38,348 nucleotides of DNA, from the NCBI GenBank assembly GCA_005878985.1, contig VBMA01000077.1, positions 1 to 38,348 on the forward strand, in the 5' to 3' direction. Below are positions 1 to 38,348 of this stretch, piece by piece. Position numbers and translations under genes: made by a program. Each line of letters opens with the position of its first letter. Positions within the stretch are counted from its first letter, which is position 1. This DNA is from Methanobacteriota archaeon. GTDB lineage: Archaea; Thermoplasmatota; Thermoplasmata; RBG-16-68-12. Below the pieces are notes generated by a model. The model had not been told where the DNA came from. It saw only the letters and a list, made by a program, of their open reading frames with translations, and did no database searches.

Positions 1-1264
1 GCCGCGCGTACGATCGCTCCAGCTGGTATTTGAGATCCTTCACGAGGTTCGCGAAGGCGACCCGGAACAGGTCCTCCTTGAGGTCCCCCGCGAGTTTGAG
101 ACGCTTGTTCGCGTAGTGGTCCTTGTCGTCTTCCCGGCGCATGCCGAGAGACAGCTCGAGGACCGTGCGGGCGACGCGTCCGAGGAAGATCGCCTTCTTG
201 ATCCGGTCCTCGCGGGTGTCGCCGAGGTGCGGGAGGAGCGACCGATCGAGGATCGATTCGACTTTCTTGATCCGGTATTCCTTAGCCTGGCCCGTCGCGA
301 ACTTCTTCTCGAGGTAATTGATCGCGTCGTCCCGCGTGAAGATCCCGTTCGGCGGGTAGATCTTCTTGTTCTGGCACTCCTCGATGTTCGCGTAGACGAT
401 GTTCGCCATCTCGGGCGTCGAGACGACCGCGTTGTAGATGTCCTCGTCCTTCTCCATGCCGAGGGCTTTCATCAGGATGATCAGCGGGATCTGTCCGGAG
501 GCGGTCGGCACGCTGACGATCAGCTGCCCGTCCTTCTTCTTCTCCATCAGGGTGAGGGCGCGGTACCCCTCTTTTTGGGAGAAGACCTTCGCGACCTCGA
601 CCTTGCGGCCGTACCGTTCGTTGAACTCGACGAGGACGCGATTCGGCGCGAGATCCTCGAGCGAGATCAGGGCCCGCTCGGTCCCGCCGATGATGAAGTA
701 CCCGCCCGGGTCGTACGGGTCCTCGCCCATCTCGATGAGCTTCCGCTTGTACTCGTCGGACGTGAGCTCCCCTTCCGTCTCCATGTTTTCTTTGTAGAGG
801 AGGCACCGCTTCGACTTGACCATGATCGGGAAGTTGCCGATGTGCACCCGCTCCGGCTCCCGTTCGATGCCGTTCTCGATGACCGTGAAGTCCAGGTAGA
901 TCGGGGCCGTGTAGTTCAGGTTCCGAAGGCGCGCTTCCATCGGGTTGAGCGGATGGGTGGCCCCGTTCGCCTCCTTGACGACCGGCAGGCCCAGCGTGAT
1001 CGTCGGCTTTGCCTCGAGGTCGATCCGTCCGCGGTCGTCGCGCTTCCGGCCGATCCGGATCTCGATGACGTCGCCCTCGGTCCGGTCCTCGTCGAGCTTG
1101 ATGATGCCGCGGCGTTCGTCCTCGGGCGACGACCGTAGGTTGTCCACGATCCGTTGCATCCGCGAATTCGGATTGTCGATCGTCGGAAGGAAGTCGTTGA
1201 ATGAGGCGATGTGATGGTTGACGATGGAGCGTTCTCGGAAGAACGCATCGATGAGTTCGCGCAT
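1..1264 (-). CDS. rpoB: DNA-directed RNA polymerase subunit B, N-terminal part (partial, runs off the left edge)
   Basis: Reading the minus strand from ATG at 1264 gives an uninterrupted frame of 421 codons with no stop before the window edge. It starts MRELIDAFFRERSIVNHHIA and contains the beta-subunit features DFTVIENG, VHIGNFPIMVKSKRCLL, DPGGYFIIGGTERALI and GRKVEVAKVFSQKEG. These mark the protrusion and lobe region at the N-terminus of archaeal RpoB (B'' in species with a split gene). The catalytic C-terminal half lies outside the window, so it cannot be told whether the gene is split. The start follows the rpoH stop by 3 nt, and GGTAG just upstream may serve as a weak ribosome site; rpoH and rpoB are probably co-transcribed. 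Identity is certain from the family motifs. Confidence 0.97.
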   Translation of the reverse strand, partial: MRELIDAFFRERSIVNHHIASFNDFLPTIDNPNSRMQRIVDNLRSSPEDERRGIIKLDEDRTEGDVIEIRIGRKRDDRGRIDLEAKPTITLGLPVVKEANGATHPLNPMEARLRNLNYTAPIYLDFTVIENGIEREPERVHIGNFPIMVKSKRCLLYKENMETEGELTSDEYKRKLIEMGEDPYDPGGYFIIGGTERALISLEDLAPNRVLVEFNERYGRKVEVAKVFSQKEGYRALTLMEKKKDGQLIVSVPTASGQIPLIILMKALGMEKDEDIYNAVVSTPEMANIVYANIEECQNKKIYPPNGIFTRDDAINYLEKKFATGQAKEYRIKKVESILDRSLLPHLGDTREDRIKKAIFLGRVARTVLELSLGMRREDDKDHYANKRLKLAGDLKEDLFRVAFANLVKDLKYQLERSYAR

Positions 1265-1267
1265 GTT

Positions 1268-1519
1268 CTACCTCCCGATGACGAGGCGATAGGCCTCCGA
1301 CACGCCCGCGGTCCCGCTCACCCGCGTGACGCGGATGATCCGGCCTTCCTCGATGGGCCCCTCGATCTTCTCGAGGACCTGGATCACGGGATCGCTCTTC
1401 CGAATCTTCGGGAGCTGGTCTCGCGTGATCTTCATCGCCTTCAAGACCCGCTCCGCCTCTTCCTCCTGCACGAGGCGATGCTCTGGTACTAGCTGATGCT
1501 CCAACACGTTAAACCTCAA
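1268..1519 (-). CDS. rpoH: DNA-directed RNA polymerase subunit H (Rpb5-like)
   Basis: Small archaeal RNAP subunit equivalent to the C-terminal assembly domain of eukaryotic Rpb5. Family motifs are FNVLEHQLVPEHRLV at the N-terminus, LPKIRKSDPVIQVL in the middle and a terminal segment with TAGVSEAYRLVIGR. I favour the TTG start at 1519: a perfect GGGAGG lies 8 nt upstream, and the 83-residue product matches the usual 75-85 residues. An in-frame ATG at 1558 would add 13 residues (MPGGKRSPREDLP) that the family lacks, and it has no ribosome site. rpoB follows 3 nt after the stop. The tRNA-Lys gene ends 61 nt upstream and no separate TATA box is visible between them, so read-through from the tRNA promoter is possible. 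Confidence 0.93.
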   Translation of the reverse strand: MRFNVLEHQLVPEHRLVQEEEAERVLKAMKITRDQLPKIRKSDPVIQVLEKIEGPIEEGRIIRVTRVSGTAGVSEAYRLVIGR

Positions 1520-1593
1520 GGGGAGGTCCTCCCTGGGCGACCGTTTTCCACCTGGCATGCCACGCGCGCGCGAGCCGTACGGGCCCGCGGGGA

Positions 1594-1626
1594 CTTTCGG
1601 GGACCCCGCGCGCTCCGCAGGGCCCG
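1594..1626 (-). other. tRNA-Lys intron 3 (T-loop, position 59/60)
   Basis: A 33-nt intron. The central helix pairs exon TTCG (1632-1629) with intron CGAA (1599-1596). Bulges are AAC, cut AA|C, and AGT, cut AG|T. The inner helix starts GGG/CCC and the outer helix is the T-stem CGGGG/CCCCG. Splicing restores the invariant T-loop TTCGAAT. Confidence 0.9.
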
Positions 1627-1648
1627 TTCGAACCCCGGACCACCCGGT

Positions 1649-1679
1649 TTCTTTCCGCTCTCCGGTGAAGGAAGGCGGC
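1649..1679 (-). other. tRNA-Lys intron 2 (canonical position 37/38)
   Basis: A 31-nt intron. The central 4-bp helix pairs anticodon-loop CTTT (1685-1682) with intron AAAG (1654-1651). Bulges are TAG, cut TA|G, and AAA, cut AA|A. The inner helix is CCGC (1678-1675) with GCGG (1658-1655), and the outer helix is the anticodon stem. This is a textbook archaeal splicing-endonuclease substrate. Confidence 0.92.
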
Positions 1680-1695
1680 TAAAAGCCGGATGCTC

Positions 1696-1724
1696 TTTCT
1701 AGGGACGGTGTTGGTTCGCCATCC
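1696..1724 (-). other. tRNA-Lys intron 1 (D-arm)
   Basis: A 29-nt segment separates D-loop AGCTAGGTA from D-stem GAGC. Helix GATGG/CCGTC, 3-nt bulge TAG, helix CTAGG/CCTAG and bulge AAA form a bulge-helix-bulge-like fold. Because A occurs at both junctions, removing 1725-1697 or 1724-1696 gives the same mature sequence. The outer helix (D-stem) is separated by an unpaired AGC, so the motif is relaxed. Confidence 0.8.
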
Positions 1725-1794
1725 TACCTAGCTGAGCTACGGGCCCTCCGGCTAGCGGCGGCGACATGCGACCGTTTGCCAAAACGAGCCTTCG

Positions 1795-1801
1795 TATTAA
1801 A
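1795..1801 (-). promoter_or_regulatory. TATA box upstream of tRNA-Lys
   Basis: TTTAATA on the minus strand within ACTTTAATACG, about 50 nt before the mature tRNA 5' end, implying a short 5' leader for RNase P. It is the only clear box A ahead of the tRNA-Lys-rpoH-rpoB block. Confidence 0.5.
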
Positions 1802-1894
1802 GTTTGCGGTGCACGCGAACCTCGTTGGCCGGATCGAATCGGAGGGCCATAATTATCCAGCTCGCAGGATATAGATGGCTCGGGAGCACAACGA

Positions 1895-1900
1895 TTTATA
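1895..1900 (+). promoter_or_regulatory. TATA box of the Zn-ribbon/aEF1B pair
   Basis: TTTATA sits 23 nt before the GTG at 1923, the spacing expected if transcription starts at or next to the start codon (leaderless mRNA). Confidence 0.65.
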
Positions 1901-1922
1901 GACCCACTTCATCCGGCGTTTC

Positions 1923-2093
1923 GTGATTCGCGTCGAGAGCCGCTGCACCTCGTGCGGGGCCGTCCTCTCGGGAAAAGGCACGACCTTGTTCCCGTGCCCG
2001 AGCTGCGGCCAAGCGAAGATCGGGCGGTGCGCGCGATGCCGCGACCAATCCGTTTCGTATCGATGTCCGGCCTGTTCCTTCACCGGGCCGTGA
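1923..2093 (+). CDS. small Zn-ribbon RNA-binding protein (COG2888-type)
   Basis: A 56-residue protein from GTG at 1923, beginning MIRVESRCTSCGAVLSGKG. It has four CxxC pairs (CTSC, CPSC, CARC, CPAC), giving two zinc knuckles, and ends YRCPACSFTGP. This is the short archaeal zinc-ribbon family annotated as involved in translation, commonly encoded just before elongation factor 1-beta, as here. The GTG start is supported by a TATA box 23 nt upstream, which suggests a leaderless transcript. The aEF1B gene follows 8 nt after the stop, with GGTG acting as a possible ribosome site in the gap. Confidence 0.88.
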   Translation: MIRVESRCTSCGAVLSGKGTTLFPCPSCGQAKIGRCARCRDQSVSYRCPACSFTGP

Positions 2094-2101
2094 GGTGCGC
2101 G

Positions 2102-2362
2102 ATGGGATCCGTGGCGGTCACGTTCCGTATCATGCCTGACGACGCCGACACGGACCTCGAGTCGATCCGCTCGCGGGTCCGGTCGACGCTCGGGAGCGCC
2201 TTGCGCGATCTGCGCGAACAACCCGTGGCGTTCGGCCTGAAGGCGATCCTCGCGGTGGCGGTCGTGAGCGACGCGTCCGGAGGATCCGACCCCTTGGAGC
2301 AGTCCCTGGCCGCCATCCCCGGAGTCGGAAGCGTCGAGACGGTCGACGTCACCCTCATCTGA
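2102..2362 (+). CDS. translation elongation factor 1-beta (aEF1B)
   Basis: An 86-residue protein, MGSVAVTFRIMPDDADTD... ending in SVETVDVTLI. It matches the length and pattern of archaeal EF-1 beta: a ferredoxin-like alpha/beta fold, N-terminal strand VAVTFRIMP, central AFGLKAILAVAVV and a short C-terminal strand. The family catalyses GDP/GTP exchange on elongation factor 1A. The ATG at 2102 is 8 nt past the stop of the Zn-ribbon gene, so the two are probably translationally linked. The stop directly abuts the convergent ABC-transporter ATPase gene. Confidence 0.92.
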   Translation: MGSVAVTFRIMPDDADTDLESIRSRVRSTLGSALRDLREQPVAFGLKAILAVAVVSDASGGSDPLEQSLAAIPGVGSVETVDVTLI

Positions 2363-3100
2363 TCAGTACGCCATCTCGCCGGAAAGGAAGGCCCGCGTCT
2401 CCGGCCGCACCGGATGCTCGAAGAAGTCTGCCGCGGGCGCCACCTCGACGAACCGGCCGTCGAGGAGCAGCGCCACCCGATCCGCGAGGCGCTTGGCCTG
2501 GAACAGGTTGTGCGTCACGATCACGACCGTGCATCCGGTCTCGTGCCGATATCGCAGGATCGACTGCTCGAGCAGACGCACGTTGAACGGGTCGAGGTTC
2601 GCGGTGAATTCGTCCAGAAGCAGGATCTCCGGGTTCAGCACCGCCGCTCGGGCGAAGGCGATGCGCTGTTGCTCCCCGCCGCTGAGCTTTTCGGCCGACT
2701 CCTTTGCGGCTTCCAAGAGTCCGACGAAGTCGAGGCCCGCGAACACGCGCCCGCGGAGCTCGGCGTCCGGGACGCCTCGCAGCCACAGGCCGTACGCGAC
2801 GTTCTCGAACGCCGTCGCGCGAAACACGGTCGGGTTCTGCATCACCAACACCATGCGGCGCCGCTGCGCGAGCGACTCGGGCGAACGGATGGGATACGAC
2901 TTCCCGTGGAACGTAATCCGGCCCGCGTCCGGCGAATCGAGCAAATCTAACAGGCGGAGCGCGGTCGTCTTCCCGGCTCCGCTGGGACCTACGATCGAAA
3001 AGATTTCTCCCGCCTGGACCTCCGCGTCCAGGCCTCGGAGGACCGGCTTCGTCCCGAATGACTTGTGGATTCCCTCCAGCGAGAGCGGGGCCGCGCTCAT
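2363..3100 (-). CDS. tupC: tungstate/molybdate-type ABC transporter ATP-binding protein
   Basis: A 245-residue ABC ATPase. Visible motifs are Walker A GPSGAGKTT (38-46), Q-loop Q88, signature LSGGEQQR (139-146), Walker B ILLLDE (159-164) and H-loop H197. It energises oxyanion uptake with the adjacent permease and binding protein; assignment to tungstate rather than molybdate rests on the TupA-like partner. Its ATG overlaps the permease stop by 4 nt, indicating translational coupling. It lacks the long C-terminal regulatory domain of typical ModC. Confidence 0.9.
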   Translation of the reverse strand: MSAAPLSLEGIHKSFGTKPVLRGLDAEVQAGEIFSIVGPSGAGKTTALRLLDLLDSPDAGRITFHGKSYPIRSPESLAQRRRMVLVMQNPTVFRATAFENVAYGLWLRGVPDAELRGRVFAGLDFVGLLEAAKESAEKLSGGEQQRIAFARAAVLNPEILLLDEFTANLDPFNVRLLEQSILRYRHETGCTVVIVTHNLFQAKRLADRVALLLDGRFVEVAPAADFFEHPVRPETRAFLSGEMAY

Positions 3101-3747
3101 ACGACCCCCTTCGCTTGCAAGCGCTGGAGGAAGGCGAAGACGGCGAAGGCGATGACGAACAGGATGATCCCGAAGATCGTGGCCTCGAGATAGTGCGCCT
3201 GCGATATTTCGAGGACAATCGCCGTTGTCAGAACGCGCGTCTGCCCCCGGATGTTCCCGCCGACGATGAGGACGGTCCCGACCTCCGAGATCGCGCGGCC
3301 GAAGCCGACCATGACGGCCGTGAACACGCCGACCCGGGCGTCATGCAAAGCCGTCGTCCGCCACTGACGCTCGTTCGCACCGAGGGCGAGGGACGTGTCG
3401 TGGAGGCGTTTCTCCACCGTCATCATCGCCGAGATCGTGATGCCCATCACGATCGGCATGACGATGACCGACTGCGCGAGGATCATCCCGATCGGCGTGA
3501 AGAGGAACCCGAGGAACCCCAGGGGGCCGCCGCGGGAGAGGATGAGGAAGACGAGCAGGCCCGCGAGGACCGGTGGAAATCCGTAGAACGTGAACGCGAC
3601 TGTCCGCACGAAGTTCCGGCCGCGAAATTTCCTCAAGGCGACGAGGACGCCGAGGGGGACGCCGACGACGGATCCGATGAGCGTCGACGTCCCAGACACC
3701 AGGATCGAGAGCCCGACAATCTGGAGGATCTCCGAGAAATCCGTCAT
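3097..3747 (-). CDS. tupB: tungstate-type ABC transporter permease
   Basis: A 216-residue inner-membrane permease from ATG at 3747 (MTDFSEILQIVGLSILVSG). It has about five or six hydrophobic segments and the EAA-like cytoplasmic loop DTSLALGANERQWRTTALHDA that contacts the ATPase. The segment FGRAISEVGTVLIVGGNI is typical of TupB/WtpB permeases. It overlaps tupA by 4 nt (ATGA) and tupC by 4 nt, so the three genes form a tight operon in the order tupA-tupB-tupC. Confidence 0.9.
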   Translation of the reverse strand: MTDFSEILQIVGLSILVSGTSTLIGSVVGVPLGVLVALRKFRGRNFVRTVAFTFYGFPPVLAGLLVFLILSRGGPLGFLGFLFTPIGMILAQSVIVMPIVMGITISAMMTVEKRLHDTSLALGANERQWRTTALHDARVGVFTAVMVGFGRAISEVGTVLIVGGNIRGQTRVLTTAIVLEISQAHYLEATIFGIILFVIAFAVFAFLQRLQAKGVV

Positions 3748-4634
3748 GGACACAAGTCCTGCCCGTCCGGCTGGAACGGACGCACGCCGCCCGCGGTGTA
3801 ATTGCCGATCAGCGATTGGCCCCGCTCCGACGTCAACCACTTCGCGAACCGGAGTGCGCCGGCCACGAAGATGCTCGGGTGGACGCTCGGGTTCACCGGG
3901 ATCACGCTGTAGAAGTTCCGAAGCGCCGGATCGTGCTGGACGTCGATGCGGAGGTCCAGGTTCGCGGAGTGCACGAGGAAGGTGCCGTCGTCGGAGAGCG
4001 TGTACGCGACGAGCTGCGACGCGATGTCGAGCGTCGCCGCCATGCCCTGCCCGGACTCCTTGTACCACGTGTCGTTCGTGGTCGACGGGGTGTAGCCGAC
4101 CCAGGACCAGATCGTCTTCTCGATGATGTTCGTGCCGGAGTTGTCGCCGCGAGAAATGAACAGCGCATGCGTCGTGCGGATCCGCTCGAAGGCGATCGTC
4201 GCGTTCGTGAGGCCCAAGATGCCTGCCGGATCCGACTGGTTCGGACCCACGACGACGAACTGGTTCATCATCACGGGACTCCGACACAGGCCTTGGCCAG
4301 CCGCCATGAAGGCCAGCTCCGCCGACGGCGCGTGGACGAGGACCACGTCCGCATCGCCGCGACTTCCCAGGTCGAGCGCCTGGCCCGTGCCGACCGCCGT
4401 GTACCGGACCCCGATTCCCGTGTCCGATTGAAAGTACGGGATCAGGTAATCCAGGAGCCCCGAATCGCGTGCGCTCGTCGTCGTCGCAAGGACGATGAAC
4501 GAGCGCGGCTGCAGGTCGATCGACACGGCCATCCCGGCCAGGATCAGCAGGGCGGCGAGGACAAACGCCACCCGCCAGACCGTCACGAACGATGGCCACG
4601 GGAGCGGCTCACGCGGCCTCCGGAGCGCCGTCAA
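3744..4634 (-). CDS. tupA: tungstate-binding protein, membrane-anchored
   Basis: A 296-residue periplasmic-type binding protein with one N-terminal hydrophobic anchor (about 22-42). It carries the TupA hallmarks ATTTSARDSGLLDYLIPYF, TAVGTGQAL and GDADVVLVHAPSAE, followed by MMNQFVVVGP and FISRGDNSGTN. The TTTS and GTGQAL loops contact the oxyanion in characterised relatives. There is no lipobox Cys, so an uncleaved anchor is likely. It is first in the operon. Tungsten or molybdenum would feed pterin-dependent oxidoreductases encoded elsewhere. Specificity between WO4 and MoO4 cannot be read from the sequence. Confidence 0.88.
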   Translation of the reverse strand: MTALRRPREPLPWPSFVTVWRVAFVLAALLILAGMAVSIDLQPRSFIVLATTTSARDSGLLDYLIPYFQSDTGIGVRYTAVGTGQALDLGSRGDADVVLVHAPSAELAFMAAGQGLCRSPVMMNQFVVVGPNQSDPAGILGLTNATIAFERIRTTHALFISRGDNSGTNIIEKTIWSWVGYTPSTTNDTWYKESGQGMAATLDIASQLVAYTLSDDGTFLVHSANLDLRIDVQHDPALRNFYSVIPVNPSVHPSIFVAGALRFAKWLTSERGQSLIGNYTAGGVRPFQPDGQDLCP

Positions 4635-4689
4635 CTCACCCCCGGCCGCGGAATCGTCCCCGCGCCTTAAATCCGCGCGGGCGGGACGG

Positions 4690-6987
4690 TCACGTCCACT
4701 TCCTCAAGATGAGGACCGGGCACTTCGCGAGCTTGACGATCCGGTCTTCGACCGGTCCGAGGGAGAACTTCCGCAGCCCGCCCGGCGAGGTCGCGCGGAT
4801 CATCAGCAACGATGCCTCGGCGCTCTCGCGCAACGCCTCCGATTCCCATTGGGTCGAGTAGATGACCTTCGGCTCGACGGTCACGCCGCGCTCGTGCGCG
4901 CGGCCCTCGAAGCGTGTGCTCTCCTGTTTGAGGCGCTCGGCTTCGGACGGATCGCTCGCGAGCGCCACGACTTCGACGACCGGATGGTCCTCGGCAGCGA
5001 GGATCAACGCGAGGTCGTCGATCCCCTCGAGGCCCCAGATCGGACTCGTCAGGACGACGATCCGGCGGAGGGGCCGTCGGAACCCTTGGGTCTTGAACAC
5101 GATGACGTCGCATGGCGCGTTCTCGATCAAGTAGTCGATGTTGCTCCCGAGGACCCGCCGATCCCCCTCGATCCGCTCGCCCCGCCATCCCATGACGAGG
5201 AGGTTCACCGCCTCCTCGCGGATCGTGTCCAGGATGATCTCGTAGACCTTGTGGCCGATCTTGACCACCGGACGCGTGTCGACCCCGAGGTGCTCGCCGA
5301 TCCGAGCGAGTCGTTGAAGCCCGCGAATCCGGTCGTCCACGTACCGGAAACGAATCGCCTTCGGCGGGAGGTTTCGAGGGATCTCGACGACGTGGAGCAG
5401 GCTCAGCTCCGCGTTCTTGGCGCGGGCGATCCGAGCGCCGAGTTCGACGAGGGACTCGTCCTCGAACTCCCGAAGCGGGAGGAAGACGCGGTACCGCTCC
5501 AGCTCGACGTGGTCCTCCGACGTCGCCAGGATGTCGCGCACCTCCGCGGCCACGTCGGCCGAAGCCGGACGGCCCGCGACTCGACGACCTCCGATCCAAT
5601 GATACGCGAGCCCGACCGCGAGCCAGACTCCGCCGAGGAGCGCGGCGAACGTCCCGGGCGGAATCGGCGCGTCGCTCCGCGCAGGGTAATTCCAAAGCAG
5701 GGCACCGAGGGCCAGGTTCAACGCGATTGCGGCCATCGGGACCGCGGGCACCAACGGCACCCGGAAACCGGGCGCGCTCCGCCGCTCCCCCCGGCGCAGG
5801 GCGATGACGGCCGCATGGACGAACGCAAAGAGACCGAGGAATGCGAGGCTCGCCAGGATCGCAATTGTCTCAATGGTCAGGAAGACGAGGAAGCCTGCGC
5901 CGACGAACGTGAGGGCGACGGCGGCGGGAGGCACTTCGCGTCCCCCGATCCGCGCGAGGCTCCCGGGAAGGAGGCGATCCCGCGCCATGCTGAACGAGGT
6001 CTTGATCGCCGCCGTCAGGTTCGAATTCAGGGCGCCGTACATCGAGACGACCCCGATGATCAGGACGGCGTCCCGCACGTACGGTTGCCCGAGTTGGAAA
6101 TATCGCACGCCCAAGAGGACCATATGTTCCGTCCCACCGACGCAGGCCGTGCACGCAGGCCAACCCGACAACTCGCCCGCCGGCACGTTACCGAGCACCG
6201 CGAGGAAGAACCCCCCGTAGACGAGGAACGCGAGGAGCAAGGCGAGGAAGACGCCTCGCGGTACATTGCTCTCGGGGTGCTTCACCTGGTCGGACAGTTG
6301 CGCGACGACCTCGAAGCCCTGGAACGCGATGAAGAGCACACCCGCGCCGAGCATCAACTCGAGCGAGGAGACCGGCGCTCCGAGAGCGAATCCCCGCGGC
6401 GGACCCGGTTGGAAGATGGAAATCGCCCCGAGCACGGCGACCAGGACAATCAGCAGGATTTTCCCCAGCGTCAACCGACCGAGGGCGCGGAGAGGGAGGT
6501 GAATGCGCGCGAAGTGCGCGGCGGCGGAGAGCGCGAGGACGGCGAGCGCGACAAGGCTGACCTCCAGTGGGTTAGGCCCGAAAAACGACGATTGAACCGA
6601 GGGACGGACGATCTCGACGAGGAAGATCCCGAGGCCGAGGGCGCTCAACGCGGAGGCGGCGATGTGTCCGCCCCACGAGAGCCAGCCGCTCAGGAACCCG
6701 CTCGGCGCGGGCAACGCGCTCCTCACCCACACATAGGCACCCCCGGAGGCATCGGGTCGGCCTGACGCGAGCTCGGCGTACGCCATTCCGGCGAGGGCCG
6801 CGATGAGCGCGGCGACGCCGAGGCTCAACAGCATGAGCGGACCGGCGACCGCGTACGCGGCACCGACCAGGAGGAATATCGCGGCGCCGACCATCGCGCC
6901 GAGTGCCGCCATCGTGATGTCGAACAGGCCGAGGTCCCGCGTAACACGCACACGAACGGAGGCCGACGCGGGTCCGGCACCGGACAC
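4690..6987 (-). CDS. APC-family amino acid permease fused to two UspA-like domains
   Basis: A 765-residue protein. Residues about 20-480 carry roughly 12 transmembrane segments and the APC signature at the first helix (FDITMAALGAMVGAAIFLLVG), so the substrate is probably an amino acid or related cation. The C-terminal third is cytoplasmic and contains two tandem universal-stress-protein domains. The first ends with the ATP-type loop MGWRGERIEGDRRVLGSNID, close to Gx2G-x9-G(S/T). The second (LLMIRATSPGGLRKFSLGPV) is degenerate and ends PVLILRKWT. APC-Usp fusions are known in archaea and bacteria, where Usp is thought to regulate transport. It stands alone between tupA and the GTPase gene. Confidence 0.9.
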   Translation of the reverse strand: MSGAGPASASVRVRVTRDLGLFDITMAALGAMVGAAIFLLVGAAYAVAGPLMLLSLGVAALIAALAGMAYAELASGRPDASGGAYVWVRSALPAPSGFLSGWLSWGGHIAASALSALGLGIFLVEIVRPSVQSSFFGPNPLEVSLVALAVLALSAAAHFARIHLPLRALGRLTLGKILLIVLVAVLGAISIFQPGPPRGFALGAPVSSLELMLGAGVLFIAFQGFEVVAQLSDQVKHPESNVPRGVFLALLLAFLVYGGFFLAVLGNVPAGELSGWPACTACVGGTEHMVLLGVRYFQLGQPYVRDAVLIIGVVSMYGALNSNLTAAIKTSFSMARDRLLPGSLARIGGREVPPAAVALTFVGAGFLVFLTIETIAILASLAFLGLFAFVHAAVIALRRGERRSAPGFRVPLVPAVPMAAIALNLALGALLWNYPARSDAPIPPGTFAALLGGVWLAVGLAYHWIGGRRVAGRPASADVAAEVRDILATSEDHVELERYRVFLPLREFEDESLVELGARIARAKNAELSLLHVVEIPRNLPPKAIRFRYVDDRIRGLQRLARIGEHLGVDTRPVVKIGHKVYEIILDTIREEAVNLLVMGWRGERIEGDRRVLGSNIDYLIENAPCDVIVFKTQGFRRPLRRIVVLTSPIWGLEGIDDLALILAAEDHPVVEVVALASDPSEAERLKQESTRFEGRAHERGVTVEPKVIYSTQWESEALRESAEASLLMIRATSPGGLRKFSLGPVEDRIVKLAKCPVLILRKWT

Positions 6988-7082
6988 GGAGGGGCGGAGA
7001 ATGGGCCGGCTACTTGAGCCTATGGCGGTGCGCCGGAACGGTTGAGCAGGGGTCCGTCAAGGTCCGGAGACGCGCGGGCCGA

Positions 7083-7640
7083 CTACGGTTGCGATGCGGA
7101 TTTCGCGGCGGTCTTCGCGATCGTTTCGCCGAGGGTCCGGAACACGAGCTCGACGTTCTCGCCGGTCTTTGCGGAGCTGAAGAAATACGGAGCCTCGAAG
7201 GCCTCCGTGGCCTGTTTCACCTGCTCCTCACCGAACGCGGCCTGGTCCTTCAGGTCGATCTTGTTGATCGCGAACGCGACCGGGATCTCGCCGACGGTCC
7301 GGAACACGGACTCGACCCAGGAGTCGAGGTCCTCGAGCGTGTCGTATCGGGTGATGTCGGCGACGGCGAGGATTCCCTGAGCGCCGTGAAAGTACGCCTC
7401 GCGAAGCAGCTCGCGGAATCCTTTCGAGCCCATGATGTCCCAGATGGTCATGTCCATCTGGATCGCGTCCCCGCCTTTCGGATTGAGGGCGAGTTCTTTC
7501 TTGGAGACTTTCGCGCCGAGCGTCACGATATATCGGTCGTCGTACTCGTTCAGGACGTAGCGTTTGATCAGCGAAGTCTTGCCCACGGCGTGCTCGCCCA
7601 CGAGGCAGACTTTCACCTTCATTCGCCGCGGCTCCATCAT
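7083..7640 (-). CDS. Ras/Rab-like small GTPase
   Basis: A 185-residue protein with the complete GTPase set: G1 GEHAVGKTS (15-23), switch-I Thr at 40, G3 WDIMG (67-71), G4 NKID (126-129) and G5 SSAK (155-158). The DIMG variant replaces the usual DTAG, so there is no Gln at the catalytic position after DxxG and hydrolysis may be slow or need a partner. There is no C-terminal Cys for lipidation. The start at 7640 has a GAGGAC ribosome-like site nearby; ATG at 7622 is an alternative. A TATA-like CTAAATAG at 7700-7707 lies upstream. The gene is divergent from the prepilin peptidase gene. Its partner is unknown. Confidence 0.9.
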   Translation of the reverse strand: MMEPRRMKVKVCLVGEHAVGKTSLIKRYVLNEYDDRYIVTLGAKVSKKELALNPKGGDAIQMDMTIWDIMGSKGFRELLREAYFHGAQGILAVADITRYDTLEDLDSWVESVFRTVGEIPVAFAINKIDLKDQAAFGEEQVKQATEAFEAPYFFSSAKTGENVELVFRTLGETIAKTAAKSASQP

Positions 7641-7764
7641 GTCCGTCCTCGGAGGGATTTCGAGAAAATCCTTCGACGATTTGCGCTATTCGTTAGGGTC
7701 TATTTAGTCGTTACCGAGAAAAACGCAGGTCTTGCGACCCATGATACGGAGCACGCAACCCTTG

Positions 7765-7770
7765 AAATAA
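7765..7770 (+). promoter_or_regulatory. TATA-like box of the prepilin peptidase gene
   Basis: AAATAA lies about 24 nt before the GTG at 7791, the spacing expected of a leaderless archaeal mRNA. This supports that GTG as the start. Confidence 0.45.
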
Positions 7771-7790
7771 CGACGCTGGGATGCGGACGT

Positions 7791-8708
7791 GTGGACGCGT
7801 TCGCGGCGACGCGACTCGCGGCCGGCACCGCCTTTCTCGTCGTCGCCGCGGCGTCCGACCTTCGGACGCGACGCGTCCGCGACCCGTTGTGGATCGGCCT
7901 CGGAACGCTCGGACTCGTCGTCCTCGCCGTGAAATTTGTGGTGGAGTCCGCGCCCTGGTCCGCATGGACGTTCGCGGGCTCGGCGGCCCTTCTCTTCTAC
8001 GCTGTCTTCTTCGGACGCCCGCTGACCGAGGAGGACGGATTCCACGCCCGGTCCGTTCGGATCGCGGTGTTCTCCGTCGCGGGCGTGATGTGGATCGCGC
8101 CGTTCGCATTCAGAGGGGCCGTCCCGGCCACCGGATCAACGGCCGAGTTGGCCTCGACGCCCGTGATAATCGTCGCGTATCAAGGGCTCTACCGACTCCG
8201 AATCTTGCACGGCGGGGCGGATGCCAAAGGCCTGATGGCGATCACGCTCCTGGTCCCGACGTATCCGAACGCTCTGCCCTTTCCGCTCCTCATGCCGGAC
8301 CCGCGGGTCGATGCGGCCCTGCGGATCGTCTTCCCGTTCTCGTTGGTCGTCTGGGTCGACGCCGCGATTGTGTCCCTGGCCATCCCGATCGGGCTGTTCC
8401 TCTTCAACGTCCTTCGCGGAGACGTCGCGATCCCTCAGGCGTTCCTCGGCTACCGAGCCCGACTCGATCCATTCCCGGCCCACGCGTGGCTCATGGAGAA
8501 AATCACCTCGCGGGGAGAACACGTCCTCGTCCTGTTCCCGAAGCGCGGAGAAAATCCCGCCGACGACATCGCCCGGCTGCGCGCCACGGGCGTCGATCGC
8601 GCTTGGGTGACCCCGAAGACCCCGTTCATGCTCCCGCTCCTCGTCGGATTCTTGCTCGCCTTCCTCGCGGGGAACCTCGTCCTTGCGGTGTTCGGCCTCG
8701 GTCACTAG
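7791..8708 (+). CDS. A24-family prepilin peptidase-like membrane protease (PibD/FlaK type)
   Basis: A 305-residue membrane protein from GTG at 7791. Two conserved aspartates match the A24 family: D23 in ASDLRTRRVRDPLW after the first hydrophobic segment, and D144 in GGADAKG, the archaeal variant of the GxGD motif. About seven hydrophobic segments are visible, ending FLLAFLAGNLVLAVFGLG. A cytoplasmic loop before the last segment (HVLVLFPKRGENPADDIARL) is typical of the longer archaeal members. The enzyme would cleave class III signal peptides of archaellin- or pilin-like proteins. No pilin gene lies nearby. Its transcript would precede the 5S gene by about 55 nt. Confidence 0.85.
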   Translation: MDAFAATRLAAGTAFLVVAAASDLRTRRVRDPLWIGLGTLGLVVLAVKFVVESAPWSAWTFAGSAALLFYAVFFGRPLTEEDGFHARSVRIAVFSVAGVMWIAPFAFRGAVPATGSTAELASTPVIIVAYQGLYRLRILHGGADAKGLMAITLLVPTYPNALPFPLLMPDPRVDAALRIVFPFSLVVWVDAAIVSLAIPIGLFLFNVLRGDVAIPQAFLGYRARLDPFPAHAWLMEKITSRGEHVLVLFPKRGENPADDIARLRATGVDRAWVTPKTPFMLPLLVGFLLAFLAGNLVLAVFGLGH

Positions 8709-8729
8709 ACGTCGTCCATCGAAATCCTG

Positions 8730-8735
8730 ATATAT
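8730..8735 (+). promoter_or_regulatory. TATA box of the 5S rRNA gene
   Basis: ATATAT within GATATATC, about 29 nt before the predicted 5S 5' end at 8764. It is a strong archaeal box A dedicated to this gene. Confidence 0.65.
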
Positions 8736-8763
8736 CGCGCACTCTCTCGGCCGTCTCAGCAGT

Positions 8764-8905
8764 GGTTTGACGGCCAAAGCGGCGGGGATACACCCGGTCC
8801 CATCCCGAACCCGGAAGTTAAGCCCGCCCACGTTCCCTGCGGTAGTGCAGTGCGCGAGCCTGCGCGAAGCCTGCCTTCCTTTGAGGAAGGCTTGGGCCGA
8901 CGACC
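8764..8905 (+). rRNA. 5S ribosomal RNA, solitary, with an extra hairpin near helix V
   Basis: Archaeal 5S landmarks are present in order: GACGGCCAAAGCGGCGGGG, loop C CCCATCCCGAAC (8799-8810), CCGGAAGTTAAGCCCGCCC and helix-IV loop AGTGCGCGAGCC (8849-8860). Helix I pairs GGTTTGACGGCC (8764-8775) with GGCCGACGACC (8895-8905), with one bulge and one A-A mismatch. Between helix V and helix I, about 25 nt (8869-8893) fold into CCTTCC-TTTGA-GGAAGG and have no counterpart in ordinary archaeal 5S RNA, giving about 142 nt instead of 117-125. The ends are inferred from pairing and may be off by a few bases. No 16S or 23S gene is linked, which matches the unlinked rRNA genes of Thermoplasma. Confidence 0.87.
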
Positions 8906-8907
8906 TA

Positions 8908-8951
8908 GGCACGCTAGCCGTCCATCCTTGTGGTGGACGACGAACCGTGCC
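8908..8951 (+). other. imperfect inverted repeat after the 5S gene
   Basis: Outer arms GGCACG (8908-8913) and CGTGCC (8946-8951) enclose inner arms CGTCCA (8919-8924) and TGGACG (8934-8939). It starts 3 nt past the 5S 3' end and could be a processing or termination structure, or a small RNA. No protein gene fits here. Confidence 0.4.
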
Positions 8952-8995
8952 GTTCTAACGGCCGTTGGTCCTTGGAACGCTGTCAGCCACTCTCT

Positions 8996-11900
8996 CTATT
9001 CCTTCGAGCGGCGCTTCGCCCGGACCTTCAAACCGAGGATGATGACTGGGACGACCGCCACGAAGATCATGTCGGAGAGCTCGGGGATCGAGACGGTGAC
9101 GGAGGACGTGCTCCCGATCAGCGGATACCCGCCGACCGTCGTGTAGTTGAGGAACGCCCAGTTCACGAGCCGCGTGCCGCTGAAACTCGCGTTCACGCGT
9201 GCGGTCATCGTGAGGTTGTGCGGGCCCGGCGCGACGTTCGTGAAGTTCCAGTAGAACGTCCGTCCGTTGTTCCAGGTCGGCGCCGGCGTCGCGCCGATGT
9301 AGTCGAAGCCGGTCGGCAGCGAGTCTTTGATCGTGACCGTGCCCGCGGCAACGGAGCCTGTGTTGTTGTAATAGATCCGGAAGGTCACGAGGTCGCCGGC
9401 TTTCGCGTTCGCCGGGCTCGCCGTCTTCACGACGGTGATGGTCGGCCGCGACACGGTCGTGTTCGCCCAACCTCGGCTCCGCGGAAGGGGCCGCGAGAGC
9501 TGGTCGGTGTAGTCCAAGCTGACAGTGTTGCGAAGGACTTGCCCATCCGTCGTCGTCGCGGCCACCTGGACCGCGACCGTGAAGGAATGGGCCCCTGGCA
9601 TCACGTTCGTGAACATCCACCCGTAGGTCGGGCCGATGATGTAGCTGTACGGAACGCTCGAGGACGAGTACACGACACCCGAGGGCAGTGTGTCGTTGAT
9701 CCAGGTCGTCTTCGCCATCCCGGTGTCGGTGTTGTTATAATACAACGTATACGTGATCAGCTGTCCTGGCGCCGCGACCGTGCGGCTCCCCGTCTTGACC
9801 ACGGTGATCGTCGGGCGGTGTCGATCGTTCGCCCGGCTCGGGGAGGGCGACAGCGAGATGTAGAAGTCGGCCGGGTCGCTGTTCGAGTCCATCGGCTTTC
9901 CCGTGATCGGGTCTTTGAAACGGGCCCACGTCTGGCCGCTCCCGACGCTCGGAGAATACGCCGTCTGGTCGACGACGGTCGTGCCTTGCCGCAACAGGAG
10001 CTGAGCGTTCCCGTTCGGGAGGGAGTTCATGGGCAGAGCCGTCGACAGATACTCGAGCCCCGATCCCCAAGCGCCGAGGGTCTGGGTCGTGAAGGTGAAG
10101 ATGACGTTGATTTGGTTCCCGCGGACCAGGGCGAGGTTCCAGCCGTTCAAGGTAATCGGAATCGCCGTGGGGTTCGCCAATTCGACCCACTCCGGGTTCG
10201 GCTGGGGGGAGACCTCGTTGATCACCGCGTTCGTCGCCGCCTGGGCTCCGACCGGGAATCGGGCGACGGCGGAATCGGGCAGCGCAACGTCGTAGCCGAG
10301 TCTCCAGTCCGATGCAAGGTAGACGACCCGATAGCCGGCGGTCAGGTTCAGGGCCGTCGCGTTGACGGCGAACTCCATGCGGTGGGCGTCCAGCGCCACC
10401 ACGACCGGTCGAACGAAGGTCCAGGGGTTGGCGCTCCCCGGGGCGAACGCATAGAGGCCGCTCGAATTCACCGCGCCGTTCCGTCCGATGACCGCGATCG
10501 CGTAGTCGAAGCCATAGGGATTGCCCTGGACATCGGACCACATGCCGGTGCCGCTCGAGTTATCTGCGTCGATGAATGCATCCACGACATCGTCGCCTTC
10601 GGCCGGAGGCTGGGGCGCCACCGTGACGTTGGTCGCCGGAGGACCGGGATACGTTCGAATTCGGGTCGTCGGGATGTCTTCGCCGCCGAGAAGCCGGCCG
10701 TCCACACGGACGTAGCCAGTGAAGTTGGACGCCAAGTCGACCGCGGTGGCAAGGAGGTCCACGTTCGCATCGTACTGCAGCCCGCCGGTCCGGTTCGTCA
10801 CATCCCCGAGGGCATCTTGGCCGTACACCCGACCGCGCCAATCTCCGAAGGCGCCGTCGACCCGCAGACTCGTGGGCGCAGCCCCGAGATAGACGAGGCC
10901 GGTCTCCGGAGGTCGGAAGCTCACGGTGCCGTTCGAGCCGACTCCCGCAATCGACAGCCCAAACGTGGACGTCGGTGTGAGGTTGGCCCAGCGCGCTTCG
11001 ACCCAGAGGACCGCCGGAGCGCCCACGCTCTCGCTCATCGTGAGACTTGCCGCAGTCCCGGCCATCGGAGCGACCGCGAGCAGCCGGTCCGCGGGGTCGA
11101 GGACCCCGCTGCCATCGTCCCGGTACAGGGAGAGATTTACGGGGTCGGCGGAGCTCCCGAGGCGTGTCAGGTTCAACGTTGTCAGCGACGTCACGCCGCC
11201 CATCGGGGTCAGGGTGATTCGAAGCATCGTGATGTTCGGACCTGCGACGATGTCCGGCCCGATCGTCTGCTGGCCGACGATCAGGGTCGCTCGGCCCACC
11301 TGAACGGAGCCGTCTGCGGGGGCGCGTTCCCCGAGGTTGTCGGCCGAATACACCAGGACTCGCGTCCGCCCGGGATTGCTCACGGATGTACGAAGTTCGA
11401 GTTGCGAGCCGCTGAACGCCGCCTCTGCGGATCCTCCCGGTCGGAACCGATTCCAATCATTCGACCGAGGGGTCACCGACTCGTCGAACAGGTAGCATGT
11501 GACCTGGTGTTGGAGTCCGCGGTAGTCTTGCCACCCGGTCACCTCGACCATCGCGTCCGCTCCGAGATCCCCGATCGGATAGCCGGTCAAGCGATTATTA
11601 TCCCGGTCGAGGAACACGAACATGCTGTCCGTCTCGTTCACGGCGACGCCTTGGAATAGCTGACCTTGGACCCGGGCGTACACGAACAGGTCTTGGTCCT
11701 CGGCAGCGACCTTGATCGCTTGGAGATTCACGGCCGGATTCTGGATTGCGCCGGTTGGGTTCACCGAGTATGTCGGGAACTTCGCCCAGTCACTGAAGTC
11801 GCCGTCAATCCGGATAATCGGCGACGGACCGCTTGGCGAGGGCGAAAGCATACTCGCGAGGATCGGGACGATGACCATGAGGGCGACGACCGCCGCGATC

Positions 11901-13333
11901 CCGACGACGGAGCGAGACCAGTGCGGCTGCGCGGGAATCCGCGGGGGGCCGTAGCGTCCTCGCCGGCCGTTCGTGAATCCGTTTCCGTTGACCAGACCGT
12001 TCGTCGCGCCCTTGCCGAACGTGAGTCCGTTCACGGCCCCCGTCGTCAGGCCGTTCACACGGCCTTCCGCGAGACCGTTGACGCGGCCGTTCGTCCGGCC
12101 ATTCGTCCGCCCGTTCGTCCGCCCCGAGCGCGTGCCGTTGACGCGGCCGTTCACGTGGCCCGACCCGACGGAACGGGGGGTCGCCAGGCCGCTGGACCGT
12201 AGGCCGGAGGCAGCTGCCTGGAGGGATCGGCCTTCCGCGCGCTCGAGCAGGTCCGCGCGCTCGAAACACGCTCGGGCCTCGTCCAGACGTCCGAGTCGGT
12301 CGAGGATCTCGCCTTTCGTCCTCCAGGCCACGACCAGAGAGGGGTCCGCGCGGAGGAGGGAATCGTAGTGGGTGAGGGCTTCGACGAGTCGCGTCTCGGC
12401 GACCTTCGGCGCGGCCGTGGCAGCCGGTTGGCGCCAGCGAGCGGGGAGGGCCGACGCATCCGCAGAGGCGCGGAGGATGTTCTGGACCTCGAGACGATAT
12501 TCGTCGTCCTTCGCCGGGTTCAGCTCCGCGGCCTTCGAGAGCGAGTCCGCGGCTTCCTTCGATCGGCCCAACTTTTCGAGGATCTTCGAGCGGTTGACCC
12601 AGGCGCGCTCCAGCGTCGAGTCCGTATCGAGGAGTCGGTCGTAGTGCTCGAGTTCTTCCTGAAGCCGGTCCGTCTCGGAGAGCGCCGGGACGGCCGGGGC
12701 CATCCGCTGCCAACGCGTCAAGAAGTCTTTCACAACGCCTTTCGCGTTGACCGACGGCCCGACCGGCTTCGTCGAAGCGACCGACGTGCCGCAGATCGCG
12801 CATTCGGTCTCATCGGAGAACAGGTATCCGCCGCAGCGGGAGCAAAACGGCGCGCTCTCGTCGAGGTCGGGCTGGAATCCCGGGAGTAACGAAACCTCCT
12901 CGGGAGTGTACGAACGTCCACAGACGTCGCACTTCGTCGCTTCACGGCCCATCCCTGCGCCGCAGGTGAGACACATCCGGGCCGGAGCGTCCTCCTCGGC
13001 GACGAAATCTTCGATCTCGTCCGACAGACCGGAGTCCGCCGAGGCTTCGAACTCGACGCCGCAGAATGGGCACGATTTCGCCGCGCTCCCGGCGAAGGAC
13101 CCGCACTGCGGACAAAGGAAGAGCTCGCTCGATGCCTCCCGTTCGGAACCATCCGAAAGGAGACCGACGAGCCTCTCAATGTCCCCGGACGTGACGCCTC
13201 CGACCGACGAGAGTTGCTCACGGGTCGCGACCCGTAGCTGCTCGAACGAGGGGAACCGCGCGGCGAGCCGCCGGGCTTTTGCCTCGCCGAGCCCCGGGAG
13301 TCCGATCAGCCACTCGAGATAGCTCTCGTCCAT
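8996..13333 (-). CDS. HhH/Zn-ribbon/TPR/NG-repeat protein with a large ectodomain
   Basis: A 1,445-residue protein. From the ATG at 13333: helix-hairpin-helix region (about 1-60, LIGLPGLGEAKARRLAARF); three CxxC zinc ribbons (C74-C91, C121-C138, C164-C181); two TPR blocks (about 215-290 and 315-370); a low-complexity VNG/TNG-R repeat (about 394-458); one membrane helix (about 475-495); then some 900 residues of beta-rich ectodomain rich in NxT/S sites. This includes a lamin-tail-like domain (INEVSPQPNPEWVELANP) and two DUF11-type domains beginning RPTITVVKT. It ends with PELSD, a second hydrophobic helix and RAKRRSKE, a surface-anchor layout. A GTG at 13351 is in frame, but the TATA box supports 13333. 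Function is unknown. Confidence 0.85.
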   Translation of the reverse strand: MDESYLEWLIGLPGLGEAKARRLAARFPSFEQLRVATREQLSSVGGVTSGDIERLVGLLSDGSEREASSELFLCPQCGSFAGSAAKSCPFCGVEFEASADSGLSDEIEDFVAEEDAPARMCLTCGAGMGREATKCDVCGRSYTPEEVSLLPGFQPDLDESAPFCSRCGGYLFSDETECAICGTSVASTKPVGPSVNAKGVVKDFLTRWQRMAPAVPALSETDRLQEELEHYDRLLDTDSTLERAWVNRSKILEKLGRSKEAADSLSKAAELNPAKDDEYRLEVQNILRASADASALPARWRQPAATAAPKVAETRLVEALTHYDSLLRADPSLVVAWRTKGEILDRLGRLDEARACFERADLLERAEGRSLQAAASGLRSSGLATPRSVGSGHVNGRVNGTRSGRTNGRTNGRTNGRVNGLAEGRVNGLTTGAVNGLTFGKGATNGLVNGNGFTNGRRGRYGPPRIPAQPHWSRSVVGIAAVVALMVIVPILASMLSPSPSGPSPIIRIDGDFSDWAKFPTYSVNPTGAIQNPAVNLQAIKVAAEDQDLFVYARVQGQLFQGVAVNETDSMFVFLDRDNNRLTGYPIGDLGADAMVEVTGWQDYRGLQHQVTCYLFDESVTPRSNDWNRFRPGGSAEAAFSGSQLELRTSVSNPGRTRVLVYSADNLGERAPADGSVQVGRATLIVGQQTIGPDIVAGPNITMLRITLTPMGGVTSLTTLNLTRLGSSADPVNLSLYRDDGSGVLDPADRLLAVAPMAGTAASLTMSESVGAPAVLWVEARWANLTPTSTFGLSIAGVGSNGTVSFRPPETGLVYLGAAPTSLRVDGAFGDWRGRVYGQDALGDVTNRTGGLQYDANVDLLATAVDLASNFTGYVRVDGRLLGGEDIPTTRIRTYPGPPATNVTVAPQPPAEGDDVVDAFIDADNSSGTGMWSDVQGNPYGFDYAIAVIGRNGAVNSSGLYAFAPGSANPWTFVRPVVVALDAHRMEFAVNATALNLTAGYRVVYLASDWRLGYDVALPDSAVARFPVGAQAATNAVINEVSPQPNPEWVELANPTAIPITLNGWNLALVRGNQINVIFTFTTQTLGAWGSGLEYLSTALPMNSLPNGNAQLLLRQGTTVVDQTAYSPSVGSGQTWARFKDPITGKPMDSNSDPADFYISLSPSPSRANDRHRPTITVVKTGSRTVAAPGQLITYTLYYNNTDTGMAKTTWINDTLPSGVVYSSSSVPYSYIIGPTYGWMFTNVMPGAHSFTVAVQVAATTTDGQVLRNTVSLDYTDQLSRPLPRSRGWANTTVSRPTITVVKTASPANAKAGDLVTFRIYYNNTGSVAAGTVTIKDSLPTGFDYIGATPAPTWNNGRTFYWNFTNVAPGPHNLTMTARVNASFSGTRLVNWAFLNYTTVGGYPLIGSTSSVTVSIPELSDMIFVAVVPVIILGLKVRAKRRSKE
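11965..12170 (-). repeat. tandem coding repeat for VNGR/TNGR/VNGL units
   Basis: Roughly 12-nt units related to GGCCGTTCGTCC recur (plus-strand view) and encode R-V/T-N-G steps ending at TNGRRGRYGPP. The segment forms the flexible, positively charged linker before the first membrane helix of the large protein. Confidence 0.75.
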
Positions 13334-13354
13334 CGTCGAGTGGGGGTCCACGTG

Positions 13355-13364
13355 CTACTTAAAG
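13355..13364 (-). promoter_or_regulatory. TATA-like box of the NG-repeat protein gene
   Basis: CTTTAAGTAG on the minus strand, 22-31 nt before the ATG at 13333, which would give a leaderless or nearly leaderless mRNA and favours that start over the GTG at 13351. Confidence 0.5.
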
Positions 13365-13415
13365 CGCGTTGTATCGTCCGTATCACGCCCTCTATTCAAT
13401 CCGTTAACATGGCCT

Positions 13416-14111
13416 TCAGACGGACGGCTTCCAGGAGGTCTCGTAGGGATCCACGGGGACTTCCAAGAGGACCCGATGGGCGCTCGTGCCAAATCGGACC
13501 AGAAGGGTCGTCTCCTCGCGTCGCACGAGTTCCGGCGCCAGAGCTTCGTCCGATAGTCGCCGGAGGAGCGCCTCTCCGAACGCCTCGGCGCGGGCCCGGT
13601 TCGCCTCGCGCTTCCGGGCAAGGAGACCGGTCGGCTCAACGCGGCGGAAGCGCCCGTCATCGAGGATGCGCACGAGACCGAAATCGACGAGTTCCGAGGC
13701 GACCTTGCTCACGGACTGTCGGGTGAGCCCCACCCGGGACGCGATCTCCTGGAGCGAGAGGCCCGGAACGGCGGACACGCCAGCGAGGACCGCGGCCCGA
13801 CCGGCCGCGGCAAGGGCCGCAAAGAGCGGCACGTCCCGCGGATCGATGAGCCCGGAGGGAAAGACGCTCACGCCCTCCGACTGGAGGTATCGGTTCTCGA
13901 TGAGATCCCACGTGTGCCAGCGCACGGTCGCGGGGGACATCTTCAGGTCCCGACTGATGTCCCCGATCCGGGCACATGGTCGAAGGCAGAGGTAGCGGAA
14001 CACTTGCCGCCGCCGCGCGTTCGCGAGGCTGCGGCCCTCGCCTTCCAAGTCGACATCGGTCCCTTCCCGGGACACGGCCCGCTGTAGGGCACGACCCAGC
14101 CCCCGGGCCAC
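13416..14111 (-). CDS. double winged-helix transcriptional regulator
   Basis: A 231-residue protein from GTG at 14111. Two helix-turn-helix modules are visible: about 33-75 (RRQVFRYLCLRPCARIGDIS with MSPATVRWHTWDLI) and about 105-155 (GLSLQEIASRVGLTRQSVSK, then LVDFGLVRILDDGRFRRVEP). The C-terminus is charged and helical. This layout is common in archaeal MarR/ArsR-like regulators of unknown ligand. The start lies 1 nt after the KaiC-like stop, so the two genes are translationally coupled and probably work together. No metal-binding Cys cluster is seen. Confidence 0.8.
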   Translation of the reverse strand: MARGLGRALQRAVSREGTDVDLEGEGRSLANARRRQVFRYLCLRPCARIGDISRDLKMSPATVRWHTWDLIENRYLQSEGVSVFPSGLIDPRDVPLFAALAAAGRAAVLAGVSAVPGLSLQEIASRVGLTRQSVSKVASELVDFGLVRILDDGRFRRVEPTGLLARKREANRARAEAFGEALLRRLSDEALAPELVRREETTLLVRFGTSAHRVLLEVPVDPYETSWKPSV

Positions 14112-14112
14112 G

Positions 14113-14979
14113 TCACGCCCCCTGGTACTCCTGGATAATCAGGTCGAGGACTTGCTCCGGCTTGAGCGTGCGAAAGTCGTCGTCCGTGAGTCCGTCCAAG
14201 GATTTCTCGAGTGCGTCGCGCACGTTCTTCGGCATCGAATGGGTGAGCAGGAGTTGGCGGAGCTGGGACGGTGCCTTCGCCGACGCGGGCTTTCGGCCAT
14301 CCACGCCTTCGATCACGATCCCGAGGCCACGGACGATCTGGAACGCGTGGGCCGAAGGACTGTGGCGGCTGTTGCGGCACTTGATGATGTTCAGGAGCCG
14401 CGACGGATTCGCGTGGTCGCTGTTGAACTTCAGGTGGACGACGCAGTCCGCCAGGTACATCGGGATCACGGTCTCCGGACCCGCGAGATCCCCCGGGCCA
14501 TGTTCCTCGAGCGTGCAGAGGACCGTCCCGACCTTCCGCGTCTGCTTGAACATGTAGCCGATCAGGTCCCGTTGCTCGTACAAGTCCTTCGTCGACCAGA
14601 GGACCGGCGTGAGGGGGTCGACGACGATTCGGGCGTTGCTGCCCTTCCAGTCAGCGACGAACGCCGGCAGTTCCTTGCGGATGAAATTCGAAAACTCTCG
14701 GCCGGATGCGTCGATGAAGACGAGGAGCTCGTTGTCGAGATAATCGAGGATGTCGGACCACCCCATCTCGACCGCCTCTCGGATGATCTGCTCCTTGTTC
14801 TCGTCGAGCGAGACGAAGACGCCTTCCTGGCCGTCCTGCAAGCCGCGGCGGATGAACTGCGTGGCGAGGGTGGTTTTGCCCGCGCCGGATCGACCGATGA
14901 CCACGGTCGTGCTGTTCTCGTTGACGCCGCCGTCCAAAAGCGGGTTGAGTCCGTAGATTCCACTCCGAATCTTACGCAC
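14113..14979 (-). CDS. KaiC-like RecA-superfamily ATPase
   Basis: A 288-residue single-domain KaiC-type ATPase from GTG at 14979. The N-terminal IRSGIYGLNPLLDGGV is the family opening, Walker A is GRSGAGKTT (29-37), followed by the sensor-like SLDENKEQI and a Walker-B-type strand ARIVVDPLTPVLW. The last 60 residues form an extra helical tail (TDDDFRTLKPEQVLDLIIQEY) that may bind a partner. Archaeal one-domain KaiC proteins are linked to signalling and motility in several lineages. The substrate here is unknown. The downstream winged-helix gene is separated by 1 nt. A TATA box at 15004-15009 suits a leaderless GTG. Confidence 0.85.
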   Translation of the reverse strand: MRKIRSGIYGLNPLLDGGVNENSTTVVIGRSGAGKTTLATQFIRRGLQDGQEGVFVSLDENKEQIIREAVEMGWSDILDYLDNELLVFIDASGREFSNFIRKELPAFVADWKGSNARIVVDPLTPVLWSTKDLYEQRDLIGYMFKQTRKVGTVLCTLEEHGPGDLAGPETVIPMYLADCVVHLKFNSDHANPSRLLNIIKCRNSRHSPSAHAFQIVRGLGIVIEGVDGRKPASAKAPSQLRQLLLTHSMPKNVRDALEKSLDGLTDDDFRTLKPEQVLDLIIQEYQGA

Positions 14980-15003
14980 ACGATTTCATCCTGGCGGGAG
15001 CCC

Positions 15004-15009
15004 GATAAA
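15004..15009 (-). promoter_or_regulatory. TATA box of the KaiC-like operon
   Basis: TTTATC on the minus strand, about 25 nt before GTG 14979, which fits a leaderless mRNA. Confidence 0.55.
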
Positions 15010-15010
15010 C

Positions 15011-15033
15011 GTGCCGACCTGAGAATCAGGCAC
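15011..15033. promoter_or_regulatory. inverted repeat directly upstream of the KaiC-operon TATA box
   Basis: CCTGA-GAA-TCAGG (15018-15030) nested within GTGC (15011-15014) and GCAC (15030-15033). It touches the upstream edge of the box A and could be an activator or repressor site, or a terminator for the thioredoxin gene that ends at 15046. Confidence 0.4.
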
Positions 15034-15045
15034 GAAATCGAATGC

Positions 15046-15384
15046 TCACGCGAGTTCGGGTTGGAGCCGGCGGACGAACTCGTCGACCATCTTCTGGTCG
15101 ATCCCGTAGCCGAGGATTCCGTCCAGTCGTTCGACGACCTTTCCGTCGCGGAACAGCGCGAGGGTCGGGACGACGTCGACCGCGTAGTCCTCCCAGAGTG
15201 GATTGTCTTCGTCGTCGAGGTACACGGCCGCGAAGCGCCAGGGTCGCGCGGCCGCGAGCTTCTCGAACTCCTGTTTGAACCGCCGACAGAACGGACACCA
15301 CGTGGCCCAAAACATGACCACGGTCGGTTCGGCCGCTTGCACGACCGACTCTTGGAACGCGTCCGGATTCTTGACCTGCAACAT
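15046..15384 (-). CDS. thioredoxin-like protein
   Basis: A 112-residue thioredoxin fold with active site FWATWCPFC, WCPFC replacing the usual WCGPC. The cis-Pro loop is VVPTLALFRDGKVV. The protein would act as a cytosolic dithiol reductant; the CPFC spacer suggests a redox potential different from classical thioredoxin. The ATG at 15384 is preferred: a TATA box at 15413-15418 puts the transcript start near 15390, whereas the in-frame GTG at 15399 would lie only 14 nt from it. The gene is divergent from polD DP2. A 14-nt palindrome sits just upstream of its TATA box. Confidence 0.88.
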   Translation of the reverse strand: MLQVKNPDAFQESVVQAAEPTVVMFWATWCPFCRRFKQEFEKLAAARPWRFAAVYLDDEDNPLWEDYAVDVVPTLALFRDGKVVERLDGILGYGIDQKMVDEFVRRLQPELA

Positions 15385-15412
15385 CGCTGTTGCGTTCACG
15401 ACATTCGAGAGC

Positions 15413-15433
15413 GATAAAGCTTCACACGTGAAG
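15413..15433 (-). promoter_or_regulatory. thioredoxin promoter: TATA box with adjacent palindrome
   Basis: TTTATC (minus, 15413-15418) is followed upstream by the perfect palindrome CTTCAC-AC-GTGAAG (15420-15433). The palindrome occupies the BRE and activator position of the divergent thioredoxin/polD region. Confidence 0.5.
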
Positions 15434-15467
15434 ATTCGCGCGTTCGCGCGTCGCGCGACACAAAGAG

Positions 15468-15473
15468 ATATAC
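15468..15473 (+). promoter_or_regulatory. TATA box of the PolD DP2 gene
   Basis: ATATAC in GAGATATACGAG, 48 nt before the ATG at 15521, leaving a 5' leader of about 20 nt. Confidence 0.5.
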
Positions 15474-15520
15474 GAGATACCCCCGATACGACCCGCCGCT
15501 CGCGCTCTCGAAGGGATGGA

Positions 15521-18500
15521 ATGGGTACACCGATTGCTTCAGAGGAGATCCGCGGCTACTTCGCGGGCCTCCTGAAGCAGGTCGAGGCGACGTACGCGGT
15601 CGCCCGGGCTGCGCGGAGGCGGGGTTTCGATCCGGAACTGGACGTGGAGATCCCGCTGACGGACGACCTCGCCTCCCGCGTCGAACGGCTCCTCGAGCAC
15701 TACGAGGTCGAAGGCGTCGCGCGTCGGATCCGCGAGCTGGCGAAGACCCACGACCGGGAAGAGCTGGCGATCCTCGTCGCGAAGGAAATGGCCCTGCGGC
15801 CGGCAACGAGCAAGGAGAAGGCGGTCGAACGGGCCGTTCGGGTCGGCCTCGCGATCCTGACGGAAGGGATTCTCGTCGCGCCGCTCGAAGGCCTCGCCGG
15901 CGTCAAGATCAAGCGGAACCGGGACGGCACCTCGTACGTCGACCTGTCGTACGCCGGTCCGATCCGCTCGGCGGGCGGGACCGGCCAGGCGTTGAGCGTG
16001 CTGATCGCCGACCTCGTGCGGCGGGAGCTCGGCCTGGGACGGTACGTGCCGACACGGGAGGAGGTCGAGCGTTTCAAGGAGGAAATCCCACTCTACCGCC
16101 AGGCGCAACACCTCCAGTATACGCCCTCCGACGAGGAGATCTCGCTCATCGTGTCCAACTGTCCGGTCGCGATCAACGGAGAAGGCACCGAGGACGCAGA
16201 GATCAGCGGGCATCGCGACCTCCCGCGGATCGAGACGAACCGGATCCGTGGCGGCGCGTGTCTCGTCATCGCGGACGGGATGTGCCTGAAGGCGCCGAAG
16301 ATCCAGAAGCACGTGAAGAAACTCCGGATCGATGGATGGGAGTTCATCGACGAATACCTCGCGCAGAAGGAGTCGCGGCCCGAAGACACGAAAGACGAAT
16401 TGGGCGTCGAGCCGAGCGAGGCGTTCATCCAGAACATCGTCGCGGGCCGGCCGGTCCTCTGCCATCCGAGTCGGCCCGGCGGCTTGCGGCTCCGATACGG
16501 TCGGACGCGGGCCACGGGCCTTGCCGCCCTCGCCCTCCATCCGGCGACGATGCACATCCTCGACGATTTCATCGCGGTCGGAACGCAGATCAAGACGGAA
16601 CGCCCGGGAAAGGCCGGCGCCGTCACGCCGTGCGACCGGATCGAGGGACCGCTCGTCGTCCTCGACTCAGGAGACTTCGTCGAGGTCGCGGACGCGGAAG
16701 CGGCGAAACGTCTCACGCCCCGAGTTCGGGTCATCGCGGATCTGGGGGAGATCCTCGTGCCCTTCGGAGAGTTCCTGGAGAACAACCACGTCTTGATGCC
16801 CGGGGCATTCTCCCTCGAGTGGTACGGTGCGCTCCTGCGCGAGAAGCTCGGCCGACTTCCGGACGGATGGGAGGACGTCGACGGACCCCAGGCGCTCGCC
16901 TGGTCTCGGGACCTCGGCATCCCGCTCCACCCGCGACACAACTTGTTCTTCCACGATCTGACCGTGGAGGAATTGACACGCCTCCGCGAACTCATCGCGG
17001 CCCACGGGCGCATCGACGACGGCCGCCTAATCGTGCCCGGCGACGAGGAACCGCGGGAGTGGCTCGTCCGGCTCGGGGCCACGTACCGGGTACAAGGAGA
17101 CGAGGTCGCCGTCGAGCGCCATACCGCCGCGCTGCTCGCGACGCTCGGAATCGAGGCGGGACCGGTGCTGCGTCTCGCCCCGGCTCCAGCGAGCGACGAT
17201 CCCCTCGCTTTCGTGTCAGCGCTCGCGGGTTTCCCCGTGAAAGCTCGAGGGCCCACTCGAATCGGCGCGCGGATGGCCCGCCCGGAGAAGGCGGCCCCTC
17301 GAAAGATGCAACCGGCACCCCACTCGCTCTTCCCGATCGGCCACGAGGGAGGGGCCCAGCGGCTCCTGCTCGAGGCGGCGTCGAAGGAGACGATCGAGGT
17401 CGAAGTCGGCCTGCGGATCTGCGCCTCGTGCGGCAAGCGGTGGTTCCTCCCCAAGTGTTCGTGCGGCGGCCACACGGTCTCCCGGAACGGGCCGACACGG
17501 CAGCGCATCCCCTTGGCCGACGTCCTGCGGACGGCCCTCGAACGGATGGGCGAGACGAAACCGGCGGAGATCAAGGCCGTCCAGGGGATGATCTCGCGGA
17601 CGAAGACGCCCGAGCCGATCGAGAAAGGCGTCCTCCGTGCGAAGCACGACGTCTACGTGTTCAAGGACGGCACGACCCGGTTCGACATGACGAACCTGCC
17701 GCTCACGCACTTCACGCCGAACGAAGTGGGCATCTCGGTCGAGACCGCCCGACGGCTCGGGTACACGCGGGACCGCAGCGGCCGTCCCCTCGAGCGTGAC
17801 GATCAGACCGTCGAGCTGCGACCGCAAGACATCATCGCCGCGCGCTCGTGCGGAGAATACCTGGTCCGCGTGGCGGGGTTCGTCGACGACCTGCTCGAGC
17901 GGCTCTACGGCCTCGGCCGATTCTACGCCGCGAAGTCGCCCGAGGACTTGCTCGGCCACCTCGTCGTCACGCTTGCCCCGCACACGAGCGGCGGCGTCCT
18001 GGCGCGCATCGTCGGATTCACGGACGCGAACGCATGCTTCGCCCATCCGTACCTCATCGCGGCGCGACGCCGGAACTGCGACGGCGACGAAGATTCCGTG
18101 ATCCTCCTCCTGGACTGCCTCGTCAACTTTTCCCGCGCGTTCCTCCCTGACAAACGCGGCGGGCTGATGGACGCGCCGCTCGTCCTGACGTCCCGCATCG
18201 ATCCGAACGAAATCGACAAGGAGGCCCACAACCTCGATGTCATGCCGGCGTATCCGACCTCGCTGTACGAGGCGGCGGAACGCTTCGCGCATCCGAAGGA
18301 GATCGAGCCGCAGATCGACATGGTGAGCAAACGAATCGGGAGCGTCCTGCAGTACGAAGGGTTCTCGTTTACGCACGAGACGACGGACGTCGCGCAAGGC
18401 CCGCTCGCCTCCGCGTACGGCGAGGGCTCGATGGCGGAGAAGATCGACAAGCAGCTCGAGCTCGCCCTCCGGATCCGGGCGGTCGACCCGAACGACGTCG

Positions 18501-18826
18501 TCGCGCGGATCGTCGTCCATCACTTCCTGCCGGACCTGATCGGAAACCTGAAGGCGTTCTCGAGCCAGCAAGTGCGTTGCACGAAGTGCGGGGAGAAGTA
18601 CCGCCGGATCCCGCTCCGAGGGAAATGCCTCGCCTGCGGGGGGAACCTCACGCTAACGGTCCACGAGAGCTCGGTGAAGAAGTACCTCGAAATCTCGAAG
18701 CGGATCAGCCAGCAGTTCGAGGTCTCGAATTATCTGCGTCAGCGCATCGATCTGATCGAGGACGCGATCACGTCGTTATTCACGAACGACAAGACGCAGG
18801 ACCTGAAGCTCGACGATTTCTTCTAG
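15521..18826 (+). CDS. polC: DNA polymerase II (PolD) large subunit DP2
   Basis: A 1,101-residue catalytic subunit of the archaeal replicative polymerase D. It opens with the DP2 N-terminus (YFAGLLKQVEATYAVARAAR), then VGLAILTEGILVAPLEGLAGV and DLSYAGPIRSAGGTGQA. The catalytic loop is NCDGDEDSVILLLDCL, whose aspartates bind the metal ions. Zinc sites are CASCGKRWFLPKCSCGG in the middle and CTKCGEKY...CLACGG near the end. The C-terminus QDLKLDDFF resembles a PCNA-interacting peptide. Length is that of an intein-free DP2. The ATG at 15521 is the first that matches the family start. The small DP1 subunit is not in the window. The 3' end overlaps a convergent gene by 4 nt. Confidence 0.96.
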   Translation: MGTPIASEEIRGYFAGLLKQVEATYAVARAARRRGFDPELDVEIPLTDDLASRVERLLEHYEVEGVARRIRELAKTHDREELAILVAKEMALRPATSKEKAVERAVRVGLAILTEGILVAPLEGLAGVKIKRNRDGTSYVDLSYAGPIRSAGGTGQALSVLIADLVRRELGLGRYVPTREEVERFKEEIPLYRQAQHLQYTPSDEEISLIVSNCPVAINGEGTEDAEISGHRDLPRIETNRIRGGACLVIADGMCLKAPKIQKHVKKLRIDGWEFIDEYLAQKESRPEDTKDELGVEPSEAFIQNIVAGRPVLCHPSRPGGLRLRYGRTRATGLAALALHPATMHILDDFIAVGTQIKTERPGKAGAVTPCDRIEGPLVVLDSGDFVEVADAEAAKRLTPRVRVIADLGEILVPFGEFLENNHVLMPGAFSLEWYGALLREKLGRLPDGWEDVDGPQALAWSRDLGIPLHPRHNLFFHDLTVEELTRLRELIAAHGRIDDGRLIVPGDEEPREWLVRLGATYRVQGDEVAVERHTAALLATLGIEAGPVLRLAPAPASDDPLAFVSALAGFPVKARGPTRIGARMARPEKAAPRKMQPAPHSLFPIGHEGGAQRLLLEAASKETIEVEVGLRICASCGKRWFLPKCSCGGHTVSRNGPTRQRIPLADVLRTALERMGETKPAEIKAVQGMISRTKTPEPIEKGVLRAKHDVYVFKDGTTRFDMTNLPLTHFTPNEVGISVETARRLGYTRDRSGRPLERDDQTVELRPQDIIAARSCGEYLVRVAGFVDDLLERLYGLGRFYAAKSPEDLLGHLVVTLAPHTSGGVLARIVGFTDANACFAHPYLIAARRRNCDGDEDSVILLLDCLVNFSRAFLPDKRGGLMDAPLVLTSRIDPNEIDKEAHNLDVMPAYPTSLYEAAERFAHPKEIEPQIDMVSKRIGSVLQYEGFSFTHETTDVAQGPLASAYGEGSMAEKIDKQLELALRIRAVDPNDVVARIVVHHFLPDLIGNLKAFSSQQVRCTKCGEKYRRIPLRGKCLACGGNLTLTVHESSVKKYLEISKRISQQFEVSNYLRQRIDLIEDAITSLFTNDKTQDLKLDDFF

Positions 18827-19149
18827 GCGGCCGAGACCCTCGCCTGCTCGGATCGGATTTTCAGGGCGGCGGCCGCGGTGAGGAAAGCGCCGATCCCGAA
18901 CGCGCCGAGCACGAGCAACGGGAAGTTCGCGATCGTTACGTTGGCGAGGTCCGTCGGCACGAGGCCCGACCTCAACCCGATCTGGTCCGGACCGAATACG
19001 AACGCGCCCAGGAGGGCCAAGCCCAGGACCATGAATATGATACCCGCCTTCGCGGCGGCGGGAGTCCGGAGCGTGTACTTGCACGTCGGGCACACCCACA
19101 CCGCGTCTTCCGGCAGTTCGGCGTAACACTCCGGGCAGCGGCGCGCCAT
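18823..19149 (-). CDS. Zn-ribbon protein with two membrane helices
   Basis: A 108-residue protein. The N-terminus MARRCPECYAELPEDAVWVC has CPEC and CPTC, one zinc ribbon of the zinc-ribbon_2 type. Two hydrophobic helices follow (about 34-53 and 75-97), then a basic tail. This layout is frequent among small archaeal membrane proteins of unknown function, and the ribbon would face the cytoplasm. The gene is convergent with PolD DP2 and overlaps its stop by 4 nt. Its promoter region is shared with the divergent GT-C-like gene. Confidence 0.72.
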   Translation of the reverse strand: MARRCPECYAELPEDAVWVCPTCKYTLRTPAAAKAGIIFMVLGLALLGAFVFGPDQIGLRSGLVPTDLANVTIANFPLLVLGAFGIGAFLTAAAALKIRSEQARVSAA

Positions 19150-19224
19150 TGCGCGGGACAGAAAGGCCGCGGAGAAATAGTTTGTGTCAATGTTCCAGGG
19201 CGCGCGACGAACCGCGGATAACCC

Positions 19225-19231
19225 TTTAGTA
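19225..19231 (+). promoter_or_regulatory. TATA box of the GT-C-like membrane protein gene
   Basis: TTTAGTA, 23-29 nt before the ATG at 19254, consistent with a leaderless mRNA. Confidence 0.5.
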
Positions 19232-19253
19232 GCGGGGGCCGGTTCGCGAGCGA

Positions 19254-20960
19254 ATGAGGAAGTCGACCGCCATCGCCCTGGCCGCGGTCACGCTCATCGC
19301 GATCACGGTGCGGCTCTCGCCTCTCTGGTCCTTCCTCTATTGGGGCTCCGACACCGGCGAGTACTTCTCCATCCTACGAGCGCTCGTCCGCGGAGGACGC
19401 GTCTCGACCCCGTACTACGGATGGGGCGTGACGTATCCGTACTTCCCGGGAATGTTCTTCGCTCAGTCGGGAGTCGTCGAGCTCGGTGGCCTCGACGTAC
19501 CGACGACGATCAATTTGCTCGTCCCTGTGCTCGGCGCGCTCGCGGTCCTCCCGATGTTCCTCGTCGCCCGTCGGATGACCGACGACGATCGTTTCTCCCT
19601 ATTCGCCGCCGCGTTCCTCGCTGGCGCGATCCCGGTCGCGTACACGACGGCGCACACGGCGCCGGCAACCGTCGGGGAGCTCCTCGCCCTCGCGGGCCTC
19701 CTGTGCTTCGTGCGCCTTCGGACGGACGGTCGGGCGATGATGCCGCTCCTCCTCGTCACCGCGACGCTCATTGCGACGCACCACCTCTCCCTGTACTTCT
19801 TCCTCATCATGGTCCTTGGGACGGTCGTCGTCGAAGGGCTCGCGCGTCCGTGGCGGTGGACGCTGGGAGTCAAGCGGGAAGTGGCGTTCGCGGGCGCCCT
19901 CCTGGCCGGCACCTTCGTGTACTGGCTCGGGTACGCCACGACGTTCCGGGATTCGATCCTGCCGGATGTGAACATCCAACCGTGGTGGGCGTTCCTCGCC
20001 TTGTTCCCCGCGGGCCTCGTCCTCCTGGCGGCGATCATCTTCGCACGATCCCGTCTCCGCTGGCGATACCGGCCACGGTATCCCAGTCTGCGTCGGCCCG
20101 CGACGGCTTACGTCTCGGCCGCGGGCGCGATCCTCGTCATCGGCGTCGTCTCGGTCGTCATCGGAGTGCCGGGGACCACGTTTCAGGTGCCGGGGACCGG
20201 TCTCCTCTACTTCGTGCCGTTGGTCCTCCTCCTCTCGTTCGCCGCATCGGGCCGTCGATTCGTCGATTTCCTCCCGGATGGTCTCCAGGTGAACGGGTGG
20301 TTCGTTGCCCTCCTTGGCTCCGCGGTCGCCGGGATCGTCGTGGCCCCGCGCGTCCTGATTCCGTACCGACACACGGAGTACCTGATGATTCCCCTCGCGA
20401 TCTTCGCGGGAATCGGCTTCTTCCGCCTGCTCGACCTCGCGGGCCTTCGTGGTGGAAAACGCACGCTCGTCCTCGGGGTCTGCGGCCTCCTCCTCGCCGC
20501 CAACGCGGTCGCCGGCATCCCGCCTCCCTCGACCCTCGCGGGTTGGAGAGAAGGGACGATCCCCGCCGCATTGGGCCCGGCATACTGGGCGCGGGAGTAC
20601 GCGAGCGGTCTCGTTGTGTCGGACCATCAAGGGTCGACCACGGTTTTCGGATTCGGCGGAATCAACGCGACGTGGGACCGGACGCGTGCGCCGTTCCTGA
20701 CGGCATCTCTCGTCATTCCCTACGATCCGTACGTCGGCCTGAGGAATATCTCCTCCCCGTCCGGCGTGAAGAATGGAACTTACATCTGGATCGACCGCGA
20801 CATGGAATCCGGCCTGCGCCTGACGCCGTGGGAGAGCGCCGAGCCCATGAATTCCGCCGTCATCGCGAGATTCGACGACTCGCCGTTCATCAAGGTCTTC
20901 GACAATGGCTATGCGCGGCTCTACTGGATCGCCTGGGGCTGCACCCCCGCGACGTGCTGA
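19254..20960 (+). CDS. polytopic membrane protein, GT-C-type glycosyltransferase-like
   Basis: A 568-residue protein with about 11-13 hydrophobic helices and a C-terminal domain of about 120 residues outside the membrane. After the first helix the loop LYWGSDTGEYFSILRALVRG has the acidic pair typical of GT-C enzymes (PMT/ArnT/AglB-like), which use polyprenyl-phosphate sugars on the outer face. TYPYFPGMFF and AHTAPATVGELLALAG are further matches in style. Substrate and exact family are not identifiable by eye. It leads the surface-glycan island and is followed by two GT4 enzymes and gmd, so a role in glycan assembly is inferred from context. Confidence 0.75.
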   Translation: MRKSTAIALAAVTLIAITVRLSPLWSFLYWGSDTGEYFSILRALVRGGRVSTPYYGWGVTYPYFPGMFFAQSGVVELGGLDVPTTINLLVPVLGALAVLPMFLVARRMTDDDRFSLFAAAFLAGAIPVAYTTAHTAPATVGELLALAGLLCFVRLRTDGRAMMPLLLVTATLIATHHLSLYFFLIMVLGTVVVEGLARPWRWTLGVKREVAFAGALLAGTFVYWLGYATTFRDSILPDVNIQPWWAFLALFPAGLVLLAAIIFARSRLRWRYRPRYPSLRRPATAYVSAAGAILVIGVVSVVIGVPGTTFQVPGTGLLYFVPLVLLLSFAASGRRFVDFLPDGLQVNGWFVALLGSAVAGIVVAPRVLIPYRHTEYLMIPLAIFAGIGFFRLLDLAGLRGGKRTLVLGVCGLLLAANAVAGIPPPSTLAGWREGTIPAALGPAYWAREYASGLVVSDHQGSTTVFGFGGINATWDRTRAPFLTASLVIPYDPYVGLRNISSPSGVKNGTYIWIDRDMESGLRLTPWESAEPMNSAVIARFDDSPFIKVFDNGYARLYWIAWGCTPATC

Positions 20961-20969
20961 GCCGCACGC

Positions 20970-20976
20970 TTTTATG
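20970..20976 (+). promoter_or_regulatory. TATA box of the first GT4 gene
   Basis: TTTTATG, 26-32 nt before the ATG at 21002, spaced for a leaderless transcript although the preceding gene ends only 41 nt upstream. Confidence 0.5.
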
Positions 20977-21001
20977 GCCGGCGACCGCATCCCGCCGGTC
21001 C

Positions 21002-22099
21002 ATGCGGGTCGCGGTCCTCCACGACCACCTTCGCTTCATCGGCGGAGGGGAGCGCGTCGCCCTCACCCTTGCGGCCGCGTTCGATGCCGACCTGTATGTC
21101 ACGGACCTAGATCCGACGTTGCCCGAGCGCGCGGGCATGCGGACCGTCCGCGCCAGGGAGATTGCGCGGGTCCCGCGGTCCCCTCCGATGCGCCAAGACC
21201 GGCAGGCGCGGGCATTTCGAGAGGTGGCGATCCCCGATCACGACGTCTACATCCTTTCCGGAAACTGGGCCGTGTTCGCCGCCCCGAGGTTCCGCCCGAA
21301 CGTCTGGTATTGCCACACCCCCGTTCGCGTGTTCTACGATCTCCACGATTCGATCCTCGCTTCGCTCCCGGGGGTCCGGCGCTGGGCCGCGCGACGCTGG
21401 ATCGATCGGAGGCGGCCGGAATATGAGACTGCGGTGGCTGCCGTCCAGGTCGTCGTCGCGAACAGTCGGAACGTCGCAGATCGAATCGAGCGCTTCCTTC
21501 GCCGAAAGGCCGAGGTCGTCTACCCGCCCGTCGACACGTCGCGATACCGGTTCGGGCACGTCGGTGATTCGTGGCTCGCGGTGAGCCGGCTCTCCCACGA
21601 GAAACGCCTTCAGCTCCTCGTGGAGACCTTCCGTCGGTTGCCTCGAGAGCGTTTGGTCGTCGTCGGGGGACCTCAGCTGGGCCTCGATGCAAATCGGCTG
21701 ATCCGTTCCCTCGACCCGCCGGCGAACGTCGAATTCGTCGGAGAAATCGAGGAGGCCAAGTTGCTGGATCGGTACGCCACGTGCCGCGGCCTCGTCGCGA
21801 CCTCGGAGGACGAGGACTTCGGACTCACGCCGGTCGAGGCGATGGCGGCGGGCAAGGCCGTGGTGGCGGTGGACGAAGGAGGGTACCGCGAAACAATCGT
21901 GCCGGGGGAGACCGGATGGCTCGTGCCTCCGACGGCGGCGGCCCTCGCTTCGGCGATCTCCTCGACGACCGTCGCGGACCTCGAACGCATGCGCGCATCG
22001 TGCGAGCGGCGGGCGGCGGCATTCGATACGCGCATTTTCGTTGACGGCATGCGAACGATCGTGCGCTCGGCGGTCGAGGGAGCCGATGGAACGAAATAG
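21002..22099 (+). CDS. GT4-family glycosyltransferase (first paralogue)
   Basis: A 365-residue GT-B enzyme. The N-terminal domain begins MRVAVLHDHLRFIGGGERVA, the donor-independent GGGER loop. The C-terminal Rossmann domain begins near WLAVSRLSHEKRLQLLVE. The nucleotide-sugar site ends in the GT4 E-x7-E motif (EDFGLTPVEAMAAGKAVVA). It acts at the cytoplasmic membrane face, moving a sugar from a nucleotide donor. GDP-mannose or a derivative made by the nearby gmd product is a reasonable donor but unproven. It is clearly paralogous to the gene at 22889. The start is fixed by a TATA box at 20970. Confidence 0.88.
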   Translation: MRVAVLHDHLRFIGGGERVALTLAAAFDADLYVTDLDPTLPERAGMRTVRAREIARVPRSPPMRQDRQARAFREVAIPDHDVYILSGNWAVFAAPRFRPNVWYCHTPVRVFYDLHDSILASLPGVRRWAARRWIDRRRPEYETAVAAVQVVVANSRNVADRIERFLRRKAEVVYPPVDTSRYRFGHVGDSWLAVSRLSHEKRLQLLVETFRRLPRERLVVVGGPQLGLDANRLIRSLDPPANVEFVGEIEEAKLLDRYATCRGLVATSEDEDFGLTPVEAMAAGKAVVAVDEGGYRETIVPGETGWLVPPTAAALASAISSTTVADLERMRASCERRAAAFDTRIFVDGMRTIVRSAVEGADGTK

Positions 22100-22147
22100 C
22101 GTCTCAGCGCATCGCCGCCGGATGCGGCGAACGACCGGGGACCCCGG

Positions 22148-22885
22148 ATGACCCGGCTTCCGGACATCACAGAGTTCGCGTGGCCGGCTCGCTTCCGCTA
22201 TTCCTACCGATGGCGGCTCGTGGGTTGGTTGCTTGAAGGCCACGCCTACGTCCGCGAGATGATGACCCGGGTGTGGCCCCGCGGAATCGGACGGACCCTC
22301 GTCCTCACGGAGCGGATTTCGGAGATCCCGTTCGTGATCCGCGGGTTGCAGGTGCCCCCCGGGAGCCGAATCCTCGACGTCGGGTCGCGGTGGTCGGCCC
22401 TGCCACTGTTCCTCGCCGCGATGGGATATCGCGTGGCCGCCGTGGACCTGGCTCCGTTCCCGATTCAAGGGGGCGGCGCGGACTTCGTGCTCGCGGACTT
22501 GAGGCGACCGCCGTTCCGGAACGAATCGTTCGATGCCGCGACCGTCATTTCGACGCTCGAGCACGTCGGCCTGGGCTGGTACGACCCGCGACGCGCCGCG
22601 GAGGACGACATTCAGCTGATGGCGGGTCTCCGGTCGCTGCTCCGTCCGAACGGCACGCTCTTCCTGACCGTCCCTTACGGCGTCCCCGAGGAAGACCGGC
22701 ACCAGCGGGCCTACAACCGCGAGCGGTTGCAGCGGGCCACCGCGGGATGGGTCCGGGATGTAGAGCGATACGCCGTCCGCCAAGGCAAGGCGTGGCGAGA
22801 GGCGACCGAAGCCGAGGCCGCCGTGACTCATTCCATCCCGGAGACCCGAGCGGTGGCGATGCTCGTCCTGCGCAGGGCCCGGTGA
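22148..22885 (+). CDS. SAM-dependent class I methyltransferase
   Basis: A 245-residue protein with SAM motif I ILDVGSRWSALPLFLAAMG (about 74-92), the acidic end of strand 2 at VAAVDLAPF, motif DFVLADLRRPPF, then FDAATVISTLEHVG and LRPNGTLFLTVPYG. It may methylate a sugar in the glycan made by the adjacent transferases; O-methylated sugars are common in archaeal surface glycans. This role is inferred only from position between two GT4 genes. The downstream GT4 GTG lies 3 nt past the stop, so the two are co-translated. Confidence 0.85.
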   Translation: MTRLPDITEFAWPARFRYSYRWRLVGWLLEGHAYVREMMTRVWPRGIGRTLVLTERISEIPFVIRGLQVPPGSRILDVGSRWSALPLFLAAMGYRVAAVDLAPFPIQGGGADFVLADLRRPPFRNESFDAATVISTLEHVGLGWYDPRRAAEDDIQLMAGLRSLLRPNGTLFLTVPYGVPEEDRHQRAYNRERLQRATAGWVRDVERYAVRQGKAWREATEAEAAVTHSIPETRAVAMLVLRRAR

Positions 22886-22888
22886 CCC

Positions 22889-23965
22889 GTGCGGATCGCC
22901 GTCTTCTACGACTACCTCCAGACGATCGGCGGCGGGGAGCGCGTCGCCCTCACCCTCGCGAAGCATCTCGGCGCGGATATCATCACGACTGAGTCCGATG
23001 CGGGCCTACCGGGCCGGGCGGGATTCCCCGGAGTCCGCGTGATCTCCCTCGGCGACATCCTCTTGCAGCCCCCGCTCAAGCAGCTGCACGCCTCCTGGAA
23101 ATTCACGCGCGCACGGTTCGACGGATACGACTTTCATTTTCTGATCGGCAACTGGGCCCATTACGCGGGCGGCCGACACCATCCGAACGTCTACTATTGC
23201 CTCACCCCGACGCGGAGCTTCTACGATCAACGACGAGCGATGTTGGCGCGACTGCGTCCGCCGAATCGATGGATCGCACGCGTGTGGTCCGCTTCTCACG
23301 CCTGGTTCGAACGGCGCTCCGTCCGCCGGTGCGACCAGATCATCGCCATCAGCGAGAACGTTCGTGGGCGGGTCCGACAATACTACGGGAGGGATGCGAG
23401 CGTCATCTATCCGCCGGTCGCCACGAGCCGATTTCGGTTCCGGGAGATCGGGGACTTCTGGCTCTCCGTGAGCCGGATGTATCCGGAGAAGCGGATCGAA
23501 CTCCAGCTCGAGATCTTCCGCCGGTTGCCTCGCGAGCGGCTCGTCTTGGTGGGCGGCTATTCCGCGGGCGACCTGGCGGAACGGTACTTGGCGAACCTGA
23601 AGCCGCCTCCAAACGTGACCCTGCTCGGCGAGATCCCGGAGGACCGCCTGCTCGATTTGTATGCGCGGTGCCGGGGCTTCCTGACGACGGCGGTCGACGA
23701 GGATTTCGGCATCACACCGGTCGAAGCGATGGCGGCCGGGAAGTGTGTCCTGGCCACGGACGAAGGCGGATACCGAGAGACCGTGATTCCCGCCAAGACC
23801 GGGTTCTTGCTCCCGCCCGATTCGGAGGCGTTTGTTCGGACTCTGCGACAGCTCGACGAATCTGCGTTGCGGTCGATGAAGGACGATTGCATCGCGCGGG
23901 CCCGCACCTTCGATGAGGCCGTCTTTGTCGAGAAGATGAAAGGCCTTGCGACGGGCGCCGCGTAG
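22889..23965 (+). CDS. GT4-family glycosyltransferase (second paralogue)
   Basis: A 358-residue GT-B enzyme from GTG at 22889 (MRIAVFYDYLQTIGGGERVA). The N-terminal GGGERVALTLA segment is identical to that of the first paralogue. The acceptor-side motif is HPNVYYCLTPTRSFYDQRRA, the second domain begins WLSVSRMYPEKRIELQLE, and the E-x7-E element is EDFGITPVEAMAAGKCVLA. The two enzymes likely add successive sugars of the same type, or act on different acceptors. The gene is coupled to the methyltransferase upstream. Confidence 0.88.
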   Translation: MRIAVFYDYLQTIGGGERVALTLAKHLGADIITTESDAGLPGRAGFPGVRVISLGDILLQPPLKQLHASWKFTRARFDGYDFHFLIGNWAHYAGGRHHPNVYYCLTPTRSFYDQRRAMLARLRPPNRWIARVWSASHAWFERRSVRRCDQIIAISENVRGRVRQYYGRDASVIYPPVATSRFRFREIGDFWLSVSRMYPEKRIELQLEIFRRLPRERLVLVGGYSAGDLAERYLANLKPPPNVTLLGEIPEDRLLDLYARCRGFLTTAVDEDFGITPVEAMAAGKCVLATDEGGYRETVIPAKTGFLLPPDSEAFVRTLRQLDESALRSMKDDCIARARTFDEAVFVEKMKGLATGAA

Positions 23966-24002
23966 CGATCGAGCCGATCCGTCCACGCGGTCCTGCCGAT
24001 AC

Positions 24003-24009
24003 GATAAAG
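24003..24009 (+). promoter_or_regulatory. TATA-like box of gmd
   Basis: GATAAAG, 25-31 nt before the ATG at 24034. It suggests gmd has its own leaderless transcript besides any read-through. Confidence 0.45.
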
Positions 24010-24033
24010 AGTGGGTGAGGGGTTCCGCGCGCA

Positions 24034-25014
24034 ATGGCGAAGTCCGCGCTCGTCACGGGAGCCACGGGTCAAGACGGTTCCTTCCTCATGGAGCTGCTCC
24101 TGAAGAAAGGCTACGACGTGCACGGGCTCGTCCGCCGCTTGAGCATTCCGAACATCGGCAACATCCAACACCTCGTGGACCGGGTGGCCCTCTTGGACGG
24201 CGACCTGATCGATCAATCCTCGCTGAACGCGGCCATGAAAGAGTCGGAGCCCGAGGAGGTGTACAATCTCGCGGCCCAGTCGTTCGTGGGAACGTCGTTC
24301 GTCCAACCCGTGCTCACGGGAGAGATCACGGGCCTCGGGGCCGTGCGGGTCCTCGAGGCGGTCCGCGCGTACGCACCGGATGCGAGGGTGTACCAGGCCT
24401 CGTCCAGCGAAATGTTCGGCAAGGTGGACCGAGAGCCGCAGGACGAGAGCACGCCGTTCCATCCCCGAAGCCCGTACGGAGTCGCGAAAGTCTACGCGTA
24501 TTGGGCTTGCGTGAACTACCGCGAAGCCCACGGCTTGTTCGTGTCGAACGGCATCTTGTTCAACCACGAATCCGAACGACGCGGCCTCGAGTTCCTGACC
24601 CGCAAGGTGAGCACCGGCGTGGCGAAGATCCATCACGGCCTCGCGAAGACGGTCGCCCTGGGAAACCTCGATGCGAAGCGGGATTGGGGGTACGCCCCGG
24701 AATTTGTCGACATGATGTGGCGGGTCCTTCAGCACAAGGAGCCGGACGACTTCGTCGGGGCAACCGGCGAGGCCCATTCGGTGCGCGAGTTCGTGGAGGA
24801 AGCGTTCCGCGTCGCCGGCATCTCGGATTGGGAGGCGCACGTGACGATCGACGAGAAGAACTTCCGACCCTCGGAGATCTACAACCTGCGCGGGGACGCG
24901 GGGAAGGCCAAACGAATCCTCGGATGGCAGGCGAAGACCAAGTTCAAGCAGCTCGCGAAGATCATGGTCGAGGCGGACATCGAAAGCCTGGAAGGATCTC
25001 GCAAGCCGAAGTGA
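24034..25014 (+). CDS. gmd: GDP-mannose 4,6-dehydratase
   Basis: A 326-residue short-chain dehydrogenase of the GMD group. NADP site is GATGQDG (9-15), then the GMD-specific VRRLSIPNIGNIQHL, catalytic ASSSEMFG (122-129) and YxxxK (Y148, K152), FNHESERRG (176-184) and LGNLDAKRDWGYAPEFV. It converts GDP-mannose to GDP-4-keto-6-deoxymannose, the precursor of GDP-fucose, -rhamnose or -perosamine. No second-step reductase or aminotransferase gene is in the window, so the final sugar is unknown. Glu replaces the usual Pro in NHES-P-RRG. The gene closes the glycan island. Confidence 0.92.
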   Translation: MAKSALVTGATGQDGSFLMELLLKKGYDVHGLVRRLSIPNIGNIQHLVDRVALLDGDLIDQSSLNAAMKESEPEEVYNLAAQSFVGTSFVQPVLTGEITGLGAVRVLEAVRAYAPDARVYQASSSEMFGKVDREPQDESTPFHPRSPYGVAKVYAYWACVNYREAHGLFVSNGILFNHESERRGLEFLTRKVSTGVAKIHHGLAKTVALGNLDAKRDWGYAPEFVDMMWRVLQHKEPDDFVGATGEAHSVREFVEEAFRVAGISDWEAHVTIDEKNFRPSEIYNLRGDAGKAKRILGWQAKTKFKQLAKIMVEADIESLEGSRKPK

Positions 25015-25018
25015 TCCG

Positions 25019-25405
25019 CTACGGCCGAGGCGGCGACGGGAAGCAAGCCGTGCAGTGGGGATCGATGTCCCCGAGGCTCTTGTGGTACTCGCAGAACCGG
25101 GCCGTCAGCATGAGGCCGGAGCAGAACTCGTTCACGCTCGCGATCTGGTCCGAGAGCGTCATCCCGTGGGCGATTTGAGAGGAGAGTTCGTGCACATATG
25201 GTTTGATCTCCGGGAAGAGTCGCAGCATCTCCTGGTCGACGCCTCGGCTCTGCGTGTTGTAGTGGCTCACCGCCGCTTGCGTGATCCCCATCGAGTGGGC
25301 GACGTCGACCTGCTTCATCTTGTACGTGTGCAGCAGTTCACGGGCCAACCGCGCGCGGATCGTGGGAAGTAGTCGAGCGACCACGAGTTCTTGGGGTTGG
25401 AGCAT
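25019..25405 (-). CDS. XRE-type transcriptional regulator with a Cys-rich C-terminus (COG2522-like)
   Basis: A 128-residue protein from ATG at 25405 (MLQPQELVVARLLPTIRARL). The helix-turn-helix is KQVDVAHSMGITQAAVSHY. The C-terminus has FCSGLMLTARFCEYH and DPHCTACFP, four cysteines spaced C-x9-C and C-x2-C that could hold a metal or an Fe-S cluster. It resembles the stand-alone DNA-binding part of the archaeal COG2522/ThiR group; fused members carry a ThiN domain and control thiamine synthesis genes, but no ThiN domain is present here. A longer frame runs upstream to 25516 but crosses the palindromic promoter. The convergent gmd gene ends 4 nt away. Confidence 0.8.
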   Translation of the reverse strand: MLQPQELVVARLLPTIRARLARELLHTYKMKQVDVAHSMGITQAAVSHYNTQSRGVDQEMLRLFPEIKPYVHELSSQIAHGMTLSDQIASVNEFCSGLMLTARFCEYHKSLGDIDPHCTACFPSPPRP

Positions 25406-25447
25406 CCGGCGCGCCTCGTCCCTCCGGGGACCGGACTGAATACAGTA

Positions 25448-25470
25448 GAACACGGTATTTAACCGTGTTC
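25448..25470 (-). promoter_or_regulatory. perfect palindrome overlapping the TATA box of the XRE-type regulator
   Basis: 9-bp arms GAACACGGT (25448-25456) and ACCGTGTTC (25462-25470) enclose ATTTA. On the minus strand the centre reads GTTAAATA, the TATA box of the regulator gene. Bound protein would block TBP, which is the classic layout for autorepression. A smaller repeat ACTG-AATA-CAGT (25435-25446) lies just downstream, near the expected transcription start. Confidence 0.7.
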
Positions 25471-25554
25471 CTTTTCCTCGTTGTCGCGAGGATTTCCCGT
25501 TTGCATCGATTCGCATTTTCTATGGAGGGAACGGTTTCGCAGCGGGGACCCGAA

Positions 25555-26340
25555 TCACATCACGCAGCAGCGGGGACTCTCCCAATAGTCCAGCCCGAGC
25601 CGGACCAACGTCGGGTCGGTCGAGGTGATCGCGTACGCGTCACCGTCCGCCGTCCGGGACATCGTCAGCACCTGTTGGCCGTCGACGACCAAGAGGACGC
25701 ACTCACACACGATCGCGCGGATCTCCGCGGCTTTCTCGAGGTCTTTCGTGACGGGGATCTCAGGCACCGCGAGCCGCACGCGAATCCGGCGCCGGGCCGC
25801 ACGGGCGAGATCGTCTTCGAGCTTACGGAAGATCCCTTCATCGGCGGCGAGCACGACGAGTTCCTTCCGCGCCGATGAGATCAGGGCCTTTGCTCGGGCG
25901 ACGACGTTCGGGAGGCCCTTCACGATGTACGCCACGTCGGTGTCGGGAGATTTCGTCGCCGCACGGAGCGGCTCGAGGAGGGAGCCGAGGCGCGTCGTCG
26001 CGGCCCGTTGCTTCTCGTACTCGGCCTCAACAAGACGACTCAATCGAATCTCCACCTCCTTCGACGGCACGACCCGATACGTCTTTGGCTTGCCGTCCTG
26101 AACCTCGATGAGTCCCTTCTCCGCCAGTTCGTCGAGGGCGTAGTAGATCTTCGAATCCGGGATCCCGGTCTTCAGGACCAGGTCGCCCGCCGTCGCGTGG
26201 CTCACCCGAACCAGAGCACAGAACGTCTCGGCCGCGTATCCGCTGAATCCGAGGTCCCGCAAGGTGCCGCGGATCCGTTCCGCGGAAGGTCCGAACGATT
26301 CTTGGAGGAGCGCGCTCGCCCGCGCCTTGACTTCCGACAT
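25555..26340 (-). CDS. TrmB-family-like regulator with paired cysteines, divergent from arsM
   Basis: A 261-residue protein from ATG at 26340. The N-terminal winged helix is ETFCALVRVSHATAGDLVLK with GIPDSKIYYALDELAEKGLI, the TrmB DNA-binding pattern, followed by a coiled segment and a C-terminal ligand-type domain. Unusual are CEC at 212-214 and CC at 258-259 in the terminal SPRCCVM; vicinal thiols of this type bind As(III) in unrelated sensors such as ArsR. Its position divergent from arsM, with a shared TATA box and an inverted repeat, suggests an arsenic-responsive repressor (inference). The in-frame ATG at 26352 would be only about 12 nt from the TATA box, so 26340 is preferred. Confidence 0.82.
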   Translation of the reverse strand: MSEVKARASALLQESFGPSAERIRGTLRDLGFSGYAAETFCALVRVSHATAGDLVLKTGIPDSKIYYALDELAEKGLIEVQDGKPKTYRVVPSKEVEIRLSRLVEAEYEKQRAATTRLGSLLEPLRAATKSPDTDVAYIVKGLPNVVARAKALISSARKELVVLAADEGIFRKLEDDLARAARRRIRVRLAVPEIPVTKDLEKAAEIRAIVCECVLLVVDGQQVLTMSRTADGDAYAITSTDPTLVRLGLDYWESPRCCVM

Positions 26341-26363
26341 CCGGTAGACCAAGGGAGGAAGAG

Positions 26364-26370
26364 TATATAA
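26364..26370. promoter_or_regulatory. TATA box shared by the divergent regulator and arsM genes
   Basis: TATATAA on the plus strand, symmetrical enough to act both ways: 32-38 nt before arsM ATG 26402 and 24-29 nt before regulator ATG 26340. Confidence 0.6.
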
Positions 26371-26376
26371 TGTTAG

Positions 26377-26396
26377 CTACTACTGAGAGGTAGTAG
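26377..26396. promoter_or_regulatory. inverted repeat at the arsM transcription start region
   Basis: CTACTAC (26377-26383) and GTAGTAG (26390-26396) separated by TGAGAG. It covers the expected arsM start site, 5 nt before the ATG, a typical position for repressor binding by the adjacent regulator. Confidence 0.65.
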
Positions 26397-26401
26397 ATAC
26401 C

Positions 26402-27130
26402 ATGGATGCAACCGCGGAGGAAGTCCGCGCGAAAGTGCGGGAACGGTATTCGATCGCAGCGAGCGGCCGCGGTGGTTGCCAGGACGACGGCTGTTGCGCG
26501 ATCGGCTATTCGCCGGCGGAGCTCGAAGGCATTCCTGTCGAGTCCGTCCTCGGGTTGGGCAGTGGAAATCCGGTCCGGTATGCGGAGCTGCGCCCCGGCG
26601 AGACCGTCGTCGACCTCGGGAGCGGCGCCGGAATCGACGTGTTCCTCGCGAGTCGCCTCGTCGGCCCGGCGGGACACGCGACCGGGATCGACATGACGCC
26701 AACGATGGTCGCACGCGCCACCACCGCTTCGGTGTCTCACGGCATCCGGAATACGTCGTTTGTCCTCGCGCCGATCGAGAAACTCCCGCTTCCGGATGGA
26801 CATGCGGACGTGGTCCTGAGCAACTGCGTCATCAACCTGAGCCCCGACAAGCGAGCCGTTTTCGCCGAGGCTCTCCGGATCCTGAAGCCGGGAGGCCGAC
26901 TCGTGATCTCGGACGTGGTTCAAGAACGGGACCTGGGCCCGATCGAGGATGACTGCGGCTGTGTCGGAAATGCGATGGTCCGCGGCGAGTATCTGGAGAC
27001 GATCGGGCATGCGGGATTTTCGGAGCTCCGGATTGTTGAAGACCGGCCATGGCGGACGGGGTCGGGCGGGATCGAGGCGTCCGCCGTCACCCTCATCGCG
27101 AGAAAACCGGGAACGGAGGTGAAGATGTGA
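26402..27130 (+). CDS. arsM: arsenite S-adenosylmethionine methyltransferase
   Basis: A 242-residue class I methyltransferase of the ArsM type. The family opening is VRERYSIAASG followed by CQDDGCC, then LGLGSGNPVRYAELRPGE, SAM motif I VVDLGSGAGIDVFLA, ATGIDMTPTMV, and the very characteristic LSNCVINLSPDKRAVF. The C-terminal As-binding Cys element is DDCGCVGNA. It would methylate As(III), using thiols as ligands. It lacks the long C-terminal domain of some ArsM. The divergent regulator and the overlapping Cys-rich peptide gene form its unit. The TGA overlaps the next GTG in ATGTGA. Confidence 0.88.
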   Translation: MDATAEEVRAKVRERYSIAASGRGGCQDDGCCAIGYSPAELEGIPVESVLGLGSGNPVRYAELRPGETVVDLGSGAGIDVFLASRLVGPAGHATGIDMTPTMVARATTASVSHGIRNTSFVLAPIEKLPLPDGHADVVLSNCVINLSPDKRAVFAEALRILKPGGRLVISDVVQERDLGPIEDDCGCVGNAMVRGEYLETIGHAGFSELRIVEDRPWRTGSGGIEASAVTLIARKPGTEVKM

Positions 27131-27240
27131 TACCTGTCGAGACAATGCTGGCGAAGGCGCTCGCGGAGGAACTGCGCGCGGAAGGCTGCTGCGGGAGCTG
27201 CCCGTGTTGCGCGGACTCTCGTTGTGGCTGCTGCGCCTGA
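27127..27240 (+). CDS. 37-residue cysteine-rich peptide, coupled to arsM
   Basis: Starts with GTG at 27127, overlapping the arsM stop by 4 nt. The first half is a short amphipathic helix (VETMLAKALAEELRAEG). The second half is CCxxCxCCxxxxCxCC followed by Ala, with eight Cys in 17 residues, as in metallothioneins. An alternative start is the internal ATG at 27145. The density of thiols, the overlap with arsM and the Cys pairs in the divergent regulator suggest an arsenic or other soft-metal buffer or chaperone. I do not recognise a named family. It is short enough to be missed by standard gene finders. Confidence 0.7.
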   Translation: MIPVETMLAKALAEELRAEGCCGSCPCCADSRCGCCA

Positions 27241-27318
27241 GGCGGCACCTACTCTCGAGGGCGATGAGCGGCAGACCTCGCTGCGCCGTCCCGGTTCACG
27301 CACTCCGGACGCCCGATC

Positions 27319-27561
27319 TCAGCCGTGAGCGACAACCGAAGGGACCGAGTGCAGACTCCGGTAGATCGCGGTGAGTTCTGCCTTCTCCGCGTCCCCCAGC
27401 CGAGAATCCTGGATGTACTCCTCGTAGAGAGGGGTGACATCCTCGTCCCCAAGACAGGTGACGGACATGTGGAGGATGTATTCCGTTAGAATATGAAGCG
27501 AACCGGAGGTGGGGGCTCGAGTGGACGCGTCGTCTTTCACTTTCCTCCACTGGAATCGCAT
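27319..27561 (-). CDS. hypothetical small acidic protein
   Basis: An 80-residue frame from ATG at 27561 (MRFQWRKVKDDASTRAPTSG). The second half, YILHMSVTCLGDEDVTPLYEEYIQDSRLGDAEKAEL, has balanced, protein-like composition with helical character. The frame is open further upstream to 27780, but that part looks like a shadow of the RNase H-like gene. No motif or family is recognised and no clear TATA box is seen. It may be a real orphan or chance; context (between the arsenic unit and an RNase H-like gene) gives no hint. Confidence 0.42.
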   Translation of the reverse strand: MRFQWRKVKDDASTRAPTSGSLHILTEYILHMSVTCLGDEDVTPLYEEYIQDSRLGDAEKAELTAIYRSLHSVPSVVAHG

Positions 27562-27658
27562 GGGTGGGCCTGCCGAAGGGTGCGTACCGCCGCGGCTGGT
27601 ACGTAACCCTTTTCGGCCGGTTATCGCGGCGCGAACTGTCACGGCAACAAGGGGCAAG

Positions 27659-28147
27659 GTGTCCTTCGCTTGGGTCGTCCCGCCAATCCTCAAGAGCCCG
27701 CCCGCATTCCCGGGCGGCACGGCCGCATCTCGCGACGCGTCGCGCACCGTGTGCTTCTTCGATGGCGCATGTCCCGGCAATCAGTTCGCGCAGAAGGGGC
27801 CCATGAAAGCGGCTTTCGTGATCGGGGAGAAGGAATCGGTTCGCAATGTACCGGACCTGCGGACGCCCGACGGCCCGATGCGGAGCAACAACATTGCGGA
27901 ATATCACGGTCTCATCTTCCTTCTGCGGCACTTGCGAGACCTAGATCGCGACCGAGGTTCCAAAGGGGCCTATCTCATCTGCGGCGATTCTCAACTCGTC
28001 ATCCGCCAGATGCGCGGGGAGTACCGGGTGCGCACGCCCCATCTGGTTCCCCTCCATGAGGAGGCATCGCGCCTTTCCTCGGGCTTGGATGTCGAATTCC
28101 GCGCGGTGCCGCGCAAGCAGAACCGCGCGGGACTCCTCCTCGAATAG
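27659..28147 (+). CDS. RNase H-like domain protein
   Basis: RNase H fold seen as FFDGACPGN (first catalytic Asp), MKAAFVIGEKES, SNNIAEYHGLIFLLRHL (Glu), YLICGDSQLVIRQMRG (second Asp) and VEFRAVPRKQNRAGLLLE at the end. RNase HI would continue with an Asp a few residues after QN (NxxAD); here the frame stops at 28147 and the AD is replaced by AG, so the fourth metal ligand seems absent. The start is uncertain: GTG at 27659 is used, while the frame is open to 27509 with poorer composition. Sugar- or RNA-binding roles of degenerate RNase H folds are possible. Confidence 0.65.
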   Translation: MSFAWVVPPILKSPPAFPGGTAASRDASRTVCFFDGACPGNQFAQKGPMKAAFVIGEKESVRNVPDLRTPDGPMRSNNIAEYHGLIFLLRHLRDLDRDRGSKGAYLICGDSQLVIRQMRGEYRVRTPHLVPLHEEASRLSSGLDVEFRAVPRKQNRAGLLLE

Positions 28148-28256
28148 GGCATGGTGCAAGGAGTACTCGACGTTAACCGTCCGGTTACACTGGTGCACAA
28201 ACGAGCACGTCCCTTGCGGCAAATTCTTGACCTTGAGAACGAAATCATCACGGCCG

Positions 28257-30446
28257 ATGAGTCGTGACAATCGCCCGCGGAACCGGGGCCAGCACATCGT
28301 GCTATTCTTCGCCTTGCTCCTCATTGCGTCGTCATTGATAACGCCGGGCCCGGGGACTTCGAAGGCGAGCCCGGCGATCGAAACCCGAACGACGGGCCTC
28401 GCGAATTCCCACACGCTTCAGCCTCACGCGCCCATTCACATCACGGCGGACGAAGGGTTCAATGCCTCAAACGGCACGCGGAGCGGAACCGGGACCGCCG
28501 AGGATCCGTACATCATCTCCGATTGGCTCTTCGATGCTGCCCTTTACCCGAATTCCACCGCGATGATTTGGCTCGAAAACACCGACAAACATGTGATCGT
28601 CCAGGACTGCCAGGTCATCCACCTCGACACCGTCGGGGAGCAATTCGATGCATTTTATGTGGGCAAGTATCCGGGCGAAATCACGACTCCGACAATCGCG
28701 CCTCCCATGATTGACCTGACGAGCAATGCGACCTTCCTGAACAACGACATTGACAGTCGTTATGGGTACGGCATTCAAGTCTCGGAAGGGTCATCGAACA
28801 TCCTCGTGAGCGGGAATCGGATCACCGTGCATCCGGACAACGTCAGCGGCCGCGACTGGATCTACGGGATCAACGTAGCCCGGGGTACCCACAACGTCAC
28901 GATCGAGGACAATGTGGTCAATGCCGCGAGCAGCCTGTACATCACGATCGGCATCCACCTGAGCGACTATTACGTGAGCGAGCAGCGCCGGGCGTCCCGG
29001 CTCGTCGCCCGGAACAACACCGTGGTCGATGCCGCCGGTGGGATCCACGTCGAGTCTTCCCGGTTCACGTTGGTCGAGGACAATACCATCTATCGGACCA
29101 ACCTCAACAGCCTGGCCTACGGCTGGCCACGCGCCATCACAGTCCGCGAGAGCGCGCTGAACGCGAGCCTGGTGCACAACACGATTCGAGTCGAACTTAC
29201 CGGGATCATCATCGGGGCGGCGACGGGTCGCTGGGACACGTTTGGATCGGTGACTAGCGCAAACAATACGACGATTCGTGACAACATCATCTCGAACGTG
29301 ACCAGTGGCATCCAGATCGGGAACGTGAGCGGCACTCAAGTTATCAACACGACCTTTGCGAATGTTGGACTTCAGGAGTTGAACCTAAATGGAGAGGGAG
29401 GTGCCCCCCGGAACCTGACCCTGACGGACTTGGCCCCTCCGGTCCGCATTCGAGCGCCAACCGAGTCGATACCGATCCATTGGTCTTGGATACATCTGGC
29501 CCCATCGGCGGAATACAACCTTAGTGCGACGAACGGTATGATCACCGTGAATGCGTCTTTCGCGACGACGGCTGCCGGGGTCGGTTTCGTCGACTTCGAG
29601 CAGCCGCGTACCAATGCCACCAACGTCACTGTGTACCGTCTCGCGGGGCCGCTGCCTCCCCCGAATGCACCCCCCGCCGTGGACTTCACGTGGACGCCGA
29701 CCTCGGGCAATACGTCGACCGTGTTCGGCTTCACCGCGACGGCCGCCGACGATCACGATCCGCCCGGCTCGATTCAAGTTCACTGGGACTGGACGGGAGA
29801 CGGGACGTGGGATACGGCGTGGTCCACGACGAAGACGGCGACGCATTCCTATTCCTCGACCGGAAACCAAACGGTCGTCGTGCAGGCGATCGATTCCGGA
29901 GGTCTGACCGCGACGCAGTCCCACGTGGTCCAGGTGACGGCACCGCCCCCGCCACCGCCGCCGCCTCCTCCCCCGCCGAATGCGCCGCCCACCGTGGACT
30001 TCACGTGGACGCCGACCTCCGGCAATACGTCGACCGTCTTCACCTTCGCGGCGCAGGCGAGCGACGATCACGATCCCCCCAGCGCCATCCAGGTCCGGTG
30101 GGACTGGAACGGCGACGGGACGTGGGACACCCCTTGGTCGACCACGAAGACCGCCACGCACACGTTCGGCGCTGTGGGCGATTACACGATCGTCGTGCGA
30201 GCAATCGACTCGGGCGGCCTCACCACAAGCAAGTCCAACGTGGTTTCCGTCACCGCCCTCCCACCGCCGCCGAACGGGACCAACCCGCTCTCCACGCAGA
30301 CGCAGATACTCCTTCTCCTCGCGAGCGTTTCGACTCCCATCATGATCGTGACTGCCATTGGCGTAATCGTGTACGCGGTGCGTCGCCTGCGACGCACACG
30401 TGGCCGCCGCGATCGAATCAACCAACATCGGCGACACTTGCCTTGA
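28257..30446 (+). CDS. secreted NosD-like beta-helix protein with two PKD domains
   Basis: A 729-residue surface protein from ATG at 28257. Signal peptide core is HIVLFFALLLIASSLIT (13-29). The right-handed parallel beta-helix spans about 100-375 with repeated GIxV/NxI turns (NILVSGNRITVH, NVTIEDNVV, TLVEDNTIY). Two PKD domains occupy about 475-561 and 580-667, separated by a run of 12 Pro. A membrane helix (about 684-706) is followed by a basic tail. About 20 NxS/T sequons suggest heavy N-glycosylation, perhaps with glycans made by the island upstream. Carbohydrate binding or cell-surface adhesion is likely; no catalytic residues are identifiable. Confidence 0.86.
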   Translation: MSRDNRPRNRGQHIVLFFALLLIASSLITPGPGTSKASPAIETRTTGLANSHTLQPHAPIHITADEGFNASNGTRSGTGTAEDPYIISDWLFDAALYPNSTAMIWLENTDKHVIVQDCQVIHLDTVGEQFDAFYVGKYPGEITTPTIAPPMIDLTSNATFLNNDIDSRYGYGIQVSEGSSNILVSGNRITVHPDNVSGRDWIYGINVARGTHNVTIEDNVVNAASSLYITIGIHLSDYYVSEQRRASRLVARNNTVVDAAGGIHVESSRFTLVEDNTIYRTNLNSLAYGWPRAITVRESALNASLVHNTIRVELTGIIIGAATGRWDTFGSVTSANNTTIRDNIISNVTSGIQIGNVSGTQVINTTFANVGLQELNLNGEGGAPRNLTLTDLAPPVRIRAPTESIPIHWSWIHLAPSAEYNLSATNGMITVNASFATTAAGVGFVDFEQPRTNATNVTVYRLAGPLPPPNAPPAVDFTWTPTSGNTSTVFGFTATAADDHDPPGSIQVHWDWTGDGTWDTAWSTTKTATHSYSSTGNQTVVVQAIDSGGLTATQSHVVQVTAPPPPPPPPPPPPNAPPTVDFTWTPTSGNTSTVFTFAAQASDDHDPPSAIQVRWDWNGDGTWDTPWSTTKTATHTFGAVGDYTIVVRAIDSGGLTTSKSNVVSVTALPPPPNGTNPLSTQTQILLLLASVSTPIMIVTAIGVIVYAVRRLRRTRGRRDRINQHRRHLP
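29665..30262 (+). repeat. duplicated PKD-domain coding segment
   Basis: Two copies of roughly 270 nt (about 29665-29940 and 29977-30262) share long near-identical stretches such as GTGGACTTCACGTGGACGCC and CAATACGTCGACCGT. They were produced by internal duplication, with a C-rich run coding for polyproline between them. Confidence 0.75.
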
Positions 30447-30464
30447 TCTCAAGTTCGTGACAGA

Positions 30465-30537
30465 GCCACCAGGGAGAATTGAACTCCCGACCTGCCGCTT
30501 ACAAGGCGGCTGCTCTACCGACTGAGCTATGGTGGCG
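30465..30537 (-). tRNA. tRNA-Thr (anticodon UGU)
   Basis: A 73-nt intron-less cloverleaf: acceptor GCCACCA/TGGTGGC, D-stem GCTC/GAGC, anticodon stem GCCGC/GCGGC with loop CTTGTAA, T-arm GGGAGTTCAATTCTCCC, discriminator U. CCA is not encoded. It lies convergent to the beta-helix/PKD gene. Confidence 0.95.
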
Positions 30538-30560
30538 CATCGAGTCCATCGTCCCTTTCG

Positions 30561-30567
30561 GTAAAAG
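30561..30567 (-). promoter_or_regulatory. TATA box of tRNA-Thr
   Basis: CTTTTAC on the minus strand, 24-30 nt before the tRNA 5' end at 30537. Confidence 0.55.
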
Positions 30568-30632
30568 GTTTCCGCGTCGCCGAGCGCGCATCGACGCGAG
30601 AGAGTCTCATTTTTGGAAATCATGGAAAAGCA

Positions 30633-30638
30633 TTTATT
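30633..30638 (+). promoter_or_regulatory. TATA box of the Zn-ribbon/SAP membrane protein gene
   Basis: TTTATT, 24 nt before the ATG at 30657, consistent with a leaderless mRNA. Confidence 0.6.
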
Positions 30639-30656
30639 CGCCGTACCCGGCCTCCG

Positions 30657-32138
30657 ATGCGTTGCGTGATCAGTCTTCCTTGTCCAACCTGCGGTAGCGA
30701 ACTCGCTTTCCTCGACCAGTATCAGCGGCACTACTGCTACGCGTGCGGAAACTACGCGCCCGAAGGCTACGGCGACCGGGGCGCGAAAATCTGTCCGACC
30801 TGCCGGGGGATCTTGTCGTACGTGGCCCAATACGACCGCCAATACTGCTACCGGTGTAACGCGTACCCCGCCGACGGCGTGGCCTTGCGATCGCTCGAGG
30901 ATACGATGCCCGTCGATGTGCGGCCGGTCGATGTTCGGCCCGTGGCCGAAGCGACTGAGGCCACCTCGGTCGTGACAGAACCCGAGACCACGATGGAGGA
31001 AGTGGAGGCGGCGAAGCCGACGGACGTCGAACCGACCGCAGAGCCCGAGAAGACCGAAGCGCCCACGATCCCGACCACCCCCACGCCCGCCGAAGCGTCG
31101 CCCCAACCGGAGGAAATCGTAGTCGAAGAACTTCCCCGCGAAGAACCGAAGGAGCCCGGACCGAGACCCCCGATCGTTCGCCTCAAAGTATTCCAGGCAA
31201 AGAAGCCGGCGCTCATGGATCTGTGCAAGGCCTACGACCTCGATCCGACCGGGACGAAAGAACAGCTCCGCGAACGACTGCTGAGCTATCTCGACACCTT
31301 GGAGGCGGAGGCCGAACCGGAGCCGGAAGTAGAGAGTGAGGCGCCCGCCGGTCCGGTTCTGATCGAACGAGCCGAAATCGAGGGTGAGTCCTTCCACACC
31401 TCTGAGGAGATCGCGGAAACCCCGGCCGTCGAGGCGGAACCGGAAAGCGAACAGCCGGCCAGCCGAACTCCCGTTGCGGAGACACCGGTCGTCGAAACGC
31501 AGGCCACCCAGGAACCCGTCGCGGAACGAATTAGAACGCCCTCGTCCGTCTCAATCCCCCAATCCCAGCCCTTGGTTTCGGTCGCTCCCGCCGTCGAACC
31601 GATGCACGCGCTCCATCCGTGTCCGACCTGCGGCCGCGAGCTCACGTACATCGCCCGATACCGACGATGGTACTGTTACCATTGCCGGGCGTATGCGCCC
31701 GCGAGCGAGTCGAGGTTCGCCTGTCCGACCTGCGGGGCGGCACTGCGCTGGATCCCTCAATACGAACGGTGGTGGTGCGATTCCTGCCGCCGGTATGCGC
31801 CCGCGGACCTCCCGAGACCGGAGTCTGCGCCGGTCCTCACCGGAGGAGTCGCCTCGACGCCCGCGGAAGCCGCGAAATTGCTCTCCTACGCGACCGCACG
31901 CCCGGCGACCCCGGTCACGCATCGACATCGAAGCCCCGGTAGCGGAATCAGCTTCGTCGGATTCGGAGTGATCCTGTTCGTCTTGTACGAGATGCTCGTC
32001 GACCTACCGTCTGCCCTCTCCTATAGCACAGGAATCGCCGTCACTCCAGACCTCGCGTTCGGTCTCCGGTTCTTCGCCTTCGTGTTCGTCGCGCTCGGCG
32101 CCATCCTGGGCCTGTCGGCCGTGCGCGATCGACGCTGA
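30657..32138 (+). CDS. membrane protein with four zinc ribbons and a SAP domain
   Basis: A 493-residue protein. Two zinc ribbons start the protein (C9-C30 and C46-C67) and two more sit near the C-terminus (C322-C343 and C356-C377). All share CPTCGxxLxxxxQYxRxYCxxC. A SAP-like helix-extended-helix module is at 174-214 (ALMDLCKAYDLDPTGTKEQL). Long acidic Glu/Pro/Thr-rich linkers join the parts. Two hydrophobic helices (431-450, 468-488) close the chain. SAP modules usually bind DNA, so a membrane-tethered nucleic-acid binder is plausible but unproven. No family name is assigned to the whole architecture. Confidence 0.78.
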   Translation: MRCVISLPCPTCGSELAFLDQYQRHYCYACGNYAPEGYGDRGAKICPTCRGILSYVAQYDRQYCYRCNAYPADGVALRSLEDTMPVDVRPVDVRPVAEATEATSVVTEPETTMEEVEAAKPTDVEPTAEPEKTEAPTIPTTPTPAEASPQPEEIVVEELPREEPKEPGPRPPIVRLKVFQAKKPALMDLCKAYDLDPTGTKEQLRERLLSYLDTLEAEAEPEPEVESEAPAGPVLIERAEIEGESFHTSEEIAETPAVEAEPESEQPASRTPVAETPVVETQATQEPVAERIRTPSSVSIPQSQPLVSVAPAVEPMHALHPCPTCGRELTYIARYRRWYCYHCRAYAPASESRFACPTCGAALRWIPQYERWWCDSCRRYAPADLPRPESAPVLTGGVASTPAEAAKLLSYATARPATPVTHRHRSPGSGISFVGFGVILFVLYEMLVDLPSALSYSTGIAVTPDLAFGLRFFAFVFVALGAILGLSAVRDRR

Positions 32139-32181
32139 GACGGCAAAGGTTTTCCCCGGCCGCGCCGTTCGACGCCGGGCC

Positions 32182-33198
32182 ATGCGGCTCCAGCAAGTCG
32201 TGAAGGACGAACGACGTCCGCGCGAGTTCGACCCGCGGGAATACATCTCCACGTGGACGGAGAAGGACCTCCTCCACGGGAAGATCGTCGACGCCTGGGT
32301 CATCATTTTCCGGACCCGCGGCTGCTACTGGGCGCGCTCGAGCGGTTGCTCGATGTGCGGATACGTGAACGACGTGGCGCAGGAAGTGAGCCCCGCGGAC
32401 ATCGGCCACCAGCTCGACGTGGTCCTGAAGAAACATCAGGGACAGCCGCTCGTGAAGGTCTACACCTCCGGGAACTTCTTCGACGACCACGAGGTGTCTC
32501 CCGATGTCCGCGAGCGAATCCTCACGGAACTCGGAGACCGCTGCGACAAGGTCATCGTCGAGACGCTCGCCCACCTCTTGCGCCGGGACCAGCTCGACCA
32601 CGCCCTGCGCTTCGTCGACGAACTCGAGATCGCCTTGGGACTCGAGTCGACGAACGAGAAAGTCCTGCGATACGCCGTCAACAAGGTGTGGGGCCTGAAA
32701 GAACACGCGCGAGCCGCGACCTTGGCGCGCGAGGCCGGCGCGACCGTGAAGACGTATCTCCTGGTCAAGCCGCCCTTCCTGACGGAACGGGAGGCAATCG
32801 AAGACGCGGTCCGATCGGGACACGAAGCGGATCCGTACAGCGACACGGTCTCCTTCAACCCGGTGAACGTCCAGGGCCGCACGATTGTCGACCGGCTCTT
32901 CCGCCGGGGCGAGTACCGCCCGCCGTGGCTCTGGTCCGTCGTCGAGGTTCTGGAACGCACTCACGACCTGAAAGCCCACGTGAAGAGCCACCCGACCGCG
33001 GGCGGCATGGTCCGCGGAGCACACAACTGCGGAACCTGTGATCGACGCGTCGTGAACGCGATCGAAGAATTCTCACTCGGCCTCCGCGCGGACTTCGCGG
33101 ACCTATCGTGCGCCTGCCAGGACGTGTGGCGCGCCTACAGTGAGACGCAGCCGTTCATGATGACGTCGGCGGACCCGCTGGCGGTCCTCGAAGCGTAA
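32182..33198 (+). CDS. archaeosine-synthesis radical SAM protein (RaSEA, COG1244-like)
   Basis: A 338-residue radical SAM enzyme. The Fe-S motif is C48-x7-C56-x2-C59 in RTRGCYWARSSGCSMCGY, the signature of the Elp3-like family TIGR01210. Later motifs are KVYTSGNFFDD, ETLAHLL, LEIALGLEST and TYLLVKPPFLTE. C-terminal CGTC and CAC may hold a metal. RaSEA, with ArcS, makes archaeosine at G15 of tRNA. arcS is not in the window. Assignment rests on the motif spacing and family resemblance. Confidence 0.85.
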   Translation: MRLQQVVKDERRPREFDPREYISTWTEKDLLHGKIVDAWVIIFRTRGCYWARSSGCSMCGYVNDVAQEVSPADIGHQLDVVLKKHQGQPLVKVYTSGNFFDDHEVSPDVRERILTELGDRCDKVIVETLAHLLRRDQLDHALRFVDELEIALGLESTNEKVLRYAVNKVWGLKEHARAATLAREAGATVKTYLLVKPPFLTEREAIEDAVRSGHEADPYSDTVSFNPVNVQGRTIVDRLFRRGEYRPPWLWSVVEVLERTHDLKAHVKSHPTAGGMVRGAHNCGTCDRRVVNAIEEFSLGLRADFADLSCACQDVWRAYSETQPFMMTSADPLAVLEA

Positions 33199-33236
33199 CG
33201 TTCATACGCGGTCCGAGAATCGGGAATTGCAATCCG

Positions 33237-33557
33237 ATGCGCGAATACGAGCTGAAACGTGGTACGGGCAAGACCCTCGAGGGCGATGGCCTGCGGAAGA
33301 TCGCCGCGGACGTGTTCGGCGACGTCGGAACGGACGGCGCGAAGGTCATCGTCTCCTACGGGGCCCTCGAGAAGATGGTCGTGTGGACCGACGGCAAGAA
33401 GCTCTTCGTCGACACGACAATGAAGTCTGGCGTTCCGGATCATGTTGCGACGGACACGATCAAGGCGTACAACGCATTTCTCGAGCGGGCGACCGGGCTG
33501 ACGGCGAAGGAGCGGGGCAAGCGAGCGAAGGAAGCCGCGCAGAAAGGCGCCGCCTGA
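33237..33557 (+). CDS. DUF5611-like small archaeal protein
   Basis: A 106-residue protein starting MREYELKRGTGKTLEGDGLR, with KVIVSYGALEKMVVWTDGKKLFVDT and DTIKAYNAFLERATGLTAKER. This is the pattern of the short DUF5611-type proteins conserved in euryarchaea: an antiparallel sheet followed by a helical basic tail. Function is unknown. It follows RaSEA by 38 nt, with a TATA-like GTTCATAC in the gap, and is convergent with the ribosomal stalk gene at 33613. Confidence 0.75.
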   Translation: MREYELKRGTGKTLEGDGLRKIAADVFGDVGTDGAKVIVSYGALEKMVVWTDGKKLFVDTTMKSGVPDHVATDTIKAYNAFLERATGLTAKERGKRAKEAAQKGAA

Positions 33558-33612
33558 GGATCGCTCCCGCTCGCCCTCCAAGAAATGGAAAAGGGTGCGG
33601 GCGGTCCTCGGC

Positions 33613-33921
33613 CTAGCCGAAGAGCGCACCCAGGCCCGCAGCCGCCTCTTCCTCGGAGACCTTCTCTTCTTCCTTCTTCTCCTCTTTCTTCTTCTCTTCC
33701 TTCTTCTCGGCGGGCGGCGCTGCCGCAGGAGCGGCGGTCGGCATCGCCACGGCGGCCTTCAGGGCCTCGTCGATGTTCACGCCTTCCAGCGCGGCGGTCA
33801 GGGCCTTCACGCGGGTCTCGTCGACCTTCACCCCAGCCGCCGTGAGGACCTTCTTCAGGTTCTCCTCGTTGACCGGCTTGCCGGCCGCGTGCAAGACCAA
33901 CGCCCCATACACATATTCCAT
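33613..33921 (-). CDS. rpl12: ribosomal protein P1 (L12-type stalk protein)
   Basis: A 102-residue acidic stalk protein. The helical N-terminal dimer and P0-binding region begins [20 protein letters not shown], followed by an Ala/Pro hinge, a Lys/Glu-rich linker and the conserved tail [13 protein letters not shown] that recruits elongation factors. A perfect GGAGGTGA stands 6 nt before the ATG. It is last in the rpl1-rpl10-rpl12 operon, 25 nt after rpl10. Confidence 0.95.
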
Positions 33922-33946
33922 TCGTCGTCACCTCCTTCTTCTTTGA

Positions 33947-34828
33947 TCATCCGGTCATCGTGCGAAGCGCCTCGTCGGCCGCGCCGGGGGCGCGCGCGAC
34001 GAGGGCGAGCATCTGAGCTTGGGCTTTCGCGAGGAGAAACCTGATCGACTCTTTCGTCGGGAACTCGGACTCGACGGCGAGCTCCAGCGCCTGCGCGTGG
34101 GCCTTCGCGAGGAGCGGGCGGATCGTCTCCTTGGTCGGGTATGCAATCGTGAGCGCGAGGGCGAGCGCCTCCTGCCAAGCCTGGGCGATCTGTCCGCGGA
34201 CGACCGTATCGTCGACCGCCAGCGCGTCCCGCCGGAACACCGTACCGGCCTCGTATGCACCCCGCAAATCAAGTCCAACGACGAGCGGGAAGATCTCGAG
34301 CCGCGCGAGCTGCTGGGCGACGTCTTTCGGGATGCGCTGACCCGCCTTCACCATGAGCTTGTCTTGGCGGATCATGACCTTGCCGCGTTCGATCGCTGCC
34401 GGGATCCCGGCCTTCTGAAGTTCGCCGACGACCGGGCCGGGTTTGAACGGCGTCTCGCCCGCGCGGACCCAGAGGTCCTCGGGAGCGAGCTCGCCTCCCC
34501 GCGCGGGGGCGCGCGTCTTCGTCGCCTCGAGTTCTTTGAAGAGTCGGAACGGATTGATGTCCGCCGTCACGACGGCCGTCTGGCCTTCGATCGTGTCACT
34601 GAGCTTGACGAGATCCGGCTTCTCCTCGCTCGCCTGCTGCAACGCGAGACGCAGCAGGTTGTTTTTCGCGACCGTGATCGTCGCGCGCCCGGAGAGCTTC
34701 TTCCGAATCGCCTGGAACTGCGGCGCAGGGATCCCGTGGATGTTCGCGATCCCGACGACACGGGCCTGCGCGCAACGCGTCGCGAGGTTGTCGACGAGTT
34801 GCTTCTTGTACGGAGCGACGTGCGCCAA
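33947..34828 (-). CDS. rpl10: ribosomal protein L10 (P0)
   Basis: A 293-residue stalk base protein. The start is TTG at 34828, 9 nt after the rpl1 stop, with GAGGTGG between. The N-terminal 23S-binding domain includes IHGIPAPQFQAIRKKL and TVAKNNLLRLAL. The C-terminal spine helices that bind P1 dimers show a tandem repeat of about 25 residues (PTKETIRPLLAKAHAQALEL and PTKESIRFLLAKAQAQMLAL). The chain ends ADEALRTMTG, without the acidic GLGxLFG-type tail usually shared with P1. Confidence 0.95.
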   Translation of the reverse strand: MAHVAPYKKQLVDNLATRCAQARVVGIANIHGIPAPQFQAIRKKLSGRATITVAKNNLLRLALQQASEEKPDLVKLSDTIEGQTAVVTADINPFRLFKELEATKTRAPARGGELAPEDLWVRAGETPFKPGPVVGELQKAGIPAAIERGKVMIRQDKLMVKAGQRIPKDVAQQLARLEIFPLVVGLDLRGAYEAGTVFRRDALAVDDTVVRGQIAQAWQEALALALTIAYPTKETIRPLLAKAHAQALELAVESEFPTKESIRFLLAKAQAQMLALVARAPGAADEALRTMTG

Positions 34829-34837
34829 GGAACCACC

Positions 34838-35476
34838 TCAGAGGTACTTCACCGCGGGCCCCATCGTGGTCTTCACGTAGGCGGATTGAATGTTGAATCG
34901 TCCGCGTTCCAGCTTGCCCACGACGCGGCGCATCAATGCGTCCAGATTCTCGGCGAGATCCTCCGGGGGCATGTCCCTCGTCCCGATCGCCGCATGGAAC
35001 GTCCGCTTGTCGCGGCTCCGGACCCGGACCGTGTTCCGCAAGGAGTTGATCAGGTTCGTCGGGTCCGCCGTGGGCGGCACGGGACGTGGCATCCTCCCCC
35101 GCGGCCCGAGGACGACGCCGAGTCGCTTGCCGATCACCGGCATGAGCGGCGCTTCCGCAATGAAGAAGTCGTACGATGTCGCGAGGGTCCTCGCCTTCCG
35201 CTTGTCGCTCGCGTACTCCTCGATCTCCTGCGGCTGGATCACGAGGTCCGCGGCGTTCCGCGCCTTCAAGGCGAGCTCTCCCGACGCGAAGACGCAGATG
35301 CGGATCGGCTTCCCGCGTCCTTTAGGCAGGACGACGTCCTCTTCGACGCGATTCTTCGGGACCGAAAGATCAACATCGCGAAGGTTCACGGCGACCTCGA
35401 CGGACTCTTTGAACGCACGGGGCTTGGCGGCCTCGAGCAGCTTCTTGATGGTCTCGACCGAATGCTTGTCCGCCAA
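34838..35476 (-). CDS. rpl1: ribosomal protein L1
   Basis: A 212-residue L1 with the signature LGPRGRMPRPVPPTADP and C-terminal GRFNIQSAYVKTTMGPAVKYL. It forms the mobile L1 stalk at the E site; in methanogens L1 also binds its own mRNA as a repressor. The start is TTG at 35476 with GGAGG 9 nt upstream. It leads the rpl1-rpl10-rpl12 operon but is split from rpl11 by an oppositely oriented regulator gene. Confidence 0.96.
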   Translation of the reverse strand: MADKHSVETIKKLLEAAKPRAFKESVEVAVNLRDVDLSVPKNRVEEDVVLPKGRGKPIRICVFASGELALKARNAADLVIQPQEIEEYASDKRKARTLATSYDFFIAEAPLMPVIGKRLGVVLGPRGRMPRPVPPTADPTNLINSLRNTVRVRSRDKRTFHAAIGTRDMPPEDLAENLDALMRRVVGKLERGRFNIQSAYVKTTMGPAVKYL

Positions 35477-35484
35477 GGGAGATC

Positions 35485-35522
35485 GCCTCCTGCAGTGCGT
35501 GCAGCTCGATGGCCTCCTGCAG
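35485..35522 (-). promoter_or_regulatory. rpl1 leader with duplicated ribosome-binding element
   Basis: CTGCAGGAGGC occurs twice on the minus strand (35512-35522 and 35485-35495). The copy next to the TTG start is the ribosome site, and its GGAG can pair with CTCC at 35478-35481. A TATA-like TTATTA lies at 35550-35555. Confidence 0.5.
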
Positions 35523-35677
35523 AGGAGAGGCGGCGAAAGAGCGTGGCCCTAATAAGGCTTTGCGGACGCGCGACGCCGGGTCCGTCTTCGGCGAATTACG
35601 AACAGGACTCGACGTATTTCCATCGTCCGTCGCGCGGAATCGACGATCCGAGCGGCGTCGCCCAGGAATTATCAGTC

Positions 35678-35717
35678 GGACGATGATAACTGCATAACCC
35701 TTTTGTAGCCATCGTCC
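35678..35717 (+). promoter_or_regulatory. inverted repeat bracketing the promoter of the second TrmB-like gene
   Basis: GGACGATG (35678-35685) and CATCGTCC (35710-35717) are perfect 8-bp arms, 24 bp apart. Between them lies the TATA-like TTTTGTA (35701-35707), 23-29 nt before the GTG at 35730. Confidence 0.55.
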
Positions 35718-35729
35718 CTAGCCCGATGC

Positions 35730-36548
35730 GTGCGGGAGGAGGACGTCGCGCGGGCGCTCGAGACCCTCGGTCTCACCGGCAAGGAATCGCGCGCGTACCT
35801 GAGCCTCCTCGAGAACGGGGTGGCGAGCGCTCAGCACATCAGCCAACTCCTCGGCGTGCAGTATCCGGCGGTCTATCGGATCTTGCAGTCCCTGCAAACG
35901 AAAGGCTGGATCGAGGTGTCGCGGGAGCGCCCGAACCGATATCGGGCCCGCGCGCCTCGAATCGTCGCGGAAGAAGCGCGTCAATCGAGAGGGGACGATC
36001 TCGTCGCCGCGGCCGAAATGGTCGGCGGGTTGAAGGAGAGCGTCCCCCCGAAAGCACGGGAGACCGAGACGGACCTCTGGATCTACAAAGGCACGGAGTC
36101 AATCGGTCGCAAGCTCCGCGAGGTGGTCCTCTCCAGCAGCGGACAGATTCTGTGCGTCAGTCCGTTCCCTGTCGCCCCCGAGATCCTGCGGCTCCTGTTC
36201 GACGCCCTCGGTCGGTCCCGCCGCCTCGTGCGGGTCGTCTTGAACGAGGCGAACCGACCGGACCTCGCGGAACTCGGGAGCCTCCTCGGACGGAACATGC
36301 GCGTGCAGTTCCACTTCCCGTCTCGGCCGCTGTCCACTACCCGGCTCGCTCACACGTACGTCTTCCCGAGCGACCAGGAGGTGTTCATCCTGAATTCCTT
36401 CTACCGCGAAGGGGAACTCGCGGCGGACAAACTCCAGGGGCTCTGGGTCGGTGACATGGACTTCGTGAGGATCCAGCTCGAGGCGATGCTCCTCGACCTA
36501 TCGCAACCGACCGCCCGGGAGCGCAAGGCGTTCCCGAAAGCTCGCTGA
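35730..36548 (+). CDS. TrmB-family transcriptional regulator
   Basis: A 272-residue protein from GTG at 35730. The winged helix is LGLTGKESRAYLSLLENGVA with LLGVQYPAVYRILQSLQTKGWIEV. The C-terminal part is a phospholipase-D-like sensor domain of the TrmB type (VLSSSGQILCVSPFPVAPEI, YVFPSDQEVFILNSFYR). The HxK catalytic pair is absent, so ligand sensing rather than catalysis is expected. It lies head-to-head with rpl1 and tail-to-tail with rpl11, interrupting the ribosomal gene cluster. An inverted repeat over the promoter suggests autoregulation. Confidence 0.85.
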   Translation: MREEDVARALETLGLTGKESRAYLSLLENGVASAQHISQLLGVQYPAVYRILQSLQTKGWIEVSRERPNRYRARAPRIVAEEARQSRGDDLVAAAEMVGGLKESVPPKARETETDLWIYKGTESIGRKLREVVLSSSGQILCVSPFPVAPEILRLLFDALGRSRRLVRVVLNEANRPDLAELGSLLGRNMRVQFHFPSRPLSTTRLAHTYVFPSDQEVFILNSFYREGELAADKLQGLWVGDMDFVRIQLEAMLLDLSQPTARERKAFPKAR

Positions 36549-36550
36549 CC

Positions 36551-37030
36551 TCAGCCGGCGAGTTGCTTGTCGTACTTGCCCGCCTGGATCTCCGTCGAGA
36601 ACTCTTTCGCGGGCTTCCCTTCGACCGTCACGCCATTCGAAACGCAGGTGCCGACGACCTCGAGGACCCGCGCCTTCAGGGATTTCGCTTGCATCGCGTC
36701 CGCTTTCATGTTCGCGATCTTGATCGCCTGCGGGAGCGACAGGTTCCCGACCCGCGTCTTGCCGGGGTCGCCGGACCCTTTCTCGATCTTCAGCTCTTTC
36801 GCAATGAGCGCGGACGTCGGGGGGGTCCCGACCTCGATCGTGAAGGCCTTCGACTTCGGATCGACGAGCAGCGTGACGGGGACTTTCATCCCTTCGAAAC
36901 TCTTCGTCTTCTCGTTGATCGCCTTGATGATCTCGACGATGTTCAGGCCGAGAGGACCGAGCGCCGGTCCCAAGGGGGGTCCGGGGGTCGCCTTGCCCCC
37001 GTCGACGAGGACGTTCAGCTTCTCCACCAT
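36551..37030 (-). CDS. rpl11: ribosomal protein L11
   Basis: A 159-residue L11. The N-terminal domain has the invariant GGKATPGPPLGPALGPLG, and the C-terminal 23S-binding domain ends with AKEFSTEIQAGKYDK. It sits at the GTPase-associated centre. A TATA-like TTTATG (minus, 37072-37077) and a GAGGT ribosome site 10 nt upstream give it its own promoter after spt5. Confidence 0.96.
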   Translation of the reverse strand: MVEKLNVLVDGGKATPGPPLGPALGPLGLNIVEIIKAINEKTKSFEGMKVPVTLLVDPKSKAFTIEVGTPPTSALIAKELKIEKGSGDPGKTRVGNLSLPQAIKIANMKADAMQAKSLKARVLEVVGTCVSNGVTVEGKPAKEFSTEIQAGKYDKQLAG

Positions 37031-37189
37031 CGTCTGAAACCTCGGTAAGGCGGCCCCAGAGACCGAGCCGGCATAAACGTTTCGACCGTGAGCAAGCGAA
37101 TCATCGTTCGACCATGACCGGGCAATCCCGGATCGTCAGAGCGGGACTTGACGCCACGGTGGCGAGGATCATCGCGAGAGGATGAATGC

Positions 37190-37205
37190 AACCTTAAACA
37201 AGGTT
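37190..37205. other. inverted repeat in the spt5-rpl11 gap
   Basis: AACCTT-AAAC-AAGGTT, perfect 6-bp arms, 40 nt past the spt5 stop. It may be a terminator-like hairpin or an operator. The rest of 37031-37244 holds only the rpl11 promoter and a 23-codon plus-strand frame with no visible signals. Confidence 0.35.
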
Positions 37206-37244
37206 AACGGAGCGGTGCCGGGCCAACTCGTTCGGGTGGCCGAT

Positions 37245-38171
37245 TCACTTTTCCTCTTCTTTCTGGAGGACCCGGACGCTGTCGCCGCGGACCGTCACCG
37301 GGATGCGGACCATGGCCTCGAACAGCTCGACCGTGATCTCTTCTTTCGTCTCGTCGATCTTCATCACGCGGGCCTTTTCTCCCTTGAACGGGCCGGCGAC
37401 CAGTTCGACGATGTCGCCTTCCATGATCCCGCTGACGATCGGCTTCGGGGTAAGGTACGCCTCGATCTCCGAGAAGGCGATTCCCGTCGACTCCCCCTCG
37501 CCCTTCACGACCCCGCGAGCCCGTCGCAGCCCGCGGACGACTTCCTCCAGGCGATCCGGGTTCATGCTCTCGACGTAGACGTAGCCGCGGAAGTTCGCGG
37601 GCACGAGGACCGAGAAGACCCCGACGTCCTTTGCCTTGGCCCGGGCGTAGATGGCGTCCGCCACGGCGCGCTCATGACCAATCGAGGACTTCACCGCGAG
37701 GACCGCCTGTCGTGCGCTGAAGCTCAGGGTCTTCGCGTCGAAGGCGCCCGGGTCGCCCTTCGAGATCGCGTTCACCACGACGTTCAACCGGTCCCCGTAC
37801 CGCGCGCCCTTCGGACACGTGACGGTCAAGGTAATCTCACGCTGGCCGTCCGAGATTAGTCGGAACTCCTTCTCCGTGACCTTCGTGAAGGTGACGTCCC
37901 AGACCTTGTCCTCGACGCCGTACAGTTTGACCGTCCACTCCGGGGGATCGGGAAGCTCGGAATTGTAGACGAGGTCCACCTTGACCCGGATCGTATCGTC
38001 CTCGGTCCCGGTGTTCGTGACGACGACGGCGTATTCTTTCGTCTGCCCGGCGGTCAGCGAGACTTTCTCTTCCTTCAGGTCCAGTTTTACCGCGTAGTGG
38101 CCGACCGCCGGCGGCTCCGGCTTGGACTCCGGCCTCGCCTCGCGCTTCGAGAGATCGTCGAGCAATCCCAT
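37245..38171 (-). CDS. spt5: transcription elongation factor Spt5 (NusG-like) with an N-terminal Ig-like domain
   Basis: A 308-residue protein. Residues about 155-245 form the NGN domain (QAVLAVKSSIGHERAVADAI, NFRGYVYVES) that binds RNA polymerase, and about 248-300 form the KOW domain (EGDIVELVAGPFKGEKARVM). Usual archaeal Spt5 is about 150 residues. Here about 150 extra residues precede the NGN domain, with a beta-sandwich pattern (VSLTAGQTKEYAVVVTNTGT, then REITLTVTCPKGARYGDRLN) like NEW3/CARDB domains. The ATG at 38171 lies 4 nt after the secE stop, so the extension belongs to the same frame and operon. Confidence 0.9.
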   Translation of the reverse strand: MGLLDDLSKREARPESKPEPPAVGHYAVKLDLKEEKVSLTAGQTKEYAVVVTNTGTEDDTIRVKVDLVYNSELPDPPEWTVKLYGVEDKVWDVTFTKVTEKEFRLISDGQREITLTVTCPKGARYGDRLNVVVNAISKGDPGAFDAKTLSFSARQAVLAVKSSIGHERAVADAIYARAKAKDVGVFSVLVPANFRGYVYVESMNPDRLEEVVRGLRRARGVVKGEGESTGIAFSEIEAYLTPKPIVSGIMEGDIVELVAGPFKGEKARVMKIDETKEEITVELFEAMVRIPVTVRGDSVRVLQKEEEK

Positions 38172-38175
38172 TCCA

Positions 38176-38348
38176 TTACCGCCCCAGGGAACCGAAGATC
38201 CCGTGGAAGACGCCGGGTCCGTAGCGCATGATCAGGTAGATCACGAACCCCAGGGCGCCGATCGCGGCGATCCCGAGGCCCGTGATCAGCACGACCTTGG
38301 AGTACTCGTCCGACGTAGGCCGGCGCGCCATCTTCAGGACCCGACCGT
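38176..38348 (-). CDS. secE: protein translocase subunit SecE (partial, runs off the right edge)
   Basis: The frame enters from the right edge with GRVLKMARRPTSDEYSKVVL, followed by a single membrane helix (ITGLGIAAIGALGFVIYLIM) and ends YGPGVFHGIFGSLGR at TAA 38176-38178. The pattern RVLK-x2-R-P before one helix is that of SecE/Sec61gamma, which clamps SecY. At least a few N-terminal residues lie beyond the window. secE-spt5-rpl11 is the standard archaeal order. Confidence 0.92.
   Translation of the reverse strand, partial: GRVLKMARRPTSDEYSKVVLITGLGIAAIGALGFVIYLIMRYGPGVFHGIFGSLGR

Follow-up and report, generated by a model that had tools for sequence, protein, structure and literature searches.

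Background

In the Thermoproteales, up to three bulge-helix-bulge introns per tRNA, at canonical and non-canonical positions, are removed by the splicing endonuclease EndA. The tRNA-Pro(UGG) gene of Pyrobaculum islandicum, for example, has introns at 25/26, 37/38 and 56/57, and the many intron-bearing tRNAs of this order contain introns that have apparently spread recently between genes (PMC4090602). Multiple tRNA introns outside the Crenarchaeota have been described in other euryarchaea, Korarchaeum, ARMAN and Asgard archaea (PMC4033280, PMC11291895). The EndA of ARMAN is of the epsilon2 type and that of Methanopyrus is a heterotetramer, while Korarchaeum combines an alpha2-type enzyme with non-canonical introns, its EndA being said to share the specific loop of the heterotetramer type (PMC4033280, PMC6379350). 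According to two reviews of 2014, homomeric enzymes in euryarchaea go together with single introns at the canonical 37/38 position (PMC4090602), and Korarchaeum is the only archaeon with both an alpha2 enzyme and non-canonical introns (PMC4033280); the latter review's list of multi-intron tRNAs does not include Thermoplasmata. Only heterotetramer and epsilon2 enzymes are considered to cut relaxed motifs efficiently (PMC6379350), but the group of Tocchini-Valentini reports cleavage of bulge-helix-loop-like motifs by homodimers as well (PMC8707768). The open literature on tRNA introns in Thermoplasmata, Thermoplasmatota, Thermoplasmatales and Methanomassiliicoccales yielded no description of such genes; the papers of Marck and Grosjean, Sugahara and Kaneta and the GtRNAdb database lie outside that scope.

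The tRNA-Lys(UUU) gene described here, from a thermoplasmatotal archaeon, resembles those of the Thermoproteales in its combination of canonical and non-canonical introns, and the statements of the 2014 reviews (PMC4090602, PMC4033280) do not hold for this organism.

A tRNA-Lys(UUU) gene with three introns

By direct reading of the sequence, the gene is 167 nt long and lies on the minus strand of the window (the whole stretch of DNA that was analysed, 38,348 nucleotides), with its 5′ end at 1746 and its 3′ end at 1580. From 1746 to 1580 its layout, with intron lengths in brackets, is GGGCCCGUAGCUCAGCUAGGU-[29]-AGAGCAUCCGGCUUUUA-[31]-ACCGGGUGGUCCGGGGUUCGAA-[33]-UCCCCGCGGGCCCG. In standard tRNA numbering, and all on the minus strand, exon 1 (positions 1-20; 1726..1746; GGGCCCG UA GCUC AGCUAGGU) is followed by intron 1 in the D-arm at 20/21 (29 nt; 1697..1725), exon 2 with the anticodon UUU (21-37; 1680..1696; AGAGC A UCCGG CUUUUA), intron 2 at the canonical position 37/38 (31 nt; 1649..1679), exon 3 (38-59; 1627..1648; A CCGGG UGGUC CGGGG UUCGAA), intron 3 in the T-loop at 59/60 (33 nt; 1594..1626) and exon 4 (60-73; 1580..1593; U CCCCG CGGGCCC G), with CCA not encoded. 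Positions 20/21 and 59/60 are known non-canonical intron sites (PMC4090602). The sequence-only reading had proposed a tRNA-Lys(UUU) gene with introns of about 29, 31 and 33 nt, sizes that parsing made exact, and a mature product of 74 nt. The joined exons do form a 74-nt tRNA with anticodon UUU, discriminator G and complete acceptor, D, anticodon and T stems, a full cloverleaf; this spliced structure, the orthologues at the level of genus, family, order and class, and the covariation of introns with exons agree on the identification.

The gene is easily overlooked. ARAGORN identifies the spliced 74-mer as tRNA-Lys(ttt) but returns nothing for the unspliced form; even when run with introns it misses the gene, as does the Rfam tRNA model, because neither was designed to handle more than one intron at non-standard positions. 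A splice-aware search had one match in the window, namely this gene, and no match in 25 Markov-shuffled copies of the window (1.9 Mb, both strands). The unspliced strand, freely folded, has z = -5 relative to shuffles. When the genome was scanned with a T-loop-intron pattern, this gene was recovered together with many unsorted matches, most of which resemble coding sequence.

A possible archaeal TATA element, AAACTTTAATA (1795..1805, minus strand), is located about 50 bp upstream of the tRNA by sequence reading, and is visible in several congeners too. The motif GCGACCGTTT flanks the gene on both sides (1538-1548 and 1768-1778, about 230 bp apart). A 5S rRNA gene is at 8766-8886 of the window on the plus strand, and no other rRNA genes were detected within the window.

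Splicing junctions

Introns 2 and 3 each have a complete bulge-helix-bulge, with 3-nt bulges on both sides of a 4-bp central helix, and the exact helices that had been claimed for them (CTTT/AAAG and TTCG/CGAA) are present. At intron 2, the central helix CUUU/AAAG has bulges UA^G and AA^A (carets marking predicted cuts) and the anticodon stem as its outer helix; at intron 3, UUCG/CGAA has bulges AA^C and AG^U and the T stem as its outer helix. Intron 2 is exactly of the canonical 37/38, strict bulge-helix-bulge kind known from archaea, whereas introns 1 and 3 are in the D-arm and T-loop. The D-arm intron had been read as a looser version, a description that fits its outer side only. Its central helix is an exact 4 bp (CUAG/CUAG), with a 3-nt 5′ bulge (GU^A) and an inner helix of six pairs; on the outer side, the 3′ site is in a 2x3 internal loop instead of an outer bulge because A14-G15 faces AAA (AA^A) ahead of the D stem. 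The intron 1 junction is a relaxed, bulge-helix-loop-like motif, and a stacked outer helix is absent from the D-arm junction in all parsed orthologues. The exact cut register is a predicted one, ambiguous by one A at the D-arm junction.

Conservation in Thermoplasmatota

With the unspliced gene as query, matches were found in 108 of 120 relatives. Every parsed gene from the same genus, the same family and the same order (six sampled families of the order) has the three introns, and in these orthologues the spliced tRNA is 95-100% identical to this one while the introns fall to 42-70% identity; the comparison with relatives that had been suggested returned the same three sites. Among 88 distinct genes parsed from the phylum, a non-random sample, since similarity to this gene or a D-intron pattern brought in most of its members, 38 have all three introns, 32 have the D-arm and T-loop introns, six the D-arm intron only, six the D-arm and anticodon introns, two the T-loop intron only and four none. 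In an independent pattern scan of 390 genomes sampled from the phylum, 61 genomes, belonging to 32 of 156 genera, had a D-arm intron at this position, and a reversed control pattern gave no match. Members of other classes of the phylum have D-arm or D-arm and anticodon introns. The D-intron pattern had no match in several well-sampled families (f11, f19 and f22), from which all four of the parsed intronless tRNA-Lys(UUU) genes come; to judge from genome size and EndA length, cultivated groups may be among these families. Two or three of the introns are common to relatives across much of Thermoplasmatota, an occupancy of the same sites over much of a phylum that differs from the recent spread between genes in the Thermoproteales.

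By EndA, the closest named relatives are metagenome assemblies called 'Euryarchaeota archaeon isolate EA_n', with scaffold names that carry depths of 20 to 40 cm (which we take to mean soil), followed by 'Thermoplasmata archaeon' and 'Methanomassiliicoccales archaeon' assemblies. The gene was sought in 19 of these relatives and matched in all 19, 13 of the matches being parsed as three-intron genes, among them the copy in the one-contig chromosome CP070767.1. Variants of the arrangement were observed in two families. In family f14, seven tRNA-Lys(UUU)-like genes (L210, L212, L213, L218, L220, L221, L230) have a D-arm intron and a T-loop that begins GGTCCGA, and were left unparsed because the finder requires TTCGA; a T-loop intron is apparently present as well (four of the seven were read by eye). 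In family f17 (L207, L214, L226, L229), the 59/60 T-loop introns are far longer than usual, 66 to 119 nt.

Covariation of introns and exons

At the D-arm junction, 49 distinct sequences have 94% of cells paired, and the central-pair percentage is biased upward because the finder that chose the segments prefers paired central helices; the inner helices, which were not used for choosing, also covary. Two-sided changes at this junction number 106, compared with 31 in shuffles (0/500), and the covariation score is 0.41 versus 0.13, dropping to 0.07-0.13 if the partner is slid by one column. Three of the four pairs of the D-arm central helix have compensatory changes (e.g. CUAG/CUAG, GUAG/CUAC, CCAG/CUGG, UUCG/CGGA). 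The T-loop junction (score 0.40 versus 0.16 in shuffles, 0/500) and the anticodon junction (0.39 versus 0.21, 0/500) exceed shuffles on most measures by way of their inner and outer helices. Their central helices vary in one-sided (A to G) changes only, with no two-sided changes, because the exon side is fixed by tRNA function. Some copies of the anticodon junction among the parsed genes are imperfect.

Splicing enzymes

A single 378-codon frame encodes EndA, which contains two PF01974 repeats, the catalytic motifs being in the second, and aligns along its length with the homodimeric enzyme of A. fulgidus (1r0v, E 3e-27, residues 24-349). Two PF01974 matches are the rule among relatives that have a match (111 of 120), and the Tyr/His/Lys motif region is present in every EndA compared. 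The Crenarchaea-specific loop is absent from all 105 Thermoplasmata EndA compared: the region has six residues in 105/105 of them and in the wild-type A. fulgidus enzyme, versus 16 in the loop-bearing A. fulgidus chimera 3P1Y. Separate catalytic and structural subunits, the mark of the Thermoproteales type, were not found in this genome. Thus, a check of the endA type that had been suggested identified, by sequence, a single fused homodimer-type (alpha'2) enzyme without the loop, in contrast to the loop-bearing heterotetramer of the Thermoproteales, and the sequence-only reading's appeal to a heteromeric endonuclease of that kind is therefore not applicable. Its companion statement that homomeric enzymes prefer strict motifs proved too coarse, since the homodimer, unlike the homotetramer, is described as able to cleave bulge-helix-loop-like motifs (PMC8707768). 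Being strict, introns 2 and 3 need no relaxed enzyme, and intron 1 fits the reported ability of the homodimer (PMC8707768). The ligase RtcB is also present (565 bits).

Other tRNA-Lys genes

A second intact tRNA-Lys(UUU) gene, named in advance, together with an absence of spliced reads, as what would speak against the three-intron gene, was looked for and not found in the 91% complete assembly: none of the genome's 35 Rfam tRNA matches is a tRNA-Lys (0/35), and the best matches listed when the spliced tRNA was compared with the genome by BLAST are tRNA-Asn and tRNA-Ile. Neither was tRNA-Lys(CUU) found in the genome, so the assembly lacks some of the tRNA genes or they went undetected in it. 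The Rfam matches also lack Trp, Tyr, initiator Met and other expected isoacceptors besides Lys-CUU, and some of the absent isoacceptors may be concealed by non-canonical introns. In some congeners and members of the order (L281-L284, L297-L299), tRNA-Lys(CUU) has introns at 37/38 and 59/60; in most parsed sister species it has the 37/38 intron only and in several members of the order none, a patchy distribution of the T-loop intron. The idea that the T-loop intron moved recently between tRNA-Lys(UUU) and tRNA-Lys(CUU) was considered and rejected, the similarity being not clearly above that of shuffled introns.

Interpretation

With a probability of about 0.94, the locus is the functional, and probably the only, tRNA-Lys(UUU) gene of this archaeon, and its three introns are spliced by the fused EndA and RtcB. 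The transcript would fold into three bulge-helix-bulge modules, the single fused homodimer-type (alpha'2) EndA would cut at six sites between the second and third nucleotides of the bulges, and RtcB would join the four exons into the 74-nt tRNA. Gene anatomy, conservation, covariation, the presence of both enzymes and the lack of the Crenarchaea-specific loop are directly established; transcription, cutting, joining and the order of removal we infer from them.

Standard tRNA finders see nothing at the locus and the genome is in 200 contigs, as might be expected of a decayed or misassembled tRNA-Lys gene with chance short insertions, but this is scarcely credible when each of the six families sampled in the order has insertions at these three sites, the spliced product is near-invariant and the junctions covary; the orthologues rule out a pseudogene or misassembly, and assembly fragmentation is not the cause because a three-intron copy also sits within the one-contig chromosome CP070767.1. 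It is very improbable, though a shade less so, that the gene is silent, a relic whose work is done by another tRNA, such as an undetected tRNA-Lys(UUU) encoded in the missing part of the assembly. A second gene there is conceivable because the assembly is 91% complete, and tRNA-Lys(CUU) was not found either, but no intact tRNA-Lys(UUU) is among the genome's matches, and selection is needed to keep the spliced sequence almost unchanged and the junctions paired across the divergence of an order.

The most serious alternative concerns the D-arm junction alone: EndA may splice the anticodon and T-loop introns, with the D-arm intron, for want of a stacked outer helix at its junction, needing an extra factor or a second endonuclease subunit that has escaped recognition. 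All parsed orthologues share this deficiency, none of the 105 Thermoplasmata EndA has the Crenarchaea-specific loop, and loop-less enzymes of this type are rated narrow in specificity (PMC6379350), which counts against removal of a relaxed intron by EndA alone. Even so, we consider an extra factor unlikely, given that cleavage of bulge-helix-loop-like motifs has been ascribed to homodimeric enzymes (PMC8707768) and that the genomes examined usually have just two PF01974 repeats.

Significance

Since homodimers are reported to cut bulge-helix-loop-like motifs (PMC8707768) and introns 2 and 3 are strict, the kind of object is already known, and what is new is the lineage, the enzyme context and the phylum-wide depth of conservation. 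The case shows why standard tRNA finders miss tRNA-Lys(UUU), the set of intron positions can be followed as gains and losses over a phylum, and the idea of enzyme-intron co-evolution becomes testable with an enzyme encoded by a single gene. Reviews tie non-canonical or multiple introns to heteromeric or loop-bearing endonucleases (PMC4090602, PMC4033280, PMC6379350), a pattern broken by a large share of Thermoplasmatota, most of it uncultured. On balance, we favour the view that the 20/21 and 59/60 introns of tRNA-Lys(UUU) have been present in Thermoplasmatota for a long time and that a loop-less homodimeric EndA removes the bulge-helix-loop-like D-arm intron in vivo. If so, the proposed coupling of specificity loops or heteromeric enzymes with non-canonical introns would be broken.
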